54,786 bases of DNA from an uncultured Pelagibacteraceae bacterium (GTDB taxonomy: Bacteria; Pseudomonadota; Alphaproteobacteria; Pelagibacterales; Pelagibacteraceae). Under the pieces are notes generated by a model. That model was not told where the DNA came from. It was given only the letters and a program-made list of their open reading frames with translations, and searched no databases. Positions 1-54,786 of the stretch are shown here, piece after piece; the stretch's first letter is position 1, and every line of letters begins with the position of its first letter. A program made the translations under genes and the position numbers. Where the stretch lies: the NCBI GenBank assembly GCA_902551445.1, contig CACDDB010000003.1:1-54786 (forward strand). The letters run 5' to 3'.

Positions 1-904
1 TTCTAATCTTGTTAGTGAATTTTTCTTTTTTCTTAGCTAATTCTTTTTTGTCGATTAGATCTATTTTGTTTAAAACAATTAATTCATTTTTTTTTAGTAA
101 AGAACTACTATATTTTCCTAGTTCATCTCTAACTTGCTTATATGAATAGTATAAATCTTCATCATTAATATCTATTAAGTGAAGAAGAGTCTTACATCTT
201 TCTATATGTTTGAGAAATTTTATACCAAGCCCAGTTCCTGAATGGGCTCCTTCTATTAATCCAGGAATATCTGCTAATGTTATTTCTTTGTCATCATAAA
301 TCGCAACACCTAAATTTGGATTTAATGTCGTAAATTTGTAATTTGCAATTTTGGGTGTGGCCCTCGTTATAGATGCCAGCAAACTTGATTTACCTGCATT
401 TGGCAAACCTATTATTCCTATATCAGCTATAGTTTTTAATTGAAGCCAAATCCAAAACTCTTCACCTTTAAGACCTTTGGTAAATTTTTTTGGCGCTCTA
501 TTTGTTGATGATTTAAATTTGGTATTTCCAATTCCTCCTTTTCCACCATTGGCTGCAACAAATTCTTCATTTTGATTTTTAAAATCATAAATTAAAGTTT
601 TATTATCTTCTTCAAATACTTGAGTTCCAATAGGAACTTTTAAATATAAATTGTCTCCACTTTTACCAGTTTTATTTTTACCTCTTCCATCCCCACCTCT
701 TTTTGCTTTAAAATGTTGTTGGTATCTAAAATCAATTAGTGTATTTAAATTTCTTTCTGATTTTAAAATTATAGAACCTCCTTTGCCTCCGTCTCCACCA
801 TCAGGTCCTCCAAATTCAATAAATTTTTCTCTTCTAAAACTAGGTGATCCAGATCCACCATCGCCTGCTTTGATAAATATTTTAACTTGATCTAAAAATT
901 TCAT
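1..904 (-). CDS. obgE: GTPase Obg/CgtA (partial, 3' end outside window)
   Basis: Ribosome-associated GTPase of large-subunit maturation and stress control. About 301 codons are visible, from an ATG at 904-902 to the left edge. The glycine-rich Obg fold comes first ([19 protein letters not shown], then [12 protein letters not shown]), followed by the G domain: G1 [10 protein letters not shown]3 [12 protein letters not shown] and G4 NKIDL near the edge. It is the last visible gene of a rplU-rpmA-obgE run, the common bacterial order, which ties its expression to 50S protein synthesis. The C-terminal part is not visible. Identity is secure from the glycine-rich domain plus GTPase motifs. Confidence 0.96.
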
Positions 905-938
905 AATACAACTCCTTTTGATTTTTAAGTTGTATCGA

Positions 939-1193
939 TTAATTGGGTTTTACAGAAACAAATGTTCTATCAGATTTAGTTTTTTTAAATTCTACTTTGC
1001 CCTCAATTTTTGCAAATATAGAATGGTCTTTGCCCATACCAACGTGTTCTCCAGGAAATATTTTTGTTCCTCTTTGTCTAACGATTATATTACCTGGTAT
1101 TACATATTGACCGCCGTATTTTTTTACACCAAGTCTACGACCAGCACTATCACGTCCGTTTCGAGATGATCCACCTGCTTTTTTTGTAGCCAT
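939..1193 (-). CDS. rpmA: 50S ribosomal protein L27
   Basis: 84-residue L27, a 50S protein whose N-terminus reaches toward the peptidyl-transferase centre. The start [16 protein letters not shown] and the following [10 protein letters not shown] are diagnostic. It starts directly with the mature-type sequence, with no Firmicute-type cleavable N-terminal extension. It lies 2 bp after rplU and 34 bp before obgE, so the three are probably one transcript. Length is normal. Confidence 0.98.
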
Positions 1194-1195
1194 AA

Positions 1196-1594
1196 TTAAA
1201 TTTTACTTTTTTCTTCCTTTTTTTCTTTTGTCTCTCTTTTTTCTACTTTTTTTGCTTCAGAAAGTACAGCACCATCTTTAGCAAAAATTTTTTTTATCTT
1301 TATTAGAGAATATTGTTGTCTATGTCCATTTTTTCTTCTTGAATTTTTTCTTCTTCTTTTTTTAAAAATTAAAATAGTTCTATTTTTACTATTTTTCATT
1401 AATTCTGCTTCTACTTTTGCTCCTTTAACCAATGGAGAACCAACTTCTAATGTTTTATCATCTCCATAAGCAAGCACTTCATTAAATTCTATTTTACTTT
1501 CAGGTTTACTATTTTTAAGCTTTTCAATTTTTAATATATCACTAGCTTTAACTTTGTACTGTTTTCCACCCGTTTGTATTATTGCAAAAGACAT
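1196..1594 (-). CDS. rplU: 50S ribosomal protein L21
   Basis: 132-residue L21, a 50S protein binding 23S rRNA. The N-terminus [15 protein letters not shown] and the basic segment [16 protein letters not shown] are family hallmarks. The core ends near residue 103. The last ~30 residues are a charged, low-complexity tail of K/E repeats ([15 protein letters not shown]), longer than in E. coli L21 (103 aa). The start is supported by AAGGA seven bases upstream of ATG on the minus strand and by a good promoter just upstream. First gene of rplU-rpmA-obgE. Confidence 0.97.
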
Positions 1595-1621
1595 TATAAA
1601 TCCTTAATTTTTATAAATGGC

Positions 1622-1649
1622 AATATAGTTCTAGACTTCTTTTAGTCAA
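1622..1649 (-). promoter_or_regulatory. Sigma-70-type promoter of rplU-rpmA-obgE
   Basis: On the minus strand TTGACT (1649-1644) and TATATT (1627-1622) are separated by 16 bases, close to the TTGACA/TATAAT consensus. The predicted start near 1615 gives a leader of about 20 nt before the rplU ATG, enough for the AAGGA ribosome-binding site. Sequence match only. Confidence 0.6.
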
Positions 1650-1659
1650 GTTGAATAAA

Positions 1660-2379
1660 TTAGAAATTATCCTTTAAATATCTTAGTTTTGAAAAGTCTT
1701 CGAGATTTTTTGCTCTTAAAAAAATATTACAAGCTAATTCTTCTCCAATTGTTGAAGGAAGTGTAGGTAAATTATTTTTTAATTTATCTTTAATTTCAAA
1801 AATTTTTTTTTCTAAATTTTTATTATTTTTTTCGTGTTCTAAGCAAAACAATGAATTCTTAAGAGTATATTCATGCCCACAATAAATTTTAGTATCAATT
1901 GGAAGTTTTTTTAGTTTATTTAATGAAGCAAACATTTGTTCATAAGTGCCTTCAAATATTTTGCCGCAACCAAGTGAAAAAAGTGTGTCTCCAGTAAAAG
2001 CTATTTTATTTTTCGAAAAATAAAAACAAATATGACCCGATGTATGCCCTGGAATATGAATAATTTTTGCTTCAAAATCTTCATTCATCCATGTTTGATT
2101 GTTTTCAACGAATATATCTATTTCTGGAATTCTATCTTTGTCGTCTTTGAATCCAATAATTTTTACTCCATATTTTTTTTTTAACTCATGATTTCCACCA
2201 ATATGATCATCATGATGATGTGTATTTAAAATAAATTTTAAATTGATATTTTTTTTTTCAACAAAACTAATAATTGGTTTAGCTTCACCTGGGTCGATTA
2301 CACATGCGTTTTGGTTTTTTTCATTTATTAACAAATATGAATAATTATCATATAAGCACTTAATTATTTCGACCTTCAT
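1660..2379 (-). CDS. gloB: Hydroxyacylglutathione hydrolase (glyoxalase II)
   Basis: 239-residue metallo-beta-lactamase-fold enzyme that hydrolyses S-lactoylglutathione to lactate and glutathione, the second step of methylglyoxal detoxification in the cytosol. The binuclear metal site is visible as THHHDDHIGG (about residues 52-61), GHTSGHICFY (second histidine), FTGDTLFSLGCG (bridging aspartate) and CGHEYT. The C-terminal substrate-binding helices are present. It follows metW by 1 bp, so it is probably co-transcribed with metX-metW. A general MBL hydrolase is possible, but length and GHEYT fit GloB well. Confidence 0.87.
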   Translation of the reverse strand: MKVEIIKCLYDNYSYLLINEKNQNACVIDPGEAKPIISFVEKKNINLKFILNTHHHDDHIGGNHELKKKYGVKIIGFKDDKDRIPEIDIFVENNQTWMNEDFEAKIIHIPGHTSGHICFYFSKNKIAFTGDTLFSLGCGKIFEGTYEQMFASLNKLKKLPIDTKIYCGHEYTLKNSLFCLEHEKNNKNLEKKIFEIKDKLKNNLPTLPSTIGEELACNIFLRAKNLEDFSKLRYLKDNF

Positions 2380-2380
2380 A

Positions 2381-2935
2381 CTATTTTTCTATTACAAAAA
2401 TTCCTAATTTAGAAAATAAATTTTTATAGCTTAAATTTTGACTATTAATTTTTATATTTTTTTTATTACAATAATTTACAAAATCCTTAATAGTACACAT
2501 ATGAAGATTTGGAGTGTTATACCACTCATTAGGTAAATCTTTTGTTATTGGCATTGTACCTTTAAAAAGTAAATGTAATCTAACTTTCCAATATCCAAAA
2601 TTTGGTATTGTAACAATTGCTTTTTTACCAACTCTTAATAATTCGGTAATGACATTTTCTGGATTTAGAAATGCTTGAAGCGTTTGACCTAAAATAACAT
2701 AATCAAAGGATGATTTAGGAAATTGTTTTAAATCTTTTTCAGCATCTCCTTCAATAACTGTTAATCCTTTTTCTATACATTTTTGTACATTACTCTTTGA
2801 TATTTCCAAACCTCGTATATCATTTGTAATATTTTCATTAATATATTTCATTAATTCACCATCACCACATCCAACATCTAAAACTTTTGAATTTTTTTCT
2901 ACTAATTTTGCTATTACGTTAAATTCTTTTTTCAT
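2381..2935 (-). CDS. metW: Methionine biosynthesis protein MetW
   Basis: 184-residue class I methyltransferase-fold protein of the MetW family. The SAM-binding motif [12 protein letters not shown] (about residues 19-30) is followed by GLEIS and by [13 protein letters not shown], a MetW signature; later segments ([21 protein letters not shown]) also fit. MetW is known to pair with MetX and to be needed for efficient homoserine acylation in some proteobacteria; its exact chemistry is less clear. It overlaps the end of metX by 17 bp, consistent with translational coupling, and lies under the metX riboswitch. Confidence 0.92.
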
Positions 2936-4052
2936 TTAGTTTATTATATGATGTGTTTAAAAAATTTTTAATTGTATTAAGAAAATCAGGAACGTCTAAT
3001 AGAAATGAGTCGTGACCTTTATCAGATGTTATTTCAGCAAATCCAACATTTTTTCCAATAGAATTTAGTGCAATTACTATTTCTCTATTTTCAGAGGTTG
3101 GGTATAACCAATCAGAAGTAAATGATATGATGAAGAATTTCGTATTAGACTTTTCAAATGCTTTTGAAAGGTTTCCATTAAATTGTTTTTTAAGATCAAA
3201 ATAATCCATTGCCCTTGTTATATAAAGATAGCTATTTGCATCAAATCTATCTACGAAAACTGAGCCTTGGTATCTAAGATAACTTTCAATTTGAAAATCT
3301 GCATCAAAACTAAACTTTAAGTCATCTCTTTCCTGAAGTTTTCTTCCGAATTTTTCTTCCAAACCTTTTTTTGACAAATAAGTAATATGTGCTGCCATTC
3401 TTGCAACAGCCAATCCTTTATCCGGTGATTTTTTGTATTCTCCATAAAATCCATTTGACCAGTTATGATCTGCCATAATTGATTGTCTTCCTAGCTCGTT
3501 TAGCGCAATATTTTGCGCAGAATGACTTGCAGTACAGGCTATAGGTATAGCAGTTTGTGATCTATGTGGAAAATTAGAAACAAACTGTAAAACCTGCATA
3601 CCACCCATTGAACCCCCTAAAACTGAAAATAATTTTTCAATTTTAAAAAAATCTAATAAATGATATTGAGCATTAACCATATCATTTATAGTTATAACTG
3701 GAAATTCTGTTGCAAAATTTTTATTAGTTTTTGGATTAATGTTACTTGGACCATAAGAACCCATACATCCTCCAATTACATTTGCACAAATTACAAAATA
3801 TTTTTCTGTATCTACAGCTTTTCCAGGTCCTATGAGGTAATTCCACCAACCTTCTTTTTTAGTTATGGGATTTATACCCGCGGCAAACTGATCTCCCGAA
3901 AGAGCATGAAACGCTAAAATTGCATTATCTTTTTTATCATTAAGCTTACCATAGGTTTCGTATGCTAAAGGAAAATTAGATATAGTTTGTCCACAGTCAA
4001 GCTTTAATGGCTTATCAATAATTATTTTTTTTACTTTCTTTATATCGTTCAT
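2919..4052 (-). CDS. metX: Homoserine O-acyltransferase MetX
   Basis: 377-residue alpha/beta hydrolase-fold acyltransferase that activates homoserine for methionine synthesis. The nucleophile Ser148 sits in GGSMGGMQ; the Asp and His of the triad are in FTSDWLYPT and GHDSFLL near the C-terminus; AFHALSGDQ is the oxyanion-hole region. Acetyl versus succinyl donor specificity cannot be read with certainty. It heads metX-metW-gloB, and its 5' leader carries a SAM-II riboswitch, so high SAM should repress it. No strong Shine-Dalgarno is seen before the ATG; the leader there is AATTCACCAAAAAAAT. Confidence 0.94.
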
Positions 4053-4080
4053 ATTTTTTTGGTGAATTGCTAGGTAAAAA

Positions 4081-4133
4081 AACTTATTTAGCGGTTTTTT
4101 TATAGCGCTCGCAATTCAGTTAAATCAGCGCAT
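4081..4133 (-). promoter_or_regulatory. SAM-II riboswitch in the metX leader
   Basis: The minus-strand RNA contains the P1 stem GCGCU (4131-4127) and AGCGC (4109-4105) enclosing GAUUUAACUGAAUUGCG, then an A-rich linker and GCUAAAU (4092-4086). This order, and nearly the same bases, match what I recall of the crystallised SAM-II RNA from Sargasso Sea metagenomic DNA. The loop and the GCUAAA strand form the pseudoknot that binds S-adenosylmethionine. SAM-II normally blocks translation initiation. Here the 3' strand ends about 33 nt before the metX ATG, and no canonical Shine-Dalgarno lies in it. Confidence 0.9.
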
Positions 4134-4137
4134 AAAT

Positions 4138-4166
4138 TATTTACAGGATACGTATGTATATGTCAA
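4138..4166 (-). promoter_or_regulatory. Promoter of the metX riboswitch transcript
   Basis: A perfect TTGACA (4166-4161, minus strand) is followed after 17 bases by TAAATA (4143-4138); the -10 is weak. A start about seven bases downstream falls near 4131, the first base of riboswitch stem P1, so promoter and aptamer positions support each other. Confidence 0.6.
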
Positions 4167-4239
4167 ATTTATTAAAATATTAAATATTTTATATAAATAA
4201 GTAATTTTTTATCTATAAAGATACAAATTATTAAAAATT

Positions 4240-5325
4240 ATGACTTCGCTTAATTTTAGAAAAATAAATATAGAGCCTTACAAGCCAGGAATATCTGTAT
4301 TAAAAAAAAATAAAAAATTTATTAAATTATCAGCCAATGAATCAGCATTAGGTGTGAGTCCTAAAGTACTGAAAATATTAAAAAGCAAAAATTGTAAAAT
4401 TTCTAAATATCCAGATAGTAAAGCAGTAGATTTAAGAAAATCAATTTCTTCTAAATTTAAATGTAATTTTAATAAAATTATATGTGGCTCAGGTTCGGAT
4501 GAGGTAATTCAGATGATATGCCAACTTTTTCTTAAACCTGGAGACGAAGTAATAGTCCCACAATACAGTTTTTTGATGTACAGAATATATGCATCAATTG
4601 TTGGAGCAAAAGTAGTTTTTTCTAAGGAAAAAAAATTTAGAGTTTCGGTTGAAAATATAATTAAAAAAGTTAACAAAAAAACTAAAATTGTTTTTATAGC
4701 AAACCCAAATAATCCAACTGGTACATATTTAAAAAAAAAAGAACTGATTAATTTAAGAAAAAAACTTAAAAAAAAAATTTTATTGGTCATAGATGATGCG
4801 TATGATGAATATATGAGAGATAAAAATTACTCTTCAGGATTAAATATTTTTAAGAATAAAAAAAACGTGTTTATTTTAAGAACTTTTTCTAAAATATATG
4901 GACTTGCCTCTTTAAGGATCGGCTGGGGATATGGCGATAGAAAAATAATTGATGCACTAAATGTGATTAAACCGCCTTTTAATGTAAATAAAATTGCTCA
5001 ATTATGTGCAATTGAATCTTTAAAGGATAGTAAATTTATAACCAAATCAGTTAAACATAATTTATTTTGGGTTAAAAAAATTAAAAATAGCTTAGAAAAA
5101 TTTAATATTTTTTGTAATAAAGAAAGTGCAAATTTTCTTTTACTTAATTTTGATAAATGTAAAATAAATGCCAACAATGTTGAAAAAAAATTGTCAAATA
5201 AAGGTTTAATATTAAGAGATACTAAAACTTATGGAATAAAAAATTGTTTGAGATTGACAATTGGAAACAATTTAGAAAACAAATTATTTTTAAAATGTAT
5301 GAGCAGGATATTTAAAAATGTTTAA
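4240..5325 (+). CDS. hisC: Histidinol-phosphate / aromatic aminotransferase
   Basis: 361-residue class I/II PLP aminotransferase of the HisC family. Visible landmarks are KLSANESALG (substrate-side N-terminus), CGSGSDEVIQ (phosphate binding), NPNNPTGTY, DDAYDEY, TFSKIYGLASLRIGWG (PLP lysine in TFSK) and a C-terminal LRLTIG. It overlaps the start of tyrA by 8 bp. That pairing suggests it transaminates aromatic keto acids for tyrosine/phenylalanine synthesis, perhaps as well as histidinol-phosphate. HisC-family enzymes often serve both, and sequence alone does not separate the two. It is divergent from metX. Confidence 0.87.
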   Translation: MTSLNFRKINIEPYKPGISVLKKNKKFIKLSANESALGVSPKVLKILKSKNCKISKYPDSKAVDLRKSISSKFKCNFNKIICGSGSDEVIQMICQLFLKPGDEVIVPQYSFLMYRIYASIVGAKVVFSKEKKFRVSVENIIKKVNKKTKIVFIANPNNPTGTYLKKKELINLRKKLKKKILLVIDDAYDEYMRDKNYSSGLNIFKNKKNVFILRTFSKIYGLASLRIGWGYGDRKIIDALNVIKPPFNVNKIAQLCAIESLKDSKFITKSVKHNLFWVKKIKNSLEKFNIFCNKESANFLLLNFDKCKINANNVEKKLSNKGLILRDTKTYGIKNCLRLTIGNNLENKLFLKCMSRIFKNV

Positions 5326-6217
5326 AAATATTTTGATTATTGGATGTGGCATGATTGGATCTTCAATTCTAAGAGGAGTCATTAGCCAAAAATTGTGTAA
5401 AAAAGCTTATGTATATGAAAAAAATATTAAATACCAAAAACAAATTAAAAAAATAAATAAGAAAATTATTTTAATCAATAAACTTGATAAAAAAATAAAA
5501 GATATGGATTTAGTTGTTATTTCAACTCCAATGAGCGAATACCAAAAAATAATTATTAAACTAAATAAAAATTTGAATAATAAAACTTTAATTACTGATG
5601 TTGGGTCAACGAGAGGAAATATTGCAAAATTAATTAAAAAAAAATTATCAAAAAAATTAAATTGGGTAATGAGTCACCCTATATCTGGTTCTGAAGCTAG
5701 TGGACCAAAATACGGCAGCAAAAATTTATTTAAAAATAAATGGTGTATTTTAATAAAAAGTAAGAAAAACAAACTACTAGAAATTAAATTGTCAAGGTTT
5801 TGGAAAAAATTAGGATCTAAAATTTTGTTTATGCAAGAGCAAGAGCATGACAAGGTTTTTGCAGTTACAAGTCATCTACCACATTTAGTTGCATACAATT
5901 TAATTAAAACTGCCCAAGATTTTCAAAAAAATCATAAAAAAAATATAATTAAATATAGCGCAGGTGGTTTAAGAGACTTTTCTAGGATAGCAGCATCCAA
6001 TGAAATTATGTGGAGAGATGTATTTTTTAACAATAGTAAAAATATCTCAAACATAATCGATTTATTCATTAGAAACTTAAAGAACTTTAAGATGGATATT
6101 AATAAAAAAAGAAATTCTTTATTACTTGATAAGCTTAAAAAATCAAAAAAAGTTAGACAACAAATCTTGTTATTAAAACAAGATATTAGTAAACCAGATT
6201 TCGGTAGAGAAAATTAA
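5318..6217 (+). CDS. tyrA: Prephenate / cyclohexadienyl dehydrogenase
   Basis: 299-residue NAD(P)-dependent dehydrogenase that oxidatively decarboxylates prephenate (or arogenate) toward tyrosine. The Rossmann motif IIGCGMIGSSILRG is at residues 7-20. VISTPMSEY, ITDVGSTRG and the active-site segment MSHPISGSEASGP follow; HLPHLVAYNL in the helical C-terminal domain is also typical. There is no ACT domain, so no sign of tyrosine feedback control through one. It is coupled to hisC by an 8-bp overlap. Its stop overlaps that of the convergent NlpC/P60 gene (shared TTAA). Confidence 0.92.
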   Translation: MFKNILIIGCGMIGSSILRGVISQKLCKKAYVYEKNIKYQKQIKKINKKIILINKLDKKIKDMDLVVISTPMSEYQKIIIKLNKNLNNKTLITDVGSTRGNIAKLIKKKLSKKLNWVMSHPISGSEASGPKYGSKNLFKNKWCILIKSKKNKLLEIKLSRFWKKLGSKILFMQEQEHDKVFAVTSHLPHLVAYNLIKTAQDFQKNHKKNIIKYSAGGLRDFSRIAASNEIMWRDVFFNNSKNISNIIDLFIRNLKNFKMDINKKRNSLLLDKLKKSKKVRQQILLLKQDISKPDFGREN

Positions 6218-6942
6218 ATTCTAAATACTTTTTTTACCTTTAATTTGGCAGTTTTTTCTATCCTTTTTATTGTTTTCTGGATTGGCATTGTAATAACTTT
6301 TCTCTCTGGCCCATAAGCGTGTATTAGTTTCCATGAATCAATACATACTGCAACATGCCCTTTCCAAAAAATTATATCGCCTTTTTTAAATTTTTTTTTT
6401 TTTAAGTTTACTTTTTTATATTTTATTTGATCAACAGTATCTCTTGGAAAAAATTTATTGTTAAATTTATAAAAAATTTGAACTAATGCTGAACAGTCGA
6501 TACCTTGGTAAGTTTTACCTCCCCACTTATATTTGCAATCTGCAAATAATTTAAAAATTTTGATAAAATTTTTTTCTTTTTTATTTATTAAGGCTATATC
6601 TTTTAGTTTTATCCATTGATTTTTTTTGAACATAACATAATTTTTTTTTTTCTTTATAATCTCAATTTTACTCGAAAATGGTAAAAAACTATTTGATTTG
6701 TAAATTCTAGTCTTTAAAGTTTTTACTTTGTGTGTAGGTTTGAATTTTTTAATAAATTTTTTATTTTTTATATATCCAGTATATTTATCGTAAGATGTTC
6801 TTACTTTAAGAAAACTTTTTATTTTTTTTAAAACTTTAAATTTTTCACCATAAATGATTTGTGAACTGATTTTAGAATTAATTGAGGGACGTTCGTATAT
6901 ATTTATACAGGGATATATGCAGAAATAATTATTTTGCACCAA
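6214..6942 (-). CDS. NlpC/P60 cysteine endopeptidase with N-terminal SH3-like domains
   Basis: About 242 residues. The N-terminal half resembles bacterial SH3 repeats (INIYERPSINSKISSQ, then a second divergent copy). The C-terminal half is an NlpC/P60 domain: the catalytic Cys is in YQGIDCSALVQ, the His in KGHVAVCID, with HAYGPERK further on. Such enzymes cut gamma-D-Glu-diaminopimelate bonds in muropeptides. No signal peptide is seen, so a cytosolic recycling role is plausible. No ATG lies near the start: translation must begin at TTG (6942) or GTG (6939). It overlaps the 3' end of ampG by 14 bp, suggesting they act together. Confidence 0.83.
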   Translation of the reverse strand: MVQNNYFCIYPCINIYERPSINSKISSQIIYGEKFKVLKKIKSFLKVRTSYDKYTGYIKNKKFIKKFKPTHKVKTLKTRIYKSNSFLPFSSKIEIIKKKKNYVMFKKNQWIKLKDIALINKKEKNFIKIFKLFADCKYKWGGKTYQGIDCSALVQIFYKFNNKFFPRDTVDQIKYKKVNLKKKKFKKGDIIFWKGHVAVCIDSWKLIHAYGPERKVITMPIQKTIKRIEKTAKLKVKKVFRI

Positions 6943-8302
6943 CTTTTAACTTATCTTTAATAATCCACAAACAAATTAGTGAAGGAATTACCATAATTGT
7001 TGTTAATATGAAAAATGTTCCCCAATCTCCATTCAACCAATCAACAAGAGCCCCTGATGACGATGCAAGAGTAGTTCTTCCCGCAGTTCCTATAGACGCA
7101 AGCAATGCGTATTGTGTTGCTGTATAGGTTCTATCAACTAATAAAGAAATAAATGCAACAAAAGCTACTGTAGCAAAAGCGGCTGAAATATCATCAGCTA
7201 TTACAGCGACAGCAAATAACCACTCAGATTTACCTGTCCAAGCAAGCGCAGCAAATAAAAGATTTGTAGCTGCCATGAATCCTCCAGCAACAAACATAGT
7301 TTTGACAGTTCCTGATCTCATTGCAAATATTCCACCTAGCAATGTAAAGACAACAGTTGTTATCCATCCTAAAGTTTTTGAGTAAATTGCAATTTGTCCT
7401 TTAGAAAAACCAATTTCTTTATAAAAAACAATCGACATTCTTCCTAAAAAGGCTTCACCAATTTTAAACAAGAAAACAAATCCTAAAATTCCTATTGCAA
7501 TATTAAATCCATTTTTTTTGAAGAAACTGATTATTGGTCCACCTATTGTACCTGTTATATATGCAACAAAATTAGTTATGATATTGTTAGATCCAAGTTT
7601 ACCCTTAATCATTTGATCAGTTTCTCTTTGTTTTGCTTCTCTATCTGTTTCAATTGGTTCATGAACAAACATTAAACCTATATTCATTAAAATTATTACA
7701 ACTCCCAAAACTAAAAAAGTAGCTTGCCAATAATCGGCGACTCCTATGTTTTCAAAATATTCTGCAGTAAATAAAGCAATAACTCCTCCGAGTTTATAAC
7801 CTGTCCACCAGCCAACAACCGCCATAGCTGCGCCTGCTGCCATAGATTTTCCTTCGTTAACATTGATTTGTTCAATTCTTAAGGCATCTACGGTTATGTC
7901 TTGAGTGGCAGATGCTATTGCAATAACTAATCCTACTGTAATCAATAAAGCTAAATTTTGTGTTGGATTAATTACACTCCAGACTATCAAGCTAAGTAAA
8001 ATTATGATTTGCATTAAAACTATCCAGCCTCTTCTATGGCCTAGTTTTTTTGTTAAAAATGGTATTTGAATTCTATCTATTATTGGTGCCCACAAATAAT
8101 TGAAAGCATAAACACCGAAAATTAAACCTGCCCATCCTATTGTTGATCTACTAAGCCCTTCTTCTTTTAGCCAAAGGCTTAAACTGCTTGCAATTAAGAC
8201 CCAAGGAAAACCACTTATCGCTCCTAGAAGCAATATTCTTATCATTCTTACGTCTTTATAAACTAAAAGAGAGTCAACCCAGTTTTGTTTTTTTTCTTCC
8301 AT
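6929..8302 (-). CDS. ampG: AmpG-family muropeptide permease
   Basis: MFS-type inner-membrane transporter of 457 residues with about 12-14 hydrophobic segments. AmpG proteins import anhydro-muropeptides released from peptidoglycan. The N-terminal GAISGFPWVLIASSLSLWLKE and the segment ATQDITVDALRIEQ are characteristic. I place the start at ATG 8302, which overlaps the trkH stop as TAATG and has GGAG eleven bases upstream; an in-frame TTG five codons earlier is less likely. Its overlap with an NlpC/P60 endopeptidase supports a cell-wall recycling role, as do amgK-murU elsewhere in the window. Confidence 0.87.
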   Translation of the reverse strand: MEEKKQNWVDSLLVYKDVRMIRILLLGAISGFPWVLIASSLSLWLKEEGLSRSTIGWAGLIFGVYAFNYLWAPIIDRIQIPFLTKKLGHRRGWIVLMQIIILLSLIVWSVINPTQNLALLITVGLVIAIASATQDITVDALRIEQINVNEGKSMAAGAAMAVVGWWTGYKLGGVIALFTAEYFENIGVADYWQATFLVLGVVIILMNIGLMFVHEPIETDREAKQRETDQMIKGKLGSNNIITNFVAYITGTIGGPIISFFKKNGFNIAIGILGFVFLFKIGEAFLGRMSIVFYKEIGFSKGQIAIYSKTLGWITTVVFTLLGGIFAMRSGTVKTMFVAGGFMAATNLLFAALAWTGKSEWLFAVAVIADDISAAFATVAFVAFISLLVDRTYTATQYALLASIGTAGRTTLASSSGALVDWLNGDWGTFFILTTIMVIPSLICLWIIKDKLKVGAK

Positions 8303-9750
8303 TAATATTTTCTCCAAAAAGATGGTATGAACAATACTAATATAGCAAACAATTCCAGTCTACCTAAAATCATAGAAAAACTTAAAACCCATTTCGAAAT
8401 ATCAGACAATTTAGAAAAATTGCCATTTGGTCCAATGATTTCGCCTAGTCCAGGTCCTACATTTGATATTGAAGTAGCAGCAGCGGATATAGAAGTAATA
8501 AAATCAAGTCCAGTTAAAGACAACAAAGCTGCAATAATAAAGAAAATAACTATGTATAAATATATAAACGAAATTACAGAAGACATGAATTTTTCATCTA
8601 TATTATTATTGTCGTATTTAATTATAAATATTCCACGAGGATAAATTATTTTTTTTAATTCATTAGCTATGAAGCGGTATAACAATTGGACTCTAAATAT
8701 TTTTATTCCACATGCAGTTGATCCTGCACAGCCACCAATAAACATTAATATTAAAAAAAATACCAATGGAAAGTTTCCCCATAAGCTAAAATCTTTAGTA
8801 ACATATCCTGTTCCTGTGAGAATTGATATGACATTAAATGATATAGATCTTAAGCTTATTTCAAATATACTTTTATTTGCAATACTTAAATAAATAAACA
8901 TAAAAATTATTGAAAATAGAATTATTTTAATAAAAGTAACTATTTGACTATCTGAAAAAAAAATTTTTTTATCACCATTTAAATATTTTATATATGCAAT
9001 GAATGGTATACTTCCAAGAATTATAAATATCATCGAAGTAATTTCAATATAGGCACTATTAAAGTGTCCAATTGAGTCATTATAGTTTGAAAAACCTCCT
9101 GTAGCCAAAGTAGTCATAGAATGTGTGATACTGTCAAAAAAACTCATTCCAAATATATTATAAAGCAAACAACATAATGTAGTAAAAAATAAATAAATAA
9201 TAATTAAACGAATAGTAACTTGCTTTGATCTTGGTAAGATTTTTTCAGCTGTGTCCCTACTTGAAGTTTTAAATAACTGCATACCACCAACGTTCATAAT
9301 TGGCATTAAAGTAATTGCCATTACAATTATTCCTATTCCACCAAGCCATTGTAATATAGCTCTCCATAGAAGAATTGATTTTGGAACGACCTCCAAGTTT
9401 ACAATTATTGTTGAACCGGTAGTTGTTATTCCAGATATGCTTTCAAAAAAAGAGTCAGTTATAGATAAATTTAAACTTGAAAATATAAAAGGTAATGATC
9501 CAAACACTGCAATGGTGATCCAAGACAGGGCAGTCAATAGAAATGCTTGAGGCAAATTTAATTTTTTTTCGTGATCTAAGTTTGAAATAAAAAAAAGCAC
9601 ACCAAAAATTATGCTTATTATTGCCGAACTAATAAATGAAGAATCAAATTCATTAAAAATAAACTGAATGATTATTGGTATACTCATAGATACACCAAGT
9701 ATTATTTGCAAAACTCCTAAAGTGAAAAAAACAGTTTTATAATTGGACAT
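8302..9750 (-). CDS. trkH: Trk/Ktr-type potassium uptake membrane subunit
   Basis: 482-residue K+ translocating subunit with four repeated M1-P-M2 units. The selectivity-filter loops, one glycine each, are visible as SISGITTTGST, TLATGGFSNY, SILTGTGYVT and SISNVGPGLG. The C-terminus ends RLELFAILVLFIPSFW, a TrkH feature. A cytosolic NAD-binding partner (TrkA/KtrA) is needed by known systems and is not in this window. The gene is followed by ampG with a 1-bp stop/start overlap, and faces lysK across a 90-bp divergent gap. Confidence 0.92.
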   Translation of the reverse strand: MSNYKTVFFTLGVLQIILGVSMSIPIIIQFIFNEFDSSFISSAIISIIFGVLFFISNLDHEKKLNLPQAFLLTALSWITIAVFGSLPFIFSSLNLSITDSFFESISGITTTGSTIIVNLEVVPKSILLWRAILQWLGGIGIIVMAITLMPIMNVGGMQLFKTSSRDTAEKILPRSKQVTIRLIIIYLFFTTLCCLLYNIFGMSFFDSITHSMTTLATGGFSNYNDSIGHFNSAYIEITSMIFIILGSIPFIAYIKYLNGDKKIFFSDSQIVTFIKIILFSIIFMFIYLSIANKSIFEISLRSISFNVISILTGTGYVTKDFSLWGNFPLVFFLILMFIGGCAGSTACGIKIFRVQLLYRFIANELKKIIYPRGIFIIKYDNNNIDEKFMSSVISFIYLYIVIFFIIAALLSLTGLDFITSISAAATSISNVGPGLGEIIGPNGNFSKLSDISKWVLSFSMILGRLELFAILVLFIPSFWRKY

Positions 9751-9840
9751 TTTGAAAGAACATTATTTTATGGTAAATAAAATTCAACTCTATAAGAATA
9801 TTTATATAGATTAATTTTATAAGTAATTTGTTATTAAGTT

Positions 9841-11403
9841 GTGATAAATAAAGCTAACATAGAAAAAACTAACGCATGGCCATTTATTGAGGCTAAAAAA
9901 ATCTTAAAAGAGCGAAAAAAATATATTGAACAAAAAGGTAAAATAATATTACAAACGGGGTATGGACCAAGTGGCTTGCCACATATAGGAACTTTTGGTG
10001 AAGTTGCCAGAACCTCCATGGTTGTTAATGCATTAAATTATCTTACAGATATCCCAAAAGAGATAATCACTTTTTCAGATGATATGGATGGATTAAGAAA
10101 AATTCCTGACAATGTTCCCAATCAAAAAATATTAGAAAAAAACTTACACAAACCTCTTACAGATGTACCCGATCCTTTCGGAAAATATAATAGCTTTGGA
10201 GAACATAACAATAATATGTTAAAAAAATTTTTAGATCAGTTTAATTTTAATTACGTTTTCAAGAGCTCGACAGAACTTTACAAGTCAGGATATTTTAATG
10301 AAACACTTAAATTAATATTAAAAAATTATAATGGAATTATGGATATAATTATTCCAACATTAGGTAAAGAAAGACAAAAAACTTATTCTCCTTTTTTACC
10401 TATCTGCTCGGACACAGGCATTGTATTAGAGATTCCTGTTTTAGAGATAAATGAAAAAAATTCTAAAATTATTTTTGATAATAATGGAAAGAAAATTGAA
10501 AAAAGTATTTTGGACGGTAACTGTAAACTACAATGGAAAGTAGATTGGGCGATGAGATGGTATGCCATAGATGTTGATTTTGAAATGTATGGCAAGGATC
10601 TAATTGAAAGCGCAATTCTTTCCACAAAAATAATTAAGCTTCTTGGTAAGGCAAACCCATCTGGTTTTGCTTATGAATTATTTCTTGATGAAAAAGGTGA
10701 AAAGATTTCAAAGTCCAAAGGAAATGGAATAACCATTGATGAATGGTTGAATTATGCATCTCCAGAAAGTTTATCTTTATTTATGTATCAAAACCCCAAA
10801 AGAGCAAAAAAATTGTATAAAGAAATAGTACCAAAAGCTGTTGATGATTATTTAGATTTTATTGAAAAAGGAAAAAATCAAGATGAATTACAATTATTAT
10901 TAAATCCAGTTTGGCACGTTCATAGTGGTACAATACCAAACGAGAAAAACATCATGACTTTCTCAATGCTTTTAAACTTAGTTGAAACAAGCAATGCAAA
11001 TTCAAGTGATCTTTTATGGAAGTTTGTTAAAAAATATAAAAAAAATATTTCTGAAAAAGATCATCCTATTTTTGACAAATTAATCAGTTATGCAATTAAA
11101 TATTTTAACGATGTTATAAAAAAAAATAAGAAATATAAAATACCAAGCACAGAGGAAAAGAAAGCTCTTGAGAAATTAATACAAGCTTTAGATAAATGTA
11201 ACGACGAAATGAAACCAGAAGACATTCAAACACAAATTTATGCCGTTGGAAAAGATAATGGCTATAAAGAGAATTTAAGAGACTGGTTTAAACTAATTTA
11301 TCAAGTTATTTTTGGTGATGAAAATGGCCCAAGAATGGGTTTCTTTATTAGCTTTTTCGGTGTTAATGAAACAAAACAACTAATTAAAGATAAAATTAAA
11401 TAA
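9841..11403 (+). CDS. lysK: Lysyl-tRNA synthetase, class I
   Basis: 520-residue archaeal-type class I LysRS, which charges tRNA-Lys in most alphaproteobacteria. The class I signatures are present: the HIGH-type GPSGLPHIGTFGEV (residues ~41-54) and KMSKS-type KISKSKGNG. CKLQWKVDWAMRWY is a further family motif. The start is GTG at 9841 with no clear Shine-Dalgarno, chosen because the following INKANIEKTNAWPFIEA aligns with the usual N-terminus. The stop overlaps the pyrD start by 1 bp. No class II LysRS is present in the window. Confidence 0.95.
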   Translation: MINKANIEKTNAWPFIEAKKILKERKKYIEQKGKIILQTGYGPSGLPHIGTFGEVARTSMVVNALNYLTDIPKEIITFSDDMDGLRKIPDNVPNQKILEKNLHKPLTDVPDPFGKYNSFGEHNNNMLKKFLDQFNFNYVFKSSTELYKSGYFNETLKLILKNYNGIMDIIIPTLGKERQKTYSPFLPICSDTGIVLEIPVLEINEKNSKIIFDNNGKKIEKSILDGNCKLQWKVDWAMRWYAIDVDFEMYGKDLIESAILSTKIIKLLGKANPSGFAYELFLDEKGEKISKSKGNGITIDEWLNYASPESLSLFMYQNPKRAKKLYKEIVPKAVDDYLDFIEKGKNQDELQLLLNPVWHVHSGTIPNEKNIMTFSMLLNLVETSNANSSDLLWKFVKKYKKNISEKDHPIFDKLISYAIKYFNDVIKKNKKYKIPSTEEKKALEKLIQALDKCNDEMKPEDIQTQIYAVGKDNGYKENLRDWFKLIYQVIFGDENGPRMGFFISFFGVNETKQLIKDKIK

Positions 11404-12443
11404 TGTATTCTGCATTAAGATCCCTAATATTTAAATTAGATCCAGAATTGTCTCACAATCTGGCAATTAAATCATTAAAGTTCAATTATAGTCCAGTGAA
11501 AAATATTATAATAGATAGTTCTATTGAAACAAATTTTTTTGGAAAAAAAATTAACAACCCTATAGGTATAGCAGCAGGATTTGATAAAAATGCAGAGGTT
11601 TATAATCCTTTATATAGACTTGGCTTTGGTTTTGTTGAAGTTGGAACAGTCACTCCTAAAAAGCAATATGGCAATCCCAAACCAAGAGTTTTTAGATTAG
11701 AGGAAGATGAGGCATTAATTAATAGGTTAGGGTTTAATAATTCTGGATCAGATGCAATTGGTTCTAGAATTAATTCATACCCCCCCAATGGCGTGTTAGG
11801 AATAAATATTGGACCAAATATGAGTACCACAAATAAATTAGAAGATTATTTAATTTGTTTGAGAAAGTTTCACAAACTTTGCGATTATTTGACAATAAAT
11901 ATTTCTTCACCAAATACAGAAAACCTTAGAAATTTTCACAATAAGTCTGAATTAGATCAATTGTTAAAAATTATTCAAGAAGAAAAAAAAATATTAAAAT
12001 CCAATATACTAATTGCTTTAAAGATATCTCCTGATATTGAAGAAAAAAATATATCTAATATTTCAGAATTACTTTTAAAATATGAAGTAGATATTATTAT
12101 AATTTCCAATTCTACTGATCAAAACAGAAACAATTTAAAAAATATTAATAAATTAGAAAAAGGAGGTTTGTCTGGAAAGCCCTTAGAAAAAAAATCAAAT
12201 ATATTGATAAATAAATTTTACAAAGTTTTAAGCAATAGAGTTAAAATAATTGGAGTAGGAGGAGTTGATTCAGGCAGAAGTGCCTATGAAAAAATTATTA
12301 ATGGAGCTACTTTAGTACAATTATACACAGGTATGGTTTATAAAGGACCAAATATAGCTAGAAATATCAGTGAGGAATTAATAAATATTTTAAAAAGCGA
12401 AGGGATAAAAAATATATCTGAAGCAATAGGTATTAAAAATTAA
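11403..12443 (+). CDS. pyrD: Dihydroorotate dehydrogenase, class 2 (quinone-linked)
   Basis: 346-residue FMN enzyme that oxidises dihydroorotate to orotate and passes electrons to quinone at the inner membrane; fourth step of pyrimidine synthesis. The N-terminal membrane-associating segment (MYSALRSLIFKLDPELSHNLAIKSLK) marks class 2. Visible motifs: GIAAGFDKNAE, VEVGTVTPKKQ, NRLGFNNSG, TINISSPNTENLR (catalytic Ser region), IIGVGGVDSG and VQLYTGMVYKGP. Joined to lysK by TAATG overlap. Length is normal. Confidence 0.96.
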   Translation: MYSALRSLIFKLDPELSHNLAIKSLKFNYSPVKNIIIDSSIETNFFGKKINNPIGIAAGFDKNAEVYNPLYRLGFGFVEVGTVTPKKQYGNPKPRVFRLEEDEALINRLGFNNSGSDAIGSRINSYPPNGVLGINIGPNMSTTNKLEDYLICLRKFHKLCDYLTINISSPNTENLRNFHNKSELDQLLKIIQEEKKILKSNILIALKISPDIEEKNISNISELLLKYEVDIIIISNSTDQNRNNLKNINKLEKGGLSGKPLEKKSNILINKFYKVLSNRVKIIGVGGVDSGRSAYEKIINGATLVQLYTGMVYKGPNIARNISEELINILKSEGIKNISEAIGIKN

Positions 12444-12445
12444 TC

Positions 12446-12474
12446 TTGACTGCCAAGTTTAGAGCACCTATACA
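12446..12474 (+). promoter_or_regulatory. Promoter of rpmB placing the start close to the ATG
   Basis: TTGACT (12446-12451), 17 bases, then TATACA (12469-12474), one of the best sigma-70 matches in the window. Initiation near 12480-12482 would leave only about 5-7 nt before the rpmB ATG at 12487, so the message would be nearly leaderless. No Shine-Dalgarno is present. Confidence 0.6.
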
Positions 12475-12486
12475 ATCATAAAATTT

Positions 12487-12768
12487 ATGACTAAAAAATG
12501 TGAACTTACCGGAAAAAAACCTTTAAAAGGTCATAAAGTTAGCCATGCTAACAATAAAACCAAAAGAAGATTTTTACCAAATCTTAAAAAAGTAAAATTC
12601 AAAAGTGAAACACTAAATAAAAGTTTAAGAATTACAGTATCAAACTCAGGTATAAGGTCAGTTGACAAAAAAGGTGGTTTTGATGCTTTTATAAAATCAG
12701 CTAAAGCAAAAAACTTATCAATAAGATTAAAAAAGTTAAAAAAATCTCTATTAATTAAATCTGCATAA
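12487..12768 (+). CDS. rpmB: 50S ribosomal protein L28
   Basis: 93-residue L28. The start MTKKCELTGKKPLKGHKVSHANNKTKR and the following RRFLPNLKKV are diagnostic, as is the basic C-terminus. A single cysteine (Cys5) remains of the zinc-binding set that some L28 proteins carry, so this is a zinc-independent form. It has its own promoter just upstream and overlaps yhhQ by 1 bp. Confidence 0.96.
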   Translation: MTKKCELTGKKPLKGHKVSHANNKTKRRFLPNLKKVKFKSETLNKSLRITVSNSGIRSVDKKGGFDAFIKSAKAKNLSIRLKKLKKSLLIKSA

Positions 12769-13322
12769 TGAGTTTATCATTCATAACTCTCTCATTTTTG
12801 ATGGGAGGAGTAGTATTAATTTCAAATTATCTAGTTCAGTTTCCAGTAAATATTTATGAATTACAGGATATATTAACTTATGGTGCTTTTACTTATCCAA
12901 TAGCTTTTCTCATAACTGATTTGTCAAATAAGTTTTATGGTAAAATTGTAGCTAGGAATATTGTTTATATAGGTTTTTTTATAGGTGTCTCTTTTTCACT
13001 TTTTTTTTCGACTAATTTTTCTGATCTAATTTCAGTTAGAATAGCTATAGGATCTGGAACAGCTTTTATTGTTGCTCAACTATTAGATGTACAAATATTT
13101 GATAAATTTAGAAATAAGAAATGGTTTGTTGCTCCTCTAACATCATCTTTCATTGGTTCTGCTGTTGATACATTGTTATTTTTTTCAATTTCATTTTATG
13201 GAACAGGAGCTCCTTGGATAACTTTATCTCTAGGAGATTTAGCTATAAAAATACTTGTTACTTTAATAATGTTAATACCTTTCAGATTATTAATTAGAAA
13301 TACTAAGATAGTTGGTTATTAA
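12768..13322 (+). CDS. yhhQ: Queuosine-precursor transporter (YhhQ/VUT family)
   Basis: 184-residue inner-membrane protein with about six hydrophobic segments. The family motifs YPIAFLITDLSNKFYG, VAQLLDVQIFDKFR and TSSFIGSAVDTLLFF fit the vitamin-uptake-like YhhQ group, whose E. coli member imports preQ0/preQ1 for queuosine modification of tRNA. The role here is by family. Its ATG overlaps the rpmB stop (TAATG), so it is co-expressed with a ribosomal protein. The stop shares TTAA with the convergent agmatinase-like gene. Confidence 0.85.
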   Translation: MSLSFITLSFLMGGVVLISNYLVQFPVNIYELQDILTYGAFTYPIAFLITDLSNKFYGKIVARNIVYIGFFIGVSFSLFFSTNFSDLISVRIAIGSGTAFIVAQLLDVQIFDKFRNKKWFVAPLTSSFIGSAVDTLLFFSISFYGTGAPWITLSLGDLAIKILVTLIMLIPFRLLIRNTKIVGY

Positions 13323-14194
13323 AATAGAAATTTATAAGATAGTATTTTATAGGCTAATTTAGCAACTAGAAAATTATATGAGTTAAATCCTTTAATTGGA
13401 GCTAGTTCATTTATATCAGCACCTACAATATTTGAATTTTTTGCTGCTATTTTAATTATATTTAATGTTTCATCCCAGAATAGCCCTCCAGGCTCAGGAG
13501 TTCCAGTTGCTGGCATAATACTAGAGTCAAAACCATCAACATCAAATGTTAAGTAGACATTTTTATTTTTAATAATATTTTTAAATTTATTTAAATTCCA
13601 TCTGCTTTTATCTTTTGCCCAGTAAATTTTAATTCTTTTTGAATTTTTTTTTAAAAATGGGATTTCGCTTTGTGAAATATTTCTTATACCAAAAGATACA
13701 ACAGATACATTTTTATGATCAAGGCATCTTCTAATTGCTGAGGCATGTGAAAATTTTTCTCCGTTATAACTTTGTCTTAAATCTGCATGTGCATCGAAAT
13801 GCAATAATAATATTTTTTTATATTTTTTAGCAAAAGGAATAATGCATCCTGGTGTAATAGAGTGTTCACCGCCTAAAGTAAGAGGAAAAAGCTTTTTATT
13901 TAAAATTTTTTCATTAGTTTCAGATATTTTTTTTATGGCTTTAATAATATTTTTATCTATTTTAAAAGGTTTAAGGGTTTTAATTCCTATTTTTTTAAAA
14001 GGTTCACAATTCAACTCTTCATCATATAATTCAACTTGATGTGATGCTTTGATAATTTCTTTTGGACCATTTTTAGTTCCGCCTCCATAACTAACTGTTT
14101 TTTCTAAACCAAAAGGAACTACAATAGCTTTTTCTTTGAAATTAAATTTATTGTCAATTCCAAGAAACCCTTTTTTATTTGATAGATAGTTCAA
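13319..14194 (-). CDS. speB: Agmatinase / arginase-family ureohydrolase
   Basis: 291-residue Mn-dependent ureohydrolase. The binuclear manganese ligands are visible in GGEHSIT, HFDAHADLR and TFDVDGFDSSIMPATGTPEPGG, the last being typical of agmatinases. Agmatinase converts agmatine to putrescine and urea; other guanidino substrates (for example guanidinobutyrate) are possible. It is third in a minus-strand run behind a PLP decarboxylase and a deoxyhypusine-synthase-like protein (3-bp gap), so a polyamine role is likely. No separate arginine decarboxylase is visible here. Confidence 0.82.
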   Translation of the reverse strand: MNYLSNKKGFLGIDNKFNFKEKAIVVPFGLEKTVSYGGGTKNGPKEIIKASHQVELYDEELNCEPFKKIGIKTLKPFKIDKNIIKAIKKISETNEKILNKKLFPLTLGGEHSITPGCIIPFAKKYKKILLLHFDAHADLRQSYNGEKFSHASAIRRCLDHKNVSVVSFGIRNISQSEIPFLKKNSKRIKIYWAKDKSRWNLNKFKNIIKNKNVYLTFDVDGFDSSIMPATGTPEPGGLFWDETLNIIKIAAKNSNIVGADINELAPIKGFNSYNFLVAKLAYKILSYKFLF

Positions 14195-14197
14195 TTT

Positions 14198-15241
14198 TTA
14201 CCCAAAGATTTCTGAAAAATTTTTTCTACTTCTTTTCTTCCAATTACCATTATGGTAAACATCGCTAGCTATTAAAGGTAAAACACTTGTTGCTTCAGCA
14301 AATACCATTTGTTCTTTAGTTATATCAACTTTTCCCCACGAACTCGCCTCCTTTAACGTAGAACTACTACAAGCCCCGTCTCTTGAGTCAGCAACTGTTA
14401 TTTGCACAGCATATTTATGCATATCTACATTTTTACCTAAAAGTTCTGCACAAATTACTGTGTCTTGTATAAAATTTTTTGGTACACCTCCTCCAATCAT
14501 AAACAGTCCTGAGCCTTTAGATCTGATTTTAATTTCTGTTAATTCTCTAAACTCTCTTATTGAATCTATTGTAATATGTTTTTTAGGATTTTTTTCTTGG
14601 TGCATTACTAAACCAAATCCTGCGCTAGAATCTGTAAAGGCAGGACAAAATATTGGAACTTTATTGTCATATGCAGTTTCAATTAAAGAATTTTTTTTTT
14701 TTGCATTAGATTTTAAATATTTGCCAATTTCATAAATAAATTCCCTTGAAGTATAGCTTCTTGGCTCTAGTTTATTTGCTATTTCACATATGGTTTTGTC
14801 ACACATTTGTAATTCATCTTCATCGATATAGGTATCGTAAATCCTGTCTATGTAATTTTTTCTTAATTCTTTATCATCTTGAAATTGTGAACCTTGATAA
14901 TGTTTAAAGCCAAGTGCTTCAAAAAAATCCATATCAATAATTGAAGCACCAGTTGCCACAATTGCATCAACCATATTGTATTTTATCATATCTCTGTAGA
15001 TATGCATGCATCCAGCCGCAGATGTAGATCCTGCTAGAGTTAGAAAAATTGTACAATCTTTATCATTAATCATTTGATTGAATATGTTTGCTGCGTTAGC
15101 AGTTTCTCTCGAAACAAAAGACATTTTTTTCATTGAAGAAATTATTTTTCTTGCGTCAAAAGAAGTTATGTCAATATGCTCTACTGGCTCCTTAAGAATT
15201 TCTTTTTTGCTATTATGACCTACGGATTTTTTTTTAGACAT
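14198..15241 (-). CDS. Deoxyhypusine-synthase-like aminobutyl transferase
   Basis: 347-residue protein of the deoxyhypusine synthase family. Eukaryotic and archaeal members move an aminobutyl group from spermidine to a lysine of eIF5A; bacteria lack that target. The NAD-binding-type segments LTLAGSTSAAGCMH and ATGASIIDMDFFEALG are present. EASSWGKVDI aligns with the human active-site segment, so Lys304 appears to be the catalytic lysine that forms the imine. Retention of that lysine plus an adjacent decarboxylase suggests a small-molecule acceptor such as putrescine (homospermidine synthesis). That substrate is inference. It directly abuts the decarboxylase gene. Confidence 0.8.
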   Translation of the reverse strand: MSKKKSVGHNSKKEILKEPVEHIDITSFDARKIISSMKKMSFVSRETANAANIFNQMINDKDCTIFLTLAGSTSAAGCMHIYRDMIKYNMVDAIVATGASIIDMDFFEALGFKHYQGSQFQDDKELRKNYIDRIYDTYIDEDELQMCDKTICEIANKLEPRSYTSREFIYEIGKYLKSNAKKKNSLIETAYDNKVPIFCPAFTDSSAGFGLVMHQEKNPKKHITIDSIREFRELTEIKIRSKGSGLFMIGGGVPKNFIQDTVICAELLGKNVDMHKYAVQITVADSRDGACSSSTLKEASSWGKVDITKEQMVFAEATSVLPLIASDVYHNGNWKKRSRKNFSEIFG

Positions 15242-16420
15242 TTAAGCAACAAGAAAAGATTTCTTATTTTCTTTGTCATACATGGTCATTATTGGATTGT
15301 CTTCTACTTCGTAAATTTCATCAGAATAAAAACCATTAAATTTAGTTCTGAAAGTTAAACCATATGCGCCTAGCTGGCCTAATTCAATATAATCATTTTC
15401 TTTTATATTATTTGGAAGTATAAACGGCCCCTTCATATAATCCATACTATCACATGTTGGTCCATAAAAATCAAAAGCTGTCATTTTTTTTGATATTATT
15501 CTTCCATTAGTTATTAATCTAGAAGGATAAACAATATTAGGAACTCCACCATCAAAAAGAGTTCCATAAGTTCCATCATTTATATAAAGCTTTTGTTTCT
15601 TTCTCAAAATGACTTTTACAATCGTAGATCCACTTTCAGCTACGATTGCTCTTCCCGGTTCGCAAAATAATTCTGGTTCTTTTTCTAGTTTTAAATCGCT
15701 TATATTTTTTTTAATTTCTTCGAAATAATTTTCTAAAGGCTGAGGAATTAAATCTGGATATACTGTAGGAAAACCCCCACCTATATTTATGTAATCTGGA
15801 ATTATCTTTGTTTTTTTTATTATATTTCTTATTTCTAATATGCCTTTTGCATATGAAATTGGATGCATACACTGGGACCCTACATGAAAACTTAAACCAA
15901 TTTTTTTTGCATATTGACTAGTTAGTCTAAATAAGCCAGTTGCTTCAGAGCTTAAAGCTCCAAATTTTTTTGATAAATCTATTTCTGCGTGCTCATTTGA
16001 AACTGATACTCTTACAAATAATTCTAAATCTTTGGCATTGTTTGTACTTTCAATAATTTTTATTAATTCATCTTTAGTGTCTAATGAAAAAACTTTAACT
16101 CCATAATTAAAGTAGGCCTCTTTTATACTTTCTCGAGTTTTTACAGTATTCATATAGTAGCATTCTGCTTTAGGATTTATGCTTTTTACACTTTTTAATT
16201 CTGGTATTGATGCAATATCAAAGTTTGTAATTCCACTTTCCATGACTGTTTTTAATATTTCATCATTAGGGTTGGTTTTTACTGCATACAAAATTCTACC
16301 TGCAAAATTATTTTGAAAAAAGCTTGAAGCTTTGCGAATTGATTCTTTCCTTACGCAGTAAACAGGGTTTACTGGTTTAAGTTGATTTATTAATTCATCA
16401 ACAGACTTAAATTTTTTCAT
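15242..16420 (-). CDS. Ornithine-type PLP decarboxylase (alanine-racemase fold)
   Basis: 392-residue fold-III decarboxylase, probably making putrescine from ornithine. PLP lysine Lys48 lies in YAVKTNP; HVGSQ, INIGGGFP and CEPGRAI bind the cofactor; Cys323 in GPTCDSMD is the catalytic cysteine at the dimer interface, and DGTYG follows earlier. Ornithine, lysine or carboxynorspermidine decarboxylase cannot be separated by eye; it is not a diaminopimelate decarboxylase by motif pattern. The start has a strong GAGGGG a few bases before the ATG. First gene of the decarboxylase/DHS-like/agmatinase-like run, divergent from regA. Confidence 0.85.
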   Translation of the reverse strand: MKKFKSVDELINQLKPVNPVYCVRKESIRKASSFFQNNFAGRILYAVKTNPNDEILKTVMESGITNFDIASIPELKSVKSINPKAECYYMNTVKTRESIKEAYFNYGVKVFSLDTKDELIKIIESTNNAKDLELFVRVSVSNEHAEIDLSKKFGALSSEATGLFRLTSQYAKKIGLSFHVGSQCMHPISYAKGILEIRNIIKKTKIIPDYINIGGGFPTVYPDLIPQPLENYFEEIKKNISDLKLEKEPELFCEPGRAIVAESGSTIVKVILRKKQKLYINDGTYGTLFDGGVPNIVYPSRLITNGRIISKKMTAFDFYGPTCDSMDYMKGPFILPNNIKENDYIELGQLGAYGLTFRTKFNGFYSDEIYEVEDNPIMTMYDKENKKSFLVA

Positions 16421-16457
16421 TTAGCCCCTCGTTACAAAAAAAATTTATAAAAAAAAA

Positions 16458-16478
16458 TTTGTATAAATAACATACAAA
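16458..16478. repeat. 7-bp inverted repeat in the decarboxylase/regA intergenic region
   Basis: TTTGTAT (16458-16464) and ATACAAA (16472-16478) form a perfect inverted repeat around a 7-base centre, 38 bp upstream of the decarboxylase start. It could be an operator or a chance AT-rich palindrome. The rest of the 156-bp gap shows only AT-rich sequence and a possible regA promoter. Confidence 0.35.
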
Positions 16479-16537
16479 CTTCCTATAAATTCAGCGTTTA
16501 AGGGATATATTTCTTAATGTAAAGTAAATAATTGCTA

Positions 16538-16565
16538 TTGAATTAACAAATTATCAACATATATA
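16538..16565 (+). promoter_or_regulatory. Possible regA promoter
   Basis: TTGAAT (16538-16543), 16 bases, TATATA (16560-16565). A start near 16572 would leave a leader of only about 5 nt before the regA ATG at 16577. In such AT-rich DNA this match is modest evidence. Confidence 0.4.
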
Positions 16566-16576
16566 CGTCGGGTACA

Positions 16577-17134
16577 ATGTTGGAAAATAATAGTAATTTG
16601 ACAGATTTTAAAGGTAAATCACTACTCATAGTTGATGATGATAATCCTTTTAGAGAAAGATTGGCTAGAGCCATGGAGAAAAAAGGATTTAAGGTTTTAC
16701 AGGCAGAAAGTGTAAAAAAAGGTAAGGATGCAGCAAATTCCAATAAACCTCAATTTGGAGTAGTGGATTTAAGATTAAATGATGGAAATGGAATAGAGGT
16801 TGTAAGAGAAATCCAAAAAAGCAACCCAAATAGTAGAGTTATAATGTTAACTGGGTATGGAAATATACCAACTGCAGTAGCAGCGATAAAACTAGGAGCT
16901 ATTGATTATCTTTCTAAGCCCGCAGATGCTGATGATGTTGAAAGAGCACTTTTAGCAGATCCAAACAAGAGAGCTGAGCCACCTGAAAATCCAATGTCTG
17001 CTGATAGGGTAAAGTGGGAACACATTCATCGTGTTTTCGAATTATGCAACAGAAATGTTTCAGAAACTGCTAGAAGACTTAAGATGCATAGAAGAACTTT
17101 GCAAAGAATTCTATCTAAAAGATCTCCTAAATAA
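16577..17134 (+). CDS. regA: Redox response regulator RegA/PrrA/ActR
   Basis: 185-residue response regulator. Receiver domain: acidic pocket LLIVDDDNPF, phospho-acceptor Asp64 in VVDLRLNDGNG, Thr in MLTGYG and Lys in YLSKPADADDV. A proline-containing linker leads to a Fis-type helix-turn-helix (about residues 150-181, NVSETARRLKMHRRTLQRIL), which is nearly invariant in the RegA/PrrA group. RegA homologues control respiration and carbon/nitrogen genes in response to redox state. Its expected kinase RegB is not adjacent but lies at 40442-41728. Its 3' end overlaps the convergent bioY by 8 bp. Confidence 0.94.
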   Translation: MLENNSNLTDFKGKSLLIVDDDNPFRERLARAMEKKGFKVLQAESVKKGKDAANSNKPQFGVVDLRLNDGNGIEVVREIQKSNPNSRVIMLTGYGNIPTAVAAIKLGAIDYLSKPADADDVERALLADPNKRAEPPENPMSADRVKWEHIHRVFELCNRNVSETARRLKMHRRTLQRILSKRSPK

Positions 17135-17678
17135 AATTTCTAAAAAAAATAATTTTTTTTGTAATTAAGGCTAAAATTATTATTTTAAACAATTCTGCTA
17201 ATAAAAATGGTTTAACTCCTAACTCAAAAATTGGTTTATCCCATCCGATAACTATACCCAACCAAAGAATTCCAAGTAAATAAATTATTGAAACACTTAA
17301 TATTAGTTTTAAAAATATTAAAAAAATATTTTTTTTAAAATCAAAATATCCACTTAAAAATGCTGCAAATAAAAAACCTATTAAATATCCCATTGTAGGA
17401 CCTGTAAAATAAACTAAACCCACACCTTTTTCTGGAGAATTAGAAAATACTGGGAATCCCAAAATTCCTTCTATTAAATATAAGCTTACTGTAGCTAAAG
17501 CAATTTTATAACCTAAACTTATACCCAAAAACAATACCACAAAAGTTTGCATAGTCATTGGAACTGGATAAAAAGGTATTTTTATTTTTGCTGACAGGGT
17601 TAATATTATTGTACCAATTACAATTACACTTATTTTCTTTATAATTTTTTGATTATTTATTGATTTTACTAATTCCAT
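17127..17678 (-). CDS. bioY: Biotin transporter BioY
   Basis: 183-residue integral membrane protein with about six hydrophobic segments, the substrate-binding (S) component of biotin uptake. Typical BioY features are KIPFYPVPMTMQTFVVLFLG (residues ~32-51), YLIEGILGFPVF and TGPTMGYLIGFLFAAFLSGY. No EcfA/EcfT partner is nearby; the ABC ATPase just upstream is not of the ECF type by length and C-terminus. BioY alone is reported to work in some bacteria. The presence of the gene suggests biotin scavenging. Confidence 0.92.
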   Translation of the reverse strand: MELVKSINNQKIIKKISVIVIGTIILTLSAKIKIPFYPVPMTMQTFVVLFLGISLGYKIALATVSLYLIEGILGFPVFSNSPEKGVGLVYFTGPTMGYLIGFLFAAFLSGYFDFKKNIFLIFLKLILSVSIIYLLGILWLGIVIGWDKPIFELGVKPFLLAELFKIIILALITKKIIFFRNFI

Positions 17679-17711
17679 AACATTTATTTTACATTTATTA
17701 ATTAAATTAAT

Positions 17712-18641
17712 CTAGTTTTTTGTTAGTTTAATAAATACATCTTCTAAATCTCCGTCATCAGTAGTTATATCATTAATTTTAACATTCTGACTACCTAAAA
17801 AACTTATAATTTTTTCTATTTCCAATTTATTTTTTTCATAAGAAACAACTAGTTCATTGCTATTACTTGAAATAATTTTTAACGAATTTAATGAATCATT
17901 TTTAATATTTGCTTTAGAATTTAAAATAAATCTTACAATTTTTCTTTGTATTTTATCGAGCAAATTTTTTGTAGTGTCCAAAGCTACTAATTTACCTTTA
18001 TTTAAAATTCCTATTTGGTCGCACATTTGTTCAGCTTCATGAATATAATGTGTTGTTAGTATAATAGTTACTCCTTGTTCATTTAGTGACTTAAGGTTTT
18101 TCCACAAGTTTTTTCTTAATTCTACATCTACACCAGCCGTTGGTTCATCAAGTATTACTATTGGCGGCTGGTGTACTAATGCTTTTGCTATCAAAAGTCT
18201 TCTTTTCATTCCTCCTGATAAACTTCTAGAATAACTGCCTGCTTGATTTTCTAAAGATACAAGTTTTAAAATAGTTTCAGTAATTCTTTCACTTTTCTTT
18301 ACTCCATAAAAACCCGCATGTAATTCTAACAATTTTTTTGGATTGAAAAATGGATCTAAATTAACTTCTTGAGGAACTATGCCTAATGATGCTTTTACTT
18401 GCCGTGGATTTTTATCTAAATCAAATCCCCAAACATTTACTTCTCCAGAAGTTTTATTAACTAGACCTGACAAAATATTTATAAAAGTACTCTTTCCAGC
18501 TCCATTAGGGCCTAAAAGTCCAAAAATTTCATTTTCTTTCACCTCTAAGTTTAAATTACTTAAAGCGTGAATAGATTTGCTGCTATTTTTAGAATAAATT
18601 TTATTTAAATTTTTAACATATAAAACATTTTTTTTACTCAT
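17712..18641 (-). CDS. ABC-2-type transporter ATP-binding protein without adjacent permease
   Basis: 309-residue ATPase. Walker A GPNGAGKSTF (about residues 46-55), Q-loop IVPQEVNLDP, signature LSGGMKRRLL, Walker B IVILDEPTAGVD and switch His in LTTHYIHEAEQM are all intact. The C-terminal ~90-residue extension is like that of drug- or polysaccharide-export ATPases (CcmA/YadG class). ATPase genes of this class usually sit next to an ABC-2 permease. Here the neighbours are polA (divergent) and bioY, so the permease must be elsewhere. Substrate unknown. Confidence 0.88.
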   Translation of the reverse strand: MSKKNVLYVKNLNKIYSKNSSKSIHALSNLNLEVKENEIFGLLGPNGAGKSTFINILSGLVNKTSGEVNVWGFDLDKNPRQVKASLGIVPQEVNLDPFFNPKKLLELHAGFYGVKKSERITETILKLVSLENQAGSYSRSLSGGMKRRLLIAKALVHQPPIVILDEPTAGVDVELRKNLWKNLKSLNEQGVTIILTTHYIHEAEQMCDQIGILNKGKLVALDTTKNLLDKIQRKIVRFILNSKANIKNDSLNSLKIISSNSNELVVSYEKNKLEIEKIISFLGSQNVKINDITTDDGDLEDVFIKLTKN

Positions 18642-18690
18642 AAGGATTTTACATTTATAACATTCATTTAAATTAAGATATTTAATTTAT

Positions 18691-21462
18691 ATGAATATAA
18701 CAAAAAAAAAGGATCACTATTACTTAATAGATGGATCGGGGTATATTTTTAGAGCGTACTATGCATTGCCACCCCTGACCAGAAAAAGCGATGGATTACC
18801 TACTGGTGCAGTAAGTGGTTTTTGTAATATGCTATTTAAATTATTACAAGATGCCACATCAAAAGAAAATAAAAGTAAACCAACTCACTTTGCAGTAATT
18901 TTTGATTCTGCAAGAAAAAATTTCAGGAATCAAATTTATCCAAAATATAAAGCAAACAGGTCTGATGCACCTGATGATTTAATTCCTCAGTTTGAATATA
19001 TAAGAAAATCTGTGAATGCATTTAATCTTCCTTCAATAGAACTTTTAAATTATGAAGCAGATGATTTAATAGCTACCTACTCAGAACAAATATTAAAAGA
19101 AGGTGCAGAAGTTACAATTATTTCATCTGATAAAGACTTAATGCAACTTTATAAAAAAAATGTACGTATATTTGATCCAATGAAAAGTAAATTTATCAAC
19201 AAAGAAGATATTTATAATAAATTTGGAGTTAAACCTGAGCAAGTAATAGACGTACAATCATTAGCTGGAGATAGTAGCGATAATGTTCCTGGTGTTCCAG
19301 GAATTGGAATAAAAACTGCAGCGGAACTAATTAATACATATGGAGATTTAGAAAACTTATTAAAAAATACTAGTCAGATTAAACAAAATAAAAGACGTGA
19401 AACATTAATTGAAAACAAAAAAAATGCTTTAATAAGTAAAGAACTAGTCACTTTAAAAAAAGATGTTCCAGTAAAAAATAATATAAAAGAATTTAAGTTA
19501 AAAGAAATTAATAGAGAGAAACTTTATAATTTTTTAAGAGAAATGGAATTTAATAGGCTATTGAGCTCTGTGATATCAGCTTATGGTGAAATCTTACTTT
19601 CAGAAAAAAAAAATAATATAGAGGAAAAAATCAACGAAAAAATTTCTAAAAAAAATTATGAAATAATAAAATCAGAAAATGAAATTGATAAATGGTTAAT
19701 AGAGGCAGAGGAGTTCGGTGAATTAGCAATTGATACAGAAACATCTTCTTTAGACCCTCATCAGGCAAAACTGGTTGGTATATCCTTATCTACAAAAATA
19801 GGTAAGGCTGTCTATATTCCTATAGGACATAAAAAAGGAGAAAATCTTGTTGAAAAAAAGGTATTACAAAAACTAAAACCAATATTAGAAGACAAAAGTG
19901 TTAAAAAAATAGGTCAAAATATTAAATTTGATTATATTATTTTTTTTCATAGAGGAATCGATATTACGCCCTTGGAAGATACAATGCTAATGTCATACGT
20001 TTTAGATGCTGGAAAAAATAGGCATAACATGGATACATTATCCGTTCTACATTTAGGTCATAAACCTATTGCTTTTAAAGAATTAGTTGGAACTGGAAAA
20101 AAAGAAATTAATTTTAGTGAAGTAAATATAATAGATGCAAAAAACTATGCAGCAGAAGATGCTGATATTACTTTTAGGTTATATAAAATTTTTTTAAAAA
20201 ACTTAAAAATTGAAAAATTAATTAATATTTATGAAATTTTTGAAAAACCTTTAATTAAAATTTTAGCAATGATGGAAATTAATGGAGTTAAACTTGACAC
20301 TTCTTCATTAAAAAAACTATCAATAAAATTTGATAAAAAGATAAAGTCCTTAGAAAGTGAAATTTTTAAATTATCTAAAAAAGAATTTAATATTGCTTCT
20401 ACTAAGCAACTTGGGGAAATAATTTATAATGAATTGAAAATTTCAGCTCAAAAAAAAACAAAAAAAGGTAGTTTTGCTACAAGTGCATCTGTATTAGAAG
20501 ATTTAGCATTTAAAGGACACGCTTTTCCAAAATTAGTTTTGGATTGGAGGCAATTAACCAAACTTAAAAACACGTATTCTGATTCATTGCCTGAATATAT
20601 TAATCCTAAAACTAATAGAATACATACTTCTTTTTTGCTTGCAGCTACAACAACTGGACGTCTTGCATCCAGTGATCCAAATTTACAAAATATTCCAATA
20701 AAAACTGAAAATGGAAAAGATATTAGAAAATCATTTATAGCTGAAAAAAGTCATACTTTAATTTCTGCAGACTACAATCAAATAGAAATGAGAATACTTG
20801 CAGACCTTGCAGATGTTAAAGAATTAAAAAAAGCAATTAGAAATAATGAGGATATTCATTCTTTGACAGCAAGCCAGGTATTTAATTTAGACATAAAAAA
20901 AATAAATTCTGATATGAGACGAAAGGCAAAAGCGATTAATTTTGGAATAATATATGGTATATCACAATATGGTCTAGCAAAACAAATAGGAGTTTCAAAC
21001 TCAGAGGCTGAAGATTTTTTAAACTCATATTTTTTGAAGTTTCCGGAAATTAAAGCATACATGAATTCAACTATTAGTTTTTGTAGAAAAACTGGATATG
21101 TAAATAATATATTTGGACGAAGAACACATCTTAAAGGAATTAATGATAAAAATTTTAATGTTAGAAACTTTCAAGAAAGAGCTGCAATTAACGCTCCAAT
21201 ACAAGGATCGGCATCAGAAATTATGAGACTTGCCATGATAAGAATTAGCAAGCGGTTTCAAAGAGAAAAAATATCTAATTGTAAAATGTTATTACAAATC
21301 CACGATGAATTGATTTTTGAAGTTTTAAAAAATAATGCAGACAAAATGGCTAAAATCATCAGAGATGAAATGGTCAGTGTTAAGGAAAGTGAAATCCATT
21401 CTTTCTCAATTCCTTTACTGGTTGATGTAAATATTGGAGATAATTGGGGTCTTCTTCATTAA
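18691..21462 (+). CDS. polA: DNA polymerase I
   Basis: 923-residue Pol I, used in Okazaki-fragment processing and repair. Three domains: 5' nuclease (YLIDGSGYIFRAYYALPPL, then YEADDLIATY, SSDKDLMQL, and the helix-hairpin GDSSDNVPGVPGIG); 3'-5' exonuclease with metal ligands Asp348 and Glu350 in IDTETSSLDP and a later YAAEDADIT, so proofreading looks intact; and polymerase domain with motif A SADYNQIEMRILA, motif B RRKAKAINFGIIYG and motif C IHDELIFEV. Length is normal. It stands alone, divergent from the ABC ATPase. Confidence 0.97.
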   Translation: MNITKKKDHYYLIDGSGYIFRAYYALPPLTRKSDGLPTGAVSGFCNMLFKLLQDATSKENKSKPTHFAVIFDSARKNFRNQIYPKYKANRSDAPDDLIPQFEYIRKSVNAFNLPSIELLNYEADDLIATYSEQILKEGAEVTIISSDKDLMQLYKKNVRIFDPMKSKFINKEDIYNKFGVKPEQVIDVQSLAGDSSDNVPGVPGIGIKTAAELINTYGDLENLLKNTSQIKQNKRRETLIENKKNALISKELVTLKKDVPVKNNIKEFKLKEINREKLYNFLREMEFNRLLSSVISAYGEILLSEKKNNIEEKINEKISKKNYEIIKSENEIDKWLIEAEEFGELAIDTETSSLDPHQAKLVGISLSTKIGKAVYIPIGHKKGENLVEKKVLQKLKPILEDKSVKKIGQNIKFDYIIFFHRGIDITPLEDTMLMSYVLDAGKNRHNMDTLSVLHLGHKPIAFKELVGTGKKEINFSEVNIIDAKNYAAEDADITFRLYKIFLKNLKIEKLINIYEIFEKPLIKILAMMEINGVKLDTSSLKKLSIKFDKKIKSLESEIFKLSKKEFNIASTKQLGEIIYNELKISAQKKTKKGSFATSASVLEDLAFKGHAFPKLVLDWRQLTKLKNTYSDSLPEYINPKTNRIHTSFLLAATTTGRLASSDPNLQNIPIKTENGKDIRKSFIAEKSHTLISADYNQIEMRILADLADVKELKKAIRNNEDIHSLTASQVFNLDIKKINSDMRRKAKAINFGIIYGISQYGLAKQIGVSNSEAEDFLNSYFLKFPEIKAYMNSTISFCRKTGYVNNIFGRRTHLKGINDKNFNVRNFQERAAINAPIQGSASEIMRLAMIRISKRFQREKISNCKMLLQIHDELIFEVLKNNADKMAKIIRDEMVSVKESEIHSFSIPLLVDVNIGDNWGLLH

Positions 21463-21517
21463 ACTGAAAGTCACCTATTGCCGAAATTAAAACAATTTAG
21501 TATTTTCAATCTGGCAC

Positions 21518-22222
21518 ATGAAAGAAACCATTGCATTAATTGATGATGACAGAAATATTCTTACTAGCATAAGCATAGCATTGGAAAAAGAAGGTTTTAA
21601 AGTTCAAACTTATGTTGATGGAGAGAGTGCATTAGTAGGATTGACACGAATGCCTCCAGATTTGGCAATTATAGATATTAAAATGCCAAAGATGGATGGC
21701 GAAGAACTTTTAAAAAAATTAAGAAAAAAAACTTCTATGCCAGTGATTTTTTTAACATCAAAAGATGAAGAAGTTGATGAATTGTTAGGACTAAAATTAG
21801 GCGCTGATGACTTTGTAAAAAAGTCGGGTGGCTTTTCTATTAAAGTATTAATAGAGAGAATAAGAGTTCAATTAAGAAAAAAAGATTTAAAAAATAATAT
21901 CGAAGAATCAAAAAATATTATTTCGCATGGAAAATTGAGATTGGATCCTTTGCAGTTAGAGTGTGAATGGGATGGCAAAGCTCTGCCAGATAAGCTAACT
22001 ACTACCGAATTTTTAATAGTACAGGAATTAGCTAAAAGACCTGGAATTATAAAGGAAAGATCACAATTAATGGATATAGCATACAGAGAAGATACAGATA
22101 TTGAAGATAGAACCATTGATAGTCATGTAAAAAGAATAAGAAAAAAATTTAAAAAAGTAGATAATAATTTTTCTGCGATTGAAACAAGATATGGTAGTGG
22201 CTATCGTTGGAATATTAGTTAA
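21518..22222 (+). CDS. chvI: OmpR-family response regulator, ChvI-type
   Basis: 234-residue regulator. Receiver: acidic pocket LIDDDRN, phospho-acceptor Asp53 in AIIDIKMPKMDGEE, Thr in IFLTSKDEE and Lys in DDFVKKSGGFS. The C-terminal winged-helix domain shows LTTTEFLIVQELAKRPG and DRTIDSHVKRIRKKF, ending YGSGYRW. The KKSGGFSIKVLIERI stretch and the partner kinase fit the alphaproteobacterial ChvI/ExoR-type envelope regulator better than enteric OmpR; pelagic SAR11 annotation may call it OmpR. It overlaps the kinase gene by 1 bp. Confidence 0.87.
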   Translation: MKETIALIDDDRNILTSISIALEKEGFKVQTYVDGESALVGLTRMPPDLAIIDIKMPKMDGEELLKKLRKKTSMPVIFLTSKDEEVDELLGLKLGADDFVKKSGGFSIKVLIERIRVQLRKKDLKNNIEESKNIISHGKLRLDPLQLECEWDGKALPDKLTTTEFLIVQELAKRPGIIKERSQLMDIAYREDTDIEDRTIDSHVKRIRKKFKKVDNNFSAIETRYGSGYRWNIS

Positions 22223-23757
22223 TGTTAAATAAATTAGTAAAAGATCTATCAATATTAAAAAAATTTTTATTCATAAATTTAATTATCTTTTCAATTATTG
22301 GTCTTATTACAATCTTTTATCTTAAATCAATACAACCAAGCTTAATAAACAAAAAAACCTCTAATCATATCCAGATTATGGAAAATACTATCGATCATAT
22401 AAATAGATTAAAAGTGAAATTTAATGAAAATGATATAAGAAAATTTTTATTTTCTACTAAATTTCTTTTTCAAAGCATAGACAGAGTTTTGATATTTGAT
22501 AACCAATTAAATTTAATTGGAGATACAAATACTTTAGATTTAGATCCAAGATCGTTTAATCAAAGATTAGAAATAATTGAAATGAACTTAATAAGCGAAA
22601 ATCTGAATGATGATAAAAATAATGAAGCTCAAAACATTGATAAAATTGATAATAAATTTTTGCAAGATATTTTAAATAATTATGTAAATTCTACAAACTT
22701 TGGAAAACCATATACTTTTACTCAAGATAACTATAATGAGTTTTTGCTTACAACAATTAAAAGCGTTTTTGATAAAAAAGAAAATATTGGATTTTTGGCC
22801 ATAACTGAAAATGCAAATGATATTAAAGCTGCAATTGATGAAAGAAAAATATTTATTGTTAGAACTGCAATTTTTGTAGCGATTGTGATTTTAATTTTCT
22901 CTTTTGTTTTAAATAGATATTTTTTAAAGCCTATAAGAAATTTAGTTAGTTATACTGAATTGATGAAAGGTAAGAAAAAAAATAATGTAAATATTAATAT
23001 AAGTAAAAATAGAAATGACGAAATTGGAATTTTATCTAGTTCTTTAGAAGAAATGACAAGTGAACTACATAAAAGAATTAATAAAACTAAAAATTTTTCG
23101 ACCGATTTAGTCCATGAAATTAGAAATCCATTGGCATCATTAAAGAGTGCATCTGAAATAATTTCAGAAACTGGCGATCAAGAACAAAGAAAAAAATTAG
23201 TTAAAATATTATCCCACGATGTTGAAAGGATAGAAAGATTGATAACTGATTACTCTCAAATATTAAAAGATGAAGCAGCAATGACTTCAGAAAAAATGCA
23301 AAAAATTGATTTAAGTTTAATAACAAACTCTGTTGTTGATGATTTTAATAACATTTACAATTCTAAAAGGGGGATTAATATTAAACTAAAAATAAATGGA
23401 TCAAAAAAATATCAAATTTTAGGAATTGAAAATAGAATAGAGCAAATTATTGCTAACTTGTTAGAAAATTCGATTTCATTTAGTAAAGATAATCAAAGTG
23501 TAGAAGTTCACATAAACAATGACAAGGAAGGAAGGGTAGTACTAAAAGTAATAGATGAAGGAGAGGGATTTAAAGAAAATGAAACAGAAAAAATATTTGA
23601 AAGATTTTACAGTAATAGACCTGAAAAATTTGGACAGCATTCAGGGCTAGGCTTGAACATTGTTAAGAACTTAGTTGAGTTACATAATGGTAAAATATAT
23701 GCCTCAAATAATAAAGATAAAGGGGCAAAAATTGAAATTACATTTCCAAAAAATTAA
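22222..23757 (+). CDS. chvG: Envelope sensor histidine kinase, ChvG-type
   Basis: 511-residue membrane kinase. TM1 at about residues 15-34, a periplasmic sensor region of ~175 residues, TM2 at about 212-232, then a HAMP domain (FLKPIRNLVSYTELM) and a kinase core: His298 in LVHEIRNPLASLKSA, N-box NLLENSISFS, G1 DEGEGF, and GLGLNIV. The C-terminal catalytic domain is complete. It is translationally coupled to the regulator upstream. ChvG homologues sense envelope or acid stress in related alphaproteobacteria; the signal here is unknown. Confidence 0.87.
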   Translation: MLNKLVKDLSILKKFLFINLIIFSIIGLITIFYLKSIQPSLINKKTSNHIQIMENTIDHINRLKVKFNENDIRKFLFSTKFLFQSIDRVLIFDNQLNLIGDTNTLDLDPRSFNQRLEIIEMNLISENLNDDKNNEAQNIDKIDNKFLQDILNNYVNSTNFGKPYTFTQDNYNEFLLTTIKSVFDKKENIGFLAITENANDIKAAIDERKIFIVRTAIFVAIVILIFSFVLNRYFLKPIRNLVSYTELMKGKKKNNVNINISKNRNDEIGILSSSLEEMTSELHKRINKTKNFSTDLVHEIRNPLASLKSASEIISETGDQEQRKKLVKILSHDVERIERLITDYSQILKDEAAMTSEKMQKIDLSLITNSVVDDFNNIYNSKRGINIKLKINGSKKYQILGIENRIEQIIANLLENSISFSKDNQSVEVHINNDKEGRVVLKVIDEGEGFKENETEKIFERFYSNRPEKFGQHSGLGLNIVKNLVELHNGKIYASNNKDKGAKIEITFPKN

Positions 23758-23806
23758 AAAAAATTTAATTGATTATATTCAATAATATTGTTAGAAGCAC
23801 ACGCTC

Positions 23807-25093
23807 ATGAGTGATTATAAAGTAAAAGATATAAACTTAGCAGAATTTGGAAGAAAAGAGATCTCTTTAGCAGAGACAGAAATGCCAGGTTTAATGGCGC
23901 TACGAAAAGAGTATAAGGGTAAACATCCCCTTAAAGGAGCTAGAATTCTTGGATGTTTGCATATGACAATTCAAACGGCTGTTTTAATAGAAACTTTAGT
24001 TGATTTAGGAGCAGAAGTCAGATGGTCTTCATGCAATATTTTTTCTACGCAAGATCATGCTGCTGCAGCAATTGCAAAAGCAGGCATACCTGTTTTTGCA
24101 TGGAAAGGTGAAACAGAAGAGGAATATTGGTGGTGTGTTAAGCAAACTATTGAGGGCAAAAAAGATTGGAAACCAAATATGATTCTTGATGATGGTGGTG
24201 ATTTAACTGCACTAATGCACAAAGATTATAAAGATTTACTAAAAGGTATTAAGGGACTATCTGAAGAAACAACAACTGGAGTGTTAGCTCTTAAAAAAAT
24301 GGAAGCTCAAGGAACATTATTAGTTCCAGCAATTAATGTTAACGATTCTGTTACAAAGTCTAAATTTGATAACTTATATGGCTGTAGAGAAAGTTTAGTA
24401 GACGGAATCAAAAGAGCAACTGATGTTATGATGTCAGGAAAAGTTGCAATCGTTGCAGGTTTTGGTGATGTTGGAAAAGGAAGTGCTGCTTCATTGAGGC
24501 AGAGCGGTGCAAGAGTAATGGTTACCGAAACAGATCCAATATGTGCTCTACAAGCCGCAATGGAAGGTTACGAAGTTGTCCTTATGGATGAAATGATTAA
24601 AGAGGCAGATATAGTTGTTACTGCAACAGGAAATAAAGACATAGTGACTGCTGATCATATGAGAGAAATGAAAGATAGAGCAATATTATGTAATATTGGT
24701 CACTTTGATAATGAAATCCAAGTTGAAGCATTAAAAAATTATAAATGGGATGAAATTAAGCCACAGGTTCATGAAATAACTTTGCCAAGCAAAAAAAGAA
24801 TAATATTACTTGCTGAAGGAAGGCTGGTTAACTTAGGATGTGCTACTGGACACCCAAGTTTTGTAATGAGCGCTTCATTTACTAACCAAGTAACTGCTCA
24901 GATAGAGTTATGGAATAACTCAGATAAGTATGAAAAAAAAGTTTATGTTTTACCAAAACATCTTGATGAAAAAGTAGCCAGATTACACTTAGAAAAAGTA
25001 GGTGCTAAGCTTACAAAAATGTCTAAAGATCAGGCAGATTATATTAGTGTAACACCTGATGGACCTTACAAACCCGATGCATATCGCTACTAA
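23807..25093 (+). CDS. ahcY: S-adenosylhomocysteine hydrolase
   Basis: 428-residue cytosolic NAD-dependent enzyme that splits S-adenosylhomocysteine into adenosine and homocysteine, removing the inhibitor left by SAM-dependent methylation. NAD-binding motif [15 protein letters not shown], substrate segments [20 protein letters not shown] and [24 protein letters not shown], and the C-terminal KPDAYRY are all present. It is about 40 residues shorter than many alphaproteobacterial forms. The next gene, tsaE, begins inside its last codons. With metX under SAM control this completes a methionine-cycle theme. Confidence 0.97.
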
Positions 25094-25556
25094 AAGTAGC
25101 AAAATTGATATTACATTAGAAAAAGATACAAAATCGATTTCTCAAAAAATTTCTAATTATCTTTCAAAAGGAGACATTGTTTTTTTTTATGGAGAAATAG
25201 GAGTAGGTAAAACAACATTTATTAAACATCTAATTAATTATCTACAATCTAAATTAAATAAAAAAATAACCGAGGTACCAAGTCCAACTTTTAACATAGT
25301 ATACGAGTACAAAATTGGTGAACTAATAATTCAGCATTATGATTTATTCCGAATAAAAAGTGAGATGGAATTAAAAAATATAGGACTATTTGAAAATCAA
25401 AAAAATAGTATAACATTGATTGAGTGGCCAGAAATAATTAAAGAAAAACCAAAAAATATAATTGAATTAAATTTTAATTATGAGGAAAATTTAAGAAAAA
25501 GAAGCTTAATCATATCAAGCAAATATAAAAAAAAAATTTTTAATGAATTCAAATAA
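25059..25556 (+). CDS. tsaE: tRNA threonylcarbamoyladenosine biosynthesis ATPase TsaE
   Basis: 165-residue P-loop protein needed with TsaB/TsaC/TsaD for the t6A37 modification of ANN-decoding tRNAs. Walker [29 protein letters not shown] and LIEWPE are family motifs. Two starts are possible: ATG 25059 (35-bp overlap with ahcY) or ATG 25077 (17-bp overlap, residues MHIATKSSK); neither has a clear ribosome-binding site. It overlaps amgK by 14 bp. The tsaE-amgK-murU order recurs in alphaproteobacteria. Confidence 0.93.
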
Positions 25557-26496
25557 ATTGATCAAATTATCAGGAGATGCTTCATTTAGAAAATTTTATA
25601 GAAGTGATAAATCCATTGTAGTGTTTTGTCGTAAGGAAAAAAAAAGTAATTTACTTATTTATGATGCGATAAATAAAATATTAATAAAAAACAAAATAAG
25701 GGCACCAAAATTAATAAACCAAAATTACAAAAAAAACTTAATTGAAATTGAAGACCTAGGAGATATTTCAGTTTATTACAAGTTAAAAAATAGAAAAGTA
25801 AATAAATTAAAATATTACAAAAAAATAATTTTATTATTGTCTAAATTGCAAAGAATTAATACAAAAAAAATTAAAACGTTTAATAATACAAATTATATTG
25901 TCCCAAATTATTCAAAGGATAAACTTTTTAAAGAGACAAAACTATTTTTAGATTGGTATATCCCAAAAGTTATAAAGAAAAAGAAACAAAAATTTATAAA
26001 AAATAAATTAAAAATTATTATAAAAATTTTACTAAAAAAAATAAAAAATAAAAATCACGTATTTGTACATAGAGATTTTCATGTATCTAATTTAATGGAG
26101 CATAAAAAGAAAATAGCTATTATTGATAATCAAGATGCTTTATATGGTAACCATGCATATGATCTTGCATCATTAATTGATGATGTGAGATTAAGAACAT
26201 CAAATTCTTTAAAAGAAAAAATTTTTGAATATTTTTTGAAGCAAAACAAATCTATAAATAAAAAAGAGTTTAAAAATGATTTTGATTTACTGTCTGTCTT
26301 AAGAAATATAAAAATAATTGGCATATTTGCCAGGCTATCAACTAGAGATAAAAAACACTATTACTTAAAGCTAATACCATATGCGTGGAAATTAATTGAG
26401 TATAGAATAAGCGATAATTTGTTATTTAATGATTTAAAATTATTTTTAGGAAAGAACTTTTCAACAAAAGTGAGAAAAAAAAAATGGAAAAAATAA
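25543..26496 (+). CDS. amgK: Sugar kinase of the AmgK / aminoglycoside-phosphotransferase family
   Basis: 317-residue kinase, likely phosphorylating the anomeric position of N-acetylmuramic acid (and GlcNAc) in peptidoglycan recycling. The catalytic loop FVHRDFHVSNLM and metal-binding IIDNQDALYGNHAYDLASLIDDV are characteristic of the APH family. The identity rests mainly on its 13-bp overlap with a MurU-like nucleotidyltransferase, the pair known from the AmgK-MurU salvage route of Pseudomonas. It is very lysine- and isoleucine-rich, as are its neighbours. Confidence 0.82.
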   Translation: MNSNKLIKLSGDASFRKFYRSDKSIVVFCRKEKKSNLLIYDAINKILIKNKIRAPKLINQNYKKNLIEIEDLGDISVYYKLKNRKVNKLKYYKKIILLLSKLQRINTKKIKTFNNTNYIVPNYSKDKLFKETKLFLDWYIPKVIKKKKQKFIKNKLKIIIKILLKKIKNKNHVFVHRDFHVSNLMEHKKKIAIIDNQDALYGNHAYDLASLIDDVRLRTSNSLKEKIFEYFLKQNKSINKKEFKNDFDLLSVLRNIKIIGIFARLSTRDKKHYYLKLIPYAWKLIEYRISDNLLFNDLKLFLGKNFSTKVRKKKWKK

Positions 26497-27176
26497 ATAC
26501 TGCATTAATACTTTGTGCTGGTTATGGCAAAAGATTAAATCCTCTAACATTAAAAGTACCAAAACCTTTGCTTAAAATAAAAGATATAAGTTTATTAGAA
26601 AATACAATTAATTTTATTAATGATCTTGGAGTAAAAAATATTTTGATTAATACATTTTATTTAAAAGAACAAATTAAAGAATTTATTAATAAAAAAAATT
26701 TTAATTGTAAAATCGATGTAGTAGATGATGGAAATTCAATTTTAGACACTGGGGGTGGAATTTTAAATTTAATAAAAAAATCAGATAGTAATAATTTTTT
26801 TGTTTTTAATCCTGATACTATGTGGAGCAAAGAGTACATTCAAGTAATTAGGAAAATGGAAGTTTTTTATCTAAAAAATAAAATTCAAAATATTTTATTG
26901 GTTGTAAATAAATCTAAAAGTTTTGACAAAAAACTAAAAGGTGATTTTAATTTAAATTCTGAAAATATTTTAAATTATCAAGAAAAAGCTTTTATTTACA
27001 CTGGTTGTCAAATAATTAATAAAAAAGTTTTTTCAATAATTGATCAAAATTCTTTTTCAATTATTAAAATATGGAATCAATTAATTGACGAAAATAAACT
27101 GTATGGATTTGAAAGTTTAAATGATTTTATACACGTTACTGATGTAGAAATATTTAACAAATTATCAAAAAATTAA
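26484..27176 (+). CDS. murU: N-acetylmuramate-1-phosphate uridylyltransferase MurU
   Basis: 230-residue nucleotidyltransferase. The signature ALILCAGYGKRLNPLTLKVPKPLLKI (residues ~7-32) binds the nucleotide, with DTGGGILN and FNPDTMWSKEY following. MurU makes UDP-MurNAc from MurNAc-1-phosphate, feeding recycled wall sugar back past the fosfomycin-sensitive MurA step. A mannose-1-phosphate guanylyltransferase is the main alternative, but the short length and pairing with amgK favour MurU. Its 3' end overlaps the convergent gpmA by 12 bp. Confidence 0.83.
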   Translation: MEKINTALILCAGYGKRLNPLTLKVPKPLLKIKDISLLENTINFINDLGVKNILINTFYLKEQIKEFINKKNFNCKIDVVDDGNSILDTGGGILNLIKKSDSNNFFVFNPDTMWSKEYIQVIRKMEVFYLKNKIQNILLVVNKSKSFDKKLKGDFNLNSENILNYQEKAFIYTGCQIINKKVFSIIDQNSFSIIKIWNQLIDENKLYGFESLNDFIHVTDVEIFNKLSKN

Positions 27177-27875
27177 TAAATTTTTTGCTCTTTCTTTGTC
27201 CAAATATTTTGCATTTACTAACTTTTTTTTTTCGAAATTTAATGCTAAAGGATTTCCAGTAGGGATTTCTAGTTGTGAAATTTTAGAATCGTCGATTTTA
27301 AATAAATATTTGCACAGTGAACGAATAGAATTTCCATGAGCAGCAATAATTATATTTTTATTAATTAAAGGACTTATATTTTTTTCGTAATATGGCACTA
27401 CTCTTTCAAAGGTATCTTTCAGGGACTCAGTATCAGGAATCATATTTTTAGGTATATCTTTATATGCCTCAATATTTAAAGGATGATAAGGATTTTTTTT
27501 ATTTAGTGGTTCGGGAGCGATATTCCACGATCTTCTAAATTCATGAACTTTTTTTTCACCCAAAGTTTTTTTCATTTCCTCTTTATTTAAACCAGTTAAA
27601 GATCCATAATTTCTTTCATTTAATTGCCAAGCCCTTGTAACACTATCATTTTTTATTCTTAGAGTATTTAAAATTAAGCTTAATGTTTCGAAAGCTCTTT
27701 TTTGATAAGAACAAAAAAAATGATCAAAATTTAAATTCAAATTTTTTATTAACTCTCCAGCTTTGCAAGCTTCTAATTTTCCTTGTGGAGTTAATTCAAC
27801 ATCAACCCATCCGGTAAACCTTTTTTGTAAGTTCCACTCGCTTTGACCATGACGAACTAAAATTAAATGACTCAT
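27165..27875 (-). CDS. gpmA: 2,3-bisphosphoglycerate-dependent phosphoglycerate mutase
   Basis: 236-residue dPGM interconverting 3- and 2-phosphoglycerate in glycolysis/gluconeogenesis. The phospho-acceptor His9 is in LILVRHGQSEWN, followed by RFTGWVDVELTPQG, LNERNYGSLTGLNK and the second active-site histidine in IIAAHGNSIRSL. Length and motifs match the cofactor-dependent class and not the small broad-specificity phosphatases. It has its own short divergent gap (26 bp) with the VanZ-like gene. Confidence 0.94.
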   Translation of the reverse strand: MSHLILVRHGQSEWNLQKRFTGWVDVELTPQGKLEACKAGELIKNLNLNFDHFFCSYQKRAFETLSLILNTLRIKNDSVTRAWQLNERNYGSLTGLNKEEMKKTLGEKKVHEFRRSWNIAPEPLNKKNPYHPLNIEAYKDIPKNMIPDTESLKDTFERVVPYYEKNISPLINKNIIIAAHGNSIRSLCKYLFKIDDSKISQLEIPTGNPLALNFEKKKLVNAKYLDKERAKNLLIF

Positions 27876-27901
27876 AAATAATTTTTTAATATAAGATAAT
27901 T

Positions 27902-28279
27902 ATGCAAAAGACAAAAATACTATTTAATATTATTAATACAATTTTTATTGTTTTATATGTATATCCAGGGAGTATTTTGGGCTTTCTAATTTATGGAGAA
28001 TTTCAAAAACAACCACAAATTACCCAAGATTTTTTATTAATATCATCAAATCACATATATGCATTTTTTGTGCTGTCATTTATAGGATTATTTGCTTATT
28101 ACAAAAGCAAAAAAAAACTTATTATTACTTATTTAATATTAAGCTCTGTAATTCTTGAGGTTTTACATTTAGTGATACCAAACAGATCATTTCAATATAG
28201 TGACTTGTTTGGTAATATTGTTGGAGTTTTAATGTCAATTTTATTATTTAATATATTTAATTTTTGGAGAAAAAGATGA
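27902..28279 (+). CDS. VanZ-like small membrane protein
   Basis: 125 residues with four predicted membrane segments. The C-terminal half, SSVILEVLHLVIPNRSFQYSDLFGNIVG, carries the polar residues (E, P-R, D, N-G) typical of the VanZ-like family. Function is not established for most members; the family name comes from a glycopeptide-resistance accessory protein. The stop codon overlaps the ATG of the ATPase zeta gene by 4 bp. Confidence 0.72.
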   Translation: MQKTKILFNIINTIFIVLYVYPGSILGFLIYGEFQKQPQITQDFLLISSNHIYAFFVLSFIGLFAYYKSKKKLIITYLILSSVILEVLHLVIPNRSFQYSDLFGNIVGVLMSILLFNIFNFWRKR

Positions 28280-28584
28280 GCACATTTGACGAAAGAGAAA
28301 AAAGTTTTGAGAAAAAATTTGCCCATGATGAAGAATTACAATTTAAAGTTAGTGCACGAAGAAACAAATATATTGGTCAATGGGTTTCACAAATTTTAGG
28401 CTATAATCCTGATCAAGAAAAAGATTACATACAAGCAGTTATAAAGGCAGACTTTGCTGAGGCAGGTGATGAAGATGTTTTTAGAAAAGTAAAGGCAGAT
28501 CTAAAAGATCATAACATTTCAGATGAAGATGTTAGAAAAAAAATGGATGAGCTTAATGAAAAAGCTAAGTCTGAATTTAAGTAG
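28276..28584 (+). CDS. F1-ATPase zeta subunit (DUF1476)
   Basis: 102 residues. The start MSTFDEREKSFEKKFAHDEE and WVSQILGY are the signature of DUF1476, identified in Paracoccus as the alphaproteobacterial zeta inhibitor of F1-ATPase hydrolysis; the N-terminal segment inserts into the F1 catalytic interface. I start it at ATG 28276, with GGAG ten bases upstream inside the VanZ-like gene, and not at the in-frame TTG four codons earlier. It is far from any ATP synthase gene in this window. The inhibitory role here is by family. Confidence 0.9.
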   Translation: MSTFDEREKSFEKKFAHDEELQFKVSARRNKYIGQWVSQILGYNPDQEKDYIQAVIKADFAEAGDEDVFRKVKADLKDHNISDEDVRKKMDELNEKAKSEFK

Positions 28585-29077
28585 CCTAATAATTATAATT
28601 TTTTTTTATATTTCCTTTTCTTATAGTGATGAAAATAATACCATCAAAGGAAAAGCTATTGTCTTGGATGGAGATACAATAAAGATCAAAGGTGAAAAAA
28701 TTCGTTTTGGAGGCATAGATGCTCCAGAAAGTTATTATAGGGGTAAAAAACAGACTTGCATTGATGATAATAAAGAAGTTTTTTGTGGACAAATCTCCAA
28801 AGATAAGTTGATAGAAAAAATAGAAAATAATTCTCTAAATTGTAAAATTCAAAAAAAAAAAGACAGATACAAAAGATCAGTAGGTGAGTGTTTTTTAAAA
28901 GATGAAAGCTTGTCTGTTTTTATGGTAAGAAATGGTTATGCTTTTGATTGGCCCTATTATTCAGAAGGAAAATTTGCAAACGATCAAGAATATGCAAAGA
29001 TGAACAGCTTAGGTTTTTGGAATATGAAGTTTGAATACCCATGGGAATGGAAAAAAAAAGTTAGAGAAAAAAAATGA
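28556..29077 (+). CDS. Secreted thermonuclease-like (SNase) protein
   Basis: About 173 residues from ATG 28556, which gives a clean signal peptide (MKKLSLNLSSLIIIIFFYIS) cut near SYS-DEN. The SNase fold shows VLDGDTIKIKGEKIRFGGIDAPE, matching the metal aspartates, catalytic arginine and glutamate, and DRYKRSVGEC for the second arginine; GYAFDWPYYS is typical of the C-terminus. It should be a periplasmic or secreted nuclease. Three earlier in-frame Met codons lie inside the zeta gene and would precede the signal peptide. It overlaps the next lipoprotein gene by 4 bp. Confidence 0.88.
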   Translation: MKKLSLNLSSLIIIIFFYISFSYSDENNTIKGKAIVLDGDTIKIKGEKIRFGGIDAPESYYRGKKQTCIDDNKEVFCGQISKDKLIEKIENNSLNCKIQKKKDRYKRSVGECFLKDESLSVFMVRNGYAFDWPYYSEGKFANDQEYAKMNSLGFWNMKFEYPWEWKKKVREKK

Positions 29078-29661
29078 AAAAATTATTATTAATATTTTTT
29101 TTATTTATATCTGCTTGTTCTTCTGTTCCTAAAAATACTGCTGATGGTTGTTCAATATTTTCCGAAAGATATCTTTGGTATAAATATGCAAAGAAAACTG
29201 AGCGAAAATGGGGAACACCAATTTATATTCAATTAGCAATTATAAAAATGGAATCAGATTTTGATTGGTTGGCAAAACCCAAAAGACAGAAAATATTTAA
29301 AGTAATACCCTACAAAAGGCCTTCAAGTTCTTTTGGATATTCACAAGCTGTTAAAGGTACATGGAGACAATATAAAAAAGAAACTGGTAATAAATTAGCA
29401 ACAAGAACAAGGTTTAAAGATAGTGTTGACTTTATTGGATGGTATACAAATAAAACTGAAAAATTATTAAAAATTTCAAAGAAGGATGCTTTCAGGCAAT
29501 ATATTGCCTATCATGAAGGTTGGGGAAATTATAAAAATTATAAAAGTAATCAAAAAGTAATTTTATTAGCTAAAAAAGTTCAAAATCAATCAAACAAATA
29601 TAAGAAACAACTTAATAGATGCAGTAGTTCTTTAAACAGAAAAAAATATATTATTTTTTAA
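29074..29661 (+). CDS. Lipoprotein with lytic-transglycosylase-like (SLT) domain
   Basis: 195 residues. The signal sequence MKKLLLIFFLFISAC ends in a lipobox, so Cys15 should be lipidated. The segment IQLAIIKMESDFDW supplies the glutamate expected of SLT-type enzymes, followed by SSSFGYSQAVKGTWRQY and IAYHEGWGNY, both common in the lysozyme-like fold. It probably cleaves peptidoglycan glycan strands, though a structural role cannot be excluded. Last of the VanZ/zeta/nuclease run; its stop shares TTAA with the convergent RND pump gene. Confidence 0.78.
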   Translation: MKKLLLIFFLFISACSSVPKNTADGCSIFSERYLWYKYAKKTERKWGTPIYIQLAIIKMESDFDWLAKPKRQKIFKVIPYKRPSSSFGYSQAVKGTWRQYKKETGNKLATRTRFKDSVDFIGWYTNKTEKLLKISKKDAFRQYIAYHEGWGNYKNYKSNQKVILLAKKVQNQSNKYKKQLNRCSSSLNRKKYIIF

Positions 29662-32600
29662 TGGAGTTGTTTTTTTAACTCAATATCAACAGCATCAATT
29701 CTTTTTGTATTTTTTGTGAGTGCTAAATACATTGTTGGAGTAACATACAGTGTGAAGAATGTTGAAATTATCATTCCACCTAATATCGTCGCTCCTACTG
29801 CAAGCCTTGATCCTTCACCAGCTCCTGGACCAATATTTCCAATTACCAAAGGCATCATTGCAATCATAGTACTAAGAGATGTCATAATTATAGGCCTAAA
29901 TCTCAGATCACATGCTTCTTTGACTGAACTTTCAATACTTTTTCCAGCGGCTCTTAATTGGTTAGCGTAGTCCACAATTAAAATGCTATTTTTTGTTGAA
30001 ATTCCAATAAGAATTACAAGAGCTATTTGTGAAAAAATATTTATCGATGTATTCAAAAATAAAATAAATACCAATCCGCCAAATACAGCTAATGGAACTG
30101 TTAGTATAATGACAAAAGGGTGTACAAATGAATTAAATGTTGCTGCCATTACTAGATAAGCTGTCAAAAGAGCTAATGCAAAAATAATATATAGCTCATT
30201 ACTAGTTTCTTTTAATTCTTCTGATTTTCCTTTCCATGTAATTTGTTTTTCTGGCGCAACTTTAGACATGGTTTGTTCTAAATATTTAATTGCTTCAGAT
30301 AATGTGTAAGCTTCGCTTATATTAGCAGATATTGTAACAGCTCTTTGTCTATTATATCTGGATAGCTTGTTTGCAGATCCTTCTTCTTTAAAGTCAACTA
30401 AGTTTATTAATGAAATTAATTTTCCACTAGTTTCAGATCTTACAAATATTTTTCCAAGACTTTCTTTATCTTTCCTATCCTCTATATATTGCTGAAGAAT
30501 AATTGGATACTCTTTTCCTAATTTATTAAATTTTGTTACAGTTTTACCACCGTAAAGGGTTTCTAGGGTTTGGCCGATAGTTTGAGTGGATATTCCTAAA
30601 TCTTTAGCTTTGTTTTTATTAATAATTAATTTTACTTCTGGCTTATTTCTTGAAAAATCAGATTCTATTCTAGATAAATTTTTATTTTTTCTTAACATTC
30701 TAATCACATTTTTTTGTACTTCTTCTAATTCTTTATAAGTAGTTCCCAATATTACCATTTGAACCGGCTTATTGTAATTTGAAACTCTTATTGATTGAGG
30801 TGATATAGGAAAAGCTACTGTTTGAGGCACAGTTACTATTTTTCCAATTGCTTGCCTCATAATTGTTTGAGAATTTTGTTTTCTATTTTTCCAACTATCT
30901 AAAAGTGAAATAATTAGAAAACTATTTTCTGAACCAAATCCTGGCACTATCATTAAAAATTTTTTGTAAGGACTGTCTTCAGATTGTAAAAGTGGAACAA
31001 GTCTTTTTTCTACATCCTCTGCTCTTTTTTGAGTATACTGAAAGGAACTTCCTTCATCTGTAAAACCAATAACTAAATAAGCCCCTCTATCTTCAAGTGG
31101 CAAAAGTTCTTTTTTGGTAAAGTTATATAATAAACCAGATCCCACAATCGTTAAAATTATAAACACAATGATTGTTTTCTTTTTATCCAACCAAAATTTA
31201 AGTGTATCCTGGTAAAAGTTTGAAAACCCTTTAAAAAATCTATCAAATTTTACTACAATGAAATTTGTTTTTGTTTTTTTATTTAAAAATTTACTTCCTA
31301 ACATTGGTGATAGAGTTAGAGCAACAAAAGAAGAAATTGCAATTGCAAATGACAAAGCAATAGCCGTTTCTCTAAATAAAGTTCCAGCTATTCCCTCTAT
31401 GAAAATTAGAGGAAGAAATACTGCAACTAAAATCAAAGTAGTAGCAATAATTGCAAAAGTTATTTGTTTTGAACCTTTGTAAGCAGCGACTAGAGACGAT
31501 TCTCCATTTTCAATTCTTCTATATATTGCATCAGTCATTATAACAGAGTCATCCGTTATTATTCCTATTGCCAATATGAAACTTAATAAAACAAATATAT
31601 TTATAGATAAGTCAAACAAATAGATTCCTAAAAAAGTTGCAATTAAACTTACCGGCAAAGCTATTGCTGGAACTATTACTGCTTTAAGATTTCCTAAAAA
31701 TAGATAGATGATTGTCACAACTAAAATAAAAGCAATAATTAATGTTTTGTATACTTCGTTAATAGCAGCACCAATATATGTCGCTCTATTAAAGGCTATT
31801 TCTAGATTTAAGCCTTCTGGCAAATTTTTTTTTACTTCTTTTACTTTTTTATTTATTTCCTTCGAAAGTTCTACAGTTGATGCTCCACTTCTAGCATAAA
31901 TACCTATGCCTACAGTTTTCAGATTGAGAGCATTTTTACTTTGTGCTCTAAATAAAGCTTTTTCTGAAACTGGCCCATATTCAATTTCAGCAACATCTGC
32001 CAGTCTTACTAAACTACCTTTATTTTTTTTTATTGGTAATTGCTTTAACTTTTCCAAATCATCATATGATTTATCTAAATTAATTGTTAAATCGATGTTA
32101 TTTGACTCAAGTGTTCCAGCAGGTAAACTTATATTTTCGTTTCTAAGTGAATTTTCTACTTCTTGAATAGTTAAATTATTTGCAGCTAGTTTAATTGGAT
32201 TGATCCAAACTCTTACACTCAATTCTCTTAATCCTCCAACTCTAATTCTTCCAACATTTTTTACACTAGAAAATTGGTCTACAAGATATCTCTCAGCGTA
32301 ATCTCCAAGCTCTAAATCACTCCAAGTAGATGATGATAAAGCTAACCACATTGTAGTTGTGAAACCTGCTGCTTGTTTTAATATTTGAGGGGGATTTGAT
32401 TCAGATGGTAAACTATCTACTATTCTTGCAACTCTTTCTCTAATATCATTCGCAGCATCGTCTAAATCTATGTCTGTATCAAATTCAATATTTATAGTAC
32501 TTTTTCCATTCTCAGATTTTGAGTCAATATTTTTGATACCTTCGGCTCCACCAATTACATCTTCAATAACTTGTGTTACTTCCTCATCTATTATGGGTGC

Positions 32601-32768
32601 TGATGCTGATTTATAGTCTACTTTAACTTGTACAACAGGCGGCTGCAAACCCGAAGGAAGTTCTCTTACAGGTAATTTCCAAAATACAAAAATACCAAAA
32701 ACAATTAAAATTAGAGAAAATACCCAAGCAACTACTGGTCTTCTTATACTGACGTCGGTTATATACAT
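29658..32768 (-). CDS. RND efflux pump, inner-membrane subunit (HAE1/AcrB-like)
   Basis: 1036-residue proton-driven pump. Start MYITDVSIRRPVVAWVFSLILIVFG is typical. The proton-relay aspartate pair is in ILAIGIITDDSVIMTDA (TM4) and the partner lysine in IGISTKNSILIVDYANQLR (TM10), so transport chemistry looks intact. Two periplasmic porter regions lie between TM1-2 and TM7-8. The substrate is unknown; the family exports drugs, bile salts, lipids or metals, and this one lacks heavy-metal (CzcA) features by eye. It follows its adaptor by 3 bp; no outer-membrane TolC is in the window. Confidence 0.93.
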   Translation of the reverse strand: MYITDVSIRRPVVAWVFSLILIVFGIFVFWKLPVRELPSGLQPPVVQVKVDYKSASAPIIDEEVTQVIEDVIGGAEGIKNIDSKSENGKSTINIEFDTDIDLDDAANDIRERVARIVDSLPSESNPPQILKQAAGFTTTMWLALSSSTWSDLELGDYAERYLVDQFSSVKNVGRIRVGGLRELSVRVWINPIKLAANNLTIQEVENSLRNENISLPAGTLESNNIDLTINLDKSYDDLEKLKQLPIKKNKGSLVRLADVAEIEYGPVSEKALFRAQSKNALNLKTVGIGIYARSGASTVELSKEINKKVKEVKKNLPEGLNLEIAFNRATYIGAAINEVYKTLIIAFILVVTIIYLFLGNLKAVIVPAIALPVSLIATFLGIYLFDLSINIFVLLSFILAIGIITDDSVIMTDAIYRRIENGESSLVAAYKGSKQITFAIIATTLILVAVFLPLIFIEGIAGTLFRETAIALSFAIAISSFVALTLSPMLGSKFLNKKTKTNFIVVKFDRFFKGFSNFYQDTLKFWLDKKKTIIVFIILTIVGSGLLYNFTKKELLPLEDRGAYLVIGFTDEGSSFQYTQKRAEDVEKRLVPLLQSEDSPYKKFLMIVPGFGSENSFLIISLLDSWKNRKQNSQTIMRQAIGKIVTVPQTVAFPISPQSIRVSNYNKPVQMVILGTTYKELEEVQKNVIRMLRKNKNLSRIESDFSRNKPEVKLIINKNKAKDLGISTQTIGQTLETLYGGKTVTKFNKLGKEYPIILQQYIEDRKDKESLGKIFVRSETSGKLISLINLVDFKEEGSANKLSRYNRQRAVTISANISEAYTLSEAIKYLEQTMSKVAPEKQITWKGKSEELKETSNELYIIFALALLTAYLVMAATFNSFVHPFVIILTVPLAVFGGLVFILFLNTSINIFSQIALVILIGISTKNSILIVDYANQLRAAGKSIESSVKEACDLRFRPIIMTSLSTMIAMMPLVIGNIGPGAGEGSRLAVGATILGGMIISTFFTLYVTPTMYLALTKNTKRIDAVDIELKKQLH

Positions 32769-32771
32769 TTT

Positions 32772-33641
32772 TTAATTTTTTATAGGTTTGATTTTACCTC
32801 TAGGTCTTACTTTTTTTAGACCTTCTGCAACGATTAAATCTCCTTCAGCTAAACCTGAAATAACTTCAACCTCCCCTTTATTTCTTAAGCCAAAGGTAAT
32901 TTCTGTTTTGTTGGCAACATTATCTTTTGATATTTTATATACATAAGCCTTGTTTCCTTCTAACATTATACTTGTATCAGGAATACTAAGAGAATTTCTT
33001 TGATTATAATTCACAGTTACTTCTAATAAAGACCCTGGGACTAATTCAAAATTTTTGTTTTCAATTTTAACTCTTGTTAGAAGACTTCTGGTTTCTGCAT
33101 TAATTCTACTTGATACTCCATCTACTTTACCTTTGTAAATTTTATTTTTATATCCTGAAAATTTAGCTTCTATAGGCAAGCCATTTTTTATTACAGAAGC
33201 AAAATTTTCTGGTATTTTAAGATCACAGTAAATCACTGAGCTATTATCTAAAGTTATTATTATAGAATTTTCAGATCCCAGGACGTCTTCTGATAAGCCT
33301 CTTTTTCCAACTATTCCATCGAAAGGAGCAATTATACTTCTTTCTTTTAATTTAACAATTTCTTCACCTTTTTTTACAAATTTTTTAAGGTTTAGATCTT
33401 CTAAAAGTTCATTTTTTTTTATTCTAAAAGATTGAGTTTTTTTTGGAATAGCAGTTCCAAAACTTTCAATTTTTTCTGAAAATTGACCCTGGGTTACTTC
33501 AGTAACTATAATTCCAGGGGGAGGTCTTTTTCCAAATTTTTTTTGAAAATGTTGTCCAATCATTGTTCTTGCAACAATGACACTTGTAATAACAAGAAAA
33601 AAAATAATTATTATTGTAGTAATTTTAGTTGATCTTTTCAT
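32772..33641 (-). CDS. RND periplasmic adaptor, unusually short
   Basis: 289-residue membrane-fusion protein with an N-terminal anchor (about residues 8-26). The two lipoyl half-motifs are directly joined: KKGEEIVKLKE (about 90-100) runs straight into RSIIAPFDGIVGKRG (101-115). In usual adaptors an alpha-hairpin of tens of residues separates these. Beta-barrel and membrane-proximal parts follow (VDGVSSRINAETRSLLTRV, LVPGSLLEV, VISGLAEGDLIVAEGLKKVRPG-like end). It therefore seems to lack the element that docks on TolC. The reading frame is intact, so this is not an obvious truncation. Confidence 0.88.
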   Translation of the reverse strand: MKRSTKITTIIIIFFLVITSVIVARTMIGQHFQKKFGKRPPPGIIVTEVTQGQFSEKIESFGTAIPKKTQSFRIKKNELLEDLNLKKFVKKGEEIVKLKERSIIAPFDGIVGKRGLSEDVLGSENSIIITLDNSSVIYCDLKIPENFASVIKNGLPIEAKFSGYKNKIYKGKVDGVSSRINAETRSLLTRVKIENKNFELVPGSLLEVTVNYNQRNSLSIPDTSIMLEGNKAYVYKISKDNVANKTEITFGLRNKGEVEVISGLAEGDLIVAEGLKKVRPRGKIKPIKN

Positions 33642-33643
33642 AA

Positions 33644-34462
33644 TTAAATTATCTTACCGTATTCTACCCAAGAACCATCATAAATTTTTGGATCATATTT
33701 ATTATTAATTAAGGAATAAGCAAGCGCTAAAACTGCTGCTGTAACACCAGAACCACATGAGAAGACTATGTCTGTAGGCATTTTATCTTCAATTATATTA
33801 TTAAATTTTTTTAAAATTTCTTCCTTATTTTTAAAAGTGTGGTCTTCATTTATTAATTTTCCATATGGCAAACATAAAGAATTTGGAATTGAGCCACTTC
33901 TTACACCTTTCCTTGGTTCTTTTTCTTTTCCCTCAAATCTATTTTTACTTCTGGCATCTACTACTTTGAATTTTTGGTTTATAATATTTTGATCTATTTG
34001 TTTTTTATTTTTTACTAATTCTTTTCTTTCTTTAGCAACATATTTTGAGACTTTAACTTGACTTATGGAATTAGTTGTGGGTCGGTAATCTAATTTCCAT
34101 TTCTTCAAGCCTCCGTCAAGTACATTAACAAGATCTGGATTATGACCGAAATAAATAAAACTATACCAACACCTACACGAACTTATAACATCTGAATTAT
34201 CATATATGACTATTCTATCATCATTTGAAATACCCATTGATGATACTATTTGTTCCCAATAATTTTTATTTGGTAACATATGAGGTAAATCAGAGCTTTG
34301 ATCTGAATTTTTGTCTAAATCAAAAAAAATTGCATTTTCGATATGTTCACTTATGTATTCATTATAAGAATTTCTTTTTAGATTAGGCATATGCCATGAA
34401 CAATCTAAAATTTTTAAATTGTTCATATTATTTGCTAACCATTCTGTTGAAACTAGTGACAT
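33644..34462 (-). CDS. sseA: 3-mercaptopyruvate sulfurtransferase
   Basis: 272-residue tandem rhodanese protein. The first, inactive-type domain carries LDCSWHMP and DRIVIYDNSD; the second carries VVDARSKNRFEG and the active-site loop VFSCGSGVTAAVLAL. The CGSGVTA loop is the mercaptopyruvate-type sequence and differs from the CRKGVT of thiosulfate sulfurtransferases. It moves sulfur from 3-mercaptopyruvate to thiol acceptors. It follows msrA with a 1-bp overlap, so the two may share a sulfur or redox-stress role. Confidence 0.9.
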   Translation of the reverse strand: MSLVSTEWLANNMNNLKILDCSWHMPNLKRNSYNEYISEHIENAIFFDLDKNSDQSSDLPHMLPNKNYWEQIVSSMGISNDDRIVIYDNSDVISSCRCWYSFIYFGHNPDLVNVLDGGLKKWKLDYRPTTNSISQVKVSKYVAKERKELVKNKKQIDQNIINQKFKVVDARSKNRFEGKEKEPRKGVRSGSIPNSLCLPYGKLINEDHTFKNKEEILKKFNNIIEDKMPTDIVFSCGSGVTAAVLALAYSLINNKYDPKIYDGSWVEYGKII

Positions 34463-34908
34463 TAAAATTTTTTTTCCAAATATTTTTGATGATATTCTTC
34501 TGCTTTACAATAATTTTTTAATTCAGATATTTTTGTAACTATTTTATTGTTAAATTTTTTATTATTTTTTTTTAAAATACTTTCGGCAATTAATTTTTGA
34601 CTATTGTTAGAGTAAAATATTTCACTTCTGTACTGAGATCCCACATCTGGGCCTTGTCTATCAATTGTGGTTGGATCATGTATTTCAAAAAAATAATTTA
34701 ATATATCTTCGTAGGATATTTTTGAGCTATCAAATTCTATTTTTACAACTTCAGCATGATTAGTTTTTCCTGTACATACTTCTTCATAACTTACATTCGC
34801 TTTGTTACCTCCGCAGTAACCTACCTCTGTCTTAATTATACCATTTAATTTATTAAATTTAATTTCTGGTCCCCAAAAACATCCAAGTGCTAAAGTTGCT
34901 ATTTCCAT
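34462..34908 (-). CDS. msrA: Peptide methionine sulfoxide reductase A
   Basis: 148-residue MsrA reducing S-sulfoxides of methionine in proteins. The catalytic cysteine is in LALGCFWGPE (about residues 6-15); VGYCGGNKANVSYEEVCTGKTNHAEVV and HDPTTIDRQGPDVGSQYRSEIFY are conserved. A C-terminal Cys in KNYCKAEEYHQKYL may serve as the resolving cysteine. It is short for the family, having almost no N-terminal extension. Divergent from the EamA transporter across 34 bp. Confidence 0.94.
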   Translation of the reverse strand: MEIATLALGCFWGPEIKFNKLNGIIKTEVGYCGGNKANVSYEEVCTGKTNHAEVVKIEFDSSKISYEDILNYFFEIHDPTTIDRQGPDVGSQYRSEIFYSNNSQKLIAESILKKNNKKFNNKIVTKISELKNYCKAEEYHQKYLEKKF

Positions 34909-34942
34909 TGATTATTGTTTAATTTAATTTAAAGTTATTCTT

Positions 34943-35824
34943 ATGTTATCTAAAAATCAATTGGGTTTTTTGTACATGTTTTTATCAATATGTGCATTTT
35001 CTGTAATGGACATAATTGTAAAATGGTCACACAGCTATCCTGTGGGGGAAGTTTTATTTTTTAGAGGTTTTTTTGGGATGATTGTAATTTTTTTTATTAT
35101 ACCAAGAGACAGATATTTAAATTTTTACAAAACAAATAGACCTTTTTTGCATTTAAAAAGATGTGCTTCAGGATTGATTGCAATAGTTGCAATTTTTATA
35201 GCTTTGAGAAAACTTCCATTAGCAACTGTAGTGAGTATTACTTTTGCAGCACCAATCTTTACTACAATTATGTCTATTTTTTTTTTAAGTGAAAAAGTTG
35301 GTTTTTATAGATGGTTGGCTGTTATAGTAGGATTTATTGGTATTCTAATTATTTCAGAACCTGGATTTAATTCACTTAATGTCTATTATATATATCCTAT
35401 AATTTTCTGTTTAGGCCTATCATATGTTGCAATAGCAATAAAACAACTATCATCAACCGAGCCTGTTTGGTTAATAGGACTATATTTTTCTTTTTCTATA
35501 TTAGTTATGAGTTTATTTACCATACCCCAAGGCTGGATACTTCCTAATTTAAAAGATTTATTTCTCTTATCAATGGTAGGAATTTTGGGAGGTCTTGCTA
35601 ATCTTTGGCTAACACAATCTTATAAATACTCAGATGTTTCTCTTGTTACGCCTTTAAAGTATTTGGCACTTCTTTTTGCGATATTTTTTGGATACATATT
35701 TTGGTCTGAAATACCTAATTCTAAAACATTGTTCGGGGCAATATTGGTTATTATCTCATCAATAATTATTTTTAGAAGAGAAATTTACCATAAAAAACAA
35801 GTTTCTATTACAAGACATGAGTAG
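34943..35824 (+). CDS. EamA/DMT-family transporter
   Basis: 293-residue inner-membrane protein with about ten hydrophobic segments arranged as two EamA repeats. FRGFFGMIVIFFIIPRDR, LPLATVVSITFAAPIFTTIMS and SDVSLVTPLKYLALLFAIFFGYIFWSE fit drug/metabolite exporters of the S-adenosylmethionine/RhaT-like branch. Substrate unknown. It overlaps the downstream glycosylase gene by 8 bp. Confidence 0.85.
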   Translation: MLSKNQLGFLYMFLSICAFSVMDIIVKWSHSYPVGEVLFFRGFFGMIVIFFIIPRDRYLNFYKTNRPFLHLKRCASGLIAIVAIFIALRKLPLATVVSITFAAPIFTTIMSIFFLSEKVGFYRWLAVIVGFIGILIISEPGFNSLNVYYIYPIIFCLGLSYVAIAIKQLSSTEPVWLIGLYFSFSILVMSLFTIPQGWILPNLKDLFLLSMVGILGGLANLWLTQSYKYSDVSLVTPLKYLALLFAIFFGYIFWSEIPNSKTLFGAILVIISSIIIFRREIYHKKQVSITRHE

Positions 35825-36443
35825 ACCACCAAAATATTGGAAAAAAGCTAAAAAACTATTATCTAGAAAAGATCCAGTATTAAAAAAAATTATTAAAAAA
35901 TATAGCACAGGATATTTAAGAACTAGAAATGATCCCTTTTTTTCACTGTGTAGAACAATAATAGGTCAACAAATTTCTACAAAGGCAGCAGATTCTATTT
36001 GGCTAAAATTTGAAAAAAAATGCAAAAAAAAAATAATACCTAGCGAAATCTTAAAGTTAACCCATAGAGATTTAAAAAGCGTGGGTTTATCTCGCCAAAA
36101 AGCAAGATATATTAAAAATATAGCTAAAAGTTTTAAAAATAAATCTTTTAATATAAAAGATCTAAAAAAAATGGATGATGAATTGGCAATCAATTATATT
36201 ACAAGATTAAAGGGTTTAGGTGTATGGAGTGCTCAGATGTTTTTAATGTTTAATCTAAATAGGCCCGATATATTTCCAACTAAGGATATAGGTTTAATTA
36301 GGGCAATATCAATAAATTACAAAAAGTCATACCCTCCAAGTAAAAAATTTCTAAATCAGATTTCTACTTTGCATTTCGGATATAGGAGTGTTTTTACCTG
36401 GTATATGTGGAGAAGTATTGATCCAGTTGATGTGGAATATTAA
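35817..36443 (+). CDS. DNA-3-methyladenine glycosylase (AlkA-type HhH-GPD)
   Basis: 208-residue base-excision glycosylase. The domain shows IIGQQISTKAADSIWLKF, SRQKARYIKNIA, the helix-hairpin-helix YITRLKGLGVWSAQMFLM and the catalytic aspartate in DIFPTKDIGL. No iron-sulfur cysteines are seen, in line with the AlkA class and unlike MutY/Nth. It removes alkylated purines. The N-terminal TATA-box-like domain of E. coli AlkA is missing, so this is the short form. Separated by 7 bp from the convergent glycosyltransferase. Confidence 0.88.
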   Translation: MSRPPKYWKKAKKLLSRKDPVLKKIIKKYSTGYLRTRNDPFFSLCRTIIGQQISTKAADSIWLKFEKKCKKKIIPSEILKLTHRDLKSVGLSRQKARYIKNIAKSFKNKSFNIKDLKKMDDELAINYITRLKGLGVWSAQMFLMFNLNRPDIFPTKDIGLIRAISINYKKSYPPSKKFLNQISTLHFGYRSVFTWYMWRSIDPVDVEY

Positions 36444-36450
36444 TAAACAA

Positions 36451-37347
36451 TTAATCTTCTAGCCAATTTTTAAATTTAGCTTTATTTAAAACAATGTATT
36501 CAGGCAAGCTATTTAATCCAACTTTTACAAGTTTATCTCCTGTTCCAAATTTTTCCACTACTCTTTGATCAAGCTTTAAATCATATATTGCTTTTTTACT
36601 TTTAATAATTTTTTTTATCTGTTCTACTCCAACTGGATTAAGGTCATATTCTCTATGATGCAAATATGATTTTAGTTTTTTTTCAATTAGTTCTGGAGTT
36701 TTTATATAAGAAAAATGCCAACCACCATTTTGTATAAATTTAATATTTGAATATTTCAGATTTGAAAAATATGAATCTAGCCGCCACCATGAATAATTTC
36801 TATCTTTTATATTTCTGAGCCATTGAGGAGAAATTAAATTCTTTTTTCTACAGGCTTTTGATCCGACCCATATGAAATTTTCATATTTCAGATTAAATTT
36901 ATAATACATCATATGTTGATTAAAAAAGACTAATTTATTTTTTATATTTCTAATTCTTAAATTTTCTAAATTTGGTATTTCATCAACATCGGAAACAATT
37001 ATCCAGTCATTTTCTTCTGCATTAGACAAGCCATGAACAATTTGATTTCTTTGAAAGTTTTCTCTTTTTGCAGCATTTAGTATATATTTTGTTGACTTAA
37101 TATCTTCACTGTCATTATTATGTATTTCTTGTATACCTTCTGGAATTTTGTCAGTTTCGATATAAATTATTTTATCTAAGAATTCTTTAAATTTTTTCTT
37201 ATCAAATTGAAGTTTCCTTCTTTCACCTTTGTGATTATATTGACTTTCTACAATTACAAATTTATCTACATATTTAGATAAATAATTTAATCTTAAATCT
37301 AAGACCAAATCTTCGTCAAAATACATAAAACAATCGTAAATTTTCAT
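36451..37347 (-). CDS. GT17-like glycosyltransferase, copy 1
   Basis: 298 residues resembling glycosyltransferase family 17 (the eukaryotic MGAT3 bisecting-GlcNAc transferase family, with bacterial relatives). Features: KIYDCFMYFDEDLVLDLRL at the start, FVIVESQYNHKGERR, RENFQRNQIVHGL, and the acidic DVDEIPN at 120-126, probably the nucleotide-sugar/metal site. WHFSY and SYLHHREYD lie near the C-terminus. No membrane segment, so cytosolic. Acceptor and sugar unknown; a surface polysaccharide or lipid role is a guess. It follows a paralogue after 19 bp. Confidence 0.8.
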   Translation of the reverse strand: MKIYDCFMYFDEDLVLDLRLNYLSKYVDKFVIVESQYNHKGERRKLQFDKKKFKEFLDKIIYIETDKIPEGIQEIHNNDSEDIKSTKYILNAAKRENFQRNQIVHGLSNAEENDWIIVSDVDEIPNLENLRIRNIKNKLVFFNQHMMYYKFNLKYENFIWVGSKACRKKNLISPQWLRNIKDRNYSWWRLDSYFSNLKYSNIKFIQNGGWHFSYIKTPELIEKKLKSYLHHREYDLNPVGVEQIKKIIKSKKAIYDLKLDQRVVEKFGTGDKLVKVGLNSLPEYIVLNKAKFKNWLED

Positions 37348-37366
37348 AAAATATTATTCTTAACAA

Positions 37367-38170
37367 TTAACACAAAAAGTCTATAAACTTATTTTTATTT
37401 TCTGTAATAAAAGAAGGCAAGTTTATATTTTTATCTTTAATTAATTTTTGATTAGTGTTTAAAAAATTTATTTCATTTAAAATACATCTTTCAATAAAAT
37501 CGTTGTTCTTTATTGAATCTTTGTCATATTCTGCGTGAGCGAAAGATTCTAACTTTTTAACTATTTCACTGCTTTTTTTTATCCAACCAAAGTGCCATCC
37601 ACCTTCATTAATATTTTTAAAATTAAATTCATATGTTGAAGAAAAGTATTTATCAATTCTAAGCCTATTATATTTTTTATGTGTTTTTAGGTTTCTTAGC
37701 CATTGTGGAGATTTTAGTTTTTTAAAACTACATAATTTTGAACCTAACCAGTCTCGTTCTCTAATTAAATTAAATTTGTACATTGTATGTATTTGTTGGA
37801 AAGCAAAAACACAATTATTAACATTTTCAAAATTAAAATTTTTCAAATTTGGTATTTCATCAGCATCTGATACAATTATAATGTCATCTTTTTTTGCATC
37901 ATATAGACCCATATTTATATAATTTCTTTGGAAATTCTCTCTTTGCCAAGGACTAAGATTTTCATCAAAAGTATCTATATAATAATATCTAACTTTTGAT
38001 TTAAATTTATTAATTATATCTTCATTGATATTTTTATTTTTTTTTATTCCTCTGTGATTTTGTCCAGCTTCTACAATAACAAAATAATCAACATATTTAT
38101 CTAATTCATTCAGTCTTATTTCTAAAATCTCATTTTCATCGAAAAATGTGAAACAGTCATAAATATTCAT
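37367..38170 (-). CDS. GT17-like glycosyltransferase, copy 2
   Basis: 267 residues, paralogous to the next gene downstream: same order of NIYDCFTFFDENEILEIRL, FVIVEAGQNHRGIKK, RENFQRNYINMGL, DADEIPN (102-108), SPQWLRNLK and EGGWHFGWIK. It is shorter because a segment between the first and third motifs is missing and the C-terminus is reduced. The pair is probably co-transcribed from the gap upstream of gyrB. Substrates unknown. Confidence 0.8.
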   Translation of the reverse strand: MNIYDCFTFFDENEILEIRLNELDKYVDYFVIVEAGQNHRGIKKNKNINEDIINKFKSKVRYYYIDTFDENLSPWQRENFQRNYINMGLYDAKKDDIIIVSDADEIPNLKNFNFENVNNCVFAFQQIHTMYKFNLIRERDWLGSKLCSFKKLKSPQWLRNLKTHKKYNRLRIDKYFSSTYEFNFKNINEGGWHFGWIKKSSEIVKKLESFAHAEYDKDSIKNNDFIERCILNEINFLNTNQKLIKDKNINLPSFITENKNKFIDFLC

Positions 38171-40439
<2,269 letters not shown>

Positions 40440-40441
40440 TA

Positions 40442-41728
40442 ATGAAGTTTATAAAAGCTTCGAGTATTTATTCATTAAATAAGCTTACATATGTTAAACT
40501 ACGATGGATTGCTTACGCAGGACAATTATCTGCGATATTTATTGTCCAATTTATATTAAATTTTAAATTTAATTATATTTTATGTGTTTCAATTATATTC
40601 TTTAGCATATTAACCAATCTTTATTTATATTTCAAAATTAAAGAAAATCAGATTAATAATTTGATTTCTACAATATATTTAAGTTTCGACATAATACAGT
40701 TAGGTGTATTACTTTTTTTAACTGGTGGAATTACTAATCCATTTATATTTTTAATTATCATTCCAGCTGTATTTTCATCTCAATATTTAACTCTAAATAG
40801 TTCAATTATTTTGAGTTTTATTATAATTATTATTTTAGGGATTCTTACTTTTTATTACATGGATTTGCCTCATCCTGGGGAGCTACATTTCCATGCCCCA
40901 GAATACTATTTATACGCGATACCAGTATCAATTATAATTGGCTTATTATTTTTAGTATATTTTGCAGCTAAATTTGGAGAGGAAAACAGAATAAGACAAA
41001 AAGCTTACGATAAAATTCAAGAATTAATGGCTAAAGAAAATGAACTGATTTCATTAGGTGGCCAAGCTGCTGCTGCAGCACATTCATTGGGAACTCCTTT
41101 GTCAACAATACTACTAACCGTCAAAGAACTACAAAAAGAATTTGGAAATGATGATAAAATTAAAAAAGATTTAGATTTATTAGTAAGTCAAAGCAATAGA
41201 TGTGCTGAAATTTTAAAAAAATTATCAATGAATCCAAGAATTGATGATAATTTTTTAGATATAAATTTAGATATTAGTGAGTATTTGAATCAAATCATAA
41301 GAACTTATAAAGAAATAAGTAAAAAAAAATTTATTTTTGATACAAAAAATTTTAATTATAAATTAAAAATTTCAAAATCAACCGAAATAATTTATGGTCT
41401 TAGAAATTTTATAGGAAATGCAAATAAATTTAGCAAAAATGAAATTAAGATTATTTTGATAAGTGACAAAAAATCTACAGAAGTTATTGTTAAAGACGAC
41501 GGACCTGGATTTCCTAAGGATCTAATAGAAAAATTTCAGCTTGGAGAGCCTTACATCAGAAGTGCTAGTGAGAAAAATATATCAAAATATGGATTAGGAT
41601 TAGGTACTTTTATAGGAAAAACTCTGCTTGAAAAAAATTATGCAAATATAAGTTTTCAAAATTCTGAAGAAAATAAAGGAGCCGAAGTCAGAATAAAATG
41701 GAAAAATAAGAATCTAATTAAAATTTAA
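40442..41728 (+). CDS. regB: Redox sensor histidine kinase RegB/PrrB/ActS
   Basis: 428-residue membrane kinase with about six N-terminal hydrophobic segments (residues ~25-175). The quinone-associated motif GGITNPF is at 95-101. The H-box [15 protein letters not shown] (His214) is the RegB-specific form. Cys254 in [13 protein letters not shown] corresponds to the conserved redox cysteine. The ATPase domain shows [17 protein letters not shown] and [15 protein letters not shown]. These three RegB markers make the identity firm. Its partner RegA is encoded at 16577-17134. It follows gyrB by 2 bp; its stop shares TTAA with cobT. Confidence 0.93.
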
Positions 41729-43527
41729 TGAAGTTTTTTTTTATTTTCAAATAAACCACTAAGCTGTTCAATCATGACGTCACCAAGCTCTTGAACATCA
41801 CTTATTTTAATTGCTTTTTGGTAATACCTTGAAACATCATGACCAATTCCAATTGCTAAAATTTCGATATCTGATTTTGTTTCAATAAATTTAACAACTT
41901 TTTTAAGATGTTTTTCTAAAAAATCCCCAGAATTAACTGATAAAGTAGAATCATCCACTGGGGCTCCATCGGAAATTACCATTAGGATTTTTCTTTCCTC
42001 TTTTCTTTTGTTTAGTCTATTGTAGGCCCAAGTTATTGCTTCTCCATCGATGTTTTCTTTTAATAATCCTTCTTTTAACATAAGTCCTAAATTTTTTTTA
42101 CTTTGCCTCCAATGAATATCTGCCCCTTTGTAAATAATATGTCTTAAATCATTTAATCTTCCTGGGCTTTTTGGTTTATTATTTTTATTCCAAGCTTCTC
42201 TACTTTTTCCACCTTTCCAATTTTTTGTAGTAAATCCAAGAATTTCTACTTTTACAGAGCATCTCTCAAGTGTTCTTGAAAGTATATCAGCACATAATGC
42301 AGCAATAGTTATTGGTCTACCTCTCATCGAACCAGAATTATCAATTAATAAAGTTACAATGGTATCTTTAAAGTCATAGTCTTTTTCTTTTTTAAAAGAA
42401 AGTGAGTTATAAGGATCTATTATGACTCTTGTTAGTTTTGAACTATCAAGGAGACCTTCTTCCAAATCAAATTCCCAAGCACGGTTTTGTTTGGCCATTA
42501 GTTGTCGCTGGAGTTTATTAGCAAGTTTTAAAATTAAATCTTGAAAGCTTACCAATTGTTGATCTAAATTCTTTCTTAGTTTAGAAATTTCTTCTTGAGT
42601 TTCTAGAGTTTCAGCTTTTGCGATCTCATCAAATTCGTTTGTAAATACAGCATATTCTTTATTATTAATATTTTTATTATTTTTTTGAATTACTTTTTCA
42701 GAACTTTGTTTGTCGGATTCAGTATCTATTAATTGTTCATCTAATTTAAAATCGCTTAAATCAAAATCACCATCAATGCCACTTTGATCTTCTTGTTGCT
42801 CCTGCTTTTCTTGTTCGCCAGTTTGCTGATTTTCACTTTCGTTTTCTAGATTGTTTTCGTTGTTATTATCATTTTGCTGTTCTTCTTGTTCTTCATCATT
42901 ATTTTCAGAGTCAAAAATTTCCATCTCTTCAAGTAGTTTAGAAAATTTGGAATTGTAAATTTCTTGTTCTTCAATATTTTTTTTTAAATCAATCAAATGT
43001 TCATTAAAAGACGAATTTAGTTCTTTTTCCCAAAAACTCAAAATTTCCTCAGAAAATCTATTTAGTTTTATGTCTAAAAAATTTTTTAGCATATAGAGCT
43101 CAAAAGCTTCTGCTATATTTACATCTTCTTTTGATTTTAGCTGATCTTTTCTTTTCAAATTAATTTGATTAGCATAGTTCTCTTTAATATTATTAGATAT
43201 ACCTTTGAGCATTTTACTTCCCAAGATTTCATATCTTATCTTTTCAGAAATATCATAAAGTTTTTTACAAGAAGGTTTTTTTGGAGCATTTTTAAGATAA
43301 ATTTTTTTATCAGAAAATTTTATCTTTAATGCCTCAGAGTCAGCTTCTGCCCTCAGTTTAATAAAATCATTTCTTGTATTTAAATTATCTAATTCAAAAA
43401 AATTATAATTTTTTGAACTTTTATTTTGTTTAAACTTTTCATCAATTTTATATTCGTCTGATATGACTTTAACAGTTGAAATTAATGCTTGTTTGAATTT
43501 TTCTTTAATATTATCTTCTTTGTTCAT
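41725..43527 (-). CDS. cobT: CobT-like VWA-domain protein
   Basis: 600 residues, cytosolic. The middle (about 200-290) is a low-complexity acidic stretch of E, N, Q and D. A VWA domain follows with [18 protein letters not shown] at about 392-404 and [13 protein letters not shown] later, where metal is bound. In aerobic B12 synthesis CobT forms the chelatase motor with CobS and acts with CobN. No CobN or other cobalamin gene is here, so the role may be different (a MoxR/VWA-type remodelling pair). Directly follows cobS with no gap. Confidence 0.88.
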
Positions 43528-44502
43528 TTATTTCTGAACATTAATCATAGATTCGGGAAGATCTTCCCCAAAGCATCTTTGATAGTATTCAGCAATTATG
43601 CTTTTTTCTGATTCATCGCACTTATTTAGAAAAGTTACTCTAAATGCATAACCTATATTTTTAAAAATTTCAGAGTTTTCAGCCCAATGTAGCACAGTTC
43701 TAGGACTCATTACCGTTGAAATGTCACCAGAAACAAAACCCTTTCTTGTTAAAGATGCAACTTTAATCATATTAGATACTTTTTCTTTACCTTTAGCGTT
43801 GTTTAGATTTTTATTTTTCGCAATAACTATTTCCATTTCCTTTTCTAAGCTTAAATAGTTTAAGTTAGTTACAATATTCCATCTATCCATTTGAGCTTGG
43901 TTAATTTGTTGGGTACCTGAATATAAGCCCGTTGTATCTCCTAATCCAATAGTATTGGCAGTAGCAAATAATCTGAAATATTCATTTTGTTTTACTACTT
44001 TGTTTTTATCCAAAAGAGTAAAGTATCCATCACTTTCCAAAATCCTTTGTAGAACGAAAAGAACATCTGGACGTCCAGCATCATACTCATCAAAAACTAG
44101 TGCAACTGGGTTTTGAAATGCCCAAGGTAAAATGCCTTCTTTAAATTCTGTAATCTGTTTACCATCTTTAATTATGATTGCATCTTTTCCTATTAAGTCA
44201 ATTCTGCTGATATGGGAGTCTAAATTTATTCTTAAGCATGGCCAGTTTAAACGAGCGGCTATCTGCGTTATGTGAGTACTTTTTCCGGTACCATGATAGC
44301 CATGCACAATAACTTTTTTGTTATGATTAAAGCCACTCAGAATTGCCAATGTAGTATCTGCATCAAATTTATAATCTTTATCAATTTCTGGAACAAATTC
44401 ATTTTTTTTTGAAAACGCACTTACTTCCATATTACTTTCAATGCCGAAAGTTTGTTTTACTGATATTTTTATGTCAGGTTTTATATTTAAATTAGGTGTC
44501 AA
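43528..44502 (-). CDS. cobS: CobS-like AAA+ ATPase
   Basis: 324-residue MoxR-class AAA+ protein. Walker A GYHGTGKS at 68-75, Walker B ALVFDEYDAGRPD (about 132-144), sensor 1 FATANTIGLGD. The pore and helix-insert features of MoxR-type ATPases follow. CobS energises cobalt insertion in B12 producers; many alphaproteobacteria without B12 synthesis also keep it. It overlaps the J-domain gene by 11 bp and abuts cobT, a strongly linked module. Confidence 0.9.
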   Translation of the reverse strand: MTPNLNIKPDIKISVKQTFGIESNMEVSAFSKKNEFVPEIDKDYKFDADTTLAILSGFNHNKKVIVHGYHGTGKSTHITQIAARLNWPCLRINLDSHISRIDLIGKDAIIIKDGKQITEFKEGILPWAFQNPVALVFDEYDAGRPDVLFVLQRILESDGYFTLLDKNKVVKQNEYFRLFATANTIGLGDTTGLYSGTQQINQAQMDRWNIVTNLNYLSLEKEMEIVIAKNKNLNNAKGKEKVSNMIKVASLTRKGFVSGDISTVMSPRTVLHWAENSEIFKNIGYAFRVTFLNKCDESEKSIIAEYYQRCFGEDLPESMINVQK

Positions 44503-45019
44503 TTTTTGTCCTATAAGTGTTTTTAAGCTGAGTGTAAGCCAAAGTTATTACTTTTAGTTTATCCTCATATTTTTTATTTCCAGCATTCATATCAGGATGA
44601 AATTTTTTAACAAGTTTTTTAAACTTTTCCTGTACTTTATTCCATTTTAATCCCACGGATATTCCTAGTACACTAAAAGCTTTAATATCATTATTATTAA
44701 ATTTAAATTTTTTTAAATTATTTTTTTTATTAATAAAATTTGCTGATTTAACGTCATCTTTCAAAGCATTATTCCAAAGTATTTTAAAAAAATTGTCACT
44801 TGAACTAAAGCTTTGCGTTGGTTTATGCCAGGTCATATCAGATTTCAAAAAATCGAATATTTCACCCTCAGTCATATCTGAAAAATAATTCCAATTTTTG
44901 TTAAATTCTTTAATATGAACTAAACATAGTAGCTTGTATTTTTTGCTATTATCTTTCTCAGTAGGAGCTCTATATTCTCCAATTTCGAAACAATTTTCCC
45001 AAGCACATAAATTTTTCAT
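44492..45019 (-). CDS. J-domain protein with N-terminal Cys/His motif
   Basis: 175 residues. The N-terminal part has CAWENC and CLVH (Cys5, Cys10, Cys32, His35), a possible small zinc site, then EFNKNWNYFSDMTEGEIFDF, conserved in alphaproteobacterial J proteins of this type. The C-terminal J domain has the HPD motif at 141-143 (KKFHPDMNAGNKKYEDKL). It should recruit a DnaK-type chaperone. Its overlap with cobS suggests it delivers a chaperone to the CobST complex; that is inference. Only 17 bp separate its start from the divergent bolA. Confidence 0.85.
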   Translation of the reverse strand: MKNLCAWENCFEIGEYRAPTEKDNSKKYKLLCLVHIKEFNKNWNYFSDMTEGEIFDFLKSDMTWHKPTQSFSSSDNFFKILWNNALKDDVKSANFINKKNNLKKFKFNNNDIKAFSVLGISVGLKWNKVQEKFKKLVKKFHPDMNAGNKKYEDKLKVITLAYTQLKNTYRTKIDT

Positions 45020-45036
45020 GATATATATTATATATT

Positions 45037-45300
45037 ATGGATATAAATCAATTATCAGAAATAGTAAAAAAAAAAATTTCTGACAAAATAAATGTACAAA
45101 GTATAATTGTAGAAGACAAAACTTTCTTACATAAAAATCACAAGTCTTCAGAAAAAAATAAATTTCACCTAAAAATAACAATTAAATCAAAAGAATTAAA
45201 TATTAACAATGTTAATTCGACCAGAGTAATTTATAAAATCTTAGATGAAGAAATAAAAAGACACATACATTCTATTCAAATTTTATTTGCTAATAATTGA
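45037..45300 (+). CDS. BolA-family protein
   Basis: 87 residues of the BolA fold, with the characteristic SSEKNKFHLKITIKSKELNINNVNSTRVIYKIL and HSIQI near the end. A histidine and the lack of a helix-turn-helix cysteine pattern fit the iron-sulfur/glutaredoxin-partner group, but the subtype is not assigned. No ribosome-binding site is seen in the 17-bp AT-only gap to the divergent J gene. Its last 25 bp overlap the convergent aroB. Confidence 0.82.
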   Translation: MDINQLSEIVKKKISDKINVQSIIVEDKTFLHKNHKSSEKNKFHLKITIKSKELNINNVNSTRVIYKILDEEIKRHIHSIQILFANN

Positions 45301-46385
45301 TTTAAGAAAGAGTTAATTTTATCAATTTTAAAATTTAAATTTATTTCAGCTTTCCCAATTTTTTTTAATAAAATTAAATTTATTTTTTTAGAATTATTTT
45401 TATCTAATTTCATAAAATTCACTATTTTCTTTATATCCTTTCTTTTAAAAAATTTTTTAACATTTATCTTTAAATTTAATGATTTAATGTGATTTAAAAC
45501 TTCTACTAATTGTTTTTTATTTAAAATACTTAATTGATTACTAAATTTTACTGCACTTTCAATTCCTAGTATGACCGCTTCTCCATGATTGAGTTTGCTT
45601 GAATATCCTTTTGTTGCTTCAAAAGCGTGTGCAAAAGTATGTCCTAAATTTAAAACTTTTCTATAGTTTTTTTCTTTTTCATCATTTTCAACGACATACT
45701 TTTTTATTTTACAACTATCTAGTATAGCTTTTTCTATAAATGGACTATTTAAATTTAAAATATTTTTTTTATTAATATTAATAAATTTAAAATTATTTGA
45801 ATTTGAAATTAATGCATGTTTTAATATTTCGCCATATCCACAAATTATTTCTCTTTTAGGTAAAGATTTAAGCAGCGAAGTATCTGAGATTACCAAGTCA
45901 GGTTGGTAAAATGATCCTATCATATTTTTGCCAAATCGATTGTTAATTCCAGTTTTACCTCCTATAGATGAGTCAACTTGTGCCAATAAAGTACTTGGCA
46001 GATTAATAAATTTTATTCCTCTTTTGTAGATGCTTGCTGCAAATCCTGAAACATCTCCAGTTATACCTCCACCCAATGAAACTACACAATCTTGTCTACC
46101 AAAGTTATATTTAAATAGTATTTTTATAATACTATCTACAATTGTTAGATTTTTATTTTTTTCACAAGCATTAAAAAAATATAAAACTTTTTTTTTACAA
46201 TTTATTGATTTTTTTAATATATTAATTTTTTTTTTAGGAACATTTTTATCTATAATAACTAGACATTTATCAAATTTAATTTTTTCAGATTTTAAAATTG
46301 ATGAAAATTTACTTAATATTTTTGAACCTAAGAATATATTATATTTTTTTGAAATAGTTTTTATAGGTAATTTAGCAATTTTCAT
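45276..46385 (-). CDS. aroB: 3-dehydroquinate synthase
   Basis: 369-residue NAD- and metal-dependent enzyme, second step of the shikimate pathway. Motifs: VVSLGGGITGDVSGFAASIYKRG, LPSTLLAQVDSSIGGKTGIN, FYQPDLVISD, CGYGEILKHALIS and the metal ligands in LNLGHTFAHAFE and NHGEAV. It overlaps the end of aroK by 14 bp, the usual aroK-aroB order, and feeds the same aromatic pathway as hisC-tyrA in this window. The C-terminal ~60 residues are low-complexity and K/N/I-rich. Confidence 0.95.
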   Translation of the reverse strand: MKIAKLPIKTISKKYNIFLGSKILSKFSSILKSEKIKFDKCLVIIDKNVPKKKINILKKSINCKKKVLYFFNACEKNKNLTIVDSIIKILFKYNFGRQDCVVSLGGGITGDVSGFAASIYKRGIKFINLPSTLLAQVDSSIGGKTGINNRFGKNMIGSFYQPDLVISDTSLLKSLPKREIICGYGEILKHALISNSNNFKFININKKNILNLNSPFIEKAILDSCKIKKYVVENDEKEKNYRKVLNLGHTFAHAFEATKGYSSKLNHGEAVILGIESAVKFSNQLSILNKKQLVEVLNHIKSLNLKINVKKFFKRKDIKKIVNFMKLDKNNSKKINLILLKKIGKAEINLNFKIDKINSFLNQLLANKI

Positions 46386-46884
46386 AAAAATTTTTAATTT
46401 TCATTACTATCTCATTTTTGGAAAGATTTTCACAGTCTATTTTGTAGTTAGCTAAAGTATATTTTTTTGACCTCTCTATAATCATTTTATTAATTTTTTT
46501 TTCAGAAATATTAATTGCCAAAGGTCTTTTTTTACTATTTATGATTCTTTTCTTTATTGTTGATGAACTCCAGTTGAGCCATATAGATATATGATTGGAT
46601 AAGACTTTTTTTCTTATATCTTCATTAACAAACGCTCCTCCACCAAGAGATATAACAGTTTTCTTTTTATCAAGGATTTTGAGCGAATTTTTAAGCTCAG
46701 TTTTTCTAAAATACTCTTCACCCTTTATTTCAAAAATTTCACGAATTTTCATTCCTTCTTTGTTTTCAATATAATTATCAACATCCACAAATTCTAAATT
46801 TATTTTTTTTGATAATAAAAATCCTATAGTTGATTTTCCAGAACCCATCATTCCTATTAATACTAAACTTTTATCTGATTTCAT
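46372..46884 (-). CDS. aroK: Shikimate kinase
   Basis: 170-residue P-loop kinase phosphorylating shikimate. Walker A LIGMMGSGKSTIGFLL near the N-terminus, substrate-binding DVDNYIE, IFEIKGEEYFRKTE and ISLGGGAFVNE, and the lid motif KKRPLA. Normal length. First gene of aroK-aroB, divergent (57 bp) from the small membrane-protein gene. Confidence 0.95.
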   Translation of the reverse strand: MKSDKSLVLIGMMGSGKSTIGFLLSKKINLEFVDVDNYIENKEGMKIREIFEIKGEEYFRKTELKNSLKILDKKKTVISLGGGAFVNEDIRKKVLSNHISIWLNWSSSTIKKRIINSKKRPLAINISEKKINKMIIERSKKYTLANYKIDCENLSKNEIVMKIKNFYENC

Positions 46885-46941
46885 AAGTTTCTATCTTGAA
46901 AAAACACAAATATGTCTTAATTTGAAATTAACTAAGGTTAT

Positions 46942-47127
46942 ATGCAATTTTACAAAAAAACAAGGTCTGGTCCTTTATCTAGCTTAGGAAAATTTCTAGT
47001 AAAAATAATTATCATTGGAGCGGTTCTTTTAATAGTAACTTTCCTAGTTGACAAAATAGATTTTCCTTCACCAAATAAAAAAATAGAAAAAATTGTTCCT
47101 AATGAAAATCTTAGAATTGTTAAATAA
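46942..47127 (+). CDS. Small single-pass membrane protein, unknown function
   Basis: 61 residues: a short basic N-terminus (MQFYKKTRSGPLSSLGKF), one membrane segment at about 20-39 (VKIIIIGAVLLIVTFLV) and a charged tail. Not recognised as a named family. It looks genuine because it has a proper gap upstream, and the next gene starts within its last codons (26-bp overlap). Likely inner-membrane with a periplasmic tail; role unknown. Confidence 0.65.
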   Translation: MQFYKKTRSGPLSSLGKFLVKIIIIGAVLLIVTFLVDKIDFPSPNKKIEKIVPNENLRIVK

Positions 47128-48853
47128 ACATTTAAAAGCTTTCTTTATAATTTGCTTATTTTTTTCATGCAATGCTATTTCAGAAGAGGCAGTGGATATT
47201 TGGAAAATTGATACAAAAAAAATAACAGAAAATAGTAACAAAAAAAATCCAAGTGAAGGTAATACTGAAAATTCTATTTATGAAATGCAAAGTGAAAAAA
47301 ATAAAGATACTCAAATTATAAAAGAAGAACCTACTGACTCTGAAAAAATAAAACTTGCTGGAATATTTGATCCTGAAGAGTTTGGACTTTCTTTAGATAT
47401 GTGGTCGGATTCAAATGGAAAAATAATTAAATCAATTTTGAAAAAAATTGACAAGACCAGAATATCAGAAGACTCAAAAGAAATATTAAGTATTGCTCTT
47501 CTTACAAATTCTTACATTCCTCAAAAAAATATTACTACTGAAGAATTTTTAGATTTTAAAACTAAATATTTAATTAAATCAGAAGATTTAAATTTAATTA
47601 AATTATTCATAAGCAAAAATAAAGAACTAGAAAATAATGATTCACTAATTATTTATTATTTAGATCAAAATTTATCATCCTCAGATCTTGAAAGCGCATG
47701 TAGTATATTTGACGAAGTCTTAAATTATTCTAGCGAATATATATCAAAGTTTAAAATTTATTGTTTATATAATGAAAACAAAAAAAATGAAGCACAACTA
47801 CTTTTTGATTTAAAAAAAGAATTAGGATTTAATGATGAATCATTCGAAAATAAATTTAATCTTCTAATGGGCCTTAGTTCAAAAAATAATAAAGAAGTTT
47901 CCGAAAAAAATATTTTAGAATTTCATATTTCACATAGGTTAGACGAAAATTTTTCATATGTCCCAAATGAAAATACACCAGACATTATATGGAAGTATCT
48001 TTCAACATCTAATTTGCTTGAAAAAACTTCTACTATAGATTTAGAAAATATAGAAAAAATAAAATTAATAGAAAAAGCAACACACCAACAAAATTACGAA
48101 GAGAAAGATCTTTTAAATCTTTATAAAAGATTTCAGTTTGGAATTGATCAATTATTAAATGCAAAAGACTCTTACAAGTTATTACCATCTTACGAAGGCC
48201 GAGCTTTAATTTATCAAAAATTACTATTAACGAGCGATGTAGAGGAAAAACTATTTTTATCATCAAAATTAAAAAAATTATTTACTGAAGAGCAAATAGG
48301 AAATGCTTTTAATGAAGAATTATCTAAAATACTTAAAGAAATTAAAATAGAAGAAATACCATCAAATTATTCTACTTTTTATAAAAAAAATTTACTAGGC
48401 AGCAAAAAGCAAGAAATTAAAATTACTTTCAATAACAAAATAGTACATCAATCAAAACTTTTAAAATACTTTATTGAGAATCAAGAAATAAAAAAAGTTC
48501 AAAAGGAAACCAATGATCTTTTAAAAAAAATGAAAAAAAACAAAAAATACTATTTTACCACAAAAGATATAATTTTATTGGAATCTCTTAAATCTGATGG
48601 TGTTGAAATCGATAAAAAAAATCAAGAAATATATGAAGTAAATAAACCAGACATACCATACGATATGCAGATAATGATAAATAAAAATGAAACAGGATTA
48701 TTTTTATTAAGATTAGTAGAAATAATTGGCGAAGACAAAGTAACCGACCTAGGAACCGAAACTCTTTATTTTATTATAAGTGCATTAAACCAGATAAATT
48801 TAGATCCAGTAAGAGATAAAATTTTACTAAAAGTACTTCCTTTAAAAGTTTAA
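47102..48853 (+). CDS. Large exported helical protein, unknown function
   Basis: About 583 residues from ATG 47102. The N-terminus (MKILELLNKHLKAFFIICLFFSCNAISEEA) is a signal sequence; FFSC is a poor lipobox, so cleavage by signal peptidase I is more likely. The rest is hydrophilic, leucine/lysine/glutamate-rich and probably all-helical, reminiscent of repeat-type periplasmic proteins, but no named domain is recognised. An in-frame TTG three codons earlier is less likely. Sits between the small membrane protein and def. Confidence 0.75.
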   Translation: MKILELLNKHLKAFFIICLFFSCNAISEEAVDIWKIDTKKITENSNKKNPSEGNTENSIYEMQSEKNKDTQIIKEEPTDSEKIKLAGIFDPEEFGLSLDMWSDSNGKIIKSILKKIDKTRISEDSKEILSIALLTNSYIPQKNITTEEFLDFKTKYLIKSEDLNLIKLFISKNKELENNDSLIIYYLDQNLSSSDLESACSIFDEVLNYSSEYISKFKIYCLYNENKKNEAQLLFDLKKELGFNDESFENKFNLLMGLSSKNNKEVSEKNILEFHISHRLDENFSYVPNENTPDIIWKYLSTSNLLEKTSTIDLENIEKIKLIEKATHQQNYEEKDLLNLYKRFQFGIDQLLNAKDSYKLLPSYEGRALIYQKLLLTSDVEEKLFLSSKLKKLFTEEQIGNAFNEELSKILKEIKIEEIPSNYSTFYKKNLLGSKKQEIKITFNNKIVHQSKLLKYFIENQEIKKVQKETNDLLKKMKKNKKYYFTTKDIILLESLKSDGVEIDKKNQEIYEVNKPDIPYDMQIMINKNETGLFLLRLVEIIGEDKVTDLGTETLYFIISALNQINLDPVRDKILLKVLPLKV

Positions 48854-48873
48854 ATTTTATATAAATTTAATTA

Positions 48874-49398
48874 ATGGCAATAAAAACTATTTTAACAGAA
48901 CCTAATAAGATTTTAAGACAGATTTCAAAAACTGTAGCACGTGTTGGTAAAGAAGAGCAATCTTTGATGAATGATATGTTGGATACAATGTATAATGCAA
49001 AAGGAATAGGTCTTGCCGCTATTCAAATTGGCGTTCCAAAAAGAATAATTGTTTTAGATATTTCCAAAGAAGAAAATAAAAAAGAACCGATGTTTTTTGT
49101 TAATCCAGTTATTAAAAATAAAAATTTGAAATTATCAACTTATGAAGAAGGTTGTTTATCAGTTCCAAATCAGTTTGCAGAGATTGACAGACCAAGCGAA
49201 TGCATAGTTGAGTATTTAGACTTTAATGGCCAAGAAAAATTATTAGACGCGAAAGGATTGTTGGCAACTTGTATACAACATGAAATGGATCACTTGGAAG
49301 GAATATTATTTATAGATTATCTCTCAAAACTTAAGAAATCAATGATTATTAAAAAACTATCTAAACAGAAAGATAAAGTGGATAGAATAGTTGTTTAA
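48874..49398 (+). CDS. def: Peptide deformylase
   Basis: 174-residue metalloenzyme removing the formyl group from nascent proteins. All three motifs are intact: GIGLAAIQIG, EEGCLSVP (metal cysteine) and QHEMDHLEGILF (two metal histidines and catalytic glutamate). It heads def-fmt-truA; fmt begins 3 bp after its stop. It pairs functionally with fmt, which adds the formyl group. Confidence 0.97.
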   Translation: MAIKTILTEPNKILRQISKTVARVGKEEQSLMNDMLDTMYNAKGIGLAAIQIGVPKRIIVLDISKEENKKEPMFFVNPVIKNKNLKLSTYEEGCLSVPNQFAEIDRPSECIVEYLDFNGQEKLLDAKGLLATCIQHEMDHLEGILFIDYLSKLKKSMIIKKLSKQKDKVDRIVV

Positions 49399-49401
49399 TG
49401 A

Positions 49402-50331
49402 ATGAATAAAAAAATAGTTTTCATGGGTACATCTAACTTTGCTGTGCCAATACTTAAGTCATTATATCAGAATGGTTTTCCTATATCAGTAGTTTATACA
49501 CAACCACCTAAAAAATCTAATAGAGGTCTAAAAGTCAATAAATCTCCTATACATATTTTTTCAGAAACTTTAAATTATGAAGTCAGAACACCAATTACTT
49601 TAAAAAATAACTATAAAGAAAAAGAAATACTTAAAAAATTAGATGCAGATTTAGCTATAGTTGTAGCTTATGGCCATATCATTCCTAAAGATATATTAGA
49701 ACTAAGTAAAAATGGATTTATAAATATACATGCTTCTCAACTACCTAAATGGAGAGGCGCTGCACCTATTCAAAGATCTCTAATAAACCAAGATAAAGAG
49801 ACAGGAATTAGCATAATGAAAATTGATGAAAATTTAGATGAGGGTCCAGTCTACAATACTTTTTCAACAAATATAAAAGATAATGAAAATGCTATGGATT
49901 TATCAATTCGATTAGCAAATATAGCTGCAGAAAAAATTTTAAACTGTTTAGAGGATATTTTTAATAATAAGGCAGTTTTTTATGAACAAGACCATAACAA
50001 GGCTACTTATGCGAATAAAATAGAAAAATCTGAGGGTAAAATTTTATGGGAGCAGGGTGCAAAAGAAATTTTAGGAAAAATTAATGGTTTATATCCTTCA
50101 CCAGGCGCATGGTTTATATTTAAAAATGAACGTTATAAAATTTTAAAGGCAGAAGTTTCAAACGCCAAAGGACAGCCAGGATTAATCTTAAATGAAAATT
50201 TTGAAGTAGGCTGCAAGGATTTTTCTATTAAAATTTTAGAAATTCAAAGAGAAGGAAAAAAGGTTCAAAAAATTAAAGAATTTCTTCTTGGTACTCAAAT
50301 AAAAAAAGGTACAAATCTTAAAAATGCATAG
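49402..50331 (+). CDS. fmt: Methionyl-tRNA formyltransferase
   Basis: 309-residue enzyme formylating initiator Met-tRNA with 10-formyl-tetrahydrofolate. Start MNKKIVFMGTSNFAVPILKSL, the active-site signature in FINIHASQLPKWRGAAPIQRSL and the DEGPVYNTF segment are typical; the C-terminal OB-like tRNA-binding domain follows GLYPSPGAWFIF. I start at ATG 49402 because the earlier ATG 49398 runs into a stop. It overlaps truA by 8 bp. Confidence 0.97.
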   Translation: MNKKIVFMGTSNFAVPILKSLYQNGFPISVVYTQPPKKSNRGLKVNKSPIHIFSETLNYEVRTPITLKNNYKEKEILKKLDADLAIVVAYGHIIPKDILELSKNGFINIHASQLPKWRGAAPIQRSLINQDKETGISIMKIDENLDEGPVYNTFSTNIKDNENAMDLSIRLANIAAEKILNCLEDIFNNKAVFYEQDHNKATYANKIEKSEGKILWEQGAKEILGKINGLYPSPGAWFIFKNERYKILKAEVSNAKGQPGLILNENFEVGCKDFSIKILEIQREGKKVQKIKEFLLGTQIKKGTNLKNA

Positions 50332-51064
50332 GTATCAGATTATAATCGAGTATGATGGAAACAACCTTTATGGTTTTCAAATACAGAAAAAAGGTAATAC
50401 GGTTCAAAAATTAGTTCAGTCGACAATTTCAAAAATATTAAAAGAAAAAATAAAAATTACTGGCGCTGGCAGAACAGACAAAAATGTTAATTCGTGGGGT
50501 CAATCAGCTCACTTTGACACTAAAAAAAAAATTATTAATACAAAAAAATTTATTTACTCTTTAAATTTTTTTTTAAATAAAAAATTAATTTCAATACTAG
50601 AAATAAAAAAAAGAAATCTGAATTTCCATGCAAGATATTCTGCCAAAGAAAGAATTTATGAATATATTGTTCTTAATAGATTAGCTTCGCCATCAATAGA
50701 TAGAAATAAAGTTTGGCATATTAGAAAAAAACTAGATCTAAAAATAATGAAAAAGGCTGCAAAAATGCTTTTAGGTAAAAAAGATTTTAAAACTTTTCAG
50801 GCTTCAAATTGCTATTCACCGACTTCGATAAAAACGTTAAAAAAAATTAATATAAAACAAAGAAATGAAAAAATTGAATTTCTATTTAAATCCAAGTCTT
50901 TTTTAAGAAATCAAGTTAGATCTATGGTTGGCTGCCTAGTATATGTAGGACAAAAAAAATGGAATTTAAAAAAATTTGAAAATGTATTTAAATCAAAAAA
51001 AAGAAAACTTTGCGCTCCTCCAGCACCGGCTCATGGTCTTTATTTATTAAAAGTCAATTATTAG
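50324..51064 (+). CDS. truA: tRNA pseudouridine(38-40) synthase TruA
   Basis: 246-residue TruA modifying the anticodon arm. The catalytic aspartate is in ITGAGRTDKNVNSWGQSAHFDT; other landmarks are IEYDGNNLYGFQIQ, FHARYSAKERIYEYI, FLRNQVRSMVGCLVYVG and the C-terminal APPAPAHGLYLLKV. Downstream of fmt, it completes a translation-maturation operon. Its 3' end overlaps the convergent BASS transporter by 11 bp. Confidence 0.96.
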   Translation: MHRYQIIIEYDGNNLYGFQIQKKGNTVQKLVQSTISKILKEKIKITGAGRTDKNVNSWGQSAHFDTKKKIINTKKFIYSLNFFLNKKLISILEIKKRNLNFHARYSAKERIYEYIVLNRLASPSIDRNKVWHIRKKLDLKIMKKAAKMLLGKKDFKTFQASNCYSPTSIKTLKKINIKQRNEKIEFLFKSKSFLRNQVRSMVGCLVYVGQKKWNLKKFENVFKSKKRKLCAPPAPAHGLYLLKVNY

Positions 51065-51908
51065 TTTTTCTTACAAAGAATACGAAGATTAGAGAAGTGA
51101 CAAACATTATCAAGCTATAAGTTGCGGCAGGTATTACGTATACACCACCTCCAAATAATGTTGTCCCAACGAAAATAGCAAGAGTACCATTTTGCAAACC
51201 ACATTCTATAGCAATACATTTTTTTTGAGAGTTGCCAGTACCAAGTAGTTGAGCAACATAAAAAGCAGTAATCATCATTACAACATTTAATATTAGTGTT
51301 ATTAGTCCAGCATCAGCAAAATACGAAACAATATTGTCTTTTTCTGCTAAAATGGCTCCCAGCAAGACAATAACAAACAATACCATTGAAATTTTTTTAG
51401 CGACCGGTTCAAATTTTAAAGCTGTATTTGATGCAAATTTTCTAAATACCATTCCAATAATTACAGGAACTGTAACAATTAAAAACATACTAATTGCCAT
51501 ACTAGTTAAAGAAATATTTTGAGTAATATTATTTACATTTAATAAGTTTAATGAAGTTATTATAACAAAAGGTACTGTTACAACGCACATCAAACTAATT
51601 ATTGCCGTAAGTGACACCGAAAGAGCAACATCTCCTTTTGCAAATGATGTTAGTATGTTTGAAGTAACCCCACCAGGTGCAGCAGCAATTATCATAACTC
51701 CTATAGCTAGTTCTGGTGATATTGGCCAAATAGAAATTAAGATAAAGGCAATTACTGGAAGTAAAATAATTTGACTTATAGCTCCTACAAAAAAATCTTT
51801 CGGTTGTTTGATAATTCTTAAAAAATCTGAGCTTGTAAGTCCCAAGCCAAGTGCAAACATAATAAATGCCAAAGCTAAAGGTAAAAAAATATCAGTTACT
51901 ATGCTCAT
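51054..51908 (-). CDS. Bile acid:sodium symporter (BASS) family transporter
   Basis: 284-residue inner-membrane protein with nine or ten hydrophobic segments. Family motifs: MFALGLGLTSSDFLRI (N-terminal), MIIAAAPGGVTSNILTSFAKGDVALSVSLTA (sodium-site region) and ECGLQNGTLAIF. BASS proteins use the sodium gradient to import organic anions. The substrate is not readable; in marine bacteria carboxylates such as pantoate or pyruvate are possibilities, by family only. Last gene of the dapD-dapE-HDAC run by position (18-bp gap). Confidence 0.87.
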   Translation of the reverse strand: MSIVTDIFLPLALAFIMFALGLGLTSSDFLRIIKQPKDFFVGAISQIILLPVIAFILISIWPISPELAIGVMIIAAAPGGVTSNILTSFAKGDVALSVSLTAIISLMCVVTVPFVIITSLNLLNVNNITQNISLTSMAISMFLIVTVPVIIGMVFRKFASNTALKFEPVAKKISMVLFVIVLLGAILAEKDNIVSYFADAGLITLILNVVMMITAFYVAQLLGTGNSQKKCIAIECGLQNGTLAIFVGTTLFGGGVYVIPAATYSLIMFVTSLIFVFFVRKTNN

Positions 51909-51926
51909 TTAATTATTAATATACTA

Positions 51927-52853
51927 CTATTTATTATATTCTAAAAGTGCATTCACATGTTCATTTGCACTTTCAGCCAAGGCTTCTAGGTTATAACCAC
52001 CTTCTAAAATAGATACAACTTTTCCATTACAAAAATCCCTTGTTGTTTCCAAAGCTCTTCTGGTTATTTCATAATAATCCTTCGATTCCAAATTTAATTG
52101 ACATAAAGGGTCTTGACGATGGGCATCAAATCCAGCCGACATTAATATAAACTCAGGTCTAAATTTTTTTAATCTTTTGAGCATATGTTCATAAGCATCA
52201 AAATACTCTCTAGAGTTTGTACCTGCGGGCAATGGAATATTAAGAGCGTTATTATAATCACCTTTTTCATCCTCTGTTCCACCACCTGGGTAGTATGGAT
52301 ATTGGTGTAAACTAGAGAAAAAAACATTTTCATTCGATTTAAGAATATCATAAGTTCCATTTCCAAAGTGACAGTCCCAATCCAAAACTGCAATTCTTTT
52401 GTATTTATATTTAGAAATTAAATAGTTTGCAGCCACACCAATATTATTTATTACACAAAAGCCCATAGCTTTATTTTTTTCTGCATGGTGTCCAGGTGGA
52501 CGAGTTACACAGTGGGCTGAATTAAACTCCTCATTTTCTACCCCATCAATCGCAGTTATTATTGAACCTACTGCATCAAAAGTTGCATCTTTACTTCCAG
52601 GTGAAACAACTGTGTCCCCGTCCAAAAAGGTTAATCCTTCCTTTGGAAAGGCGTTTTCAATAGTATCTATATAACTAGATGAATGTGTTTGCTTTATAAT
52701 ATCTTTGTTGAAGTCAGCTGGACTTTTCCAAATTAATTTTTTATTCTTTTTTAATTTTTCAACTATTGATTCAACTCTAAAAATACTTTCAGGATGTCCA
52801 GGCCCTGTGTTATGATTTAATGAAGATTTTGATGTTACGATAGCTGTTTTCAT
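51927..52853 (-). CDS. Histone-deacetylase-family amidohydrolase
   Basis: 308-residue zinc-dependent class II HDAC-like protein. Catalytic residues are visible in THCVTRPPGHHAEKN-type sequence (His-His dyad), VLDWDCHFGNGT (Asp and His zinc ligands) and SAGFDAHRQDP (second Asp). Bacterial members deacetylate small molecules such as acetylpolyamines, or proteins; the acetoin-utilisation name is historical. The substrate is not determined. It abuts the dapE start with no gap, suggesting co-expression with lysine/diaminopimelate synthesis. Confidence 0.87.
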   Translation of the reverse strand: MKTAIVTSKSSLNHNTGPGHPESIFRVESIVEKLKKNKKLIWKSPADFNKDIIKQTHSSSYIDTIENAFPKEGLTFLDGDTVVSPGSKDATFDAVGSIITAIDGVENEEFNSAHCVTRPPGHHAEKNKAMGFCVINNIGVAANYLISKYKYKRIAVLDWDCHFGNGTYDILKSNENVFFSSLHQYPYYPGGGTEDEKGDYNNALNIPLPAGTNSREYFDAYEHMLKRLKKFRPEFILMSAGFDAHRQDPLCQLNLESKDYYEITRRALETTRDFCNGKVVSILEGGYNLEALAESANEHVNALLEYNK

Positions 52854-53993
52854 TTAAAAATAATTTTCTAAAATATTATAATATATTTTAGTCAATTTTT
52901 TCAAATCTGAAATTGACGATCGCTCGTCAACCATATGAATTGTATTATTTCTTAATCCTAATTCTAGTCTAGGAATTGAACCTAAAAATCTGCTGTCACT
53001 TGTTCCGCCTTTACAATTTAATTTTGCTGAATTTCCGGTGATTTTTTTTATTATTTTTTTGACCATGTATATTTCTTTATTAGGCTGGGTGTAAAAAGCC
53101 TCACCGCTAACTTTATATTCGATTTTAGTTTTGCATTTTTCTTTTTTTGCAACTGTATTAATTATTTTATTTAATTTTTTTTTCAAAGAAGATGATTTGT
53201 GTTTTGAGTTAAATCTTACATTAAATTTTGCAATTGCAGATTGTGGCACCACATTTTCTGACAAATTTTCTACATTAATTTTTGTAAACTCCAGGTTCGA
53301 TGGAGGCATAAATTTTGTACCCTTGTCTATAGATGCACTTTTTAATTTTGCGATTATTTTAGCTAAAGCAGTACATGGATTGATATACGATCCGTAAAAT
53401 GCTGAGTGACCACTTTTTCCATATACAGTTATTTTTCCATTCATAGAGCCACGTCTTCCAATTCTTATCTCATCAGCAAGTGATTTATTTGAAGATGGCT
53501 CAGCAATAATTGAAAAATTTATTTTTTCACCAGTTCTTTTTAGATATTTAATTATTGCTGGCGTTCCCAAGCCTGTTGTCTCTTCATCAGCAGCAATAAT
53601 TATTGAAATAGATCCTTTAAATTTTTTATTTTTGATAAAATTACTAATTGCACTTATAAAGCAAGCTATCCCACCTTTCATATCTTGAGATCCTCTCCCA
53701 TTTAAATATCCCTTTTTTACAACACCTTTAAATGGTGGAATTTTCCAATTATTAAGGTTTGCAACTACATCAGTGTGTCCTAAAAAATTTATATGTGGTT
53801 TTGAGTTCCCAAATTTTGCATACAAATTTAATGCAGGTTTTGTTCCAATTCCTTTTGATTTAACAATTTTACATTTAAAACCAATTGAGGACAATTTTTT
53901 TGATAAAAATTTCATTATACCTTTATCCTCAGTTTTAACTGTTGGAAATCTTATTAGCTCTTGAGCTAATTTTAATTCATTATAATTTTTCAT
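52854..53993 (-). CDS. dapE: Succinyl-diaminopimelate desuccinylase
   Basis: 379-residue M20 zinc hydrolase of the succinylase branch of lysine/diaminopimelate synthesis. Zinc ligands and catalysis: NFLGHTDVVANL, NGRGSQDMKGGIA, ADEETTGLGTP and IIAEPSSNK; the dimerisation domain carries the conserved His in YGKSGHSAF, and GGTSDSRFLG is a DapE-type signature. It follows dapD by 4 bp. The product supplies peptidoglycan as well as lysine. Confidence 0.94.
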   Translation of the reverse strand: MKNYNELKLAQELIRFPTVKTEDKGIMKFLSKKLSSIGFKCKIVKSKGIGTKPALNLYAKFGNSKPHINFLGHTDVVANLNNWKIPPFKGVVKKGYLNGRGSQDMKGGIACFISAISNFIKNKKFKGSISIIIAADEETTGLGTPAIIKYLKRTGEKINFSIIAEPSSNKSLADEIRIGRRGSMNGKITVYGKSGHSAFYGSYINPCTALAKIIAKLKSASIDKGTKFMPPSNLEFTKINVENLSENVVPQSAIAKFNVRFNSKHKSSSLKKKLNKIINTVAKKEKCKTKIEYKVSGEAFYTQPNKEIYMVKKIIKKITGNSAKLNCKGGTSDSRFLGSIPRLELGLRNNTIHMVDERSSISDLKKLTKIYYNILENYF

Positions 53994-53997
53994 TAAT

Positions 53998-54786
53998 CTA
54001 TTCTCGTAAAAGATCGTTTATAGAAGTTTTAGATCTAGTTTTTTCGTCAACTTGCTTTATTATTACGGCACAACTTAAAGATGGTGCAGAGGGATTTTTT
54101 TTATTTGGAAGAGAACCTGGTACAATTACTGAATAGGGTGGAATTTTTCCATAAGTAATTTCACCTGTTGATCTATTTACAATTTTTGTTGATTGACCAA
54201 TATACATTCCCATACTTAATACAGATCCTTCACCCACAATTACACCTTCTACAACTTCAGACATGGCTCCTAAAAATACATTATCTTCAATAATTGTAGG
54301 TAAAGCTTGTGCTGGTTCAAGCACACCCCCAACACCGCTTCCAGCAGATATATGACAATTCTTTCCTATTTGACAACAACTTCCGGCTCTTGCAAATGTA
54401 TCAATCATAGTGCCTTCATCTATATAAGCGCCAATGTTTACGTAACATGGCATCAGAACTGCATTCTTTCCAACAAATGATCCTTTTCTTACTGGTGAAT
54501 TAGGTACCATTCTAAATCCAGCTTTTTCATGATCATCTTTCGTCCATCCTGCCGTTTTACCTTTAAGCAAGTGAGCTTTATCATACCAACTACTGTAAGG
54601 ACCATTTAAATTTTCCATTGGGTAAATTCTAAAACTAAGCATTATAGCTTTTTTTAAATGTTGGTGTGTTACCCATTCTCCATTAATTTTTTCTGCTACT
54701 CTTGATTTACCACAATCTAAATCTTCGATAACTTGGTTAATTGCGTCCCTAATAGATTTGTCAGAGTTTTGATTAATCTGGTCTCT
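53998..54786 (-). CDS. dapD: Tetrahydrodipicolinate N-succinyltransferase (partial, 5' end outside window)
   Basis: 262 codons are visible and the frame is open to the right edge ([19 protein letters not shown]...), so only about 15-20 N-terminal residues are missing. It is a left-handed parallel beta-helix acyltransferase with hexapeptide repeats: [37 protein letters not shown] and [20 protein letters not shown]. It transfers succinyl from succinyl-CoA to tetrahydrodipicolinate, the step before dapE in function. An internal ATG at 54642 is not the true start because conserved DapD sequence precedes it. Confidence 0.95.

Follow-up and report, generated by a model that had tools for sequence, protein, structure and literature searches.

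On the minus strand upstream of metX, the window (the whole stretch of 54,786 nucleotides that was analysed) carries a SAM-II aptamer, as observed earlier and confirmed here. The earlier reading overlooked a downstream strand at 4063-4073, which complements the aptamer loop and is conserved throughout the genus. Our best explanation, to which we give a probability of about 45%, is that the metX(-metW) leader is a two-state SAM-II switch in which SAM turns expression off at the RNA level; transcription most likely terminates at a tract of seven uridines (U7) behind the pseudoknot.

The metX SAM-II aptamer itself is already known and is not new. Meyer et al. (2009) reported SAM-II before metX (SAR11_0217) of 'Candidatus Pelagibacter ubique', in an intergenic region of 191 nt with 22.5% GC (PMC2704228). 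That leader of strain HTCC1062 belongs to the same riboswitch class, gene, and lineage as the one described here, where the intergenic region has 187 nt; in the available parts of that paper it is listed as a known riboswitch, with no mention of its expression platform or of an anti-aptamer strand. Smith et al. (2016) called the metX riboswitch transcriptional, without metX data (PMC5069961). What appears to be new is a conserved anti-aptamer strand in a metX leader that has no terminator, which points to an altered expression platform.

The metX Leader and Its SAM-II Aptamer

The features of the locus are as follows.

4161-4166, minus strand: -35 box TTGACA, in columns about 90% or more conserved among 122 distinct genus leaders
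4138-4143, minus strand: weak -10 box TAAATA after a 17-nt spacer, the spacing being kept in relatives
4078-4137, minus strand: SAM-II aptamer, full-length Rfam match (RF01726, 30.4 bits)
4127-4131, minus strand: P1 5′ strand GCGCU (sequence, Rfam match)
4111-4119, minus strand: P2 5′ strand CUGAAUUGC, which forms the pseudoknot and is targeted by the anti-aptamer strand as well
4105-4109, minus strand: P1 3′ strand AGCGC (sequence, Rfam match)
4095-4101, minus strand: run of seven A (A7), loop L3; pairs with the U-tract in the alternative fold (minimum-free-energy fold)
4083-4092, minus strand: P2 3′ strand GCUAAAUAAG, lacking a Shine-Dalgarno (SD) sequence
4076-4082, minus strand: U7 tract right after P2; proposed release site or arm of an alternative hairpin
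4063-4073, minus strand: anti-aptamer strand CUAGCAAUUCA (CUCNCAAUUCR as consensus of the genus), base-pairing with 4108-4118 (UGAAUUGCGAG)
4053-4062, minus strand: A-rich spacer to the start codon, lacking an SD (sequence)
2919-4052, minus strand: metX, homoserine O-acetyltransferase (NF001209, 508 bits, cut-off 331)
2381-2935, minus strand: metW, overlapping the end of metX (TIGR02081, 226 bits, cut-off 189.5)

The metX start codon lies at 4052-4050 of the minus strand, and the divergent gene upstream of the leader is hisC. The promoter proposed earlier, a TTGACA box with a 17-nt spacer that would start the transcript at the first base of P1, is supported by its conservation in genus leaders, and the placement of the two boxes puts +1 at or near 4131-4133. 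Since TAAATA matches TATAAT at only three of six positions, the promoter is absent from a strict consensus scan. According to Corbino et al., a promoter placed like this is usual for SAM-II (PMC1273637).

The minus strand from 4131 to 4083 reads GCGCUGAUUUAACUGAAUUGCGAGCGCUAUAAAAAAACCGCUAAAUAAG and continues with U7, ACCUAGCAAUUCACC, A7, U, and the metX AUG. The pseudoknot strand extends to G4083, so the aptamer ends 30 nt upstream of a methionine gene, an arrangement conserved in relatives. All five P1 pairs are present around a GAUUU...UUGC loop, and CUGAAUUGC is able to pair with GCUAAAUAAG as the P2 pseudoknot. The elements from which SAM-II had been recognised, namely the P1 stem, GAUUUAA (4126-4120), UUGC (4114-4111), and GCUAAAU (4092-4086, all minus strand), are borne out by the Rfam matches and by conservation in the genus.

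In a search of 501 bases with permissive filters, RF01726 scored 30.4 bits (E 7e-4, cut-off 44) and RF00521 matched at full length over 4067-4141 with 26.6 bits (E 5e-4, cut-off 36). When the window's own genome was searched with RF00521, the metX leader had an E value of 1.9e-4 and the next best hit 0.685. The covariance search thus gives SAM-II a full-length match that is clearly the best in the genome, but with scores under both cut-offs; an Rfam scan at the gathering score found no match in the searched sequence. Low covariance scores are found throughout the relatives searched for this A+U-rich marine type of SAM-II. SAM-V had no match up to E 10 at the metX leader, and the other permissive Rfam matches (tsr31, AgvB, S15, snoTBR6, sR4, Ysr35) look like chance.

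Relatives found with MetX are single-cell genomes of SAR11 (Pelagibacteraceae), which share this leader. Within the order, a lineage model gives hits to the element in 360 of 397 genomes, a count that describes its spread rather than independent significance, as the model was built from such sequences. Identity in the aptamer columns is 96% across 122 distinct leaders of the genus, compared to 48% for the spacer before the ATG. Judged from sequence, the SAM-II match and this conservation together are far beyond chance.

A Conserved Strand Complementary to the Aptamer

The collection comprised 125 distinct metX leaders from the genus to which the window belongs; column statistics were computed on 122 of them. 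After the U-tract these leaders carry CUCNCAAUUC followed by A or G, or a close form, which complements UGAAUUG(C)GAG of the aptamer loop. The columns of this 11-nt element are 96% conserved, equal to the aptamer, with values of 0.91 for the U-tract, 75% for the region from promoter to P1, and 0.48 for the spacer. Furthermore, all 125 leaders have an uninterrupted run of five to nine A in loop L3 and five to nine U directly after the G that ends P2, with no gap. The anti-aptamer helix takes up the 5′ strand of P2 and is therefore incompatible with the SAM-bound form.

All seven core pairs of the helix are present in 120 of 122 leaders and all three outer pairs in 118 of 122. The helix almost always contains a single mismatch: opposite C23, 121 leaders have A, U, or C, and the window alone has G, with the neighbouring pair lost instead. 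This change from CA to AG shifts the single mismatch by one position and retains 10 of the 11 pairs. The last base of the element, A or G opposite U, varies in a manner that preserves pairing. The aptamer side hardly varies, and there is accordingly little true two-sided covariation.

When leaders differing in their downstream regions were folded without pseudoknots, 108 of 109 had the central helix in their minimum-free-energy structure, extended by a helix between the A-run and the U-run; the exception, L088, stays complementary and pairs in another register. Shuffled downstream regions reached the native energy in 51 of 4,360 cases. For the window hairpin alone the effect is moderate (-13.2 vs a shuffle mean of -10.2 kcal/mol, with 4 of 40 shuffles as good). 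The anti-aptamer strand is thus a well-supported conserved feature, for which a function is proposed below.

Three further regularities were considered and set aside. The coupling between the lengths of the A-run and the U-run is weak (Spearman 0.27, uncorrected for kinship). A basal third helix between GCUGAUUU and the spacer sequence AAAUCAGC is common in the genus and absent from the window's own group. The spacing from the hairpin end to the AUG is not tight, with a standard deviation of 3.0 vs 2.9 for the spacer itself. In addition, TGAATTG(C)GAGCGCT ... CTCNCAATTCA at 4063-4118 of the window resembles the two halves of an ideal lac operator, a likeness regarded as coincidence because the SAM-II core dictates the left half.

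Suppression of SAM binding by sequence downstream of SAM-II has a parallel in the SAM-II/SAM-V tandem of bhmT (PMC11508383). In that tandem, the linker between the two aptamers has a hairpin before U9, whereas the window has a single strand that pairs with the aptamer loop.

The Start Region of metX

The earlier note had stated that the pseudoknot strand contains no SD sequence and that GCUAAAU ends 33 nt before the ATG, and both statements are correct. The missing SD, which it had taken as the unusual point, is ordinary here, as SD motifs are not enriched before genes of the window. Of 48 long open reading frames in the window, 8% have an SD-like 4-mer upstream vs 7.5% of random positions, and 21% vs 24% have an SD-like 3-mer, in a comparison blurred by taking the first ATG as the start. 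In leaders of the genus, P2 neither contains nor adjoins an SD, which sets them apart from SAM-II RNAs that occlude an SD.

The predicted cost of opening the region from -20 to +12 in the window is 1.2 kcal/mol in the SAM-bound fold vs 3.3 in the free fold; across 120 leaders the means are 5.4 and 7.4 kcal/mol. Since opening costs less in the SAM-bound fold, SAM binding is not predicted to hide the start site, and RNA-level control or an inverted switch is therefore left. These energies do not favour sequestration of the ribosome-binding site (RBS) by either state. The control through an AT-rich standby site suggested earlier is likewise not favoured, as opening is predicted to be no harder with SAM than without it.

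Terminators in Sister Lineages

No intrinsic terminator was found between the aptamer and metX in the window, and none of the 125 metX leaders of its genus has a terminator-like site. The same scan scores in 31 of 53 other SAM-II leaders, and most sister lineages have a terminator at the same place after the metX aptamer. In the terminator-type SAM-II leaders of Agrobacterium metA (PMC1273637) and Sinorhizobium meliloti metZ (PMC9373788), the aptamer similarly lies just after the promoter start, the target is metabolic, and SAM is expected to turn expression off; the window's genus differs in having no terminator hairpin after the aptamer.

Three genera of the same family (g8, g9, and g10) have GCCCAG-UUUA-GCUGGGC or a variant of it followed by U9, a 7-bp GC-rich terminator. 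In g8 and g9, the P2 strand AGCUAAA..GGG complements CCC..UUUAGCU, forming an antiterminator roughly as strong as the terminator. The other family, f2, has interrupted hairpins followed by U7-9, which the strict scan missed and which fold at -10 to -16 kcal/mol, and g5 and g7 have weaker A+U-rich hairpins after the aptamer. Of three bhmT SAM-II leaders examined from the window's own genus, two keep a terminator. Comparison of sequences thus establishes the aptamer, the complementary strand, the absence of terminator and SD, and the terminators of the sister lineages.

Because closely related metX SAM-II leaders carry terminators, the ancestral control was probably transcriptional. The window's genus forms one clade (99/99) in a tree of partial MetX sequences. 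Parsimony suggests that a terminator was lost and an anti-aptamer strand gained, the branching among genera being too poorly settled to give the order.

Related arrangements occur at other genes. Many leaders of bhmT, metF, and other SAR11 genes with SAM-II share a terminator of the type CCACCGCUUUAGYCGGUGG-U9, whose CGCUUUAG complements the P2 strand GCUAAAGCG as an antiterminator (L139, L142, L144, L148-L150, L156, L163, L165-L168, L172, L173, L175, L176, L178, L179). In g6 (L153, L154, L159), SAM-II lies before metW as the first gene, with a weak A+U-rich hairpin before the start codon. Before metY in the window's genus (L181, L183, L186, L187, L188), a short SAM-II-like element is followed by an apparent SAM-V with a clear SD (AAAAAGGAG). 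The tandem of SAM-II and SAM-V is a known arrangement, found here before metY.

The Crystallised Sargasso RNA

The 52-mer SAM-II-WT-RS, presumably the same RNA as in PDB 2QWY, the SAM-II crystal structure, occurs exactly in two g8 genomes (L230, L232). Its sequence is UCGCGCUGAUUUAACCGUAUUGCAAGCGCGUGAUAAAUGUAGCUAAAAAGGG (PMC8494917). This Sargasso aptamer is nearly identical to that of the window in P1, L1, and core, and belongs to the same gene, metX. Relative to this 52-mer, the window has two P2 positions that are changed on both sides and still complementary (C-G to U-A and U-A to A-U, by inspection of the alignment). The source of the 52-mer is another SAR11 genus, in which the P2 strand ends in GGG(G) and a terminator follows, whereas the window has AAG-U7 and no terminator.

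In the two genomes and 15 near matches (within L221-L237), the sequence continues as GG(G)GAUGCCCAGUUUAGCUGGGC-U9-GG-AUG or nearly so. This context contains the terminator GCCCAGUUUAGCUGGGC followed by U9, predicted at -12.0 kcal/mol, in balance with an antiterminator at -12.7 kcal/mol that involves the P2 strand. Most of these leaders have an in-frame AUG at the foot of the terminator, 0 to 2 nt after the G-run, which is too close for a normal SD. Reviews treat the crystallised RNA as a model of direct RBS occlusion (PMC10907184; PMC6061858). Its genomic context suggests a transcriptional switch, or one that is both transcriptional and translational. The latter case can be likened to S. meliloti metA, in which a terminator lies between two in-frame AUGs (PMC9373788).

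A Proposed Switch and Its Alternatives

For the metX leader we infer how the RNA folds in the cell when SAM is absent, that SAM switches expression off, and that the output step is termination. In the presence of SAM, P1 and the P2 pseudoknot would form once P2 had been transcribed, and the SAM-stabilised pseudoknot, its last pair abutting U7, would take the place of a terminator hairpin. At high SAM the product would thus be a leader RNA of some 55 nt, and metX mRNA would not be made. Without SAM, after the polymerase had moved past the U-tract, 4063-4073 would pair with UGAAUUGCGAG and A7 with U7. The resulting anti-aptamer hairpin would exclude P2, most of P1, and SAM binding, and would commit the transcript to expression. 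Somewhat less probable is the specific form in which, in the genus Pelagibacter, the SAM-bound pseudoknot, fused to the U-tract, itself releases the polymerase, and an anti-aptamer strand that co-evolved with it and is transcribed directly afterwards puts read-through transcripts beyond the reach of SAM, neither a terminator hairpin nor a ribosome site being used.

Termination at the U-tract is favoured because the U-run follows the last P2 base gaplessly in every genus leader, because sister lineages use termination, and because so strong an anti-aptamer fold would make the switch kinetic and co-transcriptional. For biosynthesis genes that follow SAM-II, the assumption is that SAM turns them off (PMC1273637). 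Several points count against this reading. The anti-aptamer strand lies after the U-tract, which precludes classical antitermination there; P2 is A+U-rich; and pairing with the A-run also explains the U-tract. A limited literature search turned up no report of a pseudoknot that stands in for a terminator hairpin. Furthermore, in HTCC1062 under sulphur limitation, metY, bhmT, and mmuM went up, and metX is unnamed among the responders in the main text (PMC5069961).

Control at the RNA level could also be exerted through decay, a reading that we consider unlikely but worth serious attention. With SAM, the 30-nt U/A-rich stretch that separates the pseudoknot from the start codon would be single-stranded and open to endonucleases, and without SAM it would be locked in a hairpin and stable, again giving an OFF switch. 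The alternative hairpin hides nearly the whole leader, other riboswitches have been reported to expose RNase sites on ligand binding, and in Sinorhizobium SAM-II has an effect on mRNA stability; there, however, the sign is opposite, as SAM stabilised the RNA (PMC9373788). No cleavage site was identified. Translational control is less probable again. The pseudoknot could restrict a standby or S1-binding stretch at U7, 24-30 nt before the start codon, so that SAM would lower initiation with no SD involved, and SAM-II control at a distance has been reported for S. meliloti metA (PMC9373788). The site is not closed by SAM binding in the predicted energies, which speaks against translational blocking. 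Its classical form, with an SD sequestered in P2 as proposed for the crystallised Sargasso metX RNA, can be practically dismissed, and inspection refutes it for the window: P2 has no SD in the genus leaders, and the genes of the window are not enriched for SD motifs.

The same energies, in which the SAM-free fold is the harder to open, are consistent with an inverted switch, in which the anti-aptamer hairpin would block ribosome loading at low SAM and SAM would free the AUG region. The mean distance from the 3′ arm of the hairpin to the AUG is 7.7 nt, extra pairing comes with almost all long spacers (59 of 61), and the sulphur-limitation report fits this polarity as well. Still, an acetyltransferase for methionine synthesis that is activated by SAM contradicts the logic of the pathway, and SAM-ON control contradicts the terminator architecture of the sister genera; we therefore regard it as quite improbable. 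About as improbable is a vestigial riboswitch that still binds SAM and has lost its expression platform, its conservation stemming from the promoter or from some other role of the leader DNA. The genus has indeed no terminator, and a literature search found no published metX response; yet the aptamer and the downstream element stay conserved across many species while the spacer drifts.

Implications

SAR11 is among the most abundant bacterial groups in the ocean, and metX feeds its methionine synthesis. The best-studied SAM-II structure, cited for direct blocking of the ribosome site, adjoins an intrinsic terminator and a competing antiterminator in two genomes, and its assignment is now testable. 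If the proposed termination switch is true, closely related bacteria would show a riboswitch in the course of giving up its terminator and acquiring an anti-aptamer strand, so that a change of expression platform could be traced.
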